Assembly: GCF_023702065.1 (NCBI RefSeq)
Contig: NZ_QFDM01000001.1
Location: 947,681 to 1,011,680, forward strand
DNA length: 64,000 nt
Reading direction: 5' to 3'
Source: Methanoculleus oceani
GTDB taxonomy: Archaea; Halobacteriota; Methanomicrobia; Methanomicrobiales; Methanoculleaceae
The translations under genes were made by a program, and so were the position numbers. Shown one piece after another: positions 1-64,000 of the stretch. The stretch's first letter is position 1. Every line of letters starts with the position of its first letter. The notes beneath the pieces were generated by a model that saw only the letters and a program-made list of their open reading frames with translations, had not been told where the DNA came from and ran no database searches.

Positions 1-120
1 CTCTAACGGCACCGTATATGATGGTTGCGAAATCACCCGGGAGAAACCCCCACGGTGTATTTCCCGTATCTTAAAAGCCCTGAACAGGATTCCCCGCACG
101 CAGGGCGCGGGTGTGTGCGG

Positions 121-126
121 AAAAAA
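121..126 (-). terminator. Oligo-T tract after mch
   Basis: Six consecutive A residues on the plus strand give a T6 run on the minus strand, starting 8 nt past the mch stop codon. Archaeal termination commonly needs only an oligo-T run, so this is a plausible mch terminator. No strong hairpin is visible beside it. Confidence 0.4.
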
Positions 127-133
127 GTTGTGG

Positions 134-1081
134 TTAGATGAACCCGAAGGACTTCAGCGTCACTTCGGGGTTGACGGCTCCCACGTGGTAGACCTTGCCC
201 TCGGAGAGCTCGTTGATGACCACCTCGGCCGGCGAGAAGAGCGAGGTGTCGATCTGGTAGAAGTCGAAGTTGGCTTCCTTGAAGATCTCGTAGAACGGTT
301 TTCCGTATCCCTTGGACTTGTTGCTCGGGATCCGATCCAGGTAGTCCTTGATCTCCGGGGCGTTCATCGTCAGCATGATGCTCCCGTGGTAGATCGTGGC
401 GTCGTTGGTGCTGCCCATCGCCTTCGTGCCGTCCTTCTTGACGGGGGCGATCGGAGCGTGGCCGATACCTGCGCTGATCTTTCTCGTATCGAATCCGAGT
501 TCGTTCAGCTTGTAGATCGCGGTCTCGACGCAGCGGCCCGCGACCTGGATCGAGCCGACGAGCGATGCCGTGGGGGCGACGACCGCGCAGGTGTTCGCGA
601 CGTCCACGTTGCAGGCCTCGGCGATGTTCTCCATCACCGCGGCGTTCGGGAGGTGGTCGCTCTCGAGGCAGATGACCGCGTAATCGAACTCATCCTCGTA
701 GTCGATGACCTCGTAGGTGTGCTTGGGCTTCAAGGAGAGCGCCCGTGCGGGGCCGCTGCCCATGGCGAAGTACTTATTGACGTTGACCGTCCAGCCCGCC
801 TTCTGGGCGCCGAGGCATGCAATGGATGGGAAATCGGTGCTGACCTCGATGAACGGGATCGGAACGTCCCGGATCCGGCCCATCGTGATGTCGACCTCGC
901 CGAGCCCGCCCATGCAGATCTCGGTGAACCGTCTTCCCGTCAGGTACCCGCCGGTCGTGCTGACGCCGCAGTCAACGATGCGTGCCCCGTTGTCGAGCTC
1001 GTGCGGGACGGCATGGAACTCCTCGGCGTATTCGAAGAGTTCCTCAAAAATATCCAGAGCCAGTTCGTTCACGCTGAGCAT
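134..1081 (-). CDS. mch: Methenyltetrahydromethanopterin cyclohydrolase
   Basis: Soluble cytoplasmic enzyme that interconverts 5-formyl- and 5,10-methenyl-tetrahydromethanopterin in the CO2-reduction branch of methanogenesis. The 315-residue product has the usual family length. It carries the family blocks IACLGAQKAGW (about residues 87-97), YFAMGSGPARALSLKPK (104-120) and APTASLVGSIQVAGR in the middle. The start at 1081 (MLSVNEL) is chosen over an ATG 24 nt upstream for two reasons: GAGGT lies 7 nt before it, and characterised Mch proteins begin at this point. It lies 49 nt downstream of cdc6 on the same strand, so the two may be cotranscribed. No odd residues were noticed. Confidence 0.97.
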   Translation of the reverse strand: MLSVNELALDIFEELFEYAEEFHAVPHELDNGARIVDCGVSTTGGYLTGRRFTEICMGGLGEVDITMGRIRDVPIPFIEVSTDFPSIACLGAQKAGWTVNVNKYFAMGSGPARALSLKPKHTYEVIDYEDEFDYAVICLESDHLPNAAVMENIAEACNVDVANTCAVVAPTASLVGSIQVAGRCVETAIYKLNELGFDTRKISAGIGHAPIAPVKKDGTKAMGSTNDATIYHGSIMLTMNAPEIKDYLDRIPSNKSKGYGKPFYEIFKEANFDFYQIDTSLFSPAEVVINELSEGKVYHVGAVNPEVTLKSFGFI

Positions 1082-1130
1082 GTGGAAAACCTCATCAGAA
1101 TACAAACGGTGGGGGAATAGATAAGGATTA

Positions 1131-2267
1131 TCAAATCGTCTGCCGCAGGTGTTCCAGCACGCGTCCGGGATCGTACCGGAGGCTGATCAGCCGGGTCCTC
1201 CCCCTTCCCTGGCGGTAGTGGAGGTTCAAGAGCCGCATCGCGTCAAACTTCTGGATTATCTCGTAATACTTGGTGTAACTGACTCCTTCCTGCTCTTTTA
1301 CGAACCGGTAGACGTCGCCGGCGTTCATCTCCTGGTCGTCGCGGGCCGACATCTCCGCGATCCTCCCGAGCACCCCCCTCTCCTCGGCCTTGAGCGCCCG
1401 AAGCGAGAACGCAAGGTGCAGGTACCGCGAAACCTCGTATGCCTTGCAGACATCCTCTCGCTCGACGGAACGGCGTGCCTCCTTTTCGGCGTTCAGGGCT
1501 GCACGCTTGAGAAGGTCGATACCGACGCGGAGGTCGCCGCTCTTCATCGTCTGCTCCACCACGAGGTCCAGCGTCTCGGGCCGGATGACGTTCGGGTAGA
1601 GCCCCTGCAGGACCCGCTCCTCGAGGATGCCGTGCACCTCCTCCTCCGAGTAGGGGGGGAAGTAGATCTCGGTGGGCCGAAATACCGATGCCACCCGGGC
1701 GTCGACCTCGCTCTGCAGGGTGACGGACATGTCGCTGACGATGGCGACGACACCGATCCGGACGCCCGGATAGGCCTCGTGCGAGCGGAGCAGTGGATAG
1801 AGCACCTGGTTGATCTCGTTCTCGTAGAGAAGGTAGTTTGCGTCGTCGAGCGCCACAAGGAGCACCTGCTCCTCCCGCTGCAGGACCCGGGCTATGGCGT
1901 CGAAGACCTGCTTGAACGATGTGCCTGACGCCGGCGGCGGGTGTCCGGTGACCCGGCGGTAGATCTGCGAAAAGATGGCGAACTTGGTGTTGTCGATCTG
2001 GCAGTTGATGTAGACGGGGACGAGTTTCTTCGTGGTCTCCTCGATCTCGGCAAGGACCTTTTTGACGCTCGTCGTCTTCCCCGTCCCCGGGAGGCCCCGG
2101 CAGATGGTGTTGAGGGGTCGGGCCCCCCGCAGGCCCGGCCGGACCTGAAAAGCGAGTTCCCGGATCTGGGCGTCACGGTGGTTGAACTGCTCGGGAACGT
2201 AATCGATCTCGAAGACTTCAGGGTCCCGAAAAAGCGTCTCGTCCCACATGAGCAGGTTCTTCTTCAT
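1131..2267 (-). CDS. cdc6: Orc1/Cdc6-type replication initiator ATPase
   Basis: AAA+ protein that binds origins and loads the MCM helicase in archaea. The 378-residue product has Walker A GLPGTGKTT (about 58-66), Walker B LLVALDDAN (about 136-144), a sensor-2 region around SGDLRVGID (242-250), and a C-terminal winged-helix-like segment (about 300-378). A TATA element (2291-2298) is centred 27-28 nt upstream of the ATG, so the mRNA is probably leaderless, although GAGGT also lies near the start. mch follows and the zinc-ribbon gene precedes on the same strand. Archaeal origins often lie beside cdc6, but only 74 nt separate it from the upstream gene and I found no convincing origin-recognition boxes. 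Confidence 0.95.
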   Translation of the reverse strand: MKKNLLMWDETLFRDPEVFEIDYVPEQFNHRDAQIRELAFQVRPGLRGARPLNTICRGLPGTGKTTSVKKVLAEIEETTKKLVPVYINCQIDNTKFAIFSQIYRRVTGHPPPASGTSFKQVFDAIARVLQREEQVLLVALDDANYLLYENEINQVLYPLLRSHEAYPGVRIGVVAIVSDMSVTLQSEVDARVASVFRPTEIYFPPYSEEEVHGILEERVLQGLYPNVIRPETLDLVVEQTMKSGDLRVGIDLLKRAALNAEKEARRSVEREDVCKAYEVSRYLHLAFSLRALKAEERGVLGRIAEMSARDDQEMNAGDVYRFVKEQEGVSYTKYYEIIQKFDAMRLLNLHYRQGRGRTRLISLRYDPGRVLEHLRQTI

Positions 2268-2290
2268 TATACAAACCTCGGATACAGTAG

Positions 2291-2298
2291 TATATATA
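2291..2298 (-). promoter_or_regulatory. TATA box of cdc6
   Basis: TATATATA centred about 27-28 nt upstream of the cdc6 ATG. At normal archaeal spacing this puts transcription start at or next to the start codon, implying a leaderless mRNA. Confidence 0.6.
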
Positions 2299-2341
2299 TC
2301 CTCCAGGTTGTTCTTCCTTCATCGCGCGGATCCTGCAGGGC

Positions 2342-2932
2342 CTATGGCTGTTCCATGCACTTCTTGCAGAGTGTTTTGCTCATGAAGAGCTGAGAGAGTT
2401 TTGCCTGTGATTTTGTCACTTCTGCTCCGCACATCTCGCAGACGTCCTCCCCGGGAGCGGCGGGCGGCTTTGCCGCGACCGGTGCCTGTTCCGGGGCCGC
2501 CTCCGGCTGTGCCGGAACCGCTTCCAGGGGTTTTGCGGGCGGTTCGGGGATCCGGGGCGGCTCCGGGTGTTCCGGCGCCGCCGGGATCGCTCTCTCGATG
2601 ATCTCGGGCGAAGGGCAGGCTTTCTCCTCCTCCCGGGGTGCCGGTTCAGTCTCCGGGGTCGTTGTCGCCGCCGGCTCGGGAGCCTTCTCCTCCCGCGCCG
2701 GTGCCTGTGGCGCTGCAGGCTTGACCGCGAGAACGCGCCGCCGGTACGCATCCACGCGCTCGGCGGTTGCCTGATCGCCGCGTCCGAGCCGGGCAAGCAT
2801 CCCGTCGAGGAACGTGATAAGGTCGTCCACATCCTCACGGGTCTCTACATCCCCCTCGACCTCGAGGCGGAGGTTTTCATAGTTCTCGAGGTTGATGGTG
2901 ATCCCGATGGTGACTTCCTTCTTGCTGGACAT
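2342..2932 (-). CDS. Zinc-ribbon protein with acidic/proline-rich linker, unknown function
   Basis: Not recognised as a named family. The 196-residue protein has three parts. An N-terminal compact region (about 1-75) contains the pattern ITINLENYENLRLEVEG. A low-complexity Pro/Glu/Ala linker spans about 80-160. A C-terminal four-cysteine zinc ribbon, CEMCG ... CKKC, spans about 165-194. There is no membrane segment or signal peptide. The start at 2932 (MSSKKEV) is preferred because a TATA box lies 28 nt upstream; an upstream ATG at 2986 would precede that promoter. It is 74 nt upstream of cdc6 on the same strand, which hints at a nucleic-acid-related role, but this is only context. Confidence 0.75.
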   Translation of the reverse strand: MSSKKEVTIGITINLENYENLRLEVEGDVETREDVDDLITFLDGMLARLGRGDQATAERVDAYRRRVLAVKPAAPQAPAREEKAPEPAATTTPETEPAPREEEKACPSPEIIERAIPAAPEHPEPPRIPEPPAKPLEAVPAQPEAAPEQAPVAAKPPAAPGEDVCEMCGAEVTKSQAKLSQLFMSKTLCKKCMEQP

Positions 2933-3288
2933 ATATTCCAGTAAATATTGTATTCCATTATATACAATTCCACCGGCGACCCGCATCGCCTCTCCATTCG
3001 GTCAGTCCGGTCGTGTTTCTCCGCCTCCTGCATTGAGAGCAGTCCGTGCCGCCGGTCATCGGTCCGGTAGAAACGGGGGTTGTCCCGGGCGTTCCGGCAG
3101 GTTCCCGTCCCGGCAACCTGGCGGGCGGGACCCGTGCCGTCCGCTGCCCCGCCGGTCTGAAACCCGGAGCATCGTGGGCCTGGGAGTATTTCCTCTCCCA
3201 TTGATTTTTATATTCTTGCCGCTATACTGGCGGGTGGAGTTCCCGACAGGTATACCCGGTAGCCCGTACGATATGCCCGAGGAGCGTG
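2933..3288. other. Divergent intergenic region
   Basis: 356 bp between the zinc-ribbon gene and the first beta-helix gene. It holds the minus-strand TATA box at 2957-2964 and, on the plus strand, an AT-rich TTTTATATTC-like element near 3206-3215 that could serve the beta-helix gene. The GC-rich middle shows no coding pattern, tRNA or rRNA that I can recognise. Confidence 0.6.
2957..2964 (-). promoter_or_regulatory. TATA box of zinc-ribbon gene
   Basis: TATATAAT on the minus strand, centred 28-29 nt upstream of the chosen ATG at 2932. The spacing implies a leaderless transcript and supports the shorter start. Confidence 0.6.
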
Positions 3289-4848
3289 ATGATTACCCGC
3301 CTGCATGAAAAACCGGCAGAATCGCCCCGGAAACGCCCGGCCGGCACGGACCTGCCGGTCGTTCTCCTGGTTGGCATAGTTGTCGGCCTCCTGCTCGTCC
3401 CGAGTGCTGCTGCAGCACCGGGAGCGTCGCTCGTTGTGGCGGCAGGCGACAGCAGCCCTGCATCGAAGGCACAGGCGAACTACACCTGTGACGGTCTCGA
3501 CGATCAGGTGGAGATCCAGGCGGCGCTTGCCGCACTGTCCCCGGGCGGCACGCTCGTCCTCTCCCGCGGCACGTTCAACTGCTCGGGAAGCATCGTTCCC
3601 TCCGCCGGGACGACGCTCCTCGGCCAGGGTCCGGAAGCAACGAACCTTTCGTTCAGCCGGAACGGGATGCTCAATGTCTCCGAGGAGCACGTTACCCTGG
3701 ACGGGTTTCATATCGAGGGGTCCGGCTACGTGAATGCGAGTACGAACACGACCCTCGACCTCACCCAGTGGCTGGGCGTGCTCACCATCTACGCGAGCGA
3801 TACCCGGGTTTACAACGTCACGGGCACCGCCGACGCGAGTATCCAGGCCGTCTTTCTCCTGCTCCACAACCCGAACATCTACGCCCCCATCCTCCAGGAC
3901 GTCGAGTTCGTCAACTGCAGGGCCGTGGACACCGGGACCTACGGGTTCCTCCACAACGCCTGGGGGTCGGAGAACACGACGATCAAAAACATCCGCTACA
4001 GGAACTGCGCTGCGATCAACTGCGGCAGGTACGGCGCGTTCAACCCCTGGGTGACCGGATTCGACTTTGCCGAGCAGAACGACATCGAAGGGCTCCGGGT
4101 GACGGACTGCCTCGCGGAAGGCAGCCTGGAGTCCGGGTTCCACTTCGAGTGGAACCCGACGAAGCAGGACTGCGTCTTCATCAACTGCTCGAGCCGGAAC
4201 AACGGGCAGAAGCCCTCTCCCGGGGACTATCTGGTTGGCGACCCGGACTTCTTCGGGTCCGGCTTCTACATCCCGGGAGGACAGGTCTCCCTGATAGACT
4301 GCCGGGCCGAGGAGAACAGTGCGTTCGGGTTCTTCATCATCAACCCGGACGGTATGCTCCTGTACAATTGTACCGAAAGGGGCACCGGGCGCGTCCCGGG
4401 CATCGCTCTCTCCCAAAAACCCATCTCGTACTGTATTCTCCAGTCCATGCCTGTCCCGGCAAACCCGTCCATCGTGATGGATCACTGCCGGAGTCTCGAT
4501 TCGAACGGTTGGGGCCTCTTTATCTGCGGCACGGAGAACGCACTCATCAGGGATTTCACCATGACCGATCCGGCGGGCATCGACGGTATCGGGGCGATAT
4601 TGGGGTGCCCTTCCGGAGAACTCCCGGTGAACTCGACGATCGACATGGGTGTCTCCAACTCGACCATCGATCTCGCCGCATCGGGAGACCGGCCACAGAC
4701 GCTGGTGTACATTGTGAATAACAGAAACGTCACGTATTCCGGGATGGTCGTCTCCGATGCCGTCAGGCCGGTGCTGGTCGAGTGGACCCTGGCGGGGGGT
4801 GTGGACCTCTCCGGCCTCGAGGTGCTGCCGGCCAACAGCACGGCATAG
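3289..4848 (+). CDS. Secreted right-handed beta-helix protein, family A copy 1
   Basis: 519-residue exported protein. A basic N-terminus is followed by a hydrophobic segment ending in SAAAAPG (about 22-45), consistent with a signal peptide or N-terminal anchor. The rest has many short Asn/Gly/Val turns typical of right-handed parallel beta-helices. It opens with CDGLDDQVEIQAALAAL, as in pectate-lyase-3-type domains. Blocks shared by all four family A members are VDTGTYGFLHNAWG, NPWVTGFDFAE and ESGFHFEW; their His and Asp residues are candidate functional residues. The ATG at 3289 is preferred over the GTG at 3286 because GGAG lies just upstream. Its fold relatives are polysaccharide lyases and epimerases, but activity is unproven and it could be structural. 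Confidence 0.85.
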   Translation: MITRLHEKPAESPRKRPAGTDLPVVLLVGIVVGLLLVPSAAAAPGASLVVAAGDSSPASKAQANYTCDGLDDQVEIQAALAALSPGGTLVLSRGTFNCSGSIVPSAGTTLLGQGPEATNLSFSRNGMLNVSEEHVTLDGFHIEGSGYVNASTNTTLDLTQWLGVLTIYASDTRVYNVTGTADASIQAVFLLLHNPNIYAPILQDVEFVNCRAVDTGTYGFLHNAWGSENTTIKNIRYRNCAAINCGRYGAFNPWVTGFDFAEQNDIEGLRVTDCLAEGSLESGFHFEWNPTKQDCVFINCSSRNNGQKPSPGDYLVGDPDFFGSGFYIPGGQVSLIDCRAEENSAFGFFIINPDGMLLYNCTERGTGRVPGIALSQKPISYCILQSMPVPANPSIVMDHCRSLDSNGWGLFICGTENALIRDFTMTDPAGIDGIGAILGCPSGELPVNSTIDMGVSNSTIDLAASGDRPQTLVYIVNNRNVTYSGMVVSDAVRPVLVEWTLAGGVDLSGLEVLPANSTA

Positions 4849-5160
4849 CATCCGGACGGCTGCATCGCGGTCGGGGGTGTTCGGGGTTCCCCGGTTCCGG
4901 ATTCTCCGGTTCCGGATTCTCCGGTTCCGGAAAACCACCACGCATGAATTTCTAACCCGCCCGGGGTCGGAGATCCCGGGGTTGCCCCCCCGGAGTTCCG
5001 GGCCGAACCCTCCGGGGGGATCAGGTCGGCTAAACCCTTAAATGGTACTTCTGCGCCATAGGGGTATGAGCCGGGCAGAAGGCGTTGCGGCCCCTCTCGA
5101 TCCCGGGTCCGGACGGTCCCGTACGAGATACACCGGCAACGTCGAAGAGGTCATAGTTCC
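4849..5160. other. Intergenic region with short tandem repeat
   Basis: 312 bp between two family A genes. It contains the 15-bp tandem repeat at 4891-4930 and several C/G-run inverted repeats around 4970-5025. AGAGGTC near 5145-5150 may be the ribosome-binding site of the next gene. The short reading frame at 5042-5233 has no coding character. Confidence 0.5.
4891..4930. repeat. 15-bp tandem repeat, 2.7 copies
   Basis: Two perfect copies of CCGGTTCCGGATTCT (4891-4905 and 4906-4920) and a partial third, CCGGTTCCGG (4921-4930). Each contains the palindrome CCGGTTCCGG-like core. It sits 40 nt after the stop of the first beta-helix gene. Confidence 0.9.
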
Positions 5161-6813
5161 ATGTCGGCAAGACTACCTCTGGGAGCCAGAGACAGACGTA
5201 TCCTCATCGCCATCGCGATCATACTCTCGGTGATCGTCGCCATCGTGCTGATCGTATACTTTTATCCGCCGGTCCCGGTGCCTCCGCCTCCTCCTCCGCC
5301 GCCCATCACCCCGATTCCCACGACGCCGGTAGTGCCGCCGGTGGTGGCCGGACCGACGATCGTCGTCGCGGCAAGCGACGGCAGCGCCGCGTCGAAAGCC
5401 CGGGCCGACGTCCTGTGCGACGGTACCGACGATCAACGCGAGATCCAGGAGGCGTTCGATTCGCTGTCGTCGTCGGGCGGCACGGTCGTCCTGACCGAAG
5501 GCACGTTCAATTGTGCCGGGAGCATCTACCCCTCCGTGAATACCATGCTTCGCGGGGAGGCGCCGGATGCAACGTTCCTCGAGTTCACCCGGAACGGGCG
5601 GCTCCATGTCACCCGGGAAGGCGTCACGCTCTACAATTTCCACGTCCGGGGCACCGGATACCCGCAGACCGGGACCGACCTCTGGCTCGGCGTGGTCACC
5701 ATCTATGCGAGCCACGCGAAGGTCCTCGCCGTCGAAGGGACCGCCGATGCGAGCACCCAGGCGGTCTTCCTCCTGCTGCATGACCCGGACGTCTACGCCC
5801 CCCTCCTCCAGGACGTCGAGTTCGTCAACTGCCGGGCCGTGGACACCGGAACCTACGGGTTCCTCCACAACGCCTGGGGAACGGAGAACAAAGTGATCCG
5901 GAACGTCCGCTACGAGAACTGTCAGGCGATCAACTGCGGCAGGTACGGTGCGTTCAATCCCTGGGTGACCGGGTTTGACTTTGCCGAGTTAAACGACATC
6001 GAAGGGCTCCGGGTGACGAACTGCCTCGCGGAAGGCAACCTGGAGTCCGGGTTCCATTTCGAGTGGGACCCCGAGAAGCGGGACTGCATCCTCGAGAACT
6101 GCATCAGTAAGAACAACGGACAGAAAGCCTACCCGACGAAGCCCTACCGGGAGGACGATAAGTCGACGCACTACTTCGGGTGCGGTTACTACGCCCCCCG
6201 GGGGGACATCACCTTCATCAGCTGCTACTCAGAGGGGAACAGCCGGCATGGGTTCTACGCGACGAACGGCGGCAAGCTCTACAACTGTGTCGACAAAAAC
6301 GTCGGCGCCGGGAAGACCGATTACCGGCACATCCAGCCGGCATCGTTCTACGCTGCCCCGACCCGTTCGATTGCCCCGTCTCTGGTGCTCGAGAACTGCT
6401 CGAGCATCGATTCATGCGGGTATGGCCTGCACATCGACTTCGCAAGCGACGTCTGGATCAAGAACTTCCGTCTGGAGAACCCGGCCGGGATCGACGGAAA
6501 GGCGACAAACCTTGGCGGGTCGCAGGGGGGGCCGCTGGCCAACTCCGTGGTAAACATCTATGCGTCGGGCAACCGGGCTGAAACGTTGATCTGGGCCCGG
6601 AATAACGATAATGTCGAGTACTCGGGTCGGATAGTCTCAGATACGGCAAAGCCGTTCGTGATCGAGGGAGATCGCACCAGGAATGTCCGGATCAAGGATA
6701 TGGAGATCGTCTCTGCAAGCCTCGCGCCGTTTAACAACGGTGTGGTCCTCACGAATACGGTGCCTGCGGGAGCGGTGACGTTTGAGAACGTGGCGGTCAC
6801 CTCGGGAGTGTAG
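5161..6813 (+). CDS. Membrane-anchored beta-helix protein, family A copy 2
   Basis: 550 residues. A short basic head is followed by one long hydrophobic helix (about 13-36) with no clear cleavage site, then a polyproline/threonine stalk (about 37-65), then the family A beta-helix. This suggests a single-pass anchor holding the helix off the membrane. The domain opens with VLCDGTDDQREIQEAF and keeps the shared blocks VDTGTYGFLHNAWG, NPWVTGFDFAE and ESGFHFEW. The ATG at 5161 has AGAGGTC about 10 nt upstream. Its neighbours are family A copies 1 and 3 in the same orientation, so the group probably arose by tandem duplication. The function in surface-glycan binding or processing is inferred. Confidence 0.85.
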   Translation: MSARLPLGARDRRILIAIAIILSVIVAIVLIVYFYPPVPVPPPPPPPPITPIPTTPVVPPVVAGPTIVVAASDGSAASKARADVLCDGTDDQREIQEAFDSLSSSGGTVVLTEGTFNCAGSIYPSVNTMLRGEAPDATFLEFTRNGRLHVTREGVTLYNFHVRGTGYPQTGTDLWLGVVTIYASHAKVLAVEGTADASTQAVFLLLHDPDVYAPLLQDVEFVNCRAVDTGTYGFLHNAWGTENKVIRNVRYENCQAINCGRYGAFNPWVTGFDFAELNDIEGLRVTNCLAEGNLESGFHFEWDPEKRDCILENCISKNNGQKAYPTKPYREDDKSTHYFGCGYYAPRGDITFISCYSEGNSRHGFYATNGGKLYNCVDKNVGAGKTDYRHIQPASFYAAPTRSIAPSLVLENCSSIDSCGYGLHIDFASDVWIKNFRLENPAGIDGKATNLGGSQGGPLANSVVNIYASGNRAETLIWARNNDNVEYSGRIVSDTAKPFVIEGDRTRNVRIKDMEIVSASLAPFNNGVVLTNTVPAGAVTFENVAVTSGV

Positions 6814-6826
6814 TGACGCTTCGCGT

Positions 6827-6843
6827 GGGGGCCCGGTGCCCCC
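6827..6843 (+). terminator. GC hairpin after family A copy 2
   Basis: Perfect 6-bp stem GGGGGC/GCCCCC with a 5-nt loop, starting 14 nt after the stop codon. There is no T-run after it, so it could be an mRNA 3' structure and not a terminator. Confidence 0.35.
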
Positions 6844-7232
6844 TTCCGTCTGGTGACGCCGGCCATGTGGTCCCGGTATCCTGAAAAACGCCCTGACTAC
6901 CGGCGTGTCGCGGAATCCTGACCGGTGCCGGATACCTGACGTCATTCTATGGCTGATCCGGTTGCGACCGGGTGTCGCACGGGTCTGTGCCGCAGGCATT
7001 CCCCCGGCCTCTCCGGGGTGCGGCAGGGGGGGTGGCTGCCGCCCCGGTTGGTTGGCGACGGAGATCTTTGAATATAAGGGATTTTTATAAAATTTACTGG
7101 ATGATAACTCGTATTCAGGGTTCGTTCACCCGTCCGGAATGTCCCCTCGAACCTCCGGTCGGGACAGGTATTCTCCGGGATATCTGCGCTAAAGTTTAAT
7201 TGTATATTTATGTTTTTCTCTTCTCACCTAAA

Positions 7233-7249
7233 TTTTGGAAATACCAAAA
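7233..7249. promoter_or_regulatory. Perfect 17-bp dyad, possible operator
   Basis: TTTTGG-AAATA-CCAAAA is a perfect inverted repeat, followed at once by a second dyad, GCAATT (7254-7259) with AATTGC (7272-7277). Both lie about 100-145 nt upstream of the dockerin beta-helix gene. A regulator-binding role is inferred from symmetry and position only. Confidence 0.4.
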
Positions 7250-7376
7250 ACCAGCAATTCTCGCTGAAAATAATTGCCTGTTTGTAATTTAAAATAATCT
7301 GGATTGTCTAATTAATTTAAAAAACATTTTAAATTGCGGTTGTCAGATAATGCAGTATCTCCCAAGAGGTGAGATA

Positions 7377-9992
7377 ATGCGAGATAGACGGACAACGAAG
7401 CTTCTAATCGTAGTGTTCCTGATTGTCGGGCTCGTCCCGATTGTCGGGGCACTCGAAGCGACCCCCAACACGATTGTCGCGGCAAGCGACAGTAGTGCGG
7501 CCGATAAGGCATCGGCCGACTACGTCTGTGATGGGGTCAACGATCATGTGGAGATTCAGGCAGCACTGAACGCCCTGCCATCATCCGGCGGTGTTGTCCT
7601 CCTCACCAGCGGAACATACAACTGCGCGGGAATCATTGCTCCCAAAGCAAGCTCCACTCTCATGGGGGAAGGTGAATCGGAGACATTCCTGATATTCACC
7701 AAGGATGGTCGGATCAACGTCGACCGCGAGTACATTACGCTGGACGGGTTCCACATCAAGGGAACCGGCTACAGCAGCGGCGTCAAGTGGCTCGGCGTGA
7801 TGAACATCCGCGCAAGCCACGCGAAGATCCACAACATTGAGGGCACGGCGGATGCAAGCATCCAGGCGGTCTACCTCCTGGTGCACGATCCGACCGTGTA
7901 TGCCCCGACCCTCCAGGACGTCGAGTTCATTAACTGCCGGGCCGTGGACACCGGGACCTACGGGTTCCTCCACAATGCCTGGGGCTCGACGAACATGGTG
8001 ATCAAGAACGTCCGCTACGACAACTGCGCCGCGATCAACTGTGGCAAGTACGGGCAGTTCAATCCCTGGATCACCGGGTTCGACTTTGCGGAATTAAACG
8101 ACATGGACGGCCTCCGCGTGACGAACTGTCTTGCGGAAGGCACTACCGAGTCCGGGTTCCACTTCGAGTTCGACCCGAAAGTGACGAATGCCGTTCTCGA
8201 GAACTGCGTGAGCAGAAACAACGGGCAGAAAGCCTTCCCGACGAAGGCCTACAACGTAAACGACATGTCGACCCACTACTTCGGGTGCGGCTACTACGCC
8301 CCGAACTGCGACGTGACGTTCATCAATTGCACCGCGGAGGGCAACTCCATGAACGGGTTCTACACGACGAACGGCGGCAAGCTCTACAACTGCGTCGAGA
8401 AGGACACCGGTATCGGGAGGACCGACTTCTCCTACCGGGTGCCTGCCGGCTATTACAGTATCCCGACCCGTTCGGTCAACCCCTCCACGGTGATGGAGAA
8501 CTGCACGAGCATCAACTCGCGTGCCTTCGGCCTCCAGGTCGACCTCGCGAACAACGTCAAGATCCGGAACTTCCACCTGATCGATCCGGTCGGATACAAC
8601 GGCAAGGGTTCGAGCCTCGGCGGCACGAACGGCCAGTTCGATAACTCCGAAGTGAGCATCTATGCATCCGGCAACCGTGTGGAGACGCTCGTATGGGCGA
8701 AGGAGAACGTGAACACCGTCTTCTCCGGTCAGATCGTCTCCGATGCCGCGAAGCCGTTCGTGGTTGAGGGTTACAGAACCAAAAACGTCCTCGTGAAGGA
8801 CATGGAGATCGTCTCCAAGACCCTCCCCGCCGGGTCCTCCGGTGTGACCATCGTGAGCACGGTTCCGGCCGGTCAGGCGACCCTCCAGAACGTGAAGGTG
8901 ACGTCCACCGGTTCGCCGGTGCCGACCCCGACCGTCACGGGTCCCACCCCGGTGCCCACCACACCGGCACCGGTTACCCCGACCCCCACCACCACTCCGG
9001 CTCCCTCCGGGAAGCCTGACCTTGTGGTGACCGATATCTCCTGGAAACCGGCAAACCCGGCCACCGGGAGTGCGGTGACCCTCTCGGCCACGATCAAGAA
9101 CCAGGGGACGGCCCCCACGCCTGCGGGCGCGAAACACGGCGTTCTCTTCACGTTCGATGACGGGGCCGCCGGGTCCGGCGTCTGGTCCGACACCCACGCC
9201 GCGTCGATCGCTCCGGGTGCATGGGTTACGCTGACCGCGAACGGCGGCTCGGCCGGTGCAACCTGGAAGGCCGTCGAGGGCACTCACACCGTGAAGGCCA
9301 ACGTGGACGACGTCAACCGGATTGCCGAGAGCAACGAAGCGAACAACGTCATGAGCAAGCAGATCACGGTCGCAAAGACCGCGTCGGGGTCAACCCCGAC
9401 CCCCACTCCTACCACTCCGGCTCCCTCCGGGAAGCCTGACCTTGTGGTGACCGATATCTCCTGGAAACCGGCAAACCCGACCCCCGGGAGCGCGGTGACC
9501 CTCTCGGCCACGATCAAGAACCAGGGGACGGCCCCCACGCCTGCGGGCACAAAGCACGGCGTTCTCTTCACGTTCGATGACGGGGCCGCCGGGTCCGGCG
9601 TCTGGTCCGACACCCACACCACGGCTATTGCCGCGGGTGCATCCGTCACCCTGACCGCGAACGGCGGTTCGGCCGGTGCAACCTGGAAGGCCGTCGAAGG
9701 CACTCACACCGTGAAGGCCAACGTGGACGACGTCAACCGGATCGCCGAGAGCAACGAAGCGAACAACGTTATGAGTAAGGAGATCGTCGCCGGAACGCAG
9801 CCTGTCCCCGTCAGGGGAGACCTCAACAAAGACGGCAGCGTTGACTGGGCCGACGTGACGATCGCCGCCGGAATGGCACAGGGAACCACCCCGTCCGATG
9901 CCGCTGCTGATTGTAATGGAGACGGCACAGTGGACTGGAAGGATGTTGCCCTGCTCGCCGATTTCTTCTTCGGCAGGACTCCTTCTCTGTAA
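7377..9992 (+). CDS. Secreted beta-helix protein with two CARDB domains and a dockerin, family A copy 3
   Basis: 871-residue modular exported protein. Order: signal peptide (about 1-26); family A beta-helix (about 27-505) with VDTGTYGFLHNAWG and NPWITGFDFAE; Pro/Thr linker; CARDB Ig-like domain 1 (about 547-660); Pro/Thr linker; CARDB domain 2 (about 687-800); C-terminal type I dockerin-like module (about 812-871). The dockerin has two calcium-loop repeats, DLNKDGSVDWADV and DCNGDGTVDWKDV. The start at 7377 is preferred over 7350 because GAGGTGA lies directly upstream. Dockerins normally bind cohesins, but none is visible in this window. CARDB modules often mediate surface adhesion. Enzyme activity of the helix is unproven. 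Confidence 0.9.
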   Translation: MRDRRTTKLLIVVFLIVGLVPIVGALEATPNTIVAASDSSAADKASADYVCDGVNDHVEIQAALNALPSSGGVVLLTSGTYNCAGIIAPKASSTLMGEGESETFLIFTKDGRINVDREYITLDGFHIKGTGYSSGVKWLGVMNIRASHAKIHNIEGTADASIQAVYLLVHDPTVYAPTLQDVEFINCRAVDTGTYGFLHNAWGSTNMVIKNVRYDNCAAINCGKYGQFNPWITGFDFAELNDMDGLRVTNCLAEGTTESGFHFEFDPKVTNAVLENCVSRNNGQKAFPTKAYNVNDMSTHYFGCGYYAPNCDVTFINCTAEGNSMNGFYTTNGGKLYNCVEKDTGIGRTDFSYRVPAGYYSIPTRSVNPSTVMENCTSINSRAFGLQVDLANNVKIRNFHLIDPVGYNGKGSSLGGTNGQFDNSEVSIYASGNRVETLVWAKENVNTVFSGQIVSDAAKPFVVEGYRTKNVLVKDMEIVSKTLPAGSSGVTIVSTVPAGQATLQNVKVTSTGSPVPTPTVTGPTPVPTTPAPVTPTPTTTPAPSGKPDLVVTDISWKPANPATGSAVTLSATIKNQGTAPTPAGAKHGVLFTFDDGAAGSGVWSDTHAASIAPGAWVTLTANGGSAGATWKAVEGTHTVKANVDDVNRIAESNEANNVMSKQITVAKTASGSTPTPTPTTPAPSGKPDLVVTDISWKPANPTPGSAVTLSATIKNQGTAPTPAGTKHGVLFTFDDGAAGSGVWSDTHTTAIAAGASVTLTANGGSAGATWKAVEGTHTVKANVDDVNRIAESNEANNVMSKEIVAGTQPVPVRGDLNKDGSVDWADVTIAAGMAQGTTPSDAAADCNGDGTVDWKDVALLADFFFGRTPSL
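8998..9790 (+). repeat. Near-identical CARDB-coding repeat, two copies
   Basis: Two direct repeats of roughly 370 bp, about 8998-9370 and 9418-9790, encode the two CARDB domains. Long stretches are identical at the nucleotide level, including third codon positions, which points to recent duplication or gene conversion. Confidence 0.85.
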
Positions 9993-10212
9993 AGCGTTTG
10001 CCAGGAGCAGTGGTTTTGTCCCTCCCCTCCTCCTGGTTTTGCCACAGGTGCCGCCCCCTAACACCTGTGCAGTGTGCAACCATATTGGTTATGGGCGGAT
10101 CTCCTCACCGGATCCGGTGAGCCTCTTCTGCTGCCGTCTCGTGTAACGAGGCCCTGAAAATTCTCTCCGGAAGGATCTCCGGCTCTCCCGGGGTCGGAGC
10201 GGTGGATACATC

Positions 10213-10218
10213 TATATA
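10213..10218 (+). promoter_or_regulatory. TATA box of flippase gene
   Basis: TATATA centred about 28 nt upstream of the ATG at 10244. It overlaps the region just before the alternative GTG start (10220), so the GTG would lie upstream of the transcription start. A leaderless mRNA starting near 10244 is likely. Confidence 0.6.
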
Positions 10219-10243
10219 GGTGCCACCCGATAATGGCGACCGA

Positions 10244-11485
10244 ATGGCAGTAGCACTTCCTAAAAACTTCAGCGAGGTCAGGCAGCACTTACAGGAGCCG
10301 CTTATCCGGAATTCGTTCTTCATCATGGCGTCATCGTTCGTCGCCGCAGGGTTTGGGTTCTTTTTCTGGATGATCGCAGCCAGGTTCTACTCGCAAGCGG
10401 ACGTGGGTATTGCAACCGCCCTGATGTCGTCCATGGGGCTTCTTATCCTCATCTCCCGGCTCGGCCTGGACCAGTCGGTGATCCGGTTCTTCCCCCAGCG
10501 CGACAAGAACAGGGTGCTCGGAACCGCCATCCTCGTCCCGACAGGGGTGGCGCTCGGTGCGGGGGTGGTCTTCATCGCCGCAGTGGACGTCATATCTCCC
10601 GAGCTCACGATCGTCAGGACGGTCGCCCCCCTCTACCTCATCTTCCTCGGGGCCTACTCTATCACCTGGGTTCTCGAGGGCGCGTTCAATGCGCTGCGGA
10701 AGTCTGAACACTACTTCACCCTGAACCTGCTCTACGGGACGAGAATCCTCTTCCTCGTCCCCCTGGTCTTCCTCGGAGCGATGGGCATCTTCAGTGCCTT
10801 CGGTCTCTCGTTCGTCCTCGGGCTTGTCCTGGCCCTCGTCCTCCTCGCCCGGTGCTCCGTGCGGCCGGCACTGGGGGTGGACCGGGTCTTCCTGCGGGAG
10901 GCATGGCAGTTCTCTGCCGGCGCATACATTGCCGGGATACTGATGTCCGCCCCGAACATGGCCATCCCGATCATGGTGCTCCACGTGCTGGGGGCGGAGA
11001 GCACCGCTAACTACTACATCACCTACGCGATCGTCTCGATACTCTTCATGATCCCCTACGCGTTCACGACCTCGCTCTTCGTCGAGGGAAGCCACGGAGG
11101 AGAGATGAAGAAGAGCGTGTTCCGGACGCTCGCGAGCATGTTCGCCCTGCTCATACCTGCGATCATCGGGCTCTCTCTCTTCGGGGAGCAGATCCTCAAC
11201 CTGATCGGCAAGGACTACGTCGAAGGGATGGCCCTGCTCCAGGTGCTCGCCGCATCCGCTCTGTTTGTCTCCATCTGCCAGACCTTCATATCGATCGCAA
11301 AGGTCAGGAACGATATCCGGAGCCTCATCATTCTCAGCGGTTTCATCAGCGTTGCCCTGCTCGGGCTCGGTTATACCCTGATGAACCGGTTCGGCCTCAT
11401 CGGCATGGGGTATGCGTGGCTCGCCACGTATGTGGCAGGAACGCTCCTCGTCGGCGTGATCCTGAAGAAGAAAGGATGGTTATGA
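10244..11485 (+). CDS. Wzx-like polysaccharide flippase
   Basis: 413-residue integral membrane protein with roughly twelve hydrophobic segments and the N-terminal pattern of the oligosaccharide flippase (MOP/Wzx) superfamily: a short basic cytoplasmic head, then alternating helices starting near NSFFIMASSFVAAGFGF. The family moves lipid-linked glycans from the cytoplasmic to the outer face of the membrane. The ATG at 10244 is chosen because the TATA box lies 28 nt before it; GTG at 10220 is the alternative. It is convergent with the GT-C-like gene at 11552-13759 and 67 nt from it. A second flippase is at 37194-38684. Confidence 0.88.
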   Translation: MAVALPKNFSEVRQHLQEPLIRNSFFIMASSFVAAGFGFFFWMIAARFYSQADVGIATALMSSMGLLILISRLGLDQSVIRFFPQRDKNRVLGTAILVPTGVALGAGVVFIAAVDVISPELTIVRTVAPLYLIFLGAYSITWVLEGAFNALRKSEHYFTLNLLYGTRILFLVPLVFLGAMGIFSAFGLSFVLGLVLALVLLARCSVRPALGVDRVFLREAWQFSAGAYIAGILMSAPNMAIPIMVLHVLGAESTANYYITYAIVSILFMIPYAFTTSLFVEGSHGGEMKKSVFRTLASMFALLIPAIIGLSLFGEQILNLIGKDYVEGMALLQVLAASALFVSICQTFISIAKVRNDIRSLIILSGFISVALLGLGYTLMNRFGLIGMGYAWLATYVAGTLLVGVILKKKGWL

Positions 11486-11551
11486 CTGTTTTCCGGGCTG
11501 CTGCAAGGTCCCGGTTGCCTCTCTGGTCGCGCAGGGGCAGCCGCCCGTCCT

Positions 11552-13759
11552 TTACCGGTAGTAGACGGCGGAACCGGCATTATCGTAGACCTTGTTCCTG
11601 TTCCGGATGAACCATCCTGCATCGGTATAGACTGCCGTAGTGACCGCATGCTCCTGCGCCTCGATCCGGATGCTGTCCCGTACGACGTTATACGTGCCGA
11701 AGTAGAGGTAGGTGCTCGGCTCCACCAGCGACGAGTTTGCCGGGATGTACCGCTGACGGTGCGGGTCGAACCCGAGCAGGAGCCACCAGCGCGTGCCGTC
11801 GACATAGATGGGGCGCTCGATTCCTTCTGAGAAGAGCCATCGTGCTCCCTGCACTTCTTTGCCGTTGAAGACCGGTTTATCCCCGGTAGTCTCGAGCGCC
11901 ATCGACGTCGGGTCGTCGTCCACGACCTGGTAGATGAGCCCGCTGTTGAAGAGGAAGAAGACGACGAAGAATGCCGATAACGCCTGATAAGCCGTTCCCA
12001 TGAATGGGGCGACCTGTATCGTGCGTATCCTCCCGACTGCCGCCTCGTAGAGCGCTATGCCGCCGATGATCGCGAACGGGGCAAGGAAGATCAGGGTGAT
12101 GTGATAGAGCCGGCTGGTGTTGAGCGAGCTTGAGAAGAAGGGGACGACGATGCCGGCCACGTTGATGAGGAGGAAGACGAGCGAGACGGCGAGGTACTCG
12201 GGCTCGATGCGCCACCGCTCCCGCCTCGCGAGGGTTGCAAGCAGTCCCACGGAGATGAGCCCCTGGGTGGCGATATGGACGACCTTTGCCAGACTGTGCA
12301 GGGGTGTCGTCGACTGGCTGGTGAGGATCTGCATTCCCTGGGCGGTCGTCGGGTTGAAGGAGTCTGCAAAGAGGGTATTCCAGATCTTATCCCCGATGCC
12401 GGTGACGGTAGCAAGCGCCGTGCCTTCGGCTACCGTCGAGTACCAGAGGTAGGCGAGGGCGGCAAAGACGAGGATGTAGGGGAGGACGAGTGTCCTCGCC
12501 GACATCCTCCCGCCGGTCCCCGACGGAGCGAGCAGGTCGGGCTTCAGGATGCCCGGCCTTCCGGTGAGCCTCTCCGGGAGCGAGAAATGCAGGCGCTCCG
12601 AGACGACGAGCAGCAGCCATGCCGGAACGAGCGAGAAGAAGTAGATGTACGAAAGGCCGTAGTGCGAGACGATCATGGCGAAGGCGAAGGTGACCATGAG
12701 GAATGCCTGCCTGTTGCGGTCCATGGTCTTGTCGATCATCACAAGGACGGTCAGCGCGAGAAAGAGTTCAGCGATCTGCTGGCGCGCAAGGGAGATCATC
12801 TCCGTATAGAACGTGAAGAACGAGAAGAAGAAGAAGATCGAGAGGAACCCGATCCTCGCGTCCGTCTGTTTCTCCACCGCCCGGTAGAGCGCGAGCGGCA
12901 CGAGCGCGAAGAGGAGGGGATAGAGGATCTTGAAGACCCATACGGGGTCCAGATCGGAGATAAGCGAGTAGATGGGGACGAGCGCAACGACGGAGAGCAT
13001 CCCGTTCGTGTTGTACGGAATGGTCATGTCCCAGAACCCCGGGATCAGCACCCCGTTCACGAGATGCAGCTCGTGGTGGATGTCGTAACCCCAGACATAC
13101 TCCGATATCAGCGAGGTGTGATAGAGGAGCGAGAGCGCGATAGCGTAGATCGCGAGCGGATAACAGGACGTCGGGATGAGACGGTCGAACCCGACGGCGA
13201 GGCCGACGATGGCGATCAGGACGAGGAGCAGGAAGAGGAGCGTGACCATATGGTACTCGTCGCGCAGGTACGTCCCTATGATTGCAAGGAACGGCAGCAG
13301 CATCAGGAACGGTGCTGCAGGGGAGGAGGGAACGGCTATCTTCGGACTCGAGCCGGCATGTCCCCGGTCCCTGGTGAGCGCGAGGTAAAGCAGAACCTGC
13401 ACGACGGCGACGATCGTGAGAAAGAGGATAGCAAACGAGAACGGCCGTGTATACCCGAGCAGCGGATAGACGGTGTTGGCACCGAGGCCGGTGAGCATGA
13501 GGACCGCAAGGCTCAGCCCGACGGAGTAGAGCACCGTCTCGATCGTGCCGAGATTGTGGAGCCTGAGCGCCTTCAGCACGAGGATCCCGGGAAGGAAGGT
13601 GAGATAGAGAAAGGCCAGCGCCTCCCGTGCGATCGGTATCTGGTACCCGACGAGGTCGAGGCAGACTACCCCGACGAAGACGAGCTGGATCGCCTGGAAT
13701 GCCCAGAAAAACGTTTTGTTATCCCAGTCGTTCATCCGGAGCGGGTTAGGCAGGTGCAT
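11552..13759 (-). CDS. DUF2206-like multi-pass membrane protein, probable GT-C glycosyltransferase
   Basis: 735-residue protein with many transmembrane helices over about 1-600 and a hydrophilic C-terminal part. It resembles the DUF2206 group found in archaeal glycan clusters. An extracytoplasmic loop carries EYVWGYDIHHELH, reminiscent of the acidic first-loop motif in GT-C enzymes, which transfer sugars from polyprenyl-phosphate donors outside the membrane. The catalytic assignment is inference. An in-frame ATG 24 nt downstream (13735) is an alternative start. It follows the GT4 gene at 13949-15124 on the same strand with a 189-nt gap holding a possible TATA element near 13872-13882. Confidence 0.75.
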   Translation of the reverse strand: MHLPNPLRMNDWDNKTFFWAFQAIQLVFVGVVCLDLVGYQIPIAREALAFLYLTFLPGILVLKALRLHNLGTIETVLYSVGLSLAVLMLTGLGANTVYPLLGYTRPFSFAILFLTIVAVVQVLLYLALTRDRGHAGSSPKIAVPSSPAAPFLMLLPFLAIIGTYLRDEYHMVTLLFLLLVLIAIVGLAVGFDRLIPTSCYPLAIYAIALSLLYHTSLISEYVWGYDIHHELHLVNGVLIPGFWDMTIPYNTNGMLSVVALVPIYSLISDLDPVWVFKILYPLLFALVPLALYRAVEKQTDARIGFLSIFFFFSFFTFYTEMISLARQQIAELFLALTVLVMIDKTMDRNRQAFLMVTFAFAMIVSHYGLSYIYFFSLVPAWLLLVVSERLHFSLPERLTGRPGILKPDLLAPSGTGGRMSARTLVLPYILVFAALAYLWYSTVAEGTALATVTGIGDKIWNTLFADSFNPTTAQGMQILTSQSTTPLHSLAKVVHIATQGLISVGLLATLARRERWRIEPEYLAVSLVFLLINVAGIVVPFFSSSLNTSRLYHITLIFLAPFAIIGGIALYEAAVGRIRTIQVAPFMGTAYQALSAFFVVFFLFNSGLIYQVVDDDPTSMALETTGDKPVFNGKEVQGARWLFSEGIERPIYVDGTRWWLLLGFDPHRQRYIPANSSLVEPSTYLYFGTYNVVRDSIRIEAQEHAVTTAVYTDAGWFIRNRNKVYDNAGSAVYYR

Positions 13760-13948
13760 GGTATCCCTTGTTCTGACTCTGGTCGGCTATCTGCATGGAC
13801 AGCGTATCTTTTCCTTCGGTGACGTCTGACAGGCCGTGTGCTCTACCGGTGCACCTACTCTCCGGTCAACCTATTAATGTGTTGCGCCGGCCCGGGCTGT
13901 TTGCGGGAGCGGCCCGTTCCCGTGCAGCCGGCCGGGGGGTGCGCAGGG

Positions 13949-15124
13949 TCATCGCTCTTTCCCGCCGGCGGGGGCTCTCTCGACGAGGGCCTCTTCAGCA
14001 TGAGGTTTTCCCCTCCCCGGAGCAGGCGCGAGCTCGCTGTAGACCGCGAGGAGCGATCGGGCGATCGTGGACCAGGCCATGTCCGTCTTCAGTTTTACGT
14101 AACCCTGCTCTCCCATGCGCCGGCATCCCGCCGGGTCCTTCAGCAGGGCCACGATCGCGTTTGCCAGTGCTTCCGGGTCACGCGGCGGCACGACATACCC
14201 GGTCCTGGCGTCGTCGACGACCTCCGGCAGGCTCCCCACGTCCGTCACCACCACCGGTCTTTTGAACCCGTATGCGGTCGGTATGACGCCGCTCTGGGAC
14301 GCCTCGACGTACGGGAGCGCCACGACGCTCGCCTGCTGGAAGAGCCGGGCGCCCTCTTCGTAGGGTATCCTGTAGTTGTAGACCTCGAATGCGTCCCGGC
14401 CCGCCATCGCGTCCCGGTACCTGCCGAAGTCCTCCCCCGTCCCGGCGATGACGATCCGGGCTCCCGGGACTTCCCGGGTGATGAGCGGTTCTGCCCGGAT
14501 CAGGCAGTCGAGCCCTTTGTAGCGGTGAATGCGGCCGAAGAAGAGGACTCTGAGACCGTCCGGCTCCAGGCCGTCCTGCTCGAACTTCACGAACGGCGCC
14601 ACCTCGTGCTCGCCGATCGGGATGACATGCACCTTCCGCCCCGGGACACGGTAGTTCTCCACCAGAACATCCCGGAGCGCTTTTCCGTGGACGAAGATCC
14701 GGTCGGGCAGGACCCTTGATACGAAGAGGGTGAGCCGGTAGAGCAGGGAGCCCATATCCAGGAGACGGTCTTCGCCCGGGTGCGGCTCGATGTCGTGGAA
14801 TGTCGCCACCAGCGGATACTTCCGGAGCATGGGGAGGAGCGGGCAGAGCATGGGGTTGTTTACCTGGAAATGGATGACGTCGGGCTCGAAGTCGTTGATT
14901 GCGGCGACGATCTCCTTGAGCATCGGGTAGCACGACGGACCGAACCTCCCGGCGTAGCGGGAGTAGCCGAAGATACGGACCTTCACGTTCGGGTCGATGC
15001 TCTCCAGGTACTCCTCCGACCTGTAATCCGGCAGCAGCAGCAGCACCTCGGCATGCCGGGCAAGTTCGTTTGCCATCTGGATGGTGTAGTCGTAGAACCA
15101 GAAGGTCAGGCATGCCACTCGCAT
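13949..15124 (-). CDS. GT4-family glycosyltransferase
   Basis: 391-residue retaining glycosyltransferase of the GT-B fold. The N-terminal acceptor half starts MRVACLTFWFYDY, and the C-terminal nucleotide-sugar half includes VLFFGRIHRYKGLDCLI and a late acidic motif near EASQSGVIPTAYG, where the usual EX7E pattern binds the donor. The long reading frame extends to 15379, but the ATG at 15124 matches the family start and has TATATA 27 nt upstream. The upstream extension is Arg/Pro-rich and not coding-like. It probably adds a sugar during lipid-linked glycan assembly on the cytoplasmic face. Donor and linkage cannot be read from sequence. Confidence 0.9.
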   Translation of the reverse strand: MRVACLTFWFYDYTIQMANELARHAEVLLLLPDYRSEEYLESIDPNVKVRIFGYSRYAGRFGPSCYPMLKEIVAAINDFEPDVIHFQVNNPMLCPLLPMLRKYPLVATFHDIEPHPGEDRLLDMGSLLYRLTLFVSRVLPDRIFVHGKALRDVLVENYRVPGRKVHVIPIGEHEVAPFVKFEQDGLEPDGLRVLFFGRIHRYKGLDCLIRAEPLITREVPGARIVIAGTGEDFGRYRDAMAGRDAFEVYNYRIPYEEGARLFQQASVVALPYVEASQSGVIPTAYGFKRPVVVTDVGSLPEVVDDARTGYVVPPRDPEALANAIVALLKDPAGCRRMGEQGYVKLKTDMAWSTIARSLLAVYSELAPAPGRGKPHAEEALVERAPAGGKER

Positions 15125-15148
15125 GGGGCACTCTCTGTGAGGATGCTC

Positions 15149-15154
15149 TATATA
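15149..15154 (-). promoter_or_regulatory. TATA box of GT4 gene
   Basis: TATATA centred 27-28 nt upstream of the GT4 ATG at 15124, placing transcription start at the start codon. It supports the short start and a leaderless mRNA. Confidence 0.6.
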
Positions 15155-15592
15155 GATATTGCGTCCGGGAGCGCCGCTTGACCCGGGGACTCCGGGCAGA
15201 AGGGTATGGGTGCGGCGGGTTCCACTCTGAGGCTGGTTCTCCTCCGGGCGTTTCTGCCCGCTGTCCCTGCAGCATCGGGCCCCCGTGACTCCGGATTCCG
15301 GATGGCGGGATGGAGCCTGCGTCGTTTCACACCGTCGCCCTGCAGCGAGGGCTGGAGGTCCCGGTTCATACCGGCGCACGGAACCGAATTTCCATCCGCT
15401 CTGCGTGAAGGCGTTTTAAGAAGGCCGTTCCCGACGATCGGCGACAGAAGGCGCGGCTATTTATATCCTCCGATTTTAATTTTAATAATTATATAATACG
15501 TTTTGGCAGAAGTCTATCTCAGTTCTGCTATGCCTTCATCCTAACTAACTGGATTTTAGGAGCCTATATTGCTGAATAATCCCTATAAGAAA

Positions 15593-15620
15593 TTTTATTT
15601 TATGAATAAAATATTTATAT
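15593..15620 (+). promoter_or_regulatory. TATA element with adjoining dyad, family A copy 4
   Basis: TTTTATT (15593-15599) and AATAAAA (15605-15611) form a perfect 7-bp inverted repeat that runs into the TATA-like ATATTTATAT (15611-15620). Transcription would begin near 15640, leaving a short leader containing GAGAGG before the ATG. The dyad could be an operator, but AT-richness alone can produce such symmetry. Confidence 0.45.
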
Positions 15621-15666
15621 TGCAATGGAAAGACGGTAGTAATACCTCACAGAGAGGCTGAATGGC

Positions 15667-17124
15667 ATGACAGACAGGCAAAATATACTACGACTGGCTG
15701 CAGTACTTCTGGCGTGCTGCCTTATCCCGGCATTCTCTCCGGTAAGTGCAGCCGAGTCTGCAAGTCCGGCCACGCTCACCGTGGCCGCAAACGATAGCAC
15801 CGAACTGTCGAAGAACCAGGCAGACTATGTCTGTGACGGAGTCGACGACCAGGCCGAGATCCAGGCGGCGCTCGCCGCACTGCCGGACGGCGGCACGGTC
15901 GTCCTGACCGAGGGTACGTTCAACTGCGCCGGGGTCCTCGCGCCGGCGGCAGGCACGACGCTCTCCGGCCAGGGTCCGGATGCGACGTTCCTTGAATTCA
16001 CCAACGACGGTCGGATCAACGTCGACCAGGAGAACATCACACTGGACGGGTTCCACATCGAGGGAACCGGTTACAGCAGCGGCGTCAAGTGGCTCGGCGT
16101 GATGACCATCCGGGCGAGCCACGCGAAGATCCACAACGTTGAGGGAACGGCGGATACAAGCATCCAGGCGGTCTTCCTCCTGATCCACGATCCGGCGGTC
16201 TATGCACCGACCCTGCAGGACGTCGAGTTCGTCAACTGCAAGGCCGTGGACACCGGGACCTATGGGTTCATCCACAACGCCTGGGGCTCGTCCAACAAGG
16301 TGATCAAGGACGTCCGCTACGATAACTGTCAGGCGATCAACTGCGGGAGCAAAGGCGCGTTCAACCCCTGGATCACCGGGTTCGACTTTGCGGAATTGAA
16401 CGACATGGAAGGTCTCCGGGTGACGAACTGTCTTGCGGAAGGCAACCTGGAGTCCGGGTTCCACTTCGAGTTCGACCCGAAAGTGACGGACGCGGTCCTC
16501 GAGAACTGCACGAGCATAAACAACGGGCAGAAACCCTACCCGACGGTGCCCTACAAGCAGAGCGACATGTCGACCCACTACTTCGGGTGCGGCTACTACG
16601 CCCCGAACTGCGACGTGACGTTCAAGAACTGCACGGCGGAAGGCAACTCGCTGTATGGGTTCTATGCGACGAACGGCGGCAAGCTCTACGACTGTGTCGA
16701 TAAGGACACCGGTGCCGGGAAGACCGACTACACCTACCGGAAGCCGGCCGGCTACTACAGCATCCCGAGCCGCTCGACCGATCCCGCTCTGGTGCTTGAG
16801 AACTGCACGAGCATCGACTCGCACGGCTACGGCCTCCAGGTCGACCTCGCAAGCAACATCCAGATTAAGAACTTCGAGCTCGTGAACCCGGTCGGGATCG
16901 ATGGCAAGGGTGCAAGCCTCGGCGGTACGAACGGCCAGTTCAGCAACGCCGAAGTAGACATCCACGCCTCCGGAGACCAGGTTGAGACGCTGGTCTGGGC
17001 GAAGAACAACCAGAACGTCCAGTACACCGGAGAGATCACCTCCGACTCCGAAAAGGCGTTCCTGGTTGAAGGCGGCCAGAACGTCCAGACCGCAGGCATT
17101 ACGGTTGCGTCTGCCGGCGAGTAA
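15667..17124 (+). CDS. Secreted beta-helix protein, family A copy 4
   Basis: 485 residues. A signal peptide (about 1-30, ending SPVSAAES) is followed directly by the family A right-handed beta-helix, with YVCDGVDDQAEIQAAL at its head and the shared blocks VDTGTYGFIHNAWG, NPWITGFDFAE and ESGFHFEF. It lacks the stalk, CARDB and dockerin parts of the other copies, so it is probably released or held by other contacts. It is closest to copy 3 in the helix region. GAGAGG lies about 9 nt before the ATG. A hairpin with a T-run follows the stop. The role in glycan processing or binding is inferred from fold and context. Confidence 0.87.
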   Translation: MTDRQNILRLAAVLLACCLIPAFSPVSAAESASPATLTVAANDSTELSKNQADYVCDGVDDQAEIQAALAALPDGGTVVLTEGTFNCAGVLAPAAGTTLSGQGPDATFLEFTNDGRINVDQENITLDGFHIEGTGYSSGVKWLGVMTIRASHAKIHNVEGTADTSIQAVFLLIHDPAVYAPTLQDVEFVNCKAVDTGTYGFIHNAWGSSNKVIKDVRYDNCQAINCGSKGAFNPWITGFDFAELNDMEGLRVTNCLAEGNLESGFHFEFDPKVTDAVLENCTSINNGQKPYPTVPYKQSDMSTHYFGCGYYAPNCDVTFKNCTAEGNSLYGFYATNGGKLYDCVDKDTGAGKTDYTYRKPAGYYSIPSRSTDPALVLENCTSIDSHGYGLQVDLASNIQIKNFELVNPVGIDGKGASLGGTNGQFSNAEVDIHASGDQVETLVWAKNNQNVQYTGEITSDSEKAFLVEGGQNVQTAGITVASAGE

Positions 17125-17139
17125 ACCAGCCGATACTAT

Positions 17140-17173
17140 CGGGCCCTGACCGGGCCCGACCCCAATCTTTTTT
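17140..17173 (+). terminator. Hairpin plus T-run after family A copy 4
   Basis: Stem CGGGCCC (17140-17146) pairs with GGGCCCG (17152-17158) around a 5-nt loop. A T6 run follows at 17168-17173. It lies 15 nt past the stop codon, before the convergent GT4 gene. Confidence 0.6.
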
Positions 17174-17198
17174 GCACCCGCCCTCCGGCCGAATGCAT

Positions 17199-18437
17199 TC
17201 AAAAGGTATCCGGAGCCTTCGGGGCCGCCCCTTTTGAGAACTCCACCGGTATACTACCTTTCGTGCCACCGCCTGCAACCTTCGCGTAAAAGGCCTCGAT
17301 TTCGTGGACGATTGATTGCCAGTTGTACCGGGTCCGGACGAGCTCCTTCGCCTGCTCGCCGAACCTGGCTCGTAAGGCGTCGTCGGCGAGCAGACGTCCT
17401 ATGGCGTCGGCGAGCGCCTCCGGCGTGTATCCGGTATTGAACCCGACGGTGTTGTCGAGCCATCCGAGCAGGTCCCCCTGGCCCGTCGTCACGATGGGCG
17501 TTCCACAGAGGCATGCTTCGAGGAACGTGACGGGAAAGCCGGTGAAACTCGGCGTCACGAAGACGTCGGCATCGGTATACGCAGCCATCTTGTCCTCCTT
17601 GCTCACGAACCCCGTGAAGACCACCCGGTCGTCAAGATCGAGCGACCGGACCCGCTGCCTGAACTCATCGTTGTGGCCCATGTCCCCACCCACCAGCATG
17701 AGGATGACGTTGTCGTCCTCCCGTGCGACCTCTGCGAACGAGCGGATCAGCAGATCGATCCCCTTCGTCGGGTCGAGCCTCCCGAGGTAGAGCACTATCT
17801 TCGTGGCGTCGTCGATTCCCCACGCCGCACGGAACCTGCCGCGGGCCGGAAGGTCGGGATACTCGGCGAAATCGATGCCGTTCGGGACGATCGCGATCCT
17901 CTCCTCGGCGACGCCCAGGGCACGGTAGCGCTCCGCCTCCGTCTCGTTGAGCGCGATCACGCCTGCGGCGCCGAGGATTACCCTCTCCGACAAAAACCGG
18001 TCGAACAACCGCTTCATTCGCCTGGATCCCGTATCCTGCGGGAGCGCCCCGTGCGCCTGGAGCACGTACGGTACGCCGTACTTCCTCGCGTAGTGCGAGG
18101 CGATGACGGTGAGCATGGTGCGATGGTCGTGAATGTGGATCACATCGAACTTGTCGATCTCGTTTTTCGCGATCGTCGGCATACGGTAGGGCATCACCGG
18201 CAGGATCGTGCCCCGGGTGTATCTTCGTAAATTCTCAAAGTAGTAGACGTCCATCCCGTCGACTGCGGTCAGGCGGTTCGTCGGCAGGTCGTTTGGATAG
18301 ATGCTCCTGTTCGTCGTATAGACCGTGACGTCGTGCCCGTTCTCGTGAAGGGTATGGGAGATGTCGTATGCTACCCGCGCCACCCCCCCCGACTCCCAGA
18401 GCGGTTTGAAGAACGGGGTAACCTGTAATATCTTCAT
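17199..18437 (-). CDS. GT4-family glycosyltransferase
   Basis: 412-residue GT-B glycosyltransferase. It begins MKILQVTPFFKPLWESGG with the Gly-rich GGVARVAYD acceptor-side motif, and carries VLYLGRLDPTKGIDLLI and the donor-binding region around VTPSFTGFPVTFLEACLCG in the C-terminal half. The start at 18437 overlaps the CapA-like stop by 4 nt (ATGA), so translation is likely coupled. The longer frame to 18626 only reads CapA sequence out of frame. It probably works with the CapA-like protein in surface-glycan synthesis. The sugar specificity is unknown. Confidence 0.9.
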   Translation of the reverse strand: MKILQVTPFFKPLWESGGVARVAYDISHTLHENGHDVTVYTTNRSIYPNDLPTNRLTAVDGMDVYYFENLRRYTRGTILPVMPYRMPTIAKNEIDKFDVIHIHDHRTMLTVIASHYARKYGVPYVLQAHGALPQDTGSRRMKRLFDRFLSERVILGAAGVIALNETEAERYRALGVAEERIAIVPNGIDFAEYPDLPARGRFRAAWGIDDATKIVLYLGRLDPTKGIDLLIRSFAEVAREDDNVILMLVGGDMGHNDEFRQRVRSLDLDDRVVFTGFVSKEDKMAAYTDADVFVTPSFTGFPVTFLEACLCGTPIVTTGQGDLLGWLDNTVGFNTGYTPEALADAIGRLLADDALRARFGEQAKELVRTRYNWQSIVHEIEAFYAKVAGGGTKGSIPVEFSKGAAPKAPDTF

Positions 18438-19516
18438 GCCTGTCCTCCTGCATGTCGTTGCCTCAGCCGTCTCCTGATCAGACCCGCATAGCAGTTTAAG
18501 CAGAACGGTGTCAACAGCCAGACCCCGCACTCGACCAGGGGCGCGAGCCCGTGCTGCCGGATCCGGTAGCGGTAACTCTCCAGGTTGTATGTCAGGTAAT
18601 CCTCGCCGATCTGCTCGAACCACCACTGCCGGTTGACTTCACCGTTCTGAACCCGATCCGAGCACTTCCCGATCCAGTGCTGCACCAGTTCCCGTGTCCG
18701 CCCCTCCGCCACCTCCGGCTGGAAGTCGCTGTTAATGACACAGGGGGTGACGGCGTAGTCCCGGATGCCGTGCCGGTCGAAGTCCACCGAGAGGATCATG
18801 GTGCTGTTGATCTGCTCCTTGAAGATCTCGGTGTCGAACTGGAAGTTCCCGAGGGAGTAGGCGATCAGGCCGTTGTTATACCGTTCCAGCCCCTGGATGG
18901 TGTGCGAGTGGTGCCCGAGAACCAGGGCCGCCCCGGCATCGATGAGGGCACGGGCGAGTCTGACCTGGCCCGGGGATGGATAGTAGGTGTTCTCGATCCC
19001 CCAGTGCAGGGAGACGACGATGTGGTCGCACCGGTCCTTCAGTGCCCTGATGTCATTGATGATGGCCTTTCTCTTCAGTTTGGATACCGTAACTCCCGGC
19101 GGCGACCGGAACCTCCCGCTCGTGTAACCGAGGAAGCCGAGCCGGATCCCGTTTCGCTCGACGACCAGCCCCCCGGGGGGGTCGTCGCCCCGTGCCCCTC
19201 CGATGTAGGCGATACCACGGGTCTCGAGACCCTCAAGGGTCTTCTCGAACCCCTCCCGGCCCATATCGAGCGTGTGGTTGTTCGCCACGCTGAGAATGTC
19301 GAACCCTGCGTCCTTGAGATGCTCGCCCGCTTCCGGCGGGGTCGTGTTGACCCAGCGTTTCCTGCTCTCCGTGCCGCTCTCGGAGAGGACCGTCTCCAGG
19401 TTCCCGAAGAGCAGGTCTTTCTGCCTGAGCTCGTGCTGTATCAGGGCAAACGGCTTTTTGTCGTTCCTGATCCAGAGCAGCACGTCTCCGACGGCCCGCA
19501 GCCGCACCGATGTCAT
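18434..19516 (-). CDS. CapA-like metallophosphoesterase-fold protein
   Basis: 360-residue member of the CapA/PGA_cap family, related to calcineurin-like phosphoesterases and linked in bacteria to capsule (poly-gamma-glutamate) synthesis or anchoring. Visible motifs are AVGDVLL (about 7-13), GNLETVLS, SVANNHTLDMG, SLHWGIE and GHHSHTIQG, which supply the metal-binding Asp, Asn and His residues. A signal peptide is absent at this start; one C-terminal hydrophobic stretch precedes a basic tail. It overlaps the GT4 gene by 4 nt and is likely in the same operon. True poly-gamma-glutamate synthesis is unlikely because no CapB or CapC partner is visible; a glycan-related phosphatase role is a guess. 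Confidence 0.85.
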   Translation of the reverse strand: MTSVRLRAVGDVLLWIRNDKKPFALIQHELRQKDLLFGNLETVLSESGTESRKRWVNTTPPEAGEHLKDAGFDILSVANNHTLDMGREGFEKTLEGLETRGIAYIGGARGDDPPGGLVVERNGIRLGFLGYTSGRFRSPPGVTVSKLKRKAIINDIRALKDRCDHIVVSLHWGIENTYYPSPGQVRLARALIDAGAALVLGHHSHTIQGLERYNNGLIAYSLGNFQFDTEIFKEQINSTMILSVDFDRHGIRDYAVTPCVINSDFQPEVAEGRTRELVQHWIGKCSDRVQNGEVNRQWWFEQIGEDYLTYNLESYRYRIRQHGLAPLVECGVWLLTPFCLNCYAGLIRRRLRQRHAGGQA

Positions 19517-20667
19517 ACCTCTCCCCCGGCAGTCTCTTCGTTCGCTGCTGAAGGCCGGCCACAGGCCCGGGCCTTCTGCATCGACCTGCAGGCTCCCACT
19601 CTCTTAAGTCCCTGCGGTGGAGTTCTGTTGCCGTCTACGAGAAAAACCTTCATATACGGGTAATCTGGAATACTGCCCTCCCTCCATCGAAGCGTTGAGT
19701 TCCAGACAGGCAGTGTGACAATATATATTTTGCCCCGCTTTCTGCCCCCGGCAAGCAGACCCCGGCGCATACGGTGGCCCCGGAGGCTCCGGCTCTCCAT
19801 GTGGGGCACGAAATGGCGCCTGAATCGGCACCACCCCGAACCATTAACTGCTTTTACATTGAATACGTACCTGGACTGCCGGGCGGCAGATGATGAGAGT
19901 TACCCCCACTGATCCGGTGATGAAGCAGGGGACTGATGCCGCTGTGTATCCCGTGGAAGGGTGGCCCATGTTCCGGGGAATATTCGTTCTCCGCGCCTTC
20001 CGCATCGTTCCGGCCCACCAGGCTCCGAAATGCGGCGGCCGCTGTTTTTGTGACGATACCGGCTGCTGCCCACGGTCGCCGGCGGAGCATCCGCGTCGGT
20101 GCGGATTAAACAGGGACGATCTACGTAAACCCGGTTGTTCTGTACCGGCCTGTGCATGCGTATCCCTCCTGATCGGTTCTCAGAGCGTACTATCCACTGT
20201 ACTCCAGCTGCGACCTCCTATCCGGGCTGCCCATGACGCTTTTAAAGAAACCAAATCGATGTGAAGGGCCGGTCCGGATGTCCCTGCTCGAATAAGCGTT
20301 ATGGAAAAGATATATATGGAAGAAACAGTATGCACGATGTCGGCAGTGCGATTGAGATGGGTGTTTCCTCAGATGAGGTGGGTGTTTCCTCATATGTGCA
20401 CCGGGATCCGCTCTCCATACCTCTGATAGCAGAGGATGTCAGATATCGCACTGCGAATAACTTATGGGGGCTATGTACGTGCGCTGGGCTGGATCTGTTG
20501 CAGTTAGAATTCCTATCAGTAGGAAAAGGACAATAGTCCAGAAGGCTTTTCCCGTTCTCAATAGACCCTCACGCTTCACGTCTCCCATCAAAGGCAGCCG
20601 GCGGAGCCGGGATTGTGCTCCGGGCCCGGCCTGTGCCTGCTTGAACCCCGGGCGGACTTCTGTCTGT
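19517..20667. other. Long intergenic region, no supported gene
   Basis: About 1.15 kb. It contains a near-symmetric TATA element around 19717-19727, possible minus-strand promoters for the CapA-like gene near 19650, and a plus-strand TATATATA near 20310-20317. A short direct repeat (GGGTGTTTCCTCA twice, around 20350 and 20377) follows. Several small frames exist on both strands, but none has recognisable domains or a convincing start. The region may carry regulatory DNA or remnants of the decayed GT2 gene downstream. Confidence 0.45.
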
Positions 20668-21751
20668 GTGGATGGGAACTGTTCAGCAACAGGTGTTACC
20701 CCTGCCGACAATCCCGAGAACTCCTCCCAGGAGGTCGATGGAAACTGGAGTCGGCAGGAACACCCTCTGTCCCCTTCGGGTAACGGCGTCGATATCCCGA
20801 AAGATGGTCGTTCCTCACCCGCCGCGAGAGTATATCCCGCACCTGCAACGCCAGGAACCCACGCGTTTGCCGTTATCGCTCCTGCTTATAACGAAGCCCT
20901 CGTCATCGGCTCCGTCGTCCTCCTGGCGAAGAAGCACGCCGACCGGGTGATCGTCGTCGACGACGGCTCGGCGGACCGAACCGCTGTGATCGCCCGGCTC
21001 GCCGGCGCCGACGTCATCGAGATGCCGGAGAACGGCGGCAAGGCGAAGGCCATGATGGCCGGGTTTGCCCGGGCGCGTGAACTCGGCTATGAGGCCGTCG
21101 TGATGCTCGACGGCGACGGGCAGCACGACCCCGAAGAGATCCCGATTGTGGCGGCGCCGGTGCTCGCCGGCGAGGCTGATCTTGTCATCGGCTCGCGGTT
21201 CCTGGAAACCCGGGCCGAGATCCCGACCTATCGCAGGGCCGGCCAGATGGTGCTCAACGGGTTCACGAACCTCTCGGTGGACGGTAGTTTTGCGACGACC
21301 GACTCCCAGTCGGGCTTCCGGGCGCTCTCCTGCCGGGCCCTCGAGAACCTCACCTTCACCTCTGAGGGTTACAACATCGAGTCCGACATGATCGCCCACT
21401 TCGCCCCCCTGAATCTCAGGATGACCGAGGTCCCGATCTCCGTCACCTACGATGTCCCCCACAAGCACAAGAAGAACCCGGTCTCGCACGGCTTCGGGGT
21501 GCTCGCCCGGATCCTCGGGCTGATTGGCTCCCGGCGGATCCTCCGCGCTCATTCTCGGGCTCCTGCTCGTCGCGATGGAAACGATTCTGGAATCATTCGT
21601 ACAGATTTTCCTGCAGGAGAGCAGGGGTCGTTGCGGTCGGATTCCCGGCCGGACAGGACTCCGGAAGAGTGGAGCAGGGGAGACCCCGTCGGCCCTGGAG
21701 GTCCCGGGAGTGATTGCGATTGTGTTTGGCATCCGGTCGGCGAATATTTGA
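20668..21751 (+). pseudogene. Decayed GT2 glycosyltransferase (dolichol-phosphate-mannose-synthase-like)
   Basis: A GT2 domain is clear from about 20860: FAVIAPAYNEA, RVIVVDDGSADRT and VVMLDGDGQHDPEEI with its DXD-type metal site. It reads in frame to about 21540 (GVLARILGLIGS). There the membrane-anchor part is damaged. A segment resembling a second transmembrane helix, SSALILGLLLVAMETILES, appears in another frame (21524-21751), as if an internal stretch of the anchor were deleted with a frameshift. The original frame stays open by chance into the next gene, giving an apparent 858-residue fusion whose middle looks random. The 5' end is also doubtful: an ATG with a good GGAGG at 20738 is out of frame. 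The catalytic domain may still be made. Confidence 0.65.
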
Positions 21752-21846
21752 ATCTGCCGGGTACAGGCTCCCAGCGAACCCATTTGCCGTCCTGCACGAC
21801 CGATTCAGGAGTTGCTGATGACGAAAGAGAGAACCAGGTTGTGCCT

Positions 21847-23040
21847 ATGAAGATTTTGCGCGTCTCCTCAAACCTCTATCCGTCGGTTGTCGGAGGGCTC
21901 GGTTTGCATGCCCATGAGATGTCCCGCCTCCAGGCACAGGCGGGACACGATATTACCGTCATTACAGACCAGACTGACTCCGGGCAGCCTGCATTTGAGG
22001 AGAAGGATGGATACAGCATCATCCGATCGAATGCATCGCTCAATCTCTTCGGGAACTCAATCTCTTTCTCCCAGTTGTTCTCTCTTTTTAAGCGCTGGGA
22101 CTCCTATGACATCGTTCACGCCCACTCGCATCTTTTCTTCTCAACGGTCCTCTGCACGGTTGTCCGGAAGTTGCGATCCGCCCCGCTGGTCGTCACGAAC
22201 CACGGCCTTGTATCACAGACCGCGCCTGGGTGGCTGCAGCGACTCTACCTGCCGACGATCGGGAAGTGGGTCTTTAAAACGGCAGATGCGGTAATCTGCT
22301 ACACCAGGGCCGAACGGGACCAGGTGATCGACCTCGGCGTTTCTCCCGATAAGATCCACGTCATCCATAACGGCATCGACACCAGTGTCTTTGTCCCTTC
22401 GGAGTCCTCGTCCCCAAAAAAACAGATCCTCTGGATCGGACGGTTCACTCCTGGAAAAGGAGTGGAGTATCTCCTGAAAGGGTTTGAGGCCTTCTCCCGG
22501 AAGTTCCCCGACTACACCCTCGTGGCGGTCGGCCGGGGGCCGCTCCGGGACGATTTCATCAGGACGATCCGGGAAATGGGTCTCGAAGACAGGGTAATCC
22601 TCAGGGATTTCACTCCGAACAAGGAACTCCCCGACCTGTACCAGGATTCATCTCTCTTTGTTCTTCCGAGCCTTGAGGAAGGCGTCCCGAGAACGATCCT
22701 GGAGGCGATGGCCTGCGGAAGGCCGGTGGTCTGCACGGCTCTCCCTCAGCTAATCGATATCGTTTCGGGGTGCGGGATGCTCGTCCCCACCGAAGATGCC
22801 GGGGCCGTGGCCGACGCCCTCTCAGCACTGGTATCGGAGCCGGCCCTCGCCCGTAACCTCGGGCAGTCGGCGAGGGAAAAGGTCGTCTCGCAGTATTCCT
22901 GGGACGACACGGTCGCAAGAACTCTCGACCTCTACGCCTCGCTCCTTCACCCTGCTTCCAGGGATCGCAATACGTCCCGGATCTCGAATGTTGCAGAGAA
23001 ATCTTCAAAATTAGAGGAATTTGAAAGGATCGACGGATAG
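21847..23040 (+). CDS. GT4-family glycosyltransferase
   Basis: 397-residue GT-B enzyme beginning MKILRVSSNLYPSVVGG with a GGLGLHAHEM motif. Its C-terminal half has ILWIGRFTPGKGVEYLL and the donor-site segment VLPSLEEGVPRTILEAMACG, a clear EX7E motif. The ATG at 21847 is chosen because it matches the family start; the frame upstream is read-through of the decayed GT2 gene. It is followed after 25 nt by the UDP-glucose dehydrogenase gene and probably heads an operon with it, GalU and the epimerase. The likely role is assembly of the cell-surface glycan on the cytoplasmic membrane face. Confidence 0.9.
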   Translation: MKILRVSSNLYPSVVGGLGLHAHEMSRLQAQAGHDITVITDQTDSGQPAFEEKDGYSIIRSNASLNLFGNSISFSQLFSLFKRWDSYDIVHAHSHLFFSTVLCTVVRKLRSAPLVVTNHGLVSQTAPGWLQRLYLPTIGKWVFKTADAVICYTRAERDQVIDLGVSPDKIHVIHNGIDTSVFVPSESSSPKKQILWIGRFTPGKGVEYLLKGFEAFSRKFPDYTLVAVGRGPLRDDFIRTIREMGLEDRVILRDFTPNKELPDLYQDSSLFVLPSLEEGVPRTILEAMACGRPVVCTALPQLIDIVSGCGMLVPTEDAGAVADALSALVSEPALARNLGQSAREKVVSQYSWDDTVARTLDLYASLLHPASRDRNTSRISNVAEKSSKLEEFERIDG

Positions 23041-23065
23041 GAGATCATCGGCTGGTGGTAAAGAC

Positions 23066-24334
23066 ATGAAAATATCGATCGTTGGTTGCGGGTATGTCGG
23101 CACGGTTACCGGTGTTTGTTTTGCTGATTTTGGTCATGACATCATCTTTTACGATATCGATGGAAAGAAACTGGATCTCCTCGCCCGGGGGGAGGCGCCG
23201 ATCTATGAACCCTCTCTCGACGGCCTGATCCGGAAGAACCGGGAGCACCTTGTCACGACTCCGGATCTCACCGCTGCCGTGCGCGATACCGATATCACGT
23301 TCGTCTGTGTCGGCACCCCGTCCCGGCAGGACGGGTCCATCGACCTCGCTTACATCCTCTCGGCGGGTGCCACGATCGGAGAGGGCCTGCAAGAGATGCC
23401 GGGCTTCCATTCCATCATCGTCAAGAGCACCGTCTTCCCGGGGAGCACCGAGGGACCCGTTCGTTCGGTTATCGAGCAGGAGTCGGGGAAACAGGCGTTC
23501 GTCGATTTCGGCCTCGGATCGAATCCGGAGTTCCTCAGGGAGGGAAACGCTGTCCGCGACTTCTGCGAGCCCGATCGTATCGTGCTCGGTACCGGGGATA
23601 CGAGGACGGCAAGGATGCTCGGGAACCTCTACGCCTCCTTCACCTGCCCGAAGATCGAGACCTCGATCCGGACGGCGGAGATGATCAAATACGCGAGCAA
23701 CGCTTTCCTTGCCACGAAGATCAGCTTTGCGAACGAGATCGGCAACCTTGCAAAGAAGCTCGGGATCGACTCGGAGGAGGTCTTTGCCGGGGTCGGGCTT
23801 GACAGCCGGATCGGTCCGGCCTTCTTCCGGACGGGAATCGGGTTTGGGGGTTCGTGTTTCCCAAAGGACGTCCGGGCCCTGATCGCCGGGGCGGGAGGCC
23901 ACGGCGAGGATCTCCATGTCCTGCACGCGGCGTTGCGCGTCAACGAGGATCAACCCCTGAGGCTGTTCCGGCTGATACAGGCACGCATCCCTGACCTCAA
24001 AGGGCGGCGGATCGGCATCCTCGGTCTTGCCTTCAAGCCCGACACCGACGACGTCAGGGAGAGCCGGGCCATCCCGATCGTCAGGGCGCTGCTCGATGCG
24101 GGGGCCGATATCATTGCCTACGACCCTCTTGCCATGGAGAACTTCGCCGCTCTCTTCCCGCAGATCGATTACGCGCCATCGGCCCGGGCCGTCCTCTCGG
24201 CCGACGCCGTCCTGATCACGACCGAGTGGGAAGAGTTTGAGCACCTCGACTACAGCGGGGCGACCGTCATCGACGGGCGGAGGATTGCGGCTGCTTCCCG
24301 GACCGCGGAAATTTATGAGGGGGTTTGCTGGTGA
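23066..24334 (+). CDS. UDP-glucose/GDP-mannose dehydrogenase family, probable UDP-glucose 6-dehydrogenase
   Basis: 422-residue NAD-dependent enzyme that performs two successive oxidations of a nucleotide sugar, most likely UDP-glucose to UDP-glucuronate. The N-terminal Rossmann motif is VGCGYVGTVTG (about 6-16). The catalytic cysteine is C264 in GFGGSCFPKDV. NPEFLREGNAV (153-163) and a conserved Lys in EMIKYASNAF are also present. The ATG at 23066 has GGTGG 8 nt upstream. Its stop overlaps the GalU GTG start by 4 nt. Coupling to GalU, which makes UDP-glucose, favours UDP-glucose over GDP-mannose or UDP-ManNAc as substrate, but the family alone does not settle this. Confidence 0.9.
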   Translation: MKISIVGCGYVGTVTGVCFADFGHDIIFYDIDGKKLDLLARGEAPIYEPSLDGLIRKNREHLVTTPDLTAAVRDTDITFVCVGTPSRQDGSIDLAYILSAGATIGEGLQEMPGFHSIIVKSTVFPGSTEGPVRSVIEQESGKQAFVDFGLGSNPEFLREGNAVRDFCEPDRIVLGTGDTRTARMLGNLYASFTCPKIETSIRTAEMIKYASNAFLATKISFANEIGNLAKKLGIDSEEVFAGVGLDSRIGPAFFRTGIGFGGSCFPKDVRALIAGAGGHGEDLHVLHAALRVNEDQPLRLFRLIQARIPDLKGRRIGILGLAFKPDTDDVRESRAIPIVRALLDAGADIIAYDPLAMENFAALFPQIDYAPSARAVLSADAVLITTEWEEFEHLDYSGATVIDGRRIAAASRTAEIYEGVCW

Positions 24335-25266
24335 GGGAGGTCAGGAAGGCCGTCATCCCTGCAGCAGGCCTCGGCACCCGGTTCCTCCCGGCGACGAAGG
24401 CGATGCCCAAGGAGATGCTCCCGCTCATCGACCGGCCGGTGATCCAGTACGTGGTGGAAGAGGCGATCGACTCAGGGATTGACGACCTGATCATCATTAC
24501 CGGGCGGGGGAAGCGGGCGATAGAGGACTACTTCGACGACTCGCCCGAACTCGAGATGCACCTGCGCGATCACGGGAAACACGAGACGCTCAAGACGGTG
24601 CGTGACGTCTCTTCCCTCGTCGATATCCACTACATCCGGCAGAAGGAGCCGAGAGGACTTGGCGACGCTATCTTGCGTGCTGAAAAGCACATCGGCGACG
24701 AACCGTTTGCGGTCCTTCTCGGAGACGACATCATCAGGAACCATATCCCCTGTACGAAGCAGCTGATCGAGATCTACGGGCAGACCGGGCGTTCCGTCGT
24801 TGCGGTCGAGGCGGTGCCCCGCGAGAAGGTCAGCAGTTACGGGATCATCAGGGGCACCCCGGCGAGCCCGTCGCTCTACCGCATCGATGACATCATCGAA
24901 AAGCCCCGGATCGAGGATGCACCCTCGAACATCGGTGCCATAGGACGCTATGTCTTCAGTCCCGAGATCTTTGAATGCCTGGGGCGTACGTCCCCGGGCG
25001 TCGGAGGCGAGATCCAGCTCACCGACGCGATGCGGATCCTCCTCCAGTCTCAGGAGATCTATGCTCATGCGTTCCAGGGGCATAGATATGATACCGGGGA
25101 TAAGGCGGGATACATCAAGGTGATCATCGACTTCGCGTTAGAGAACCCTGAGACGTGCGATGAGGTCGCCGAGCATCTTTCGTCTCTTGAGAGGCTCAAG
25201 CCGGAAGATCTCCGGGCCGAAAAATCCATATCCCAGGGGACTGTAGAGCCCTTTCAAAAATATTGA
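24331..25266 (+). CDS. galU: UTP-glucose-1-phosphate uridylyltransferase
   Basis: 311-residue nucleotidyltransferase that makes UDP-glucose from UTP and glucose-1-phosphate. The signature PAAGLGTRFLPATKAMPKEM (about 9-28) binds the nucleotide. LGDDII, EKP and GRYVFSPEIF follow, as in GalU proteins. The GTG at 24331 is chosen over the TTG at 24325 because GAGGGGG lies 6 nt before it and it overlaps the preceding stop as GTGA. The gene sits between the dehydrogenase and the epimerase, forming a compact UDP-sugar cassette. The C-terminal tail after about residue 285 is variable and may be disordered. Confidence 0.94.
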   Translation: MREVRKAVIPAAGLGTRFLPATKAMPKEMLPLIDRPVIQYVVEEAIDSGIDDLIIITGRGKRAIEDYFDDSPELEMHLRDHGKHETLKTVRDVSSLVDIHYIRQKEPRGLGDAILRAEKHIGDEPFAVLLGDDIIRNHIPCTKQLIEIYGQTGRSVVAVEAVPREKVSSYGIIRGTPASPSLYRIDDIIEKPRIEDAPSNIGAIGRYVFSPEIFECLGRTSPGVGGEIQLTDAMRILLQSQEIYAHAFQGHRYDTGDKAGYIKVIIDFALENPETCDEVAEHLSSLERLKPEDLRAEKSISQGTVEPFQKY

Positions 25267-25281
25267 TCGTAAGGAGAATTT

Positions 25282-26226
25282 ATGACAAAGATTGCCGTGA
25301 TAGGAGGAGCGGGGTTCATCGGATCCCACATCGCCGAAGAGATCGCAAAAGAGCACGAGGTCGTCATCACCGACAACCTTGACGACTACTACTCGCCGGA
25401 GTTGAAACGGCGCAACCTCCAGACCCTCCTTGCAAATCCGAACGTGCGTTTCATCGAAGGCGATATCACCGACCTCGACCTCCTCCGGAGGGTGATAGAC
25501 CCCGATGTGGAGTTCGTCTTCCATGAGGCAGCCCAGGCCGGCGTCAGGATCTCGGTCGAGGACCCGTTCAAACCGAACAACGTCAACGTGCTCGGGACCT
25601 TAAACGTCCTCAAGGCCTCCCTCGATGCCGGCGTGAAGCGGGTGATCAATGCTTCCTCCTCTTCGGTTTACGGGAAGGTGCAGTACCTGCCGTTCGATGA
25701 AACGCACCCCACCGTGCCGCTCTCTCCCTACGGAGTCTCGAAGCTCGCCGCCGAGCACTATTGCCGGGTCTTTTACGAGGTCTACGGCCTCCCGACAGTC
25801 TCGCTCCGGTATTTCACGGTTTACGGCCCCAGGATGCGCCCTGACCTCGCGATATCCATCTTCACCAAAAAGTTGCTTGCAAACGAGCCGATCACGGTTT
25901 TTGGCGACGGCAACCAGACCCGCGACTTCACCTACATCGACGATATCGTCCGGGTGAACCGGAGGCTGCTCGAGACGGACGCCGCCGACGGCCGCGTGAT
26001 GAATGTCGGCGGCGGCCATCGGATTACGGTGAACGACCTGATCGCCCATCTCAGAGAGATAACCGGGAGTGAGTCTGAGGTGGTGTACTCCAACAGGCAG
26101 AAGGGCGATGCGGAGCATACGCTGGCGGACACCTCTCTTGCGAGGAAACTGGTTGGATACAGGCCCGAGGTTCCTATCGGGGAAGGCCTGAGCAGATTTG
26201 CCAGGTGGTATATGCAGAATCTTTGA
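25282..26226 (+). CDS. NAD-dependent nucleotide-sugar epimerase, probable UDP-glucuronate/UDP-glucose 4-epimerase
   Basis: 314-residue extended SDR enzyme. NAD-binding motif GGAGFIGSH (about 8-16), SSSSVYG with the catalytic Ser, and the YGVSK catalytic Tyr/Lys pair are all present. The substrate loop has RYFTVYGPRMRPD, typical of UDP-glucuronate 4-epimerases and GalE-like enzymes. It starts 15 nt after galU with AAGGAG upstream. Given the UDP-glucose dehydrogenase two genes before, conversion of UDP-glucuronate to UDP-galacturonate is a good guess, but UDP-glucose to UDP-galactose or a HexNAc substrate cannot be excluded. Confidence 0.88.
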   Translation: MTKIAVIGGAGFIGSHIAEEIAKEHEVVITDNLDDYYSPELKRRNLQTLLANPNVRFIEGDITDLDLLRRVIDPDVEFVFHEAAQAGVRISVEDPFKPNNVNVLGTLNVLKASLDAGVKRVINASSSSVYGKVQYLPFDETHPTVPLSPYGVSKLAAEHYCRVFYEVYGLPTVSLRYFTVYGPRMRPDLAISIFTKKLLANEPITVFGDGNQTRDFTYIDDIVRVNRRLLETDAADGRVMNVGGGHRITVNDLIAHLREITGSESEVVYSNRQKGDAEHTLADTSLARKLVGYRPEVPIGEGLSRFARWYMQNL

Positions 26227-26395
26227 GGAAGCGGTATGCATACGCCCAACACCCTCAGAATGCCCTTTCAACCGGGGAAGTTGCCGATGAAGATACCCCG
26301 TGCTTGTGGAGTAAGGCCTGTGCCGCCAGATCATGAGCATTCAGTTACAGGCGAACTGAAATTATTCGACTATAACGTCAGGATGGGGGAATAAA

Positions 26396-27550
26396 ATGAA
26401 ACTATTAGTCTGCACGACAGAATACTATCCCTACGGTTCCGGAATTGCTAATGTTGCATATAATGTTGTTCGGCAGTTAGAAAAGAAGGGAGTCGAATGC
26501 ACTGTCTGTTCTCCCACCGGACCGGATATAACCATCGAACCGGTATCAGGATGCGGCAGACTCTCCCTGGTACATTACTGGTATAAAGTATCAAAATATT
26601 TCCAGAATCGGCAAGATCAGTATGATATAGCCTGGTTACACTATCCGTTGATGCTAAAATCAAATCCCTTCAAGAGGAGTTATGTAACCATTCATTCGAC
26701 GGCGCACGGCATAAAATATCCTTTCTATCTAAAGCCATATCAAATCATTTCTGAGGCCCTTGAAAGGTACTGTCTGGATAAATTGGACGAAGATATTCCT
26801 TTTTCTTCAGTCAGCGACCAATCAATTTTAGATCTAAGAGCAAGTGGATTTGATAAAAAGAATATCATAAAAATAATCAATGGGGTAGATCCCGGTTTAT
26901 TTGGTTCTAATTACGAAAAAAATGAAATTCGAGCTAAGTATGGCTTGCCAACAGGATCAACAGTATTTCTCTCTGTGGGGAGATTAACATACCACAAAAT
27001 GCCGTTCAGGATGATTGATTTATTCAAAAGAATTCAAAACTACAATAATGACGTTCTTCTGGTTGTTGTTGGGGGAGGTAAACTTTTACCGGAATTAGAA
27101 GCATACGCAAAAAAGAATGGCGTGCAGGTGAAGTTTTTGGGTTATGTTAAATCCGAAGAATTGCCTGGGATATACAGTTGCGCAGACTTTTTCTTCATGA
27201 CCAGCAAGTATGAGGGAGGAGAACCCACTCTTACGGTAGCAGAGGCTATGGCGTCAGGTTTGCCGTGTATTGCTTCAAAAATACCAAATTTTAAGTTAGT
27301 CGAAGAGAACAATCTGGGACTGCTGTTTCACCCTTCAAACGATGATATCGCTGAGTCCGAAATTCTCAATTACTTGAGTAATTATGACTCGAATTATTCT
27401 AAAGAGATCCAGAACTACGCCATAAAAAACTTTGATTGGGAGGTTCTTTCAAACAAATACTTTGAGGAATTTTGTAACGCTATTTCTAACGATCTACAAC
27501 ATGAGAGAAATCCTTCAGTGTCCTCTCAGTATCGATCGTTCAGCGGTTAG
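26396..27550 (+). CDS. GT4-family glycosyltransferase of atypical base composition
   Basis: 384-residue GT-B glycosyltransferase starting MKLLVCTTEYYPYGSG. It has IKIINGVDPGLF at the domain joint, VFLSVGRLTYHKMPFRMID, and the donor motif MTSKYEGGEPTLTVAEAMASG with the EX7E pattern. Codons are much richer in A/T than its neighbours: for example 26881-26940 is about 35% GC, while the epimerase just upstream is above 60%. This suggests recent transfer into the locus. The start ATG follows GATGGGGGAATAAA. It probably changes or extends the glycan repeat. Donor and acceptor are unknown. Confidence 0.9.
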   Translation: MKLLVCTTEYYPYGSGIANVAYNVVRQLEKKGVECTVCSPTGPDITIEPVSGCGRLSLVHYWYKVSKYFQNRQDQYDIAWLHYPLMLKSNPFKRSYVTIHSTAHGIKYPFYLKPYQIISEALERYCLDKLDEDIPFSSVSDQSILDLRASGFDKKNIIKIINGVDPGLFGSNYEKNEIRAKYGLPTGSTVFLSVGRLTYHKMPFRMIDLFKRIQNYNNDVLLVVVGGGKLLPELEAYAKKNGVQVKFLGYVKSEELPGIYSCADFFFMTSKYEGGEPTLTVAEAMASGLPCIASKIPNFKLVEENNLGLLFHPSNDDIAESEILNYLSNYDSNYSKEIQNYAIKNFDWEVLSNKYFEEFCNAISNDLQHERNPSVSSQYRSFSG

Positions 27551-27925
27551 TTAAAGCGATAATACATTTGACCCTGCTCATCGGGAGGGATCCACCTATG
27601 TATAAAAAAGAGTCGAGAGTGGGATTTTTCCCCCTTCTTCTGCTACTACATCTTGGACGCTCCTACCCCTGCTCGAGAGCCGTTCGATGGCACAGGTGAT
27701 TGAAGGCCGCCTGCGGTTTCCGGGGGTCATCGCAGGGACGGCTGGCGTGCGGCTTCAGAGTGGAGGTGTTTTCCGTTAATTTCCCAGGAATTTCAGTAAA
27801 TTCCGGGAAATGCCATGATCTCGAATTTTTATCGCGAGGCTGGTTATTTAGGATGGCCCCGTCAGGTGTCTGAAGATCGTTAGTTATAAACCCGAGCGTG
27901 GCGCCACTGACCGGCAGGTAGTTCT
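27551..27925. other. Intergenic region with strong hairpin
   Basis: 375 bp between two GT4 genes. It contains a T5/C-run near 27625-27632 that may terminate the upstream gene, GC-rich non-coding sequence, and the hairpin at 27780-27810. A weak TATA-like TTATTTAG near 27845 could serve the next gene. No coding frame is supported. Confidence 0.5.
27780..27810. repeat. Inverted repeat, 13-bp stem with one bulge
   Basis: Left arm TTTCCC-A-GGAATTT (27780-27793), loop CAGT, right arm AAATTCC-GGGAAA (27798-27810). Thirteen pairs form with a single bulged A. It lies 116 nt before the next GT4 start and over 200 nt after the previous stop, which fits an operator or leader structure better than a terminator; there is no T-run. 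Confidence 0.6.
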
Positions 27926-29173
27926 ATGAACGTCGTTATTCTCGATGCGCATCGTGAGGGGGATGCAAGGATTGAGAGGCATACTAAATATCTTGTGGAT
28001 CAGGGACTGAATATCTACAGGGTACACTATAACTATAAGAGCGATTCCGCAAAACCGGGAGCATTCTCCCGATACGGGGAGAAGGGGTTTAGAATAAATA
28101 TATCGATCCTTCAGGGGAAGATCAGGACCCTGTATTTCCTCGGATACTGTTTAAGGCGGAAGATGCTGAAAGACTGCCTTGAAGCATTGGAGGTACTCGG
28201 CTTCGATCCCGCGCAGCCGTCTGTTATCCATGTTCATGACCCCCAGTTGTTGCCGCTGGCCGGAATGCTGGTTAAAGGCGGCCTGCAGAACTCCAGGGTC
28301 GTCTATGACAGGCATGAGGTTTACGAGGTATGGAAACAGTACCTGGGTATTTCTACGCCGGCTTTCTACGAGGGCCTCGGTAAGAACGTTATCTCCGGGG
28401 CAGTTGCCGTCTCCGAACACCATATCGATACGGTCCAGAGGTTGTTCCCGGCATCATGCGTTGTGGCGGTTCCGAATTATCCGTTGCCTGAGGATTATGA
28501 CGATGAGGTGATAAACAGAAAGATTGACCCCGCAAATTCGGAGGCGCCCATAAATGCCGTATATGTAGGAAGCCTCAATAACATGGCCGATAGAGATGTT
28601 TCCCTCCTTCTTAACATTGCAGATGCAGCCATTCGGTCGTATGATAACGTGACCTTCTTCGTCGGTGGAACCTCCCTGGATGAAGACTCGAAGGCGAAGA
28701 TCGACGCTCTCGCCGGAAAGCATGACGGCAGGTTCCGGTTTTTCGGGCGTGTTCCCCGGGAGGAGACCGTCGAACTTACCGAGAAGGCTCACATCGGCTT
28801 CCTTCTCATACGACCGGACGTGAGGTACTGGGTAAGAACCTCCCCCAACAAGATCTATGAATACCTGATATGCGGCACCGTCCCCATCGTCAGGGCCGAT
28901 GTCGACCATGCCGATCTCCTTAGATCGTGTTCGCTGATATTCGATCGTTCCGACGACGATGAGGCTATCGTGAGCGCTGTCCTGGACCTGCTCGGCGATC
29001 CCGGGAGACTCAGGAAGCTCATGACGGCCGCCAGGGAGTTAGGCGTCACATTCACCTGGGAGTCCGTAGCATGCCGATATATCGGACTCTATAAGACGTT
29101 GCTGCAATCCGGGGCAGCCCCCGACCAATCCGCCCGGGGAATTCCCCTCGACATGTACGGGTGCGAGACTTAA
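27926..29173 (+). CDS. GT4-like glycosyltransferase
   Basis: 415-residue protein with the layout of GT-B glycosyltransferases: an N-terminal half with VIHVHDPQLLPLAGM and VVYDRHEVYE, a joint at VAVPNYPLPED, and a C-terminal half with AVYVGSLNNMADRDVSLL and the segment SPNKIYEYLICGTVPIV, where the usual donor-binding acidic residue sits. The match to GT4 is more distant than for the other copies in this locus. The ATG at 27926 follows GGCAGGTAG. It is transcribed towards the convergent FemAB-like gene, from which it is separated by a hairpin terminator. The sugar specificity is unknown. Confidence 0.82.
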   Translation: MNVVILDAHREGDARIERHTKYLVDQGLNIYRVHYNYKSDSAKPGAFSRYGEKGFRINISILQGKIRTLYFLGYCLRRKMLKDCLEALEVLGFDPAQPSVIHVHDPQLLPLAGMLVKGGLQNSRVVYDRHEVYEVWKQYLGISTPAFYEGLGKNVISGAVAVSEHHIDTVQRLFPASCVVAVPNYPLPEDYDDEVINRKIDPANSEAPINAVYVGSLNNMADRDVSLLLNIADAAIRSYDNVTFFVGGTSLDEDSKAKIDALAGKHDGRFRFFGRVPREETVELTEKAHIGFLLIRPDVRYWVRTSPNKIYEYLICGTVPIVRADVDHADLLRSCSLIFDRSDDDEAIVSAVLDLLGDPGRLRKLMTAARELGVTFTWESVACRYIGLYKTLLQSGAAPDQSARGIPLDMYGCET

Positions 29174-29181
29174 TGGGCGCG

Positions 29182-29205
29182 GCATCCGGGCGCCGGGTGC
29201 TTTTT
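29182..29205 (+). terminator. Hairpin plus T5
   Basis: Stem GCATCCGG (29182-29189) pairs with CCGGGTGC (29193-29200) with one G-T wobble and a 3-nt loop, followed directly by TTTTT (29201-29205). It lies 8 nt past the GT4-like stop. Confidence 0.65.
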
Positions 29206-29354
29206 GCCCGATTCGAGTGATCTATCCGGTTCTCCTGACGCGAGTCCGGAATTTGAGGAGATTATGACAGCCGGAGCCGTCGCATCGGCCGCAGCGTTCT
29301 GATCCCCGCTCAAAAATTCGTGCAGCGGCCTGCTCCCCGCAGGGGTACCCGCGG

Positions 29355-30350
29355 TCAGGCTCCCCGGTTCGTGAGGAGCATCTCCCTTATCTTATAGGAT
29401 ACCAGCATCGGTTTTGAGAGCAGGACAAGGTTTGAATGGATCGGCAGATGCTCGGCCCCGAACTTCGCCTTGTACCGGAACCGGGGGTTGCCCGGTTCCA
29501 GTTTCTGCCGCCCGGAAGATAACTTTTCATACCCGTTCTTCCACGCCCAGTTAATGCTCTCCCACATGATGTGGTAGGAGGGGGTATACCGGTTCGGAAG
29601 GTCCCGGTTGATGGCCAGGTAATTGCCATAGTATATCTTCCTGGCCGGGTCCAGGAGTGCCAGGGATCCGCCGGCAAAGAGATCGTTCCGGGTTAAGGCC
29701 GTAACCCTTATTTCGTCCGGGAACTGCTCCAGGAGCTTCTCAAAGAAGGCAAGAGGCAGGATCTTGCCGTTGATATGCGTCATGTTCCCGGAATAGTACC
29801 GGTAAAAGTCATCGAGTTCGTCCGGATGGTTTATCTCCGAGACCTCGAATCCGTCGTTCTCAAATGTGCGGAGGGCCTGTTTCGTACGCTTCGAGAGCCC
29901 GGCCCATATGGCATCGGGGGGGCTGGATCTCAGGTCCGTCATCATATGGCCTGTATCCTCGCCGGAGACATGGGTGAACCTGATCCCGTCCAGCAGAGCG
30001 GGGTTGCACGTATTGAAGTGCAGGAACGAGTACTTCTTCGCAAAGAGCGACAGGATCTCATTGAAATGGTCGGCATTGAACGTATCGTCCAGCACAATTC
30101 CGTTCATCTCGGAGTGGGGGATACTGACCAGCCCCAGGAAATTCAGCGCCGACCGTTCGGCCCAGGGACTTATTCCGACGACTTCCTGTTCGTTGAGGAT
30201 GAGATAATATCGCAAATTCGAATGAAAAATGTCCTCGAGAACCTGTTTCCACCTTAAACTGTGAAATGGTGTTCCTCCTCCTGATTGGTTGTTAAATTCC
30301 TCCCATTGGTCTGCAGTGTCCTCGGATAACAACTCAATCGAATATGCCAT
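29355..30350 (-). CDS. FemAB/GNAT-like acyltransferase, copy 1
   Basis: 331-residue protein of the FemAB-related, GNAT-fold group (BioF2-like acetyltransferase domain). In bacteria such proteins transfer amino acids or acyl groups to cell-wall or exopolysaccharide precursors. Seen here: an N-terminal GNAT half with GTPFHSLRWKQVLEDIF, a middle segment ending in NMTHINGKILPLAFFEKLLE, and the C-terminal signature YEKLSSGRQKLEPGNPRFRYKAKFGAE (partial motif: KAKFGAE). There is no membrane segment. TATTAATA lies 29 nt upstream of the ATG, so the mRNA is likely leaderless. It is divergent from its paralogs at 30577 and 32761. The substrate is unknown; the context points to a surface glycan. Confidence 0.82.
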   Translation of the reverse strand: MAYSIELLSEDTADQWEEFNNQSGGGTPFHSLRWKQVLEDIFHSNLRYYLILNEQEVVGISPWAERSALNFLGLVSIPHSEMNGIVLDDTFNADHFNEILSLFAKKYSFLHFNTCNPALLDGIRFTHVSGEDTGHMMTDLRSSPPDAIWAGLSKRTKQALRTFENDGFEVSEINHPDELDDFYRYYSGNMTHINGKILPLAFFEKLLEQFPDEIRVTALTRNDLFAGGSLALLDPARKIYYGNYLAINRDLPNRYTPSYHIMWESINWAWKNGYEKLSSGRQKLEPGNPRFRYKAKFGAEHLPIHSNLVLLSKPMLVSYKIREMLLTNRGA

Positions 30351-30375
30351 ATGGGGATACCTACCCGGGCAGCGG

Positions 30376-30383
30376 TATTAATA
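30376..30383 (-). promoter_or_regulatory. TATA box of FemAB-like copy 1
   Basis: TATTAATA centred about 29 nt upstream of the ATG at 30350, implying a leaderless or near-leaderless mRNA. Confidence 0.55.
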
Positions 30384-30576
30384 CTTCGTATCATCGGGCG
30401 ACGGATATGGCATACCGGGCGAATACCCGGAAGCATGCAGGAGGAAGGCCCTGATAACGGGCGTTGATCCCGGCACAGAGAGATCGGGCCTGCATCATCG
30501 CGGCCGGAAGAGCATCGGGATGGGCCTTACGGGATGATAGAAAACGTTAATGCCGGTGTCGCTTAAGGTGCCCTTC

Positions 30577-31599
30577 ATGACGTATTCCATCGAACTGCTA
30601 TCACAGAGCAATGCTCACCGGTGGGAAGAATTTAATTGCCGGTGCAGGGAAGGGACGCCGTTTCACAGCATACGTTGGAAGAACATACTCGAAGATGTGC
30701 TGAAATTGCGATTACGCTACTATCTTATCCTGGATGGCGGGAAGGTCGTCGGCATATGCCCCTTTGTCAAACGGTCGATGAAACTCTTTCGAGGCTTAAG
30801 CAGTATACCCCGATCCGAGTACAGCAACATCCTGCTGGACGATACGTTCAATGCCGATCATATCAGCGAAATTCTGTCCCTCTTCGCGAATAAATATTCG
30901 TTTTTGTCCTTTAATACGTACGATTCGGCCTTACCTGACAGGATCGGGTACGTTAATGTCCCGAACGAGGATGGATGCAATATACTACTGGACCTGGATC
31001 AGACTCCGCCCGAGACGATATGGGAGGAGATCCTCTCGAAGGACGAGCGATACAAAGTCAGTAGATTTGAAAAAGGAGGCTTTACGGTCCAGGAGGTAGG
31101 AAAAGGGCAGGACATGGAAAAATTTTATCAGTATTACAGGGAAAACCTGAGCCACATAAAAGGGTATATCCTGCCGTTTACCTTCTTCGAGAGGCTTCTG
31201 GACTCATTTTCTCCGGACGAAGTGAGGGTTGCAATCGTGACGAACAATGGCGTATTCGCCGGCGGAAACCTGACGTTGCTGGACCCTGCCCGAAAAACCG
31301 CTTACTTCCAGTACCTTGCACTCAACCGGGACCTCCCGAACAAGTACTCTCCCAGTTACTACCTTTCGTGGGAGGGGATCAACTGGGCGTGGGAGAACGG
31401 CTATGAGAAGATATCGTTCGGACGGGAGAAGCTGGATAATCCTCGTGTCCGAAGCAAAGCAAAGTTCGGGGCCGAACCCGTGCCAATCCATTCGAGGGTA
31501 GTCCTGCTTTCGAAGACGGCTTCCCTGCTCTACCAGTTGAGACAGACCGTTTCAGGAAGCCGGGAGGCTGGTGCCCCCTCAACGGGCCGGGTGTCCTGA
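30577..31599 (+). CDS. FemAB/GNAT-like acyltransferase, copy 2
   Basis: 340-residue paralog of copies 1 and 3. It starts MTYSIELLSQS and shows GTPFHSIRWKNILEDVL, LRYYLILDGGKVVGICPF, HIKGYILPFTFFERLL and the C-terminal KAKFGAEPVPIHSR. The ATG at 30577 is chosen over the one at 30550 because AAGGTG lies 6 nt upstream and the same leader occurs before the 32761 copy. The stop codon abuts the start of the next gene (TGA then ATG), so the two are cotranslated. Codons about 28-63 are almost identical at the DNA level to the 32761 copy. The likely role is acyl or aminoacyl transfer to a glycan precursor, by inference from family and context. Confidence 0.85.
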   Translation: MTYSIELLSQSNAHRWEEFNCRCREGTPFHSIRWKNILEDVLKLRLRYYLILDGGKVVGICPFVKRSMKLFRGLSSIPRSEYSNILLDDTFNADHISEILSLFANKYSFLSFNTYDSALPDRIGYVNVPNEDGCNILLDLDQTPPETIWEEILSKDERYKVSRFEKGGFTVQEVGKGQDMEKFYQYYRENLSHIKGYILPFTFFERLLDSFSPDEVRVAIVTNNGVFAGGNLTLLDPARKTAYFQYLALNRDLPNKYSPSYYLSWEGINWAWENGYEKISFGREKLDNPRVRSKAKFGAEPVPIHSRVVLLSKTASLLYQLRQTVSGSREAGAPSTGRVS

Positions 31600-32649
31600 A
31601 TGGCGCGAACCGAGGTAAGGGCGCTGGAGTCCGGCGAACTGACGGCTTGGGACGAATTGGTCGCCGGCTCTCCTCAGGGGACGGTCTTCCACACGAGCGA
31701 CTGGTTGCAGAAGACTGCTTCATCCCTGGACCGGACACTGGTGATACTTGGGTGCTACGAGGATGAGACATTGATCGGGGGTTGCCCCCTTCTCCTGTCG
31801 AATCCGTACGGATTGCTCAGAATCGCCTCTTCCGCGGCGCTGCTGGCCCCATACGGGGGGATAGTGACAGCCGGCATAGAAAGCACCAAACGGAGAGAGA
31901 AGGAGTTGCATGCCGAAAAGGTCATCGCATCCATCCGCGATCACATTGTCCGGAAAAGATTCGACCACGTGGACCTGGTGAATTCCCCGGGACTGGGGGA
32001 TATTCGAGGATTCACCAGGAACGGGTGGGGTGCCAGGGTATACTACACGTATATGCTTCCGATCGACGGGGACGTGTTCGAACACATTTCCAAAAATGCA
32101 CGGCGAAGTATTCGTAAAGCCGAGAAACTGGGTATTACCGCGACAGAGCATTTCGACCCCGAGACATACTGGGAACTCACGAAAAACACCTTTGCAAAGC
32201 AGAATTCGCAACCGCCGTTCTCCAAGAAACACCTCGTGAACATGCTGGATACGATCCGGAAGAAGAACCTGGGCGAGATGTGGGTCGCGAGGACTCCTTC
32301 GGGAGAGGTCGCTGCGGCTGAAGTCATCATCTGCGACCGGAAGACTGCTCATCGCTGGTCTGCTGCCTCCTCGGAAGAGCACCTGAACACAGGGGCGGCC
32401 TCGCTTCTTCTCGGCGAGGTTATCACTCACTTCGCGGATCGGAATTGTTCATCAGTCAATTTGATGGGAGGAAACATGGCCCGCCTGAGTGCATTTGTCT
32501 CCACTTTCAACCCGGACCTTGTTCCTTACTACGGCGTTGAACTGTCCGGGCCCAGGTACAACATCATAAACGGACTCAACAATCGCGTGAAGGGCGTGGC
32601 CTCCCGCCTCACCTCAAGAGCCGGCACAGGATCCCCGCAACGGAGGTGA
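31600..32649 (+). CDS. FemAB/GNAT-like acyltransferase, divergent member
   Basis: 349-residue protein of the same GNAT/FemAB superfamily but clearly distinct from the three SIELLS paralogs. It has GTVFHTSDWLQKTASSL near the N-terminus, ISKNARRSIRKAEKLG in the middle (the XXXRRXIRKA pattern seen in many FemAB-like proteins), and HRWSAASSEEHLNTGAASLL, a region matching the C-terminal GNAT fold. The ATG directly follows the upstream stop without a gap. Its presence between copies 2 and 3 suggests that several acyl groups, or several positions on the glycan, are modified. No membrane segment is visible. Confidence 0.82.
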   Translation: MARTEVRALESGELTAWDELVAGSPQGTVFHTSDWLQKTASSLDRTLVILGCYEDETLIGGCPLLLSNPYGLLRIASSAALLAPYGGIVTAGIESTKRREKELHAEKVIASIRDHIVRKRFDHVDLVNSPGLGDIRGFTRNGWGARVYYTYMLPIDGDVFEHISKNARRSIRKAEKLGITATEHFDPETYWELTKNTFAKQNSQPPFSKKHLVNMLDTIRKKNLGEMWVARTPSGEVAAAEVIICDRKTAHRWSAASSEEHLNTGAASLLLGEVITHFADRNCSSVNLMGGNMARLSAFVSTFNPDLVPYYGVELSGPRYNIINGLNNRVKGVASRLTSRAGTGSPQRR

Positions 32650-32760
32650 CCGGGTTTTACCGCGGCGCTTCGTTGCTGGGCTGCATGGGCCGCATCCGTT
32701 CGAAGGACAGACCAGAGGTAGTGGAAAGTATTATCAGTGTTGTTCGGCAAGGTGCCCCTC

Positions 32761-33774
32761 ATGGCTTATTCCATTGAGCTGTTGTCCGAAGGGAGCATAC
32801 ACCAATGGGAAGAGTTTAACGATCGATCCCGGGAGGGCACACCGTTTCACAGCATACGCTGGAAGCACATCCTCGAGGATGTGCTGAAACTGCGATTACG
32901 CTACTATCTTATCCTGGATGGCGGGAAGGTCGTTGGCATATGCCCGTTCATTGAACAGTCGGTAGGCTTTTTCCGGGGCCTGAACAGCCTGCCTCACTCC
33001 GAATTCAACAACATGATCCTGGATGATTCGTTTGATGCCGGCCGCCTTGATGAGATTCTGTCGCTCTTCGCAGAAGATTACTCGTTCCTGCACTTCAACG
33101 TCTACCATCCGGACATTATAGCGGCAATAAACCGCGACAATTTCATTGTTGAGCATACGGGCAATATGATGCTGGACCTGAAACAGAAACCTCCGGAGGC
33201 CATATGGAGCACATTTTCGAGGAACATGCGGTACAACATCCAGATATTCGAAAAGAGAGGTTTTACGATTCAGGAGGTGCACGAACCATCGGAAATCAAA
33301 AGATTCTATCATTACTATGTAGAAAACTTAACACACATCAACGGGGATATCCTGCCGTTCTCCTTCTTTGAGAGACTTATGGAACGTTTCCCGGACGAAG
33401 TGAGGATCGCGACCCTGACGAACGGCGACGTATTTGCAGGCGGATGGCTGACACTGGCATCCCCGGATCGAACAACCGCCTATTACCAGTACCTGGCCCT
33501 GAACCGGGACCTTCCGAACAGGTATACCCCCACGTATCCTATTTACTGGGACCTGGTCAACTGGGCGTGGGATAACGGCTATGAAAAACTCTCCTTCGGG
33601 CGGCAGAAACTGGAACCGGGAAACCCCCGCCTGCAGGGCAAGGCAAAATTCGGGGCCGAGCACGTACCGATTCATGCAAGATTGGTCCCGCTATCGAGGA
33701 CAGTATCTCTTGCTTACCAGTTGAAACGAAAACTCTCCGGGCTTCAACCTGCTGATGCCCCCACTGCAGGGTAG
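32761..33774 (+). CDS. FemAB/GNAT-like acyltransferase, copy 3
   Basis: 337-residue paralog starting MAYSIELLSEG, with GTPFHSIRWKHILEDVL, LRYYLILDGGKVVGICPF, NGDILPFSFFERLMERF and the C-terminal KLEPGNPRLQGKAKFGAE. The ATG at 32761 has CAAGGTG just upstream, in the same leader context as copy 2. The first 65 codons match copy 2 far better than the rest, which suggests gene conversion. It is 111 nt after the divergent FemAB-like gene on the same strand. The function is inferred as acyl or aminoacyl transfer to a surface-glycan intermediate. Confidence 0.85.
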   Translation: MAYSIELLSEGSIHQWEEFNDRSREGTPFHSIRWKHILEDVLKLRLRYYLILDGGKVVGICPFIEQSVGFFRGLNSLPHSEFNNMILDDSFDAGRLDEILSLFAEDYSFLHFNVYHPDIIAAINRDNFIVEHTGNMMLDLKQKPPEAIWSTFSRNMRYNIQIFEKRGFTIQEVHEPSEIKRFYHYYVENLTHINGDILPFSFFERLMERFPDEVRIATLTNGDVFAGGWLTLASPDRTTAYYQYLALNRDLPNRYTPTYPIYWDLVNWAWDNGYEKLSFGRQKLEPGNPRLQGKAKFGAEHVPIHARLVPLSRTVSLAYQLKRKLSGLQPADAPTAG

Positions 33775-34092
33775 GTTGACCGGCACAGAGCAGTTGCCGA
33801 CCGCCGTTTTATCGCCCTTCCTGGCAGTCGGACTGCCTGGTTTGACGGAGATCGCACCGGTGCGGGGCATGCCTGCAGGGCCGTTGTGAGAGGGCGGATT
33901 TTTTGCTTGAGGGTTCTACGCGGGCTCCTCATTTTTACGAGTTCTCTCTGGAATTCGGATAAACCTTGATTTTGCAGAAGAAGTAAATCCCCCCGTGTTC
34001 CCGGCGTAATGTTAATATACTCTCAAGGATTTGACGATGACAGGTTTCTTCTCACCGCAAGCACACACCGACAAATCACCTGGAGCATATAC
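33775..34092. other. Intergenic region before the Ntn hydrolase gene
   Basis: 318 bp. An imperfect inverted repeat around 33822-33842 (CTGGCAGTC/GACTGCCTGG) may end the FemAB transcript. A TATA-like TTAATATA at about 34012-34019 would start transcription near 34043, which argues against the upstream ATG at 34009 for the next gene. Confidence 0.5.
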
Positions 34093-35880
34093 ATGGAACA
34101 AGGAAGTCCCGTCCTGATGAAGGCGCTGCTCGCGGCCATCTTCGTCCTTATCGCCCTCATGGCACTGATTGCCTTCTATCCCGGCTTTCAGCAGTTGCCG
34201 TTAACGGACAAGGAGGTTACGATATCCGGCACCCTTGTCTCCGAGGACCGGGACCCCGGCACGATATACATCCTCGCGCTCTACCCGGTCGTTCTTCAGA
34301 AGATACGCGAGGTGGAAACGGAGGTGCAGCCATACGCATCGCGGCACGTTGTCGCGTATACAACCATCAGCGCCCCGGGCTCCTATAGCATCAGGGTTCC
34401 CAAACCCGGCGAATACTTCCTCTATGCCTGGAAAGATACGAACGGTGACGGGGGAATCGATCATGAAGATTACCTGGAACCCGCCGGCTGGTACCGGACC
34501 GACGATTACCTGCTGCCGACGAGCGTTGACGTGACCGACGGCAACGACGTTTCCGGGATTGACCTGACACTGCTCGCCCCGACTCCTTACCCGGATGAGG
34601 AGTTGAGTGTCAGCCGGGGGAGCGGCGGGGGAACCCTGAAGACGATAAAAGGGTATCCGGTCCTGCAACTCCGGGGGACCGACGAAGAGCGGGCGTATGC
34701 CCAGGGATATCTTGTCGGTCCGCAGATCAGGGACTGGGTCGAGTATGTCCTGATCGAGTACTATGCCCGATCTCCGTCGCTCTATGAAAACGACCTCCTT
34801 CCCTTCATCCGGGACAACTTCTCAGCAAACGATCCCTATATTCCCGTTGCCGATGCGATGATCCAGGGCATGCGGGACTCCGAAACCAGCATGCGCATCG
34901 ACGTCCTCAAGCGGGATATCACGCGCGACGATATTCTGGCGATAAATGCTCTTTACTGTATGGTACATCTGAGAGATGCCATACTGAACGAGGAGAAGGG
35001 GGAACCGGGCAGCCCGATGTGTTCAAACGCAGTCGTCTGGGGCAACCTGACCCGGAACGACGAACTTTCCGGTGGGTTGATCCACGGCAAGAACATGGAC
35101 GGAGAGAACGACCTGCGGAAGGTCACGGTGAACACCCTCCTCATCGTCGCAACCGAACCCGAAGAGGGAAGCGGCAAGATGCGGGTCGTGGGTATCGACT
35201 GGCCCGGCTTCTACGGGACATACAACGCCATGAACGAGGAAGGCCTGATCCTGGTCACGCATTCCGTCGGATACGGCCCGAACTTCAGTGCAACGGACCT
35301 GCTAGAATACTCCACGCTCTATATGGAAACCCTGCAGCACTGCCGGACCATCCCCGAGGCGGAAGCCTACTGGATGTCGCGGGACATGACCCGGACGGGA
35401 GGCTGGAATACCGCAGTCTCGGTGCCGTACAAAACGGATCCCAACGAGACCCCGTCGGTGACGTTCGAGTCCGACTCCTATGGCATGGCGGTACGGAGAC
35501 CCGGCGACGTTCCGCCGACCGGCATCCCCGCAATCCTGACGACCAACAGCTTCTATACCTATAACGCCAGACCGGACGCAGAAGCAACAGCCGACGGAGG
35601 GCCGGGATCTATTCTGCCGACCCATTACCGGTACATAGCAATGAACGATACCCTGAACCGGTTCATAAACGAAGGCCGCAGCATCGGCACGCCCGAGATG
35701 ATAGAGATCCTGCGAGCGGCATCGAACTCCACCAGTTACAGCGGTGCCACCGAGTACAGCTATATCGGGTACCCCGACACCATGTCCTTTGCCGTTGCAC
35801 GGGAGGATCTGGAACGGAAGATTCTTGATGCGTCGTACGCGGAGTACACGGCATTCTCCTTTGAGGAGGTCTTCCAGTGA
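34093..35880 (+). CDS. Membrane-anchored C45-type Ntn hydrolase (acyltransferase/amidohydrolase fold)
   Basis: 595-residue protein. One N-terminal hydrophobic helix (about 9-30) anchors it with the rest outside. A beta-rich domain (about 40-165) follows, with DTNGDGGIDHEDY, a calcium-loop-like motif. The main part resembles peptidase family C45 and phospholipase-B-like Ntn hydrolases: GTDEERAYAQGYLVG, then the probable N-terminal nucleophile C310 in SPMCSNAVVWG, then GLIHGKNMDGE. Such enzymes are activated by autocleavage before the Cys and cleave or form amide bonds. The ATG at 34093 has GGAG upstream and lies after the predicted transcription start; 34009 is the alternative. The stop overlaps the deacetylase start. 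The substrate is unknown; an acyl amide on a surface glycan is possible. Confidence 0.8.
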   Translation: MEQGSPVLMKALLAAIFVLIALMALIAFYPGFQQLPLTDKEVTISGTLVSEDRDPGTIYILALYPVVLQKIREVETEVQPYASRHVVAYTTISAPGSYSIRVPKPGEYFLYAWKDTNGDGGIDHEDYLEPAGWYRTDDYLLPTSVDVTDGNDVSGIDLTLLAPTPYPDEELSVSRGSGGGTLKTIKGYPVLQLRGTDEERAYAQGYLVGPQIRDWVEYVLIEYYARSPSLYENDLLPFIRDNFSANDPYIPVADAMIQGMRDSETSMRIDVLKRDITRDDILAINALYCMVHLRDAILNEEKGEPGSPMCSNAVVWGNLTRNDELSGGLIHGKNMDGENDLRKVTVNTLLIVATEPEEGSGKMRVVGIDWPGFYGTYNAMNEEGLILVTHSVGYGPNFSATDLLEYSTLYMETLQHCRTIPEAEAYWMSRDMTRTGGWNTAVSVPYKTDPNETPSVTFESDSYGMAVRRPGDVPPTGIPAILTTNSFYTYNARPDAEATADGGPGSILPTHYRYIAMNDTLNRFINEGRSIGTPEMIEILRAASNSTSYSGATEYSYIGYPDTMSFAVAREDLERKILDASYAEYTAFSFEEVFQ

Positions 35881-37076
35881 CAACCATCTCAGGGACAGAC
35901 GTGTCCGAAAGCAATCGCCGGAGGCCGAACAGGAGCCATGATATGTTAGCGGAACATCAATTGAATGCTGCACTGACCGGAAAGTTATATTCGCCGACTC
36001 AGGGTTACAGGGGAGAGGCATCCCCGAGCATGATGGATCTGCTCCGGCAGGATGGGGAGATATGGGACCTGTTCACCAGACAGGAGGAGTACGGGAGCTG
36101 CGATCAGGACCGGCACGATCGGTTTCCATACTATCGGAGCCGCCACCGGGACATATGCGTGCCCCGGGCATCGCAGGTGCTGGTGGAGAACGGCTTTCAT
36201 TGCGAATACCCGGAATCGCAGCCGTTTGCAATCTGTCTTACGCACGACATCGACACTGTGTACCGGCCTCTCCGTTCCAAAGGTTATGAGATCGCAAAAG
36301 CGCTGAAAGACGGGAATTTTAAGCGTGCCGGCAACACCGCTCTGCAAATGCGCTCGAAGAAACTCCCCGCGTGGAACTTCAAAGAGATCGCCGACCTCGA
36401 GGAGTCCCACGGCGCATGCTCCAGCTTCTACTTCCTTGCCCCGGAGAAGGGGGCACGGGAGTACGCATACGCGCTTGAGGATGTTGAAGGGGAGATGTGC
36501 ACGCTCCTTGATGGGGGGTGGGAGATCGGCCTGCACGGAGGTTGCGAGGCCTACCTGAACCCGGAGAGGCTGCAGGCGGAGAAACGGCGCCTGGAGAAGA
36601 TCCTTAACCGGCAGATAGCCGGGTGCAGAAACCATTTTCTCAAGTTCCGGGTGCCGGAGACCTGGGAACTGCTGGAGGATGCAGGGTTCCTGTATGACAC
36701 CACCCTGGGGTATTCGGACTGTGTCGGGTTTCGGAACGGCATGTGCCACCCTTTTTTGCCTTTCAACCTGAATACCGGCCGGGAGATGGATATCATGGAG
36801 ATCCCGCTCACGATCATGGACCGGACATTGCTCCATTACATGTCGTTGAACCCGGAGCAGGCCTGGGCCCAGATAGAACGCCTCCTCGCCACTGTCGAGC
36901 GGCTTCACGGCGTGATCACCGTACTCTGGCATAACGAATTCATGCTCGGCACGACGCTCCGGTTCTACCGGAAGATCCTGAAGTATGGGCACGATAAGGG
37001 CGCCTGGATGACGAGCGGTGAGGAGATCGCGAAGTGGTGGAAGAAAGAGGGGTTGCGGGCTCCTCCGACTGAGTGA
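35877..37076 (+). CDS. Polysaccharide deacetylase-like protein
   Basis: 399-residue protein with the NodB-type deacetylase pattern: AICLTHDIDTVYRP (about 120-133) holds the metal-binding His-Asp-Asp region, GWEIGLHGGCEAYLNPERL corresponds to the second motif, GCRNHFLKFRVPETWELLEDAG to the Arg/Trp motif (split here in description), and VLWHNEFM to the C-terminal His motif. There is no signal peptide, so it may act in the cytoplasm. The GTG at 35877 overlaps the upstream stop by 4 nt (GTGA); an internal ATG at 35943 is the alternative start. The tight coupling to the Ntn hydrolase suggests both act on acyl groups of the same glycan. The substrate is unproven. Confidence 0.85.
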   Translation: MTTISGTDVSESNRRRPNRSHDMLAEHQLNAALTGKLYSPTQGYRGEASPSMMDLLRQDGEIWDLFTRQEEYGSCDQDRHDRFPYYRSRHRDICVPRASQVLVENGFHCEYPESQPFAICLTHDIDTVYRPLRSKGYEIAKALKDGNFKRAGNTALQMRSKKLPAWNFKEIADLEESHGACSSFYFLAPEKGAREYAYALEDVEGEMCTLLDGGWEIGLHGGCEAYLNPERLQAEKRRLEKILNRQIAGCRNHFLKFRVPETWELLEDAGFLYDTTLGYSDCVGFRNGMCHPFLPFNLNTGREMDIMEIPLTIMDRTLLHYMSLNPEQAWAQIERLLATVERLHGVITVLWHNEFMLGTTLRFYRKILKYGHDKGAWMTSGEEIAKWWKKEGLRAPPTE

Positions 37077-37193
37077 GACAGCCGGCCCGTACGGCCGCCG
37101 GTCAGACTGGCCCACATGGGGAATCCCCCGGATTCACCTGCCTTTTCATGCCCGATCCTTCGAACGGCTTCCGTACAACCCCTGCCGACCCCG

Positions 37194-38684
37194 TCATCGG
37201 AACAACCCCAGCCGCTCCATCCACTCAACGTGTCCCGGGGGGACGGAACCCCGGATCATCCTCAGGACCTCCTTGCGGATCAGGGCATCCGTGAAGAAGA
37301 TCAGGAGGTAGTAGGCCGCCGCGGTCACTCCCGCGACCCCGAGCAGGAGCAGGAACGGGACCCCCGCAAACTTCGCAATTATGAGGGGGAGGGATACACC
37401 GATGCTGAGCAGCAGGTGCCGGGCCAGGCTGAGGACGCTGTCCCGGTACCCGGCCTCAGACTCCCGTATGAGGTAGGCGCTCTTCGCCCCCCAGATGAAA
37501 ACGCCGCCGATGGAAAAGAGCGTGAGCGCTATAATGGGATCGCCGAAGGTGCCGCCGATGTAGAAGAGGAGCGTCAATGCGCACAGGGTCAGGATCTCGA
37601 AGAAGAAAAAAGCCCTCTGCTTGTCGAGAACGCCGAAGAGGGATGTAATGGGTGAGATGATGAATACGGCGAAGATCCATGGAGCGATAATCATCGCATA
37701 GGTGCCTGCTGTGAGCCAGTTTGCACCGAAGACGAAGGTGAAGAGGTCCTGGGCGAGGATCACAAAGACAACGAAAGGGAAAATGCCGATGGAGATCAGC
37801 CTCGTGTGGACCTCACGGACCACGTTCTTTACGTCCCCGGTCTGGATTCTTTCCTCGCTCGCTTTCTGGAAGAACACCTGTGTGATCGATTTCCCTACCA
37901 TCGCCATGGGCAACTTTACTGCCATTATGGCAAGGGCATAGTATCCGACAACAGTCGGGTTGAAGAAGTAGGCAAGCATGAAGGCCGGCAGTTCCCAGGA
38001 TGCGCTGTTGGCAAGGCTGCCGAGAGACGCATAAAGTGAGAAATGCTTATATCGAGCGGCAAGAGCCATCATTCGCTCTCCTGTAACGGTCTTTAAGAGG
38101 GCAGTGTCCTCTTTCAATCCCCGGAGCAGGGAGAGAGTGGCAAGACCCGTCCCTATCACCGAACCGAGTATAAGGCCGAGCGGGGAGGCATGGGCCAGGC
38201 CGCCTCCGATCTGGATCACCCGCGTTGAGACCGTGTTCGTTACGATGCCCCTGGCGATGACGCCGTACCTCACCTTCCGGGAGAGCCATTCATTCAGGAC
38301 CACGATGAGGCTGCTGAAGATGATATAGAGCGGCAGCCATACAAAGTAGTCGGCGATCAGCGGCGTATTGAAGACGCTTCCGAACCAGTCTGCAAACCCG
38401 ACGAAGACGACGCCCACCCCGGTAGAGATACCCAGCAGACAGACGACACACACCCCAAGGATGTTCACGGAATCTTCGTCTCGCTCCGTCACCATGATCG
38501 CGAAGTGATAGGAGAGGTTGGAGACGACCAGTATCACCGCACCTATGGAGAGGAAGAGCTGGTTGACCCCGAAGAATTCCGGTGGATAGAGGCGCGTAAC
38601 CACGGGAATGAGGATTATGGCAACGATCTGGGCAATCACGGTGCCCGACGCCATCTTAAGGAGATTGCTGATGAAGCTCGGCAT
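37194..38684 (-). CDS. Wzx-like polysaccharide flippase, second copy
   Basis: 496-residue membrane protein with about fourteen hydrophobic helices, beginning MPSFISNLLKMASGTVIAQ, a start typical of oligosaccharide flippases of the MOP superfamily. It is predicted to flip lipid-linked glycan units outward. It is only distantly similar to the flippase at 10244-11485, so the two are not recent duplicates and may export different units. A TATA element (GATATATG, 38718-38725) lies about 37 nt upstream of the ATG, giving a leader of about ten bases. It is convergent with the deacetylase gene. Confidence 0.9.
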   Translation of the reverse strand: MPSFISNLLKMASGTVIAQIVAIILIPVVTRLYPPEFFGVNQLFLSIGAVILVVSNLSYHFAIMVTERDEDSVNILGVCVVCLLGISTGVGVVFVGFADWFGSVFNTPLIADYFVWLPLYIIFSSLIVVLNEWLSRKVRYGVIARGIVTNTVSTRVIQIGGGLAHASPLGLILGSVIGTGLATLSLLRGLKEDTALLKTVTGERMMALAARYKHFSLYASLGSLANSASWELPAFMLAYFFNPTVVGYYALAIMAVKLPMAMVGKSITQVFFQKASEERIQTGDVKNVVREVHTRLISIGIFPFVVFVILAQDLFTFVFGANWLTAGTYAMIIAPWIFAVFIISPITSLFGVLDKQRAFFFFEILTLCALTLLFYIGGTFGDPIIALTLFSIGGVFIWGAKSAYLIRESEAGYRDSVLSLARHLLLSIGVSLPLIIAKFAGVPFLLLLGVAGVTAAAYYLLIFFTDALIRKEVLRMIRGSVPPGHVEWMERLGLFR

Positions 38685-39300
38685 GAAGCGATCTCATGCT
38701 TTAGACCCGAGATCAGTGATATATGTTTTGCCCGGACGGCTGAAAAGTCGATAAAAGGCATTGCTGAAGGTGTGCTCTATCGATCCGGCCTGCTCAAACA
38801 CCTGGCCGATCGCAAGACCGGTCCGGCATGAGCCGATGAGCGGCCTGCCCCCCACCTTCCGGCTCCGCGGGATATCCCGTCGGGGAAGGATCCTCGCATC
38901 AGGGACCGGGGAAGTTTCGGTTCGTCACGAGTGGGTATGCCGTTTTCGATTTCATGGGGTGACAGGTATGCACGGAGGCTAGCCCCTCTCATCCGCAGGG
39001 CCTCTCACAGGAGTGTCCGGCAGGAGCGCCCGGAGAACGGGGCCTGGGTGCCGACGGGAGGGTTTTGCACGGCATTGCGTGCATGGATATGAAACGGGTG
39101 CAAAGCGGCTTATGAGTGCCTGCTATCCTTCGCCGAATTCCTGGAGGAGAAGGCGAAAGGCACCATTGGAGTGAAAGGAAGAAGCAGTGCAGCGGAGATC
39201 GGAGATATACATCGGGCAACTCCCTAATCCGTCGCCACTCCTTCGATAGATTCGGATCTCCGCAGGTATTATATGCATGGACTCATGATCGGTTACAACG
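38685..39300. other. Intergenic region between flippase and small membrane genes
   Basis: 616 bp between divergent genes. Promoter elements sit at both ends (38718-38725 minus, 39267-39274 plus). The middle is mixed GC-rich sequence with short frames on both strands and no recognisable protein, tRNA or mobile element. Confidence 0.5.
39267..39274 (+). promoter_or_regulatory. TATA box of small membrane protein gene
   Basis: TATTATAT centred about 30 nt upstream of the ATG at 39301. The spacing supports a near-leaderless mRNA and the reality of the 86-codon gene. Confidence 0.55.
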
Positions 39301-39561
39301 ATGCGGAAGAGAAACGTTGCATCGATCACCCTGGCGGCCTGGATGCTTGCCGTGAGCGGTCTTATGAGTATGCTCCACATTCCGGACCTGAAAATGTTTA
39401 TGGCCACCATACTCGTGGGATTCTTCATCATAGTCTACATCTTCCACCCGGTGTTTTCAAAACCGGGGTATATCCGCAACATACACCGTATGGCAGCAGT
39501 CTGCACGGTGCTCTTCGGTCTGGTCATCGTCCTGAGAATACTGGAACTGGTCAGCGGGTGA
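39301..39561 (+). CDS. Small three-helix membrane protein, unknown
   Basis: 86 residues, not recognised. Three hydrophobic segments are visible, about 7-25, 33-50 and 64-83, separated by short charged turns, with a basic N-terminus (MRKRN). A TATA box 30 nt upstream and the absence of a Shine-Dalgarno sequence fit a leaderless gene. It lies 41 nt before the next gene on the same strand and is probably cotranscribed with it. It could be a small partner of that protein. No function is assigned. Confidence 0.65.
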   Translation: MRKRNVASITLAAWMLAVSGLMSMLHIPDLKMFMATILVGFFIIVYIFHPVFSKPGYIRNIHRMAAVCTVLFGLVIVLRILELVSG

Positions 39562-39602
39562 GGAGTCCCCTGCATCACATAAGTTCTGTTTGAGTGATTG
39601 AC

Positions 39603-40403
39603 ATGGAGACAGACGAACGTGAACGCTACAGAATCGGCGCATCCCTTCTCATAGGTTTTGCAGTCCTGCTCCTCATTGCAGCCCTGGCGACAGATCAGTG
39701 GAGATACATGCAGACCCCCCTCTTCATGCTGAGTACGACCTGCTTCATCGGGGGAGTGTTTCTCTTCGCGTTCGGCGGGGGCGAGTCGGTCGACGCAAGG
39801 TTGGCCAGCCGGCTCTCCCTGCAGGGCATCCCTGCTCTCGGCCGGATCATCCGGAACCTGGGTGGCTACGGGACTGCAATCTTCCTTCCGCCGGATAGCC
39901 CGGACGGGAGGGTTATGCAGTTCATTCCTACCCAGCCCGCCTGCAGGCCCCTTTTCGGAGACGGAGGTGGGTTTGCTTATCACGACGGGAGCACCGGGAC
40001 TATAGCCCATCCCCTGGCGGGTCCCGTTCTCGAGGATCTGAAACGCGACAACGAACTCGTCCTGCCTTCTGAGTACGGCCTGCTGATGGGGGCTATCCGT
40101 GAGGTGTGCGAGGACCTCCTTTCCGTCGCGGACCGGGTGGATATAAGAAGGGTGGACGACACGGTGATCTTTCACCTGCACAACTACCTGTTCTTCTCGG
40201 GCTGTGCTGCACTTCGAAAGGAGTCTCCGGAGGTCTGCATACTCTGCCCCTGCTCGATCTGCAGCCTGATCGCGTGCATGATCGCAGAGGGTCTTAAGTG
40301 CGAGGTTAGCCTGAACTGCGTCACCCTGGATGACTCCGGCCGCTCGCCCGGTATGGAAATCCGCTATACCCTTAAGATGGGCACAGATGAACCGCAATCC
40401 TGA
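39603..40403 (+). CDS. Two-helix membrane protein with Cys-rich soluble domain, unknown
   Basis: 266 residues. Two transmembrane helices (about 12-30 and 38-57) are followed by a soluble domain of about 200 residues. Notable features are PLFGDGGGFAYHDGSTGTI in the middle and a cysteine cluster near the C-terminus, CILCPCSICSLIACMIAEG, with another Cys in LKCEV. The spacing does not match a standard zinc finger or iron-sulfur motif, although metal binding is possible. I believe similar proteins occur in methanogen surface loci but do not recognise a characterised family. The ATG at 39603 is preferred to the TTG at 39594. It is probably in an operon with the 86-residue membrane protein. Confidence 0.8.
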   Translation: METDERERYRIGASLLIGFAVLLLIAALATDQWRYMQTPLFMLSTTCFIGGVFLFAFGGGESVDARLASRLSLQGIPALGRIIRNLGGYGTAIFLPPDSPDGRVMQFIPTQPACRPLFGDGGGFAYHDGSTGTIAHPLAGPVLEDLKRDNELVLPSEYGLLMGAIREVCEDLLSVADRVDIRRVDDTVIFHLHNYLFFSGCAALRKESPEVCILCPCSICSLIACMIAEGLKCEVSLNCVTLDDSGRSPGMEIRYTLKMGTDEPQS

Positions 40404-40469
40404 AGGGGGCCGCACCGTTAATTCCCGGGCCCGTTATGGCAGGACGGTTCGATCCGTCCTCTCCTGGCA

Positions 40470-42401
40470 TCAGTGCAGAAAATGGTAGACTTCGACGGCG
40501 GCGTTTGAGTAAACCTTATCCTCCGTAGACAATCTGCCTGTCATGTTCAGGACATTCTCTTCCGTGGGCCGGTAGGGCTTAAGGCTTTTGTCCGGATCAA
40601 TCTCCGCTTCATCCAGTAGCTCATCCGGCCCGAGGAGGAGCCCTCCATGCATGAACTGGTGATTCAGGAGAACGATATAGCCCGTCTTCTCCGAGATCCT
40701 CAGATCTTCCGGCATCATGCGAGCGGAATAGTAAGGCAGGTTCAGACTTTCAGATTCGTTGATCTTCTTTCTCCCGAAGAATCGCAACGTATAGTAGTCC
40801 GAGTACAGAGGGGATCCGCTGGGCACCGTCGTTAACACGCGATCGAACCCGGCTACCTCGTCCTGGTCGAAAGAGTACCGTTTGTAGCTTGGCTCATCCC
40901 TGACGAGCCCGAGAGAACCGATGCCGTACAGGAGGATCAGGGCAATGAGTACTACCCCGATCCACCTTGATGACTGCCTCACGGCGGACAGGTACCGGGT
41001 GAGAAGGTATATCCCGACACCCATAACGACGGCAAGAATCGGCAGAAACAGAATTGCGAACCGATCGATTCGGAGGATTGCCGCGAACTGGAAGATCACG
41101 GTAAGGATATTCGGAACGTTCAGGAGAACTGCTAACAGTCCTAAAAGGCCAAATACAGCCGAATATTTCGGCTGCTGCTTCCATATAAGATAAATCGCCC
41201 CGATCAATGCGAAGAACACGACGAACAGGCCGTCAATCTGGCTAACCAGGAAATTCCAGCCGTTGTACACCACGTCGGTGAAAACAACCTCCTGGTATAG
41301 CGATAACTCGGTACGCGGGAGCAGTTCCCTCACGAAGGAGTAGGCTACGAAAGTCCAGTAACAGGCAAACAGGGATATGGGGACCATCAGGAAGACCGGA
41401 TCCACGTGCTTCCTTTCCTGGATGGCCCATCCGAGGACGAAGAGGAGCCCGATCAGGATGATGATCATGGGCATGGAGATCTGGTGCGTCAACAGAATGA
41501 AGACGGCCATGATCACGGCGGGGATCTTTCTGGCGGCGGGCCTGACGATGGCATGCTCCGCGTCGGCCTTCGGGCCTGTCATGGTGTAGAGCAGGTACAG
41601 GAGGATGAGAAACCCGACATATGCCATGATCCTCGTCACCATGTACGTCCCGTAGAATATGACGTCGGCGTTCATTGCGTACGCAAGAACCGCCAGAAGG
41701 GCGATCTGTTCGTTACGGAATATGCTGTTGACCAGATAGTACAGGAACAGCACCGTTGAAGCGAAGATCAGGCCCGTGGTGACAAAGAGGGCTGTCTGGA
41801 TATCCATGCCCAGCATCTGCGAAGATTGAGCCACAAATATGTGGTATAGGGGGAAGTAGGTGTATGTTCCGACATCGGGCGGGATGACGTGCCCTGACAG
41901 ATACGTGACCGTGGCCATGTAACTGTGCGACAGGATATCCGTTGTCCCGAAGTACAGAGCCGGCCGCAGGGTGTAGCTGTAGATCGTGATTGCGAGCGTG
42001 AGCATGGTCTCAAGGAGCACCGTCACCGGGCGTAGCCGCCAGGACAGTATCTGGACGAAGATTGTCGTGTACAGGATGAGTGCCGGAAACAGGCCCAGTT
42101 CGAAATCGATGTCCGTTACGAGCAGGACCAGGACGGCAAGCGTGGAGTACAGCAGGAAGAATACCGGAGACAAGAGAAGGCTATACCGAAATACCGCCGC
42201 TTTCTCTGACAGGTCGGGATCCCTTTTCTTTATGAGAATGAATACGGCACACGCGATGATCGCAGGAACCGCTATGATTGAACCGTTGACCAGATAGCTC
42301 ATTCTGTCGATATAGACACAGAAGATGCAGCCGACGATGTAGAAAGAGAGCGTCAGGTACGGGAGGATGTTGGCCAGCCTCTCAAGCGATCGGATCTTCA
42401 T
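40470..42401 (-). CDS. Multi-pass membrane protein, probable GT-C glycosyltransferase
   Basis: 643-residue membrane protein with many helices over about 1-510 and a hydrophilic C-terminal tail. The overall plan resembles the DUF2206-like protein at 11552-13759. An early extracytoplasmic loop reads LYFGTTDILSHSYMATV, with acidic and His residues positioned as in GT-C enzymes, and TYFPLYHIF follows. The start at 42401 (MKIRSLERL) is chosen because the upstream extension is Arg/Ser-rich and lacks a promoter context. It likely transfers a sugar from a polyprenyl-phosphate donor on the outside, but this is inferred. It lies near the second flippase, as the other GT-C-like gene lies near the first. 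Confidence 0.75.
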   Translation of the reverse strand: MKIRSLERLANILPYLTLSFYIVGCIFCVYIDRMSYLVNGSIIAVPAIIACAVFILIKKRDPDLSEKAAVFRYSLLLSPVFFLLYSTLAVLVLLVTDIDFELGLFPALILYTTIFVQILSWRLRPVTVLLETMLTLAITIYSYTLRPALYFGTTDILSHSYMATVTYLSGHVIPPDVGTYTYFPLYHIFVAQSSQMLGMDIQTALFVTTGLIFASTVLFLYYLVNSIFRNEQIALLAVLAYAMNADVIFYGTYMVTRIMAYVGFLILLYLLYTMTGPKADAEHAIVRPAARKIPAVIMAVFILLTHQISMPMIIILIGLLFVLGWAIQERKHVDPVFLMVPISLFACYWTFVAYSFVRELLPRTELSLYQEVVFTDVVYNGWNFLVSQIDGLFVVFFALIGAIYLIWKQQPKYSAVFGLLGLLAVLLNVPNILTVIFQFAAILRIDRFAILFLPILAVVMGVGIYLLTRYLSAVRQSSRWIGVVLIALILLYGIGSLGLVRDEPSYKRYSFDQDEVAGFDRVLTTVPSGSPLYSDYYTLRFFGRKKINESESLNLPYYSARMMPEDLRISEKTGYIVLLNHQFMHGGLLLGPDELLDEAEIDPDKSLKPYRPTEENVLNMTGRLSTEDKVYSNAAVEVYHFLH

Positions 42402-42591
42402 TTTCAGACCGAACCGCACTTCAACGCTCAAACCTAATAAAGTTAAGTTTGCGAACCGTCGGCGCCCCGGCGAAAGGGTGCTCCAGAATATTCTGCGTGC
42501 GGTCTGAGTAAGTTCTGTATTGGCGGAAGGGGAGCAGCGGGTTATGCTGTCTCGCACACAGGGCCTGCCCCGTCCGGTGGCGCCTTTTCCT

Positions 42592-44514
42592 CTATACGTG
42601 GCGTATCGGTCCCTCTTCGTGGAAATTCCGTTCGGGCCCGATCAGGTTGTCGGTCATGGTGATCCCACTTCTGCCGTCCGTCTGCCAGACTGGTGCCTGC
42701 TGGGTGTAGTAGAACCAGTTGTGGTCGATGTACGCCCCGTCCCGGGGGACCCCGCGGATGGCTACCGGGTACGCACCCGTGGGCTGGGTGGCCTGGAATG
42801 TGTTGTGGTGGATCAGGATCGTGTCGCCTGCAATCGTGCCGGAGCCGTTCGGGTCGGGCTTGCCGTGCATGTCGAAGGCGTGCGGGGACGTTGCGATGGC
42901 GTGCGGGCCGCAGATGTTGTACCTTGCCTCATAGCCATCCCCGGCGACCCCGGTCCCGGCGATCGCGTGCCGGCAGTAGTCGAAGTAGTTCGCCTCGACC
43001 AGAGCTACGCCGCCGGCGGAGACCACGATACCGTATCCGAGACCGTCCATCTGGCAGTGGTGGATATAGTTGTGGTGAATGTAGCCGCCGGCCTTCATGT
43101 CGGAGCCTCCGGTGCCGACCATGGTGATCGCAGCGCCGTTCCAGCCCCAGATCTCGCAGTTGTCCACCTCAAAGTTCCGGTGGGTGCAGTAGATTCCGAT
43201 CTTCTTTTCATCGATCCAGTCGGTGTCCTTGTCCGGTCCCTCGATACGGAGGCCGGTGATCCTCACGTTCTCCCCCCCGACGATGAGTCCGGCCGGGTAG
43301 TTGGAGTCTGTCGATGCCAGGGAGATCCTTCCGCCCGGGGAGACCGGGAGTTCGCCCATGCCGGGGCCATCAGGAGCCGAGATATACGCTCCTCCCAACG
43401 CAACGGAGTCTGCGATTGCCTCCATCGGAGATGAGATCGTACCGGATTCAGCTTCTATCCAGGTGTGTCTCTCTCCGCTCTGCTCTTCCATGGCAGCATC
43501 CGGAAGATAATCCGTGTCGTCTGTGATGAGGATCCCGTCGAGTTTCGAGTTCTTCTCCCGCCAATGGATGGTCAGGGTGTGCTGACCGCTGGAGAGGCGG
43601 TGGACCCCTTCCCTGTTCCAGCGCCAATCAGAACCGGCTTCAAGGTCCCACCGCCGGGTTCCTTCTCCATCTACCGAGATCCAGAAAGAATCGCTCTCCT
43701 CATGGGATGCGGACGCAAGGCCCCAGACAACATAATCTCCGGCCTCCTCAACCTCGAACGAGTATATCGCCGATCCGATTGTATTCCTCTCCCCCCTGTT
43801 GCCGGCAAGGGTCACTCCTTCCGGTACGGTCACTCCTCCCGAAATATCCGTGAGGTCGATCCGGGCCATCTCATCGACGTAGATTACATCTCCGCTTTCC
43901 GCGCTCGAAAGGGCGGCAAGCAACTCGTCGGTGGTTGTAACGACATAGTCCACTCTCGAGTCCGTCGAAGTGAATATCTCGTCGTAGCCCTCCCCTCCGC
44001 TGATGGGGTTGCCGGTGGGATTCGATTCCGCACCGAACGTCTCCTCCTGATCGGGGGATGCCGGATCCGGAGAGCCTGCGAAGAAGGGGGGCAGGAAAAA
44101 TTCCAAAATACTCGTGTTGTTTTGCCCCAGGGATAGCAGCGTCTCGCGTATCGTCCTGTAAATATCGATGGCCGACGGCATCGCACGAAGATCTCCATCT
44201 TCGGCGCTCGCAGTCCAGATCCCGCCACCGAGGAGTTGAACTCCGTGGATATGTGGAATTCGGGAACCGCCTTCGCTGCTTTGATCGCTACAGATCGGGG
44301 AACTACCGGAATCGGCAGGGTTCCGCGATGGATCCGCCAGCTCAGGCTCGTCCCAGCCTCTGTTCTCGACCCGGGAGGGAAGATTGGTGCCGGTAGTTAT
44401 CGAGATGACCAGTGCTGCACACAGCAGGATCTGGACAACAGGAACGAAATCGCCGGATCTCACTTGTTGTGTTTGATTCCGTTGGTCCGCAATAAACCTT
44501 TTTACCGGCAGCAC
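42592..44514 (-). CDS. Exported beta-helix protein with inserted, apparently permuted carbohydrate-binding module, family B copy 2
   Basis: 640 residues. The N-terminus has a hydrophobic stretch, GDFVPVVQILLCAALVISI (about 21-39), that resembles a type-IV-pilin-like signal. Ser/Pro-rich and unassigned sequence follows to about 155. A beta-helix begins near 160 and shares long blocks with family B copy 1 (NVRITGLRIEGP, NCEIWGW, GGYIHHN, YYTQQAPVWQTDGRSG). Residues about 248-392 are an insertion absent from copy 1. They contain the two halves of a CBM6/35-like module in reversed order (AGDYVVWG ... HTLTIHWRE ... LDGILITDD, then TWIEAESGTI). A GTG start at 44514 is listed; GTG at 44463 is an alternative that would give a classic short pilin-type head. 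The target is probably a surface glycan. Confidence 0.82.
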   Translation of the reverse strand: MLPVKRFIADQRNQTQQVRSGDFVPVVQILLCAALVISITTGTNLPSRVENRGWDEPELADPSRNPADSGSSPICSDQSSEGGSRIPHIHGVQLLGGGIWTASAEDGDLRAMPSAIDIYRTIRETLLSLGQNNTSILEFFLPPFFAGSPDPASPDQEETFGAESNPTGNPISGGEGYDEIFTSTDSRVDYVVTTTDELLAALSSAESGDVIYVDEMARIDLTDISGGVTVPEGVTLAGNRGERNTIGSAIYSFEVEEAGDYVVWGLASASHEESDSFWISVDGEGTRRWDLEAGSDWRWNREGVHRLSSGQHTLTIHWREKNSKLDGILITDDTDYLPDAAMEEQSGERHTWIEAESGTISSPMEAIADSVALGGAYISAPDGPGMGELPVSPGGRISLASTDSNYPAGLIVGGENVRITGLRIEGPDKDTDWIDEKKIGIYCTHRNFEVDNCEIWGWNGAAITMVGTGGSDMKAGGYIHHNYIHHCQMDGLGYGIVVSAGGVALVEANYFDYCRHAIAGTGVAGDGYEARYNICGPHAIATSPHAFDMHGKPDPNGSGTIAGDTILIHHNTFQATQPTGAYPVAIRGVPRDGAYIDHNWFYYTQQAPVWQTDGRSGITMTDNLIGPERNFHEEGPIRHV

Positions 44515-44613
44515 ACTTTCGGGCCGTAATAAAACCCGGTACGCCAGGGACGCTCATTGGACCCGGGGTGCCGCGTTTCAGCACGATTTCCGGCTCGGCC
44601 CACGTCTCCGTGC

Positions 44614-44678
44614 AAAAAAAGTGTTCTGTCGAATCGGGCCTAAGTGCGATTAAATAGATGAAGCACCCATCCAAAAAA
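44614..44678 (-). terminator. T-runs after family B copy 1
   Basis: On the minus strand a T6 run (44673-44678) and a T7 run (44614-44620) follow the stop of the 742-residue gene by about 38 and 96 nt. Such oligo-T tracts are typical archaeal terminators. A TATA-like TATTTAAT near 44651-44658 lies between them. Confidence 0.45.
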
Positions 44679-44715
44679 GGTGGTTGTGGGGTTGCTCTTG
44701 ACCTTCCTTACCAGT

Positions 44716-46944
44716 TCAGACGTACTTGATCGGACCCGACTTTGAGAGAGTTCCGGAAGCCCCGATCAGGTTGTCGGTCATGGTGATCCCACTTCTGCCG
44801 TCCGTCTGCCAGACAGGTGCCTGCTGGGTGTAGTAGAACCAGTTGTGGTCGATGTATGCCCCGACGCGGGGAACGCCCCGGATAGCAATCGGGTACGCAC
44901 CCGAGGGGCTCGTGGCCAGGAACGTGTTGTGGTGGATCCTGACCTCGTCACCTGCAATCGTGGTTGAGCCGGACGCCTTGCCGTGCATATCGAAGGGATG
45001 CGGAGACGTTGCGAGGGCGTGCGGGCCGCAGATGTTGTACCTTGCCTCATAGCCATCCCCGGCAACCCCGTCTCCGGCGATCGAGTGCCGGTTGTAGTCG
45101 AAGTAGTTCGCTTCGATCAGGGCGACACCTCCGGCGGTTACCACGATACCGTATCCATAACCGTCCATCTGGCAGTGGTGGATATTGTTGTGGTGGATGT
45201 AGCCGCCGGCCTTCATGCCCGAACCTCCGGTGCCGGCCATGTTGATCCCGGCATCGCACCAGCCCCAGATCTCACAGTTGTCTATCTCACTGTTCCGCTG
45301 GGTGCAGTAGATTCCAATGGGTTTGTAACTCACCGAATTGGTGTTCTTTTCCGGTCCCTCGATACGGAGGCCGGTGATCCTCACATTCTGCCCGTCGACC
45401 CTGAACAGGACGGCCGTGGACGGTGGGCTGGACTGCTTGCTCTGGTAGATCCGCCCGCCCAGAGCACCGTTCTCGCCCCGGTTGCTCGCAAGGGTGACCC
45501 CTGCCGGAATCCGGGTGTTGTAAGTGCCGCTCATGTCGATGTTGGCGTTGCCTTCGACGTAGACGACATCCCCGGACCGTGCGCTCTGCAGGGCCGAGAG
45601 CAGTTCGCTCTTCGTGTCGACGATGAAGTCAGCACTGCTTCGGCTGACGATGTTCGTGTAGCCGTCGCCTCCGCCGATCGGGTTTCCGGTCGGGTTGGCA
45701 TCCGCTCCGTAGACATTGTTACCGGGAGTCGGTGCCGGGGTCTGGGTCGGCCTTGGAGTCGCCGTCGCAGTGGGTGTCGGCGTCACGGTGGGTGTCGGGG
45801 CCGGTGTGGTCGCCTTCACCGTCATGGTCTTCGTGAGAACGTTGTTGTCCTCATTCTCCTCTACCATCCGGTCGACGTCGTCCACCCATGCCTGGATGGT
45901 GTAAGTACCCGCAGCCGCATCCCAGGTCGCACCGGCCGAGCCGCCGTTCGCGGTCACCGTGACCGATGCTCCGGGGGCGATGGAAGTCCTGAAGTCGTCA
46001 GACCAGACTTTGGAGCCAAGGTTTCCGTCCGAGGTGAAGGCCACCCCGTGAATCGTGCCGGATGGCGTTGCAGCAGTGCCCTGGTTCTTGATCACTGCTT
46101 TCATGACGATCGTGTCGCCGGTTGCCGGGCTCGCCGGTTCCCAGGAGATGTCGGTCACCACGAGGTCCGGGTTCCCTGAAGGGGCCGGTGTGGAGGTCGG
46201 CGTCGCGGTGGGAGTCGGGGTCGGTGCAACGCTGGGGACCGTGATCTCCTTGCTCATGACGTTGTTCGTCTCGTCGCTCTCGGCGATCCGGTAAACATCG
46301 TCTACGTTGGCCTTTACGGTGTGAGTGCCTTCGACGGCCTTCCAGGTTGCACCGGCCGAGCCGCCGTTGGCGGTCACCGTAACCCATGCACCCGGGGCAA
46401 TCGATGCCGTGTGGGTGTCGGACCAGACACCGGGACCGGCGGCCCCGTCATCGAACGTAAAGAGGACGCCATGCTTCACGCCGGCAGGCGTGGGGCCGTC
46501 ACCCTGGTTCTTGATCACCGCTTTCATGACGATCGTGTCGCCGGTTGCCGGGCTCGCCGGTTCCCAGGAGATGTCGGTCACCACGAGGTCCGGGTTCCCG
46601 GAGGGAACCGGTGTGGAAGTCGGCGTCGGCGTCGGAGTTGCGGCAGGATTGATTACCTCAACTTCGATGGAACTGCTCAGGGCATAGTTCCCGGGTGCAA
46701 TGACTACGGTACCGTCTTCGACGGCCCTCATTGCGGTCTGGATAACTTCGCTGTCATCTGTTCCCGCTGTTCCGCTGCTGATCACCTGACCAGTGCTGTC
46801 TTCCGCAATGATCTCGGTATCGTCAGTGTACACAACGATGTCGTAGGTACCCTCTGATACCTCCTGACTTGGCGCAGCCTGTGCCGATGCAGCCATAGCA
46901 AACACCAGGCATAGTGCCAGCGCAAGGAATAGGGGTTTCTTCAT
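44716..46944 (-). CDS. Secreted beta-helix protein with two CARDB domains, family B copy 1
   Basis: 742 residues. A clear signal peptide (about 1-23, ending ASAQAAP) is followed by a short unassigned region, a Pro/Thr linker, CARDB domain 1 (about 118-235, starting NPDLVVTDISWEPASP), a linker, CARDB domain 2 (about 255-375), a Pro/Thr linker, and a beta-helix (about 410-742) opening with YGADANPTGNPIGGG. The CARDB domains resemble those of the dockerin protein at 7377-9992, although the beta-helices belong to different families, so the modules have been shuffled. The SD AGGAG lies about 8 nt before the ATG. The helix family resembles pectate-lyase-like folds; the enzymatic role is unproven. 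Confidence 0.87.
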   Translation of the reverse strand: MKKPLFLALALCLVFAMAASAQAAPSQEVSEGTYDIVVYTDDTEIIAEDSTGQVISSGTAGTDDSEVIQTAMRAVEDGTVVIAPGNYALSSSIEVEVINPAATPTPTPTSTPVPSGNPDLVVTDISWEPASPATGDTIVMKAVIKNQGDGPTPAGVKHGVLFTFDDGAAGPGVWSDTHTASIAPGAWVTVTANGGSAGATWKAVEGTHTVKANVDDVYRIAESDETNNVMSKEITVPSVAPTPTPTATPTSTPAPSGNPDLVVTDISWEPASPATGDTIVMKAVIKNQGTAATPSGTIHGVAFTSDGNLGSKVWSDDFRTSIAPGASVTVTANGGSAGATWDAAAGTYTIQAWVDDVDRMVEENEDNNVLTKTMTVKATTPAPTPTVTPTPTATATPRPTQTPAPTPGNNVYGADANPTGNPIGGGDGYTNIVSRSSADFIVDTKSELLSALQSARSGDVVYVEGNANIDMSGTYNTRIPAGVTLASNRGENGALGGRIYQSKQSSPPSTAVLFRVDGQNVRITGLRIEGPEKNTNSVSYKPIGIYCTQRNSEIDNCEIWGWCDAGINMAGTGGSGMKAGGYIHHNNIHHCQMDGYGYGIVVTAGGVALIEANYFDYNRHSIAGDGVAGDGYEARYNICGPHALATSPHPFDMHGKASGSTTIAGDEVRIHHNTFLATSPSGAYPIAIRGVPRVGAYIDHNWFYYTQQAPVWQTDGRSGITMTDNLIGASGTLSKSGPIKYV

Positions 46945-47530
46945 GTGTAATCTCCTAGATCCGTTCCGGGAGGACCCCTTTCGGCCTCCCGGCAGGCAGT
47001 GAGGGTGGAATCCCTCAGACTTATTTCATCGCTCTGACATATATATCAATACGTTTTGAAAATTTCCAAAGCGCGATTAGAATCTTTTATTGTGATTAGA
47101 ATTCTCATCAATTCCAATTAACTCACATTAAATAATTATTACGGGATGGGATAGGTTTTTATATTCATTCTTTTTTTGATCGTCCGGGTTCACCCCGCTT
47201 TGCAGGGTTGTTGAAGAGGCAGAGCGCGAACCCGCCAGTGAGGAAAACGATGTTCCAGGTGCGACTGCCGGAACGGCAGGAGCTTGATTGAGAAACCCGC
47301 AAGCTTCGAGAAAGAAGTTTGAGCGCCGGGAGTGCCAGTCGCGATGGCTCGTTAGAACCGGGACGTGGCACGAACGCGCCGTCGAGCCTGCGGCCCCGCT
47401 ACACGATGCAGCAATCCATCTTCCTTGGGTGGGGAGGATTGGAAACTGGTGGCCCGGGCTATTGCCTCATGCAACAGGGATGCGGGAGATTGCCGTCCCG
47501 GAACTGCCGCCTAAAAATGTCAAAACCGAA
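46945..47530. other. Promoter region and gene remnants
   Basis: 586 bp. The first 220 bp are the AT-rich promoter region of family B copy 1. From about 47165 the DNA becomes GC-rich. A minus-strand frame at 47165-47371 ends in a coding-like stretch (NIVFLTGGFALCLFNNP) with C-rich wobble positions, which may be the tail of a lost gene. No complete gene, tRNA or mobile element is recognised. Confidence 0.4.
47038..47102 (-). promoter_or_regulatory. Promoter of family B copy 1 with upstream direct repeats
   Basis: GATATATATGTC on the minus strand (about 47037-47048) is a good TATA element about 100 nt from the ATG, leaving a leader of roughly 70 nt. Further upstream, GATTAGAAT (plus-strand sense) occurs twice, at 47075-47083 and 47094-47102, spaced 19 bp or about two helical turns. 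These could bind a regulator. Confidence 0.45.
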
Positions 47531-47707
47531 TTATGCTCCTCTGACAGGGATGACGGCCCATGATGGGTTCTTTCCCTTCGCCTCTCGCGCACGACCCTCC
47601 AGCAGCTCCGGAACCACAGTATTCTTGCCGTCAATGATAAACGAGTTATCGCACCAGTTCGCAAAAATGTCCTGGAATACCTGTAACGAAGTAGTGCAGC
47701 GCCCCGA
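47531..47707 (-). pseudogene. Possible C-terminal gene fragment
   Basis: A minus-strand frame following directly after the GT2 stop encodes about 58 residues, including QDIFANWCDNSFIIDGKN and TVVPELLEGRA, ending in a stop at 47531-47533. It has no start codon and a protein-like composition, so it may be the 3' end of a truncated gene. I do not recognise the family. Confidence 0.3.
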
Positions 47708-48736
47708 TCACTTGAGGGCACCTCCGGTTTGAGATTTAAACCTGAGTTGCTTTGCTGCTCTTTTCTTGATTTTCGATACCCCGGTAAGTAAAGCCGAAGT
47801 TACCGTGTGAGATTTCAGTACGAGATACATATCTGAAGGAACATATGCCCAGAACAGGGCCGAATATTTAGATCTCCAGAGGTACCGGGTCTTACAACCC
47901 TTCAGGTTGTCTCTTGCAAGATCGGGCCTGCCTGCCTCCAGATTACGGCATGCAATCTGGATCTGTCTGGATGCTACATATTCCAGCAGGTCTTCTCTCA
48001 ACTCCGGCGGCACCTCTCCGGCCTGCAGTGCATTCCGCGCGGAGGTCACGAAGACATGCTCCCGTATCGGCTCTTTCTTATTGCAGGCCCTGTTCGCAGC
48101 TTCTTTGTGGTAGATCCCCATCCCGTCCCAGGTGAAAGCAATGGGGTACTTCAAAGCGATTCGTCCCCACAGGTCCACATCTTCCCCGTACCATGCGCCG
48201 GTATCGAATCCTCCCATCTCGTCCAGAATACGTCTGGGTACGGCGACTATCGACGACGAGATCGGCGGGGTGCCGCGGATAGCGTCCCTGTAATAGTTGG
48301 GGAGCAGGCCTTCCCATGGTTCCGGGGGTATGTCGGCGCTGAATGGTGGAACCCGGACCGTCGAATCATTCTCCTGTAAGAGGTATGCCGTCCCGTACGC
48401 CCCGGCGCGAGGGAATGTATCCCGCAGTCTCATCAGGGCTTCAAGGTGCCGGGGCATCCATTCGTCATCCGCATCCAGGAACGCAACCACCTCCGCCCGG
48501 GCCGCCTCGATCCCCCTGTTTCTCGCCGCCGACACCCCCCGGTTCTCCTGCCGGATCAGCCGGACCCGGGGATCGCCGAACCCCCCGACCATCTCCGCCC
48601 CGCCGTCGGTGGAACCGTCGTCCACCACGATCACCTCAAAGTCCTGAAAGGTCTGGGCGAGGACCGAGTCTAAGGCACGGGCGATGTAGGGACCTTTGTT
48701 ATAGAGCGGGATAACGACTGAAATATCCGGTGACAT
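47708..48736 (-). CDS. GT2-family glycosyltransferase
   Basis: 342-residue inverting glycosyltransferase with the GT-A fold. It starts with VVIPLYNKGPYI (about 7-18), then FEVIVVDDGSTDGG, ENRGVSAARNRGI and AFLDADDEW, the last being the metal- and nucleotide-binding DXD motif. GFDTGAWYGEDVDLW holds the probable catalytic base. There is no membrane segment, so it acts on the cytoplasmic face. The start ATG follows GGGGATGAGGCG. A TATA-like element near 48900-48912 suggests a leader of about 145 nt. It probably adds a sugar to the glycan of this locus; specificity is unknown. Confidence 0.9.
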   Translation of the reverse strand: MSPDISVVIPLYNKGPYIARALDSVLAQTFQDFEVIVVDDGSTDGGAEMVGGFGDPRVRLIRQENRGVSAARNRGIEAARAEVVAFLDADDEWMPRHLEALMRLRDTFPRAGAYGTAYLLQENDSTVRVPPFSADIPPEPWEGLLPNYYRDAIRGTPPISSSIVAVPRRILDEMGGFDTGAWYGEDVDLWGRIALKYPIAFTWDGMGIYHKEAANRACNKKEPIREHVFVTSARNALQAGEVPPELREDLLEYVASRQIQIACRNLEAGRPDLARDNLKGCKTRYLWRSKYSALFWAYVPSDMYLVLKSHTVTSALLTGVSKIKKRAAKQLRFKSQTGGALK

Positions 48737-49032
48737 CGCCTCATCCCCTGCGCGGTACTTCGGGAGATTCTCCGGATTGACAGGGTTGCTCCGGAGGGTT
48801 GCAAAGATCGGCCGGTCTCCGCCTCAGACACATCCCGATATGGCCCTGCCTGCGGATCCGGAACCCGCAGTGCCGGCGTGCACCCATTCCACCAGTAGTA
48901 TAAAACTATTAAAATGTGTCGGGAACCGGTTGGAGCAGGTCTCACGGTGTCAAAAAAGGGTGTGTTTTTGCCGCCCGGGCCGGAAATGCCGGATACGTTG
49001 CCCGCTGTCACGAAATACGGCCCGGCCGGGCA
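48737..49032. other. Intergenic region upstream of GT2
   Basis: 296 bp. It contains an AT-rich TATA-like stretch (TTTTATACT on the minus strand, about 48900-48910) that likely drives the GT2 gene. The remaining sequence is GC-rich with no supported gene. Confidence 0.5.
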
Positions 49033-50580
49033 TCACCCCGTCCGCACGACCGCCCCGCAGTTCCTTGCCTGTGTCAGGAGCACCGACCCTCCGCGGTCGC
49101 CGAGCACCTCCGTCGCCGCGCGGGCCACATCCGCCATGCCGGAATCCCCGACGGCATAGACCGTCGGCCCGAACGAACTTAAGCCCGCACCGGCGGCGCC
49201 GGCCTGCATCGTCGCCTCTAGGAGCGAGGGAACGACCGGGTCCTGCATGGCCACCTCGACCTTCTTGAACCCGAGGCACTGCGTCCGGTTGATCGCCGAG
49301 CCGAATAGGTCGAGATCGTGCTCGATGAGACCCGGGATCATCCGCATGAGCACCTCGTGGCAGACCTCCCGCACCTCATCGAGCGGCACCGGGCAGTGCG
49401 TGCGGAAGATATCTACTTCTCTTACCCCGTGCGCTCCCGCCCCGGTTTCAGGCGTCACAAGGAGGATGCGCCAGTCCTCGGGGAACCGGTGCCGTGCGAG
49501 AACCGGCGGGGGCGCAATGCCCCTCGATGCCGCCGACGGACGGAAATCCTGTTTGGCCCCGGGAGTTCCGAACCGGTGCCCGCCGTCCAGGATAAACCCG
49601 CCCTGCTCGAACGCCGCCGTGCCGATGCCGGAGGTCCCGCCGCGGCCGACGACCCTCGCAAGGTCGGATACCGGGACATCCCGGTCGTAGAGCCGGCAGA
49701 GGGCGGCGGCCGTGGCGAGCGCAACCTGCGTCCCGCTCCCGAGCCCGGCATGCTGCCGGGCGGTGGTATGCAGGGCGATCTCCGCACCGCCCGGGAGGCC
49801 GAGCCCCTCCTTCACCGCCCGGGCCGCATCGGCAACCCTGCGGCGGGCTTCCTCGTCGCCGCCGCGCACATCGATCCCCGCGCTTTTCCGTGCATCCAGG
49901 ACGCACCCGGGCTCGTCGAGGGTAACCCCGACCCCGCCGTCCACCCTGCCCGACGTGCCGTTCATATCGAGCAGGGTGATGTGGATCCGGGACGGGGCAT
50001 CGACCAGCACCCTGATCTCGTCAGCAAACGCCGTGCAGGGGAAGACCTCTTCGATGGCGATCAGCGGCTCCTCGTGGTGGATGATCCGGTACTTCCGGGA
50101 GAGCATCGGTTCGCACCGGTGGACGTTGAACGTCCGGGCGAGATCCGTACCGGCATGGATGACGCGGGCATCGGTGATCTCCCGGCGTGACTCAATCCGG
50201 TGGCGGCAGAGGATCCTCCCTATCGGGATATCCGCCCGCATGAGGTCCTGCCTGAACTCCGGCGCAAGCCGCCGGAGCGGGGTGCAGGAGACCGCATAGA
50301 TGAGCACCTCTCCCGTTACGCTGTCTTTCAACTCCACAACGCGGTAGTTGACCTCGTCACCCGGCTCGATCTCGAGTGCCGCCGCGGTCCCGGGGTCGGC
50401 ACCGATAACATCCTGAACGCGGGTGGTGATGGTGACGGGATGGCCCGTCGCCATCTCGAGCAGGTTGGTCACCGATCCGTCGGTCCCGATGAGGACCTTC
50501 TGCATCGGGGAGAGCCTTCCTATGCCCTGCTCGATCTCGCGTATCTTCTCGACGATCCTGTCTGTCGTCAGGGGTTTCAT
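49033..50580 (-). CDS. mptG: Chorismate-lyase-like / beta-ribofuranosylaminobenzene 5'-phosphate synthase fusion
   Basis: 515-residue fusion for methanopterin synthesis. Residues about 1-182 resemble UbiC-type chorismate pyruvate-lyases (DUF98 group), which release 4-hydroxybenzoate; LRRLAPEFRQDLM and IPIGRILCRHRIESRREI are the typical conserved stretch. Residues about 190-515 form a GHMP-kinase-superfamily domain with HAGLGSGTQVALA (277-289), as in beta-RFAP synthase. That enzyme joins 4-hydroxybenzoate or 4-aminobenzoate to PRPP with loss of CO2. The fusion would make and use the aromatic substrate in one protein. The ATG at 50580 opens the lyase domain directly. Cofactor synthesis complements mch at the other end of the window. 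Confidence 0.9.
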   Translation of the reverse strand: MKPLTTDRIVEKIREIEQGIGRLSPMQKVLIGTDGSVTNLLEMATGHPVTITTRVQDVIGADPGTAAALEIEPGDEVNYRVVELKDSVTGEVLIYAVSCTPLRRLAPEFRQDLMRADIPIGRILCRHRIESRREITDARVIHAGTDLARTFNVHRCEPMLSRKYRIIHHEEPLIAIEEVFPCTAFADEIRVLVDAPSRIHITLLDMNGTSGRVDGGVGVTLDEPGCVLDARKSAGIDVRGGDEEARRRVADAARAVKEGLGLPGGAEIALHTTARQHAGLGSGTQVALATAAALCRLYDRDVPVSDLARVVGRGGTSGIGTAAFEQGGFILDGGHRFGTPGAKQDFRPSAASRGIAPPPVLARHRFPEDWRILLVTPETGAGAHGVREVDIFRTHCPVPLDEVREVCHEVLMRMIPGLIEHDLDLFGSAINRTQCLGFKKVEVAMQDPVVPSLLEATMQAGAAGAGLSSFGPTVYAVGDSGMADVARAATEVLGDRGGSVLLTQARNCGAVVRTG

Positions 50581-50652
50581 ATCCGAATAGATGTGATGTA
50601 TGGAGACTACAAAAAGGTGGTGCCGGGAAATTCCGCCCCGTCTCAGGCCGGT

Positions 50653-51807
50653 TCACCGTGAAAAGAGCAGGGAGAGGAGGTCGGGGGCCTGCATGAGCCC
50701 GAAAGATCCCCGTACCGCCTCGCGCTCGGAGAACGCAGAAGCGTCATCCCTCCCTTTCCCGAGCACCGCAAACGGTATCGGGTCCGCGGTATGGGTCTTG
50801 CACCGTATCGGCGTCGGGTGGTCGGGGAGGACCGCGACGGTCGTCTCCGGCCGGTCCAGGACGATCCCGATCGCCTCGTCGAGGCGCTCGATCGCCCGCA
50901 CCTTCTCCTCCACGCTCCCCATGTGCCCGGCCTCGTCGGGGGCCTCGACGTGCATGTAGACAAAGTCGAGGCGGTCGAGGGCGTCGACTGCATGCCGCGC
51001 CTTCGCCTCGTAATCAGTATCCAGGAACCCGGTGGCACCCGGGACGCGGATCACCTCCATCCCGGCAAGGCGGGCGATGCCGTTCAAGAGATCGACTGCG
51101 GAGATCACACCGCCGGCAAGGCCGTACTTCTCCCTGAAGGGTGTGAGGGACGGTTTCCTCCCGCCGCTCCACGGCCAGACCTCGGTTGCCGGGGTCTTCC
51201 CCTCCTCCCGGCGGCGGCGGTTGACCGGGTGGTCGGCAAAGATTTTCCTGGACCGCTCCATGCAGTCGAGGAGGATGCCGGCGTCGTCTCCGCTCGGAAG
51301 GAACTCTCCGACGGTTCTGCCGACGATGTCGTGGGGCGGGGTGGTGACGGCGCCGCGCGCGCGGGGAACGACCATCAGGTTCCGGTAGCTGATCCCCGGG
51401 TAGACCCGGACGTCACCGAGCGCAGCAGAGAGGTCACGAAGGAGTTCTGCGCCCTCGGCACTGGAGATGTGCCCGGCGTTGAAGTCCTCCATCACCCCGC
51501 CGCGGATCGCGACCAGGTTGCACCGGTAGGCCATCTCGCCGTCCCCGAGATCGATCCCCATGCTGGCCGCTTCGAGCGGCCCCCTTCCCGTATAGGAGGT
51601 GCGGGGATCGTAGCCCAGGATGGAGAGGTTCGCGACGTCGCTCCCCGGCTCAAACCCGTCCGGCACGGTCCGGAGCATCCCGCACCGCCCCTCGCGGGCG
51701 ATCCTGTCCATATTCGGTATCTCTGCGTATTCGAGGGGTGTCCTGCCCCCCAGTTCGGCAAGCGGCTCGTCCGCCATGCCGTCTCCGAGGATTATGATGT
51801 ACTTCAT
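50653..51807 (-). CDS. apgM: Cofactor-independent phosphoglycerate mutase, archaeal type
   Basis: 384-residue alkaline-phosphatase-superfamily enzyme that interconverts 3- and 2-phosphoglycerate without 2,3-bisphosphoglycerate. Visible are the N-terminal metal motif ILGDGMADEPL (about 6-16), the nucleophile region GSDVANLSILGYDP (with the catalytic Ser), YMHVEAPDEAGHMG, and LPDHPTPIRCKTHTADPIP near the C-terminus, which supply Asp and His metal ligands. The length fits the aPGAM group. It is on the same strand as the mptG fusion, 72 nt upstream of it. The role is cytoplasmic gluconeogenesis. No unusual features were noted. Confidence 0.96.
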   Translation of the reverse strand: MKYIIILGDGMADEPLAELGGRTPLEYAEIPNMDRIAREGRCGMLRTVPDGFEPGSDVANLSILGYDPRTSYTGRGPLEAASMGIDLGDGEMAYRCNLVAIRGGVMEDFNAGHISSAEGAELLRDLSAALGDVRVYPGISYRNLMVVPRARGAVTTPPHDIVGRTVGEFLPSGDDAGILLDCMERSRKIFADHPVNRRRREEGKTPATEVWPWSGGRKPSLTPFREKYGLAGGVISAVDLLNGIARLAGMEVIRVPGATGFLDTDYEAKARHAVDALDRLDFVYMHVEAPDEAGHMGSVEEKVRAIERLDEAIGIVLDRPETTVAVLPDHPTPIRCKTHTADPIPFAVLGKGRDDASAFSEREAVRGSFGLMQAPDLLSLLFSR

Positions 51808-51886
51808 GTGAACACGTTATGCAGTCCTGATAATGCCTGGAATTCCGACCCGGTCGCTATTGTGGGGAGGGGAGAGTGCCCCGCCC

Positions 51887-52819
51887 CTATCCGAGCATGG
51901 CACGAACCGCCGTACGCACGCTCTCTTCAGAGGTTGTCCTGCACCGCCACCCGAGATCCTTGAGTTTCTCGACCGAGAGCTGCATCCTCGGCACGTCGCC
52001 GACCCAGCCCCGTGTACCGCCGGTGAACCGGTAACGGACGCCGGAGAGACCCATCTCTTCCGCGACGATATCGGCGATCGCGACGACGTCGATCCAGTCC
52101 TCGGAACCGATGTTGAAAGTGTTCACCGGGTCGCGCGAGTGCTCGATCCCGAACTGCACGGCGCGGACGCACTCCCCGACCTCCAGGTAGGACTTTGTCT
52201 GCCGGCCGTCGCCGAGGATCTCGAGTTCCCGCGGGTTTTCCCGGAGTTTCCGGATGAAGTCGGGGATGACACCGTGACCGCTCCTCTCGCCGATGATGTT
52301 TGCAAACCGGTAGACCCAGGACGTCATCTCAAACGAGTGGCAGTACGACGATATGAGCGCCTCGCAGGCGAGTTTCGTTGCACCGTAGACCGATATCGGC
52401 TCGAGCGGGGTATAGGTCTCCGGCGTCGGGATGACGGCGGCGTCGCCGTAGACGGTCGAGGTCGAGGTGAAGACCAGTTCCGGCACGCCGTGCGCCCGCA
52501 TCGCCTCGAGCACCCGGTGCGTGGCGACGATGTTGTTCCTGATCTGGGAGTCCGGGGTCACGGCGCTCTGCCGGACGTCGGGGTCTGCAGCGATATGGTA
52601 GACCCGGTCTGCACCCTTGATGCGCTCCTGCCAGCCGTCATCGAGCAGGTTCTGCCTGACGAAGGCGACCCGCCCGCTCGCCGCGTGGTGTGCGAGGTTC
52701 CTCTCGGTGCCCGCACTGCAGTCATCGATGACCAGCACGTCGTCTCCCGCCGCGACCAGGGCGTCGACGACGTGCGAACCGATGAAACCGGCACCGCCCG
52801 TTACGATACAGAACATCAT
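51887..52819 (-). CDS. NAD-dependent epimerase/dehydratase, UDP-glucose 4-epimerase-like
   Basis: 310-residue extended SDR enzyme. GGAGFIGSHVVDAL (about 8-21) binds NAD, STSTVYGDA holds the catalytic Ser/Thr, and YGATK the Tyr/Lys pair. The C-terminal half has DVPRMQLSVEKLKDLGW, as in many archaeal GalE-like proteins. It likely epimerises a UDP-hexose or UDP-N-acetylhexosamine for glycan synthesis. It is distinct from the epimerase in the UDP-sugar cassette (25282-26226). Two adjacent ATG codons begin the frame; the first is used. The substrate cannot be decided from sequence. Confidence 0.9.
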   Translation of the reverse strand: MMFCIVTGGAGFIGSHVVDALVAAGDDVLVIDDCSAGTERNLAHHAASGRVAFVRQNLLDDGWQERIKGADRVYHIAADPDVRQSAVTPDSQIRNNIVATHRVLEAMRAHGVPELVFTSTSTVYGDAAVIPTPETYTPLEPISVYGATKLACEALISSYCHSFEMTSWVYRFANIIGERSGHGVIPDFIRKLRENPRELEILGDGRQTKSYLEVGECVRAVQFGIEHSRDPVNTFNIGSEDWIDVVAIADIVAEEMGLSGVRYRFTGGTRGWVGDVPRMQLSVEKLKDLGWRCRTTSEESVRTAVRAMLG

Positions 52820-53228
52820 AGAGTAATGACCCTCTCACGCTATAGGATTTACTTATGGGTGGAGCGGGGAAAAGCCCCCCTTATCGGGCACGACCCGTCA
52901 TGAGTCTTCGCCGGAGTTGCTCCCCGGTTGTCCCCGGGAGAGCGGCGATGCGGCGGCATGGGGAAAGGTTAATACCCGCACACGGTTCATTCCACGATCC
53001 TGTAGTTCCTATCGGGACATATTTTACATGACCGTCTCCAACATATGAAGAACCACAAGGAGTTGTCCGATTGAGAGAGGCACACACCTGTTGCAGGACC
53101 GGCTGGTCTCCGGCCGCCGCCTACCTGCAGGGATCTCCTGCGCCGGCGCTCGCCCGGCCCGGCGACTATACGATCCGCCCGCAGAGCCGGGTTCCCGTGT
53201 TCATCGATACCTTTCACGGAGCCGGGCC
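52820..53228. other. Divergent intergenic region
   Basis: 409 bp between the epimerase and the DUF368 gene. A possible minus-strand promoter near 52845-52857 and an AT-rich ACATATTTTACATG element near 53018-53031 are visible. A frame extending the DUF368 gene back to 53091 looks non-coding. No RNA gene is recognised. Confidence 0.5.
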
Positions 53229-54101
53229 ATGAGCCGGCGTCCGGCTATGCGGGAAAACGCCGGGATCTACCTGCGCGGCCTGATGATGGGAGCCTGTGAC
53301 ATCGTCCCCGGCGTCTCGGGAGGGACGATTGCCCTCATCACCGGGATCTACGAGCGGCTGGTCGGGGCTATCGGCAGTGTCGACCCTGCCTCGGCAAAAC
53401 ACCTCGCAAGGGGCGACTTCGGGTCTCTCCGGACAGACCTCGAGAAGATCGATATCCCGTTCCTCGTCGTCCTCCTCGCCGGGATCGGCACGGCCTTCAT
53501 CGTGATGTCCGGCGTGATCCTCTCCCTCCTCACCTACCACGCGGTGGAGACCTACTCCTTCTTCCTCGGCCTCATCATCGCCTCTGCGGTAGCCATATTC
53601 CTCGAGATCCGCTCCCCGGGCGCGGCCACCGTTGCCTACCTCGCCGTCGGAACCGGTGCCGGGTTCCTCATTGGAGGCCTCGGGCACCTCGACGTCGGCC
53701 ACTCTCTGCCGGTCCTCTTCCTCACCGGGATGGCGGCGCTCTGCGCCATGATCCTTCCCGGGGTATCGGGAGCCTACATAACCCTCGTCCTCAACCAGTA
53801 CGAGTACATGCTTGAAGCGCTCCGGGCCTTCTCCCTCCCCGAGATATTCGCCTATATTGCCGGCGGTGTTGCGGGGCTCCTCCTCTTCACGAAAGCCCTC
53901 AAGTACCTCCTCGCGACCTACCACGGGGCGATGCTCGCCCTGCTCACCGGGCTGATGCTCGGCTCAGCAAGGATGCTCTGGGAGAAGGGGGCTGCTGCCG
54001 GGGATATGGTGTCCGGGGGCTGGGTCTTCTTCCTCGTGGGCCTCGCCGTCGTCGGCGCGGTGGAATACACGAAGAGACGCTACCAGGGCAGTGTAACCTG
54101 A
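53229..54101 (+). CDS. DUF368 family membrane protein, probable polyprenyl-phosphate translocase
   Basis: 290-residue membrane protein with about eight helices and the family signatures LMMGACDIVPGVSGGTIALI (about 19-38) and MILPGVSGAYITLV, two related PGVSG motifs in an inverted-repeat layout. Bacterial DUF368 proteins (PopT) were recently shown to return undecaprenyl phosphate across the membrane. An archaeal version would recycle dolichyl phosphate released by glycan transfer, which fits a genome with so many glycosyltransferases. The ATG at 53229 has GGAG about 8 nt upstream; MRENAG at 53247 is an alternative. The role in archaea is inferred. Confidence 0.88.
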   Translation: MSRRPAMRENAGIYLRGLMMGACDIVPGVSGGTIALITGIYERLVGAIGSVDPASAKHLARGDFGSLRTDLEKIDIPFLVVLLAGIGTAFIVMSGVILSLLTYHAVETYSFFLGLIIASAVAIFLEIRSPGAATVAYLAVGTGAGFLIGGLGHLDVGHSLPVLFLTGMAALCAMILPGVSGAYITLVLNQYEYMLEALRAFSLPEIFAYIAGGVAGLLLFTKALKYLLATYHGAMLALLTGLMLGSARMLWEKGAAAGDMVSGGWVFFLVGLAVVGAVEYTKRRYQGSVT

Positions 54102-54167
54102 TTCACGCCTCCCCTCACGGGACGATCCGAAAACTTACTTCCTCCCGAGGGTGCAACGAGTTATATC

Positions 54168-55040
54168 ATGTTCATCGGCATCGACCACGGCACTACCGCG
54201 ATGCGCTTTTCCACCGGCACAGAGGAGTTCAAGATCTCCCGCGAAGAGGCCAGGCATTTTTCGGCCGGCGATCTTGCCCGACTCTCCCCTCTCGACGAGA
54301 TTGAGGGTATCGCCGTCTGCTACTCGATGGGTGACGGCATCCCGGCCGTAACCGATATCGGGAAAGTCGAAAACCGCGGCGTCATCTCCCGGGAGGGGGC
54401 CGGCAAGCATATCGGCGGCGGCACCCGGGTCTACGACGAGATTAAAGAGAGCGGCATTCCGGCAGTCGTCATCCCCGGGCTGCACCGGGGCTCGCCGACC
54501 GATCCGCGGTTCAAGGCCTACTCCCACCAGGCGAGCCCCGAGAAGATCGGGATCCTGTATGAGGTCGTGCACGACCTCGGGAACGACGTCGTGGTCTGCG
54601 ACGCGAGCTCGAACACCGTCACCCTCCTCGTGACCGGCGGCCGGATCACCGGCGCGTTCGACGCCTGCATCTTCGCACCCGGTACCCGGCACGGCGCTCT
54701 CGACGTGGATGCCATCCGCCGGATCGACCGGGGCGACTCCACGGCGAACGACGCCTTCCTCCACGCGGGCGTGAACCACTCGATGCCACCCGAACTCAGG
54801 GTGGAGACGATGGCCATGTTTGCCGCGATGGAGTGCGCTGCGATGCTTCTCATAAACCCCGGCGCGAAGGTCGCCCTCGCCGGCTCCATGGCCCCCGCCC
54901 TCGCACCGGGGGTGGAGGCGCTCCTCTCCCGGAAGGTCGCCGTCTACGACGAGTGGTGTGCGGCCCGGGGGCTTGCCAGGATCGCTCGCGACGTCTTCTC
55001 GGGAGCAACCGGGATCCTCGGGCTCGCGGTGGAGCGATAA
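54168..55040 (+). CDS. Methanogenesis marker protein 12-like, kinase (ASKHA) fold
   Basis: 290-residue cytoplasmic protein that begins MFIGIDHGTTAMRFSTG, a phosphate-1-type motif of the acetate/sugar-kinase fold. VVVCDASSNTVTLLV and ALAGSMAPAL provide the second phosphate and adenosine-type motifs. It resembles methanogenesis marker 12, a family confined largely to methanogens and related to DUF1464, whose substrate is not established to my knowledge. The frame starts directly at the conserved ATG without a clear Shine-Dalgarno sequence. It precedes the hexuloisomerase gene by 97 nt. The assignment is by remembered family resemblance. Confidence 0.8.
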   Translation: MFIGIDHGTTAMRFSTGTEEFKISREEARHFSAGDLARLSPLDEIEGIAVCYSMGDGIPAVTDIGKVENRGVISREGAGKHIGGGTRVYDEIKESGIPAVVIPGLHRGSPTDPRFKAYSHQASPEKIGILYEVVHDLGNDVVVCDASSNTVTLLVTGGRITGAFDACIFAPGTRHGALDVDAIRRIDRGDSTANDAFLHAGVNHSMPPELRVETMAMFAAMECAAMLLINPGAKVALAGSMAPALAPGVEALLSRKVAVYDEWCAARGLARIARDVFSGATGILGLAVER

Positions 55041-55137
55041 TCCCCATCCGGCGGCGATCTCCCGGCAGCCTTCCATCTCGTACCCTTTTATGTGGTGCCG
55101 GGTAGTATAGGTGACCAGAAGAGGTGGAACCAGAAGC

Positions 55138-55755
55138 ATGCAGCCGGAATGCCCCAGTATCGCCGATCTCATGCTCCTGATGGCATCAAGCCTCGAAGAG
55201 ACGGCACGTGCCATAAATCAGGAGAATGCAGGTCAGTTCCTCGATGAGATACTCAACGCGAAGCGGATCTATCTCGCCGGCGCCGGCCGCTCGGGCCTCG
55301 TTGCCCGGGCGTTTGCCCAGCGGCTGATGCATCTTGGGTTTGAGAGTTACGTCATCGGCGAGACGATCACGCCTGCATTCGGGCCGGAAGACGTGCTCGT
55401 CGCCTTCTCGGGTTCGGGAGAGACCCAGTCCGTCATGGACGTCTGTGAGACCGCCCGGGAGATCGGGGGGAAGATTTGCCTCGTCACGGCGACGCCCGAC
55501 TCGCATATCGGGCGCATGGCCGACTGCATCGTCGAGATCGGGAATAACCGTCACAAAGACACGGATGTCCCGCGTGACTTCGAGATCCGCCAGCTCACCG
55601 GACAGTACCGGTCGGTCTCCGGGTCTTTCGCCCCTCTCGGGACACTCTTCGAGACCGCGGCGCTGGTATTCTCCGACGCGCTCGTCTCCGCTCTGATGGA
55701 AGTGCGTCACTGCACCCTCGAGGAGCTCAGGAGCCGCCTCGCCAACGTCCAGTAA
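55138..55755 (+). CDS. phi: 6-phospho-3-hexuloisomerase
   Basis: 205-residue SIS-domain isomerase that interconverts 6-phospho-3-hexulose and fructose-6-phosphate. In archaea it serves the reverse ribulose monophosphate route, which makes ribulose-5-phosphate for nucleotides. AGAGRSGLVARAFAQRLMHLG (shortened motif: AGAGRSG, about 45-51) and AFSGSGETQSV (about 93-103) are the sugar-phosphate-binding Ser-rich motifs. The start at 55138 is chosen over 55111 because GAGGTGG lies 10 nt before it. A TATA-like TTTTATG near 55086-55092 lies upstream. The partner synthase is not in this window. Confidence 0.92.
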   Translation: MQPECPSIADLMLLMASSLEETARAINQENAGQFLDEILNAKRIYLAGAGRSGLVARAFAQRLMHLGFESYVIGETITPAFGPEDVLVAFSGSGETQSVMDVCETAREIGGKICLVTATPDSHIGRMADCIVEIGNNRHKDTDVPRDFEIRQLTGQYRSVSGSFAPLGTLFETAALVFSDALVSALMEVRHCTLEELRSRLANVQ

Positions 55756-55879
55756 GCGATACAATCCCGGCACCCCGGTTGCATTCTCTTTTAACACCGG
55801 CAAAAATTAAGTTGTCTCGCGGGCAACAGATGTTCCGGCACGCCCGTGACTCCGGTGGGTTCCGCAGGGTGCCGGAGTA

Positions 55880-55887
55880 TTTATATT
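55880..55887 (+). promoter_or_regulatory. TATA box of por operon
   Basis: TTTATATT centred about 36 nt upstream of the TTG start of porC, in an AT-rich block. Transcription would start near 55909, just ahead of or at the GGGGG ribosome-binding site (55908-55912), giving a very short leader. Confidence 0.6.
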
Positions 55888-55919
55888 ATTAATCATTAAG
55901 ATTTAAAGGGGGTTTTTGT

Positions 55920-56465
55920 TTGAGAGAGTTACGCATTCATGGCAGGGGTGGTCAGGGTTCCGTGACCGCCGCCGAACTCATTGCTTACGCGGCATTTGAA
56001 GGCGGCGTGTTTTCCCAGGCATTCCCGGCCTTCGGCGTGGAACGCCGGGGTGCCCCGGTTCAGGCGTTCGTCCGATTCAGTGACGAGAAGATCCGGTTGC
56101 GCAGCCAGATCTACGAACCCGACTACATCATCGTGCAGGACCCGACCCTGGTTGGGGATGTGGATGTCTTTAAGGGCATGAAAACGGGCGGCGTTGCCAT
56201 CGTCAACACCGAGAAGCCCGACTTCGATTCCCGGGTTCCGGAGGGCGTGAAGGTCTACACCATCGATGCGACCACCATTGCGCTCGAAGAACTCGGTGTG
56301 CCCATCACCAATACGACCCTGATGGGCGCTTTCGCCGCAGCCACTGGCGAGATCAAGCTGGAACCGCTGGAGCATGCACTGCGAAGCCGTTTCTCCGGAA
56401 GCATGGCCGACAAAAACGTCAGGGCAGCGGAGCGCGCATACAACCAGATCGGAGGTGCCGCGTAA
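55920..56465 (+). CDS. porC: Pyruvate:ferredoxin oxidoreductase, gamma subunit
   Basis: 181-residue gamma subunit of the four-subunit 2-oxoacid:ferredoxin oxidoreductase. It starts with IHGRGGQGSVTAAELIA (about 6-22), the family signature, followed by FPAFGVERRGAPVQAFVR. The complex oxidises or, in autotrophic methanogens, mainly synthesises pyruvate from acetyl-CoA, CO2 and reduced ferredoxin. The start codon is TTG, supported by a GGGGG ribosome-binding site 7 nt upstream. The stop overlaps the porD ATG by one base (TAATG), so the operon is translationally coupled. Other oxoacid substrates are possible, but subunit order and motifs favour pyruvate. Confidence 0.95.
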   Translation: MRELRIHGRGGQGSVTAAELIAYAAFEGGVFSQAFPAFGVERRGAPVQAFVRFSDEKIRLRSQIYEPDYIIVQDPTLVGDVDVFKGMKTGGVAIVNTEKPDFDSRVPEGVKVYTIDATTIALEELGVPITNTTLMGAFAAATGEIKLEPLEHALRSRFSGSMADKNVRAAERAYNQIGGAA

Positions 56466-56725
56466 TGGCGCTGCGGGTCGGCTGCGCCGCGGCTCCGGGC
56501 AGGGCTCTCGAGAATAAGACGGGCGCCTGGCGGGTCTTCAAACCGGTCTTTGATCCCGAAAACTGCACGAAATGCGGCATGTGCGCCCTGGTATGTCCGG
56601 AAGGGTGCGTCCGCGAGACGGAAGAGGGCACGTTCGAACCCGACCTCGACTACTGCAAGGGCTGTGGCGTCTGCGTGGAAATATGCCCGAAGAAAGGCAT
56701 CCGGATGGAGAAGGAGGAGAAATAA
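56465..56725 (+). CDS. porD: Pyruvate:ferredoxin oxidoreductase, delta (ferredoxin) subunit
   Basis: 86-residue electron-transfer subunit with two [4Fe-4S] motifs, CTKCGMCALVCPEGC (about 37-51) and CKGCGVCVEICP (about 65-76). It passes electrons between the catalytic subunits and external ferredoxin. It overlaps porC by one base at its start and porA by one base at its end (TAATG both times). The order C-D-A-B is the common archaeal arrangement. Confidence 0.96.
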   Translation: MALRVGCAAAPGRALENKTGAWRVFKPVFDPENCTKCGMCALVCPEGCVRETEEGTFEPDLDYCKGCGVCVEICPKKGIRMEKEEK

Positions 56726-57879
56726 TGCTGGAATTTATGGAAGGGTCGCATGCAGTGGCCGAGATCGTGAAACGCTGCCGCCCGCAGGTTATCGCCGCCT
56801 ATCCCATCACGCCGCAGACGCACATCGTCGAGGATCTTGCTCAGATGGTGGCGAACTGTGAGATCGATGCCGAATACATAACGGTCGAGAGCGAGTTCTC
56901 GGCCCTCTCCGCCTGCCTCGGTGCGAGTGCAGCGGGCTCCCGTGTCTACTCGGCAACGACCTCCCAGGGGCTTGCTCTGATGTTTGAAGTCTGCTTCAAC
57001 GCGGCGGGAATGCGCCAGCCGATCGTGATGACGATTGCGAACCGCTCGCTCGGTGCGCCGCTCTCGATCTGGAACGACCAGCAGGACTCGATATCCCTGC
57101 GCGACTCCGGGTGGCTGCAGTACTATGCGGAGGACAATCAGGAGGCTGCCGATCTTCACATGATCGCTTACCGGGTCTGCGAAGACCACGACATTCTCCT
57201 GCCGGCGTTCGTCTGCTTCGACGGATTCATCCTCACGCACACCTACGAACCGGTTACCCTCCCTTCCCAGGAGGAGGTGGATGCCTATCTCCCGGCTTTT
57301 AAGCCATACCAGCGGCTGGACGCCGCGAATCCGCTGAGCATGGGGATGTACGCGACGCCCGAGTACTACACGGAGTTCCGGTATGAGATCGACCGGGCAC
57401 TGTACCGCGCCAAAGATGCTTTCGCGAGAGCCGGGCGCGAGTTCGGCGAACAGTTCGGCAGGGACTACTCGGCACTCGTCGAGGGTTACCGTCTCGAGGA
57501 TGCCGATACCGCACTCGTCGCCATGGGCTCCATCTGCGGCACCGCAAAGGACGCCATCGACGAGATGCGCGAGCACGGCCGGAAGGTGGGGCTCTTGAAG
57601 ATCCGGACCTACCGGCCGTTCCCCGGCCCGGAGATCGCGGATGCGCTCAAAGGCGTCTCGACGGTGGCGGTGCTCGACAAGAACATCTCGCTCGGCAACG
57701 GCGGAGCGGTCGGCACCGAGGTGAAATCGGCGCTCTACGGATCCGGTGCGGCCGTGTACGACTACATCATCGCTCTCGGCGGACGCGACGTGCGGAAGAA
57801 GGACATCGCTGCGGTCGTCGACCTCGCCGAGAAGGGAAAAGGAGATATGTTCTATGGATTACGGACGGAGGTGCTCTGA
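56725..57879 (+). CDS. porA: Pyruvate:ferredoxin oxidoreductase, alpha subunit
   Basis: 384-residue alpha subunit. It contains IAAYPITPQTHIVEDL (about 24-39), the pyrimidine-domain signature, and ESEFSALSACLGASAAGSR, with the Glu-containing region that supports thiamine-diphosphate activation in the alpha/beta pair. The C-terminal part holds the transketolase-C-like domain. The ATG at 56725 follows GGAGGAGAAATA, a strong ribosome-binding site, and overlaps the porD stop by one base. The longer frame to 56572 is only porD read out of frame. The next gene starts directly after its stop. Confidence 0.96.
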   Translation: MLEFMEGSHAVAEIVKRCRPQVIAAYPITPQTHIVEDLAQMVANCEIDAEYITVESEFSALSACLGASAAGSRVYSATTSQGLALMFEVCFNAAGMRQPIVMTIANRSLGAPLSIWNDQQDSISLRDSGWLQYYAEDNQEAADLHMIAYRVCEDHDILLPAFVCFDGFILTHTYEPVTLPSQEEVDAYLPAFKPYQRLDAANPLSMGMYATPEYYTEFRYEIDRALYRAKDAFARAGREFGEQFGRDYSALVEGYRLEDADTALVAMGSICGTAKDAIDEMREHGRKVGLLKIRTYRPFPGPEIADALKGVSTVAVLDKNISLGNGGAVGTEVKSALYGSGAAVYDYIIALGGRDVRKKDIAAVVDLAEKGKGDMFYGLRTEVL

Positions 57880-58791
57880 ATGGCTGAGGTAGAAGGGGGA
57901 GGATGCGAGCTCTTCTCGGCCGGGCACCGGGCGTGCGGAGGATGCGGCCCGGCACTTGCGGCCCGCCTGCTCCTCAAGGCGACCGGGAAGAACGCGATCC
58001 TGGTGGCATCGACCGGCTGCATGGAGGTCTTCTCCACGCCCTACCCGGAGACTGCCTGGGGGGTCCCCTGGATCCACTCGCTCTTCGAGAACGCCGCAGC
58101 GGTTGCCTCGGGTATCGAGGCGTCGTTAAAGAGGCAGGGACGCACTGAGAAGGTTCTCTGCGTCTGCGGCGACGGAGCCACGTTCGATATCGGGGTGCTC
58201 TGCATCAGCGGCGCCTTCGAGCGGGGCCACGACATCACCTACATCTGCTACGACAACGAGGCTTACATGAACACGGGCATCCAGCGGTCGGGCGCGACAC
58301 CCTACGGCGCGAGCACCACGACGAGCCCGGCAGGAAAGTGCTCGCCCGGAAACCTGCACCCGAAGAAGGATATGCCCGCGATCCTTGCTGCTCACGGTGC
58401 GCCCTACGTCGCGACGGCCTCGATCGCTTACCCGAACGACTTCGTGCAGAAGGTCGAGCGGGCGATCAACACCCCCGGACCCTGCTACATCCAGGTGCAC
58501 ACCCCCTGCTGCACGGGATGGGGCTTTGAATCCGGCGAGACGCTTAACATGGCGAAACTCGCTATCGAGACCGGTCTCTGGGTGAACTACGAGATGGTCG
58601 ACGGTGTGGTGGAGAAGGCGAAGAAGGTGAGACGCAAGCCGGTCGAGGAGTACCTCGCAAAGCAGAAGCGCTTCCGGCACCTCTTCAAGCCTGCCCGGCA
58701 GGATGACATGATCGCGAATATCCAGGCGGTCGCCGACGCGAACGCTGAGCGGTTCGGCATCGACATCAAGCGAAAAGAATCGTCAGAATAA
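57880..58791 (+). CDS. porB: Pyruvate:ferredoxin oxidoreductase, beta subunit
   Basis: 303-residue beta subunit that binds thiamine diphosphate and one iron-sulfur cluster. [17 protein letters not shown] (about 16-32) gives the first cluster Cys residues, and [19 protein letters not shown] with NEAYMNTG is the thiamine-diphosphate GDG...N motif. The ATG directly follows the porA stop. The end overlaps the convergent LysE-type gene by 26 bp. The set C, D, A, B is complete in this operon. Confidence 0.96.
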
Positions 58792-59341
58792 AGTACAGCC
58801 CGAAGAGAACCATGGCGAGTCCGCTCGCCTGCACCACTTTTTTGTAATGAGGGCCGAGAATGTTCGCCCCGCGTGAAACGGCAAAGCCGAGGAGCCCGAG
58901 CCAGACGATATCCGCACCGATGTGCCCGACGTAGAACTCGACGAACGATGGGTGGAGCGCAAGGAACCCGACGCCGAACGTGAGCCACCAGACCCACCAG
59001 TAGGGGTTGCCTAGCGTGCAGGCCACTCCGAAGGCGATAGGCGCCCTGGTCTCCTCGCTCACGGCGACGGCGTCTCCGGCACGGAGAAACTGGCCGATAC
59101 CGAGCGCGATCAGGACGCCGGATCCGAGGAGGGCGACGAGGTCGATATGCGGAATGTCGCGCACGCCGAAGGCTATGGCCGCGACCATCGCGGCTTCGGG
59201 GATGCCGTGCCCCGCGATAAGCCCCGCAACGAACCGCCCGGGTTGCCGTGACCCGAGGCCGAGGACCGAGGCGGTCATGGGGCCGGGCGAGGCGGCCCCG
59301 GAGAACCCGATCAGGAAGGATGCGGCGACGATCTCGATCAT
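58766..59341 (-). CDS. LysE/RhtB-type exporter
   Basis: 191-residue membrane protein with about six helices, beginning [20 protein letters not shown], which holds the GXXPGP-like motif of the LysE translocator superfamily (here [12 protein letters not shown]). Family members export amino acids or other small solutes. The ATG at 59341 overlaps the DUF5803 stop by 4 nt. The gene lies downstream of threonine synthase, so export of threonine or a related amino acid is conceivable but unproven. Its 3' end overlaps convergent porB by 26 bp. Confidence 0.87.
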
Positions 59342-59952
59342 TCGCCCTCCTTCCTCCGCGAGATGAGGAGGGGAAGGATCAGGACAAGCGCGACCGCGAG
59401 CCATATGGTGCCGAAGGTGGTGAGCAGGATCTCGCGATCCGGGGTGTAGAAGCGGACCTCCACGACCGTCATCCGGTCCCAGGTGACTTCCGTGGTCCCG
59501 TTCGGCCCGGGCGAGATGGTCCCGCCGGGGCTGACCATGCCGATGAGCGGGTTTCTGACGTCGACGCCCTCGGGAAGAGCGACGGTCACGGCATACGGCG
59601 TATCAAAGGCCACGACAAGGCGGTTGTCTCTCACGGGGGCCCGGTAGGTGATTGTGTGGTTCCCCTCCGGGAAGGCGATGACTCCTCTCCCTGTCTCCCG
59701 GTAGTCGACCGGACCCGAAGGATCGAGCACCTCGAGGTCCTCGACCTGGAGCGGGACCCGCTCACCCATCATGCCCGGGGTCCAGAAGGCGTGCTCGCTC
59801 CCCGAGACCTGGACCGTGGCCTCATAGGCGGTGCCGCCGGGGAGCACCCGGATGACGGCCTCCTGTGCCGCCGCCGGGGTGCAGATCAGTATCAGCGCAA
59901 GGCAGAGAGCAGCGAGTGCAGGTCCGCGTCGATCTCGATGGGGGGGTCGCAT
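59338..59952 (-). CDS. DUF5803-like membrane-anchored protein
   Basis: 204 residues. A signal peptide (about 10-30, ending TPAAAQ) is followed by a beta-rich extracytoplasmic domain (about 31-170), a C-terminal transmembrane helix (about 177-197) and a basic tail RRKEGE. This is the layout of archaeal DUF5803 proteins, which have no known function. Its first 61 nt overlap the end of threonine synthase in another frame. It overlaps the LysE-type gene by 4 nt, so the three genes likely form an operon. Confidence 0.8.
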   Translation of the reverse strand: MRPPHRDRRGPALAALCLALILICTPAAAQEAVIRVLPGGTAYEATVQVSGSEHAFWTPGMMGERVPLQVEDLEVLDPSGPVDYRETGRGVIAFPEGNHTITYRAPVRDNRLVVAFDTPYAVTVALPEGVDVRNPLIGMVSPGGTISPGPNGTTEVTWDRMTVVEVRFYTPDREILLTTFGTIWLAVALVLILPLLISRRKEGE

Positions 59953-61097
59953 TGTCGTACCACTGTTTCGGGATCTTTTAAGAGATGACCGGTCACCACA
60001 CAGACGATCCGCTCATCCCTATCGATCAGGCCGAGTTCGGCCAGTTTCCGTATTCCGGCGACCGAGGCTGCCGAGGCGGGCTCGACCCCGATCCCTTCCT
60101 TCCTCGCGAGGTCCCGCTGCATGGCAAGGATCTCCTCGTCGGTCACGGCCGCAGCCGTCCCGCCGGTCGCGCGGATGGCGACCAGCGCCTTCTCCGCGTT
60201 CACCGGGGCGCCGATCCGTATCGCGGTCGCAACGGTCTCGGGCGCGGATTCCGGAACCAGCACCTCGAGATTCTGCTCTATTGCCCTCACCACCGGCTGC
60301 GAGCCGGCCGCCTGGATGCCGGTCATCATCGGCAGCCGGTCGATGAACCCGAGCGCCTCAAGCTCCCGGAGGCCTTTGTAGACCGCGGAGATGTTGCCCG
60401 CGTTTCCGACCGGGAGGACCATCCTGTCGGGCACCTCGCCGCCGAGCTGGTCGATCGCCTCGAACCCGATCGTCTTCTGCCCCTCAAGGCGGTAGGGGTT
60501 GACCGAGTTTAACAGGTAAAGACCCTGGCTGATGCAGAGCTCGTGTACCATCTCGAGCGCTTTGTCGAAGTTGCCGCGGATGGAGATGACCCGCGCACCG
60601 TGCATCAGCGCCTGCGCGACCTTGCCGAGGGCTACCTTTCCCGCAGGCAGGAGGACGACGCAGGGGATGCCGCCCTTCGCCGCGTAGGCAGCGAGGCTTG
60701 CGGAGGTGTTCCCGGTACTCGCGCAGGCGACGGTCGTCATCCCGAGTTCCCGGGCCATGCTGACGCCCACGGTCATGCCGCGGTCCTTGAACGAACCTGT
60801 CGGGTTCATCCCCTCGTGTTTGGCGTAGAGTTCGGGGAGACCCAGTTCCCTGCCTATGTTCTTTAAGTGGTAGAGGGGGGTGCCTCCTTCCTGGAGGGAG
60901 ACCGGTTCGCCCCGGACCGGGAGGAGTTCGCGGTAGCGCCAGACCGAGAGGGGGCGCCGGTTCCATTCATCCCGGGAGACATCGATGCTGTCCAGGTCGT
61001 ATTCGACGGTCAGCAGGTGTCCGCAGCGGTTGCACGTATAGATGATCTGGTCCGGTGTGTAGGTTGCACCACAATGAACGCAGACGAGACGGTACAT
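59892..61097 (-). CDS. thrC: Threonine synthase
   Basis: 401-residue PLP-dependent enzyme that converts O-phosphohomoserine to threonine. An N-terminal zinc-ribbon-like stretch, CVHCGATY ... CNRCG (about 5-23), is common in archaeal ThrC. NPTGSFKDRGMTVGV carries the PLP-binding Lys, and ACASTGNTSASLAAYAAKGG the phosphate-binding loop. The start at 61097 (MYRLVC) has TCTATACGT 29 nt upstream and no Shine-Dalgarno sequence, so the mRNA is probably leaderless. The frame further upstream is non-coding. DUF5803 and LysE-type genes follow. Confidence 0.95.
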   Translation of the reverse strand: MYRLVCVHCGATYTPDQIIYTCNRCGHLLTVEYDLDSIDVSRDEWNRRPLSVWRYRELLPVRGEPVSLQEGGTPLYHLKNIGRELGLPELYAKHEGMNPTGSFKDRGMTVGVSMARELGMTTVACASTGNTSASLAAYAAKGGIPCVVLLPAGKVALGKVAQALMHGARVISIRGNFDKALEMVHELCISQGLYLLNSVNPYRLEGQKTIGFEAIDQLGGEVPDRMVLPVGNAGNISAVYKGLRELEALGFIDRLPMMTGIQAAGSQPVVRAIEQNLEVLVPESAPETVATAIRIGAPVNAEKALVAIRATGGTAAAVTDEEILAMQRDLARKEGIGVEPASAASVAGIRKLAELGLIDRDERIVCVVTGHLLKDPETVVRQCDPPIEIDADLHSLLSALR

Positions 61098-61121
61098 AGA
61101 AAATCGTTGATCGCCCGGATA

Positions 61122-61130
61122 CGTATAGAT
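61122..61130 (-). promoter_or_regulatory. TATA box of thrC
   Basis: TCTATACGT on the minus strand, centred about 29 nt upstream of the thrC ATG. It implies a leaderless mRNA and supports the start at 61097. Confidence 0.5.
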
Positions 61131-61158
61131 ATGGTATCGAGGGTCCGGACGGATCGCC

Positions 61159-61902
61159 TCACCGCCGCCGCTCGCACCGGACGCGGGAGACGAGCATGAA
61201 GAGCAGCCAGAGGACAGGAGTGCCGACGAGCGCAAGGAGCCCGAGACCCCCCGGGGAGGCCCCGGTCACGAACGGCGCGACGAGCATCCCGGCCGCCGCT
61301 GCCGCGAGCACGATGGCGAAGGCTGCCGGGCGCACCTCAAGAAGTCCCTGCGTCCGGACGCGGCCTGCCATCCGCCGCCGGGAGAAGGGGTAGAGCCAGG
61401 CGACGCCGGCCGGGGTGCAGGTGTCCTCCACGAGGTGGAGGACGCACCCCGCAAAGAATGCGCACCCGAAGGCAGGAAGGAGCGTGAGAGGCGTCCCGAG
61501 CCAGGTGAGAATGAGGGCCAGGTAACCCGAGAGGACGAGGGCGGTCAGCCCGACACCCGAAAACGAGTGGAGCAGCCCGCGGTGCCGGTGCCGGTAGCTC
61601 TTCCGGAGGAGCAGCAGGAATACGAGGGAGAGCGGGTAGTAGATGAGGTACCTGATGGTATAGCCGAAGACCGGAAGCACCACGGCAAATCCGTTTAAGA
61701 CCTGCCCTCTCTTCCCTTTTGCTCCGGCTATTCTGCCGTTGAATATCGCCGCGTCGACGGCATCCGCGTCCGGTGCAAGCGATCCGACGAAGACGCCGAA
61801 GAGGAGGACGGCGGAGAGGACCGGGTCGAGGACGGGAGCCCAGGGGGCGATAAGGAGCCATGTCGTGGCAAGACTGAGCGATACGTGCTGGTCACCCCGC
61901 AT
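61159..61902 (-). CDS. YdjM-like (DUF457) membrane-bound metal-dependent hydrolase
   Basis: 247-residue membrane protein. The first metal-type motif region GSLAPDADAVDAA (about 41-53), then HRHRGLLHSFSGVG and HLVEDTCTPAGVAWLYPF, give the His/Asp pattern of the YdjM/DUF457 family. About five hydrophobic helices alternate with these motifs. The family is named as metal-dependent hydrolase on weak grounds and no substrate is known. It starts 9 nt after the nitrilase stop, in the same operon as MarC. Confidence 0.88.
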   Translation of the reverse strand: MRGDQHVSLSLATTWLLIAPWAPVLDPVLSAVLLFGVFVGSLAPDADAVDAAIFNGRIAGAKGKRGQVLNGFAVVLPVFGYTIRYLIYYPLSLVFLLLLRKSYRHRHRGLLHSFSGVGLTALVLSGYLALILTWLGTPLTLLPAFGCAFFAGCVLHLVEDTCTPAGVAWLYPFSRRRMAGRVRTQGLLEVRPAAFAIVLAAAAAGMLVAPFVTGASPGGLGLLALVGTPVLWLLFMLVSRVRCERRR

Positions 61903-61911
61903 GGAATATCT

Positions 61912-62709
61912 CTACAGTTTGGAGAGCAGTCTGTGATAAAGGTCACTTCTGCGGTCCGAAAGTGAAGGGAGCCGGGATTTTGCCTCATGAATCACTGCCG
62001 GGTCGACTTCGAAGAAAAGGAGTTCTGTGCCGTTCCCGGCCCGGGCAACAACGGTACCGTCCGGGTCGGCGGCGAGCGACCCGCCGCAGTAGGCCTCGTT
62101 CGGTCCCCCGGCCGTGTTGACTCCGGCCACGTAATACCGGTTATCGAGAGCCCGTGCAGGGAGGAGGGTTTCCCAGTGAGGCAGCCGGCAGCAGGGCCAC
62201 GCGGCCGGCACCAGCATGCACTCCACCCCGGCGAGGGCGTAGATACGGAAAAGCTCCGGGAACCGGAGGTCGTAGCAGATGGCAAGCCCGAACCTCGTCC
62301 CGTCGACGGTGAAGGTGGCGATCCGGTCGCCTGCCGTGTAGTTGCGGTCCTCCCCCTCGGGAGAGAAGAGATGTACTTTCGCGTAGGCAGAGAGGAGTTC
62401 ACCGCCTGCGCCGAGCACCACGACGGTGTTTCCGGGCCGGCGCCCCGGCACCGCTTCGACGATCGATCCTGCGACCGCGATGCCGCACCTCTCTGCCATC
62501 CGTCCGAATGCAGCGGTGAGCGGGCCGTCGAGAGGCTCCCCGGCCTCCGGGGGGATCTCCGGGGACCACCCGGTCACGAACTGCTCGGGAAAACAGATGA
62601 GCGACGCTCCCGCTCCCGCTGCCTCCTCGGCCATCCTGCCGGCCGCCTCAAGCCTCCCGGCCGGCTTCTCCCCGCCGCCGGCAACCTGGGCAAGCGCTAT
62701 CTTCGTCAT
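61912..62709 (-). CDS. Nitrilase-superfamily carbon-nitrogen hydrolase
   Basis: 265-residue cytoplasmic amidase. The Glu-Lys-Cys triad is visible as ICFPEQFVTGW (Glu, about 44-54), AYAKVHLFSPEGED (Lys) and LAICYDLRFPELFR (Cys). Such enzymes hydrolyse omega-amides or other small amides. The start at 62709 (MTKIALAQVAGG) overlaps the preceding stop by one base (TGATG). The longer upstream frame is the small membrane gene read out of frame. The substrate is not evident. Confidence 0.92.
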   Translation of the reverse strand: MTKIALAQVAGGGEKPAGRLEAAGRMAEEAAGAGASLICFPEQFVTGWSPEIPPEAGEPLDGPLTAAFGRMAERCGIAVAGSIVEAVPGRRPGNTVVVLGAGGELLSAYAKVHLFSPEGEDRNYTAGDRIATFTVDGTRFGLAICYDLRFPELFRIYALAGVECMLVPAAWPCCRLPHWETLLPARALDNRYYVAGVNTAGGPNEAYCGGSLAADPDGTVVARAGNGTELLFFEVDPAVIHEAKSRLPSLSDRRSDLYHRLLSKL

Positions 62710-62912
62710 CACCGGGACGGGCTTGTGTCCCGGCCTCTGCAGGAGAGAACGAGCATGGCTGCGCCGAGGACGACGAGGACGGCGAGTGCCACCATGATGT
62801 ACGGGGCGAACGGGACAACGACAGCGAACGTCTGCGCCCCGATCAGGATCCCGCCTGCAATGATGCAGGTGCTGATCAGGGCTGCTCCGGGGAGCGTAAG
62901 GTCTGGTTTCAT
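62709..62912 (-). CDS. Small two-helix membrane protein
   Basis: 67 residues, MKPDLTLPGAALISTCI at the start, with two hydrophobic helices (about 8-30 and 34-57) and a polar, basic C-terminal tail. It overlaps marC by 4 nt (ATGA) upstream and the nitrilase gene by 1 nt downstream, which strongly supports that it is translated. No family is recognised. Confidence 0.72.
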   Translation of the reverse strand: MKPDLTLPGAALISTCIIAGGILIGAQTFAVVVPFAPYIMVALAVLVVLGAAMLVLSCRGRDTSPSR

Positions 62913-63562
62913 GCGGTGCCTCCGGTAAGAATGGGGAACGCGGCTCTGATTCCGATGAGGATGAACTGGATCGCAATCGCGATGAGGAGCATACCCATCA
63001 GCCGGTTGACGGCGCGATACTCGCGCTGGCCGATGCGCCGGACGATGACGTCGGCGTTCTGCATCATGTAGTAGGTGATCCCGATGGCCGCGCCTGCGGC
63101 GAGCGGCACGACGGCGATTGCGGCGACACTCATGCCCATCGCTTCGTTCATCAGCACGATCGCGGAGGTGATGGCGCCGGGCCCCGTGATCATCGGGATT
63201 GCAAGCGGCATGACGGCGATGTCGTCCGCGTCCTGCCCCTCGTACTTCTCGGTAGCGGTCATCTTCGTCCGGGAGGTTTTTGCGTAGACCATGTCCATGC
63301 CTATGCCGAAGAGAAGGAGGCCGCCTGCGATGCGGAACGCCTCGATGGAGATGCCGAAGAGCTGCAGGATCCAGCCTCCTGCGATGGTGAATATCAACAG
63401 GATAATCAGAGCAAACTGACTGGCGTCACGTGCGACCTTGAGTTTCGTCGCCTGGTCCATCGTGCCGGTGAGGGAGACGAAGATCAGGGTGGCTGCGAGC
63501 GGGTTCACTACGATGATGATCGAAGAGAATGTCAGCAACGCAAAACTCAGGAGGTCCGCCAT
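62909..63562 (-). CDS. marC: MarC family membrane protein
   Basis: 217-residue membrane protein with six hydrophobic helices. It has VNPLAATLIFVSLTG (about 20-34), with the NP motif typical of MarC proteins, and a second related motif, PLAIPMITGPGAITSAIV. The name comes from a proposed link to antibiotic resistance that was not upheld, and the function is unknown. It heads the operon marC, small membrane protein, nitrilase and YdjM-like. The upstream region 63563-63840 presumably holds its promoter. Confidence 0.92.
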   Translation of the reverse strand: MADLLSFALLTFSSIIIVVNPLAATLIFVSLTGTMDQATKLKVARDASQFALIILLIFTIAGGWILQLFGISIEAFRIAGGLLLFGIGMDMVYAKTSRTKMTATEKYEGQDADDIAVMPLAIPMITGPGAITSAIVLMNEAMGMSVAAIAVVPLAAGAAIGITYYMMQNADVIVRRIGQREYRAVNRLMGMLLIAIAIQFILIGIRAAFPILTGGTA

Positions 63563-63839
63563 TCGTGATCAGGTATGCGGCAGGTCCGATATTAGCACTT
63601 GTGGTTTGGGGGGAGGATGGTCGATCCGTTTCCGTGGAAACCTGCTCTGCTGAGGATTTTTTCCACCGGCAGGTCGCGGTGGTGCAGGGTAATCTCTGCG
63701 GGGGCTTCGCTGGTGACCGAGACTTGTGGTCGTCATGTCGCGAACGCAAGTGGGCATGAAGAGGAGGGATGCAAGAACAGTCACAACGCGGAAAAAGCCC
63801 GGTGCAGTGGACCGTGGTGGATATCGCCTCGGGGGGGTG
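63563..63839. other. Upstream region of marC, no gene seen
   Basis: About 280 bp of normal composition upstream of marC. No coding frame with recognisable protein content, RNA gene or strong TATA element is seen. Confidence 0.4.

Positions 63840-64000
<161 letters not shown>

Follow-up and report, generated by a model that had tools for sequence, protein, structure and literature searches.

Circular permutation is already known among carbohydrate-binding modules (CBMs). A 2010 paper by Montanier et al. (J Biol Chem 285:31742), cited in PMC4725902, PMC4444583, PMC9107766 and PMC8206207, names in its title two calcium-dependent CBM families linked by circular permutation. The two families are reportedly CBM36 and CBM60, which have a β-sandwich fold. 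PMC3511584 describes RoCBM21, a starch-binding CBM21 module that was circularly permuted to change its binding. The parts of the open-licence PMC literature covered by our search report neither a CBM6 or CBM35 module that is circularly permuted in nature nor a CBM inside a β-helix.

We analyzed a window of 64,000 nucleotides from the archaeon Methanoculleus oceani (the whole stretch of DNA under study), in which one gene for a β-helix protein is interrupted by an insert. This insert is very probably a single circularly permuted module of the CBM35/GH115_C-like type, whose parts would form one β-sandwich that binds a glycan and whose order would stem from out-of-phase capture from a tandem array of modules. 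It shares circular permutation with the CBM36/CBM60 pair and is additionally nested in a helix; RoCBM21 is also a permuted CBM but, unlike the insert described here, not a natural insert. The insert's cut point also appears, on sequence comparison, to differ from that of the CBM60 permutation, because in a canonical module of protein P0041 the sub-threshold CBM60 match (26.0 bits against 28.2) starts at VRASSGSNDADSFYL, downstream of the YTFS strand that is the counterpart of the insert's beginning. The Pfam CBM60 model gives no match to the window's insert in native order up to a maximum E-value of 10, a range in which the HMMER filters drop most matches above about 0.1.

Position and order of the insert within the β-helix

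The 640-residue product of the host gene contains a right-handed β-helix that Pfam recognizes as Beta_helix (PF13229; 31.3 bits against a cut-off of 25.9), and the helix fold is also present in the AlphaFold2 model and in structure matches. The initial annotation held that two copies of one protein family share the β-helix and that one of them, encoded by this gene, has about 145 extra residues (43339-43773, residues 248-392). The adjoining paralog has the same helix without the insert, and alignment with this paralog and with other insert-free relatives places the insert at residues 243-393 (151 residues; window 43336-43788, minus strand), right after NRGE and right before GGRI. The six sequence stretches quoted in that annotation are seen in the order it gave, in the minus-strand reading frame of the host gene. 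The insert reads back part, linker, front part of a module, with the boundaries listed in Table 1, and the new ends of the module fall between the stretches GGAYIS and IYSFEV, where they run into and out of the β-helix.

Table 1. Window coordinates of the insert, its host gene and the adjoining paralog.
Feature	Position	Strand	Residues	Description and basis
Host gene of the insert	42592..44514	-		640-residue protein, β-helix interrupted by the insert
β-helix, N-terminal section	43789..44037	-	160-242	Ends VTLAGNRGE; alignment with insert-free relatives, AlphaFold2 model
Insert, first: back part of module	43516..43788	-	243-333	Profile positions about 43-139
Linker of 18 residues	43462..43515	-		Joins natural C-terminal end (LDGILITDD) to natural N-terminal end (WIEAES)
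Insert, second: front part of module	43336..43461	-	352-393	Profile positions 1 to about 34-36
β-helix, C-terminal section	42595..43335	-	394-640	Starts GGRISL; Pfam, alignment, AlphaFold2, fold matches
Adjoining insert-free paralog	44716..46944	-		Two CARDB stretches and the same β-helix
Empty insertion site (paralog)	45448..45483	-	488-499	Reads NRGENGALGGRI; alignment with the insert-bearing neighbor

Profile matches in native and swapped order

A search with the insert region matched fourteen proteins, twelve of which are this protein or insert-bearing β-helix relatives. Canonical modules occur in P0014, an M56-peptidase protein of bacterial type that carries three consecutive modules, and in P0016, which has one; the native insert aligns to P0014 over 91% of the insert length, apparently across a module junction. 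A search from P0014 returned forty proteins, P0014 included, and these together with P0016 (41 proteins) supplied 79 full-length canonical modules, none of them permuted, for a profile of 139 positions. Against this canonical profile the best single match of the window's insert in native order covers positions 43-139 at 78.2 bits. Once the parts are put in canonical order, the match extends over positions 1-139 and reaches 112.2 bits, and 200 shuffles of the moved part reached a maximum of 89.2 bits.

The same swap was applied to a set made up of the window's own protein and 33 found ones, with P0003 represented by P0001. One full-length match was obtained in 34 of 34 insert proteins, with a gain of 18.7-37.4 bits, and each of these 34 scores exceeds all twenty shuffles of the protein concerned. 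Since the swapped parts give a full-length match in every protein of the set, one complete module is present, once, and the order of its parts is beyond chance. Comparison of the canonical profile with 22 insert proteins gave back-then-front matches in 21 and a match to the back part only in L026, from M. chikugoensis. The insert therefore consists of two segments of the canonical profile that are swapped and that together cover the profile of one module family once, which supports the initial reading of the swapped order as a circular permutation.

The description of the halves as CBM6/35-like stands as far as the canonical-module profile matches both, but Pfam makes no CBM call in either order. 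In native and in swapped order, nothing reaches a Pfam cut-off on the window's insert and only GH115_C appears, below its cut-off; the inserts of four permuted relatives also stay below all Pfam cut-offs in both orders. In this the inserts differ from two canonical relatives in the helix family, P0076 and P0080, whose whole-protein scores pass both CBM_35 (PF16990; 35.0 and 34.2 against 28) and GH115_C (PF17829; 30.3 and 28.4 against 24.1). The GH115_C model, which misses the inserts too, found nothing in the 61 near genomes, and the CBM_6 model found nothing in the window's own genome, the one genome searched with it. A PDB sequence search with the insert gave no match, and a 14-row canonical profile found nothing convincing among PDB sequences, the best match being partial (E 0.0013). 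The profiles built in this study, as opposed to Pfam calls, refute the objection that neither half is part of a CBM. CBM-type modules can thus escape annotation, as their swapped and diverged parts here score below Pfam cut-offs.

Predicted structure, constraint and occurrence

In AlphaFold2 models the back part is predicted to form a CBM6/35-like β-sandwich, and it matches CBM6, CBM35 and CBM36 structures, with matches spanning mostly model residues 2-106, that is, the helix flank and the back part. The moved front part has a pLDDT of 33-53 in the model of the insert (model mean 59.7), and in the long model the pLDDT is below 50 over residues 356-389. Nine pairs of relatives gave dN/dS values of 0.21-0.59 for the back part, 0.16-0.70 for the front part and 0.12-0.33 for the helix, with the front part above the helix in nine of nine; values for the linker, which is short, are noisy and reach 1.34. 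All 21 permuted rows retain E354, A355, E356 and D326, as do 52-57 of the 60 canonical rows. CBM6/35-type modules bind glycans, often with Ca2+, and we take E354, E356 and D326 to be candidate residues for Ca2+ binding. The arginine of the canonical WxR motif, on the other hand, is kept in 56 of 60 canonical rows versus 5 of 21 permuted ones. These dN/dS values and the residue conservation would fit a module that is still constrained and whose surface has partly changed.

The low confidence of the front part in AlphaFold2, its faster evolution relative to the helix and the lineage without it could also indicate two modules cut short, left over from a tandem pair after loss of its outer halves, which would pack apart or remain unfolded, so that the insert would be a relic or a spacer. 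We consider this unlikely in view of the full-length module match given by the swapped parts in all 34 proteins, the dN/dS of both parts, which stays under 1, the retention of the EAE and LD residues in all 21 rows and the swapped order that extends over five genera and two families. Counting against a single module, besides the low pLDDT of the front part, its dN/dS above that of the helix, structure matches mostly limited to the helix flank and back part, the rarity of the WxR arginine in permuted rows and the scores below Pfam cut-offs, is the absence of the front part in M. chikugoensis L026 and in a second cluster, P0077; the front part is dispensable in both, as both genes are without it. 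In L026 (1228-2565, plus strand) the front part WIEAES is absent in frame and a 109-residue insert is left, and P0077 (488 residues) has only the back part, like the M. chikugoensis gene.

Less probable again is a strand-swapped assembly, in which a second chain would supply the front part that completes the back part of the first and the module would exist only in the oligomer. Tailspikes are among the fold matches of the helix, and tailspikes are trimers, but the linker of 14-18 residues looks long enough, on general knowledge of the geometry, to join the ends within one chain. We therefore retain the single-chain module, in which back part, linker and front part would fold as one β-sandwich with the natural ends joined by this linker.

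The insert is found in thirteen of 61 near genomes, without stops, and one of these (G014, locus L026) lacks the front part. By group, it occurs in 12 of 35 genomes of the same genus (the window's own included), in one of two from other genera of the family and in none of 24 that belong to the remaining families of the order. Named carriers are Methanoculleus sediminis S3Fa and Methanoculleus sp. Afa-1, along with M. chikugoensis L21-II-0, which is without the front part. An error of assembly or annotation, in which the swapped order would come from a wrongly joined read or from a frameshift, has nothing in its favor and is hardly credible given this recurrence and the presence of the insert in named isolates as well as in metagenome proteins; assembly error as the source of the swapped order is refuted by these relatives.

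The initial annotation had proposed a search for the same order in related archaea, and across 232 genomes of the class the canonical profile indeed matches in 23, of which 15 carry the two parts in the swapped arrangement and one (G014, M. chikugoensis) has the back part only. These 15 genomes span five genera in two families. In G096 and in G097 a single ORF encodes three canonical modules; the latter genome has a permuted gene as well. Six genomes of one genus of the same order show weak matches to the canonical profile, nearly all to the back part only and in repeated domains. Loci L047-L052, L055 and L057 are rows of repeated domains, with weak matches that almost always cover only the profile downstream of about position 40. 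The insert-free paralog in G097 (L059:7430-10090, minus strand) has two N-terminal repeats (PYKAHAIPGRVNFVDFD...) with weak canonical-profile matches of 12.8 and 7.1 bits, and may have sugar-binding-type modules of its own.

Canonical modules in the helix family and the origin of the insert

A whole-protein alignment search returned 1222 proteins, scored only from the 7992 candidates that share most words, and the best 120 of the 1222 were examined. Among these 120, we find the permuted insert in 34, canonical modules in four, weak or partial matches in 18, P0077 among them, and no match in 64. All 34 insert proteins that keep both parts, among the best 120 of 1222, have the parts in swapped order, and in all 34 the insert sits after the NRG site. 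The canonical modules form a pair before the helix in P0076 and P0123, a single module before it in P0116 and a pair after it in P0080. Residues 48-179 and 215-346 of P0076 are nearly identical tandem modules, likely a recent duplication, before the same β-helix. The modules of these four proteins, of G096 and G097 and of the M56-peptidase arrays belong to the same module family as the insert and share its strand motifs, but they are in ordinary order and outside the helix, whereas the insert is in swapped order and inside it.

The module tree (81 modules over few columns, with 47 of the 79 bacterial-search canonical modules kept after a redundancy filter) places the 21 permuted modules in one group (100/99). 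This group joins the modules of P0080, P0116 and P0123 (95/82), the finer order not being resolved, and the modules of P0076 and of G096/G097 lie outside it. The insert-bearing genes are not one group in the β-helix tree (three label changes). The grouping of the inserts in the one tree, where the helices do not group in the other, suggests that the helix part has probably undergone gene conversion between neighboring paralogs of one lineage. At L008, L059 (both paralogs), L019 and L022, insert-bearing and insert-free genes of one lineage cluster in the β-helix tree, while their inserts fall with the other permuted ones.

It had been argued initially that the permutation suits insertion into a helix loop. 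The ends of ordinary CBM6/35 modules already lie near each other, so permutation is not needed for loop insertion and the argument carries little weight. That the permuted modules join the canonical modules of three of the four helix-family relatives suggests that a single repeat period was captured out of phase from a tandem array, which would explain the order more simply. One period would have been copied or recombined out of phase from a canonical tandem array into the helix loop, and the donor would have been of the type of the terminal module arrays seen in other proteins of the β-helix family.

Linker lengths give a weak argument here and do not settle array capture. The 21 permuted proteins have linkers of 14-18 residues. 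Of the 29 tandem junctions in the P0014-search set that passed the filter, which are mostly bacterial, 26 have linkers of 17-21 residues (range over the 29, 17-50), and seven junctions of arrays of the class or the helix family (G096, G097, P0076, P0080, P0123) have 22-65. The excess of these last lengths over those of the insert counts against capture, as do the position of the P0076 and G096/G097 modules outside the permuted group and the result that CBM_6 and canonical-module searches of the window's own genome found no canonical module. A D..Y.P tail in the linker was rejected as a signature of tandem origin, since it also follows single and last modules.

With rather less assurance, though still on the favorable side, we take the locus to hold a natural CBM35-type permutant in a putative β-helix enzyme, with the product, the recipient and the donor type of the capture still found together in one protein family. 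The product is the nested permuted insert, the recipient is the empty helix site of the neighboring gene, and the donor type is represented by the terminal canonical module pairs of relatives. If true, this would document how capture from a tandem array can lead to circular permutation, a route that could be tested as duplication and capture because canonical pairs, an insert-free paralog and the permuted nested form coexist, and it would place a CBM inside rather than beside its partner domain. For both P0076 (canonical) and P0008 (permuted) the longest contig is given as 9,615 bases, which hints that the two genes may be neighbors.

The predicted helix fold resembles, among other β-helices, alginate lyases and mannuronan C5-epimerases (6kfn, 8ja4, 2pyh, 7o7a). 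The substrate or ligand of the helix may be a polysaccharide of the surface or the environment. Given the similarity in fold to polysaccharide lyases and epimerases, the nested module would keep this polysaccharide close to the helix groove. The most hydrophobic 19-residue stretch of the 640-residue protein starts at residue 23, a segment that makes the protein likely to be membrane-anchored at its N-terminus and exposed outside. The gene neighborhood includes a polysaccharide flippase-type protein (Polysacc_synt_3) and a family 2 glycosyltransferase. At window positions 40470-42557 (minus strand) lies a gene for an apparent membrane protein of 695 residues with no Pfam match up to an E-value of 0.01. 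By eye, a homolog of this protein directly follows the insert-bearing gene in L061 (6483-8438), and another is found one gene after it in L062 (20-1990).
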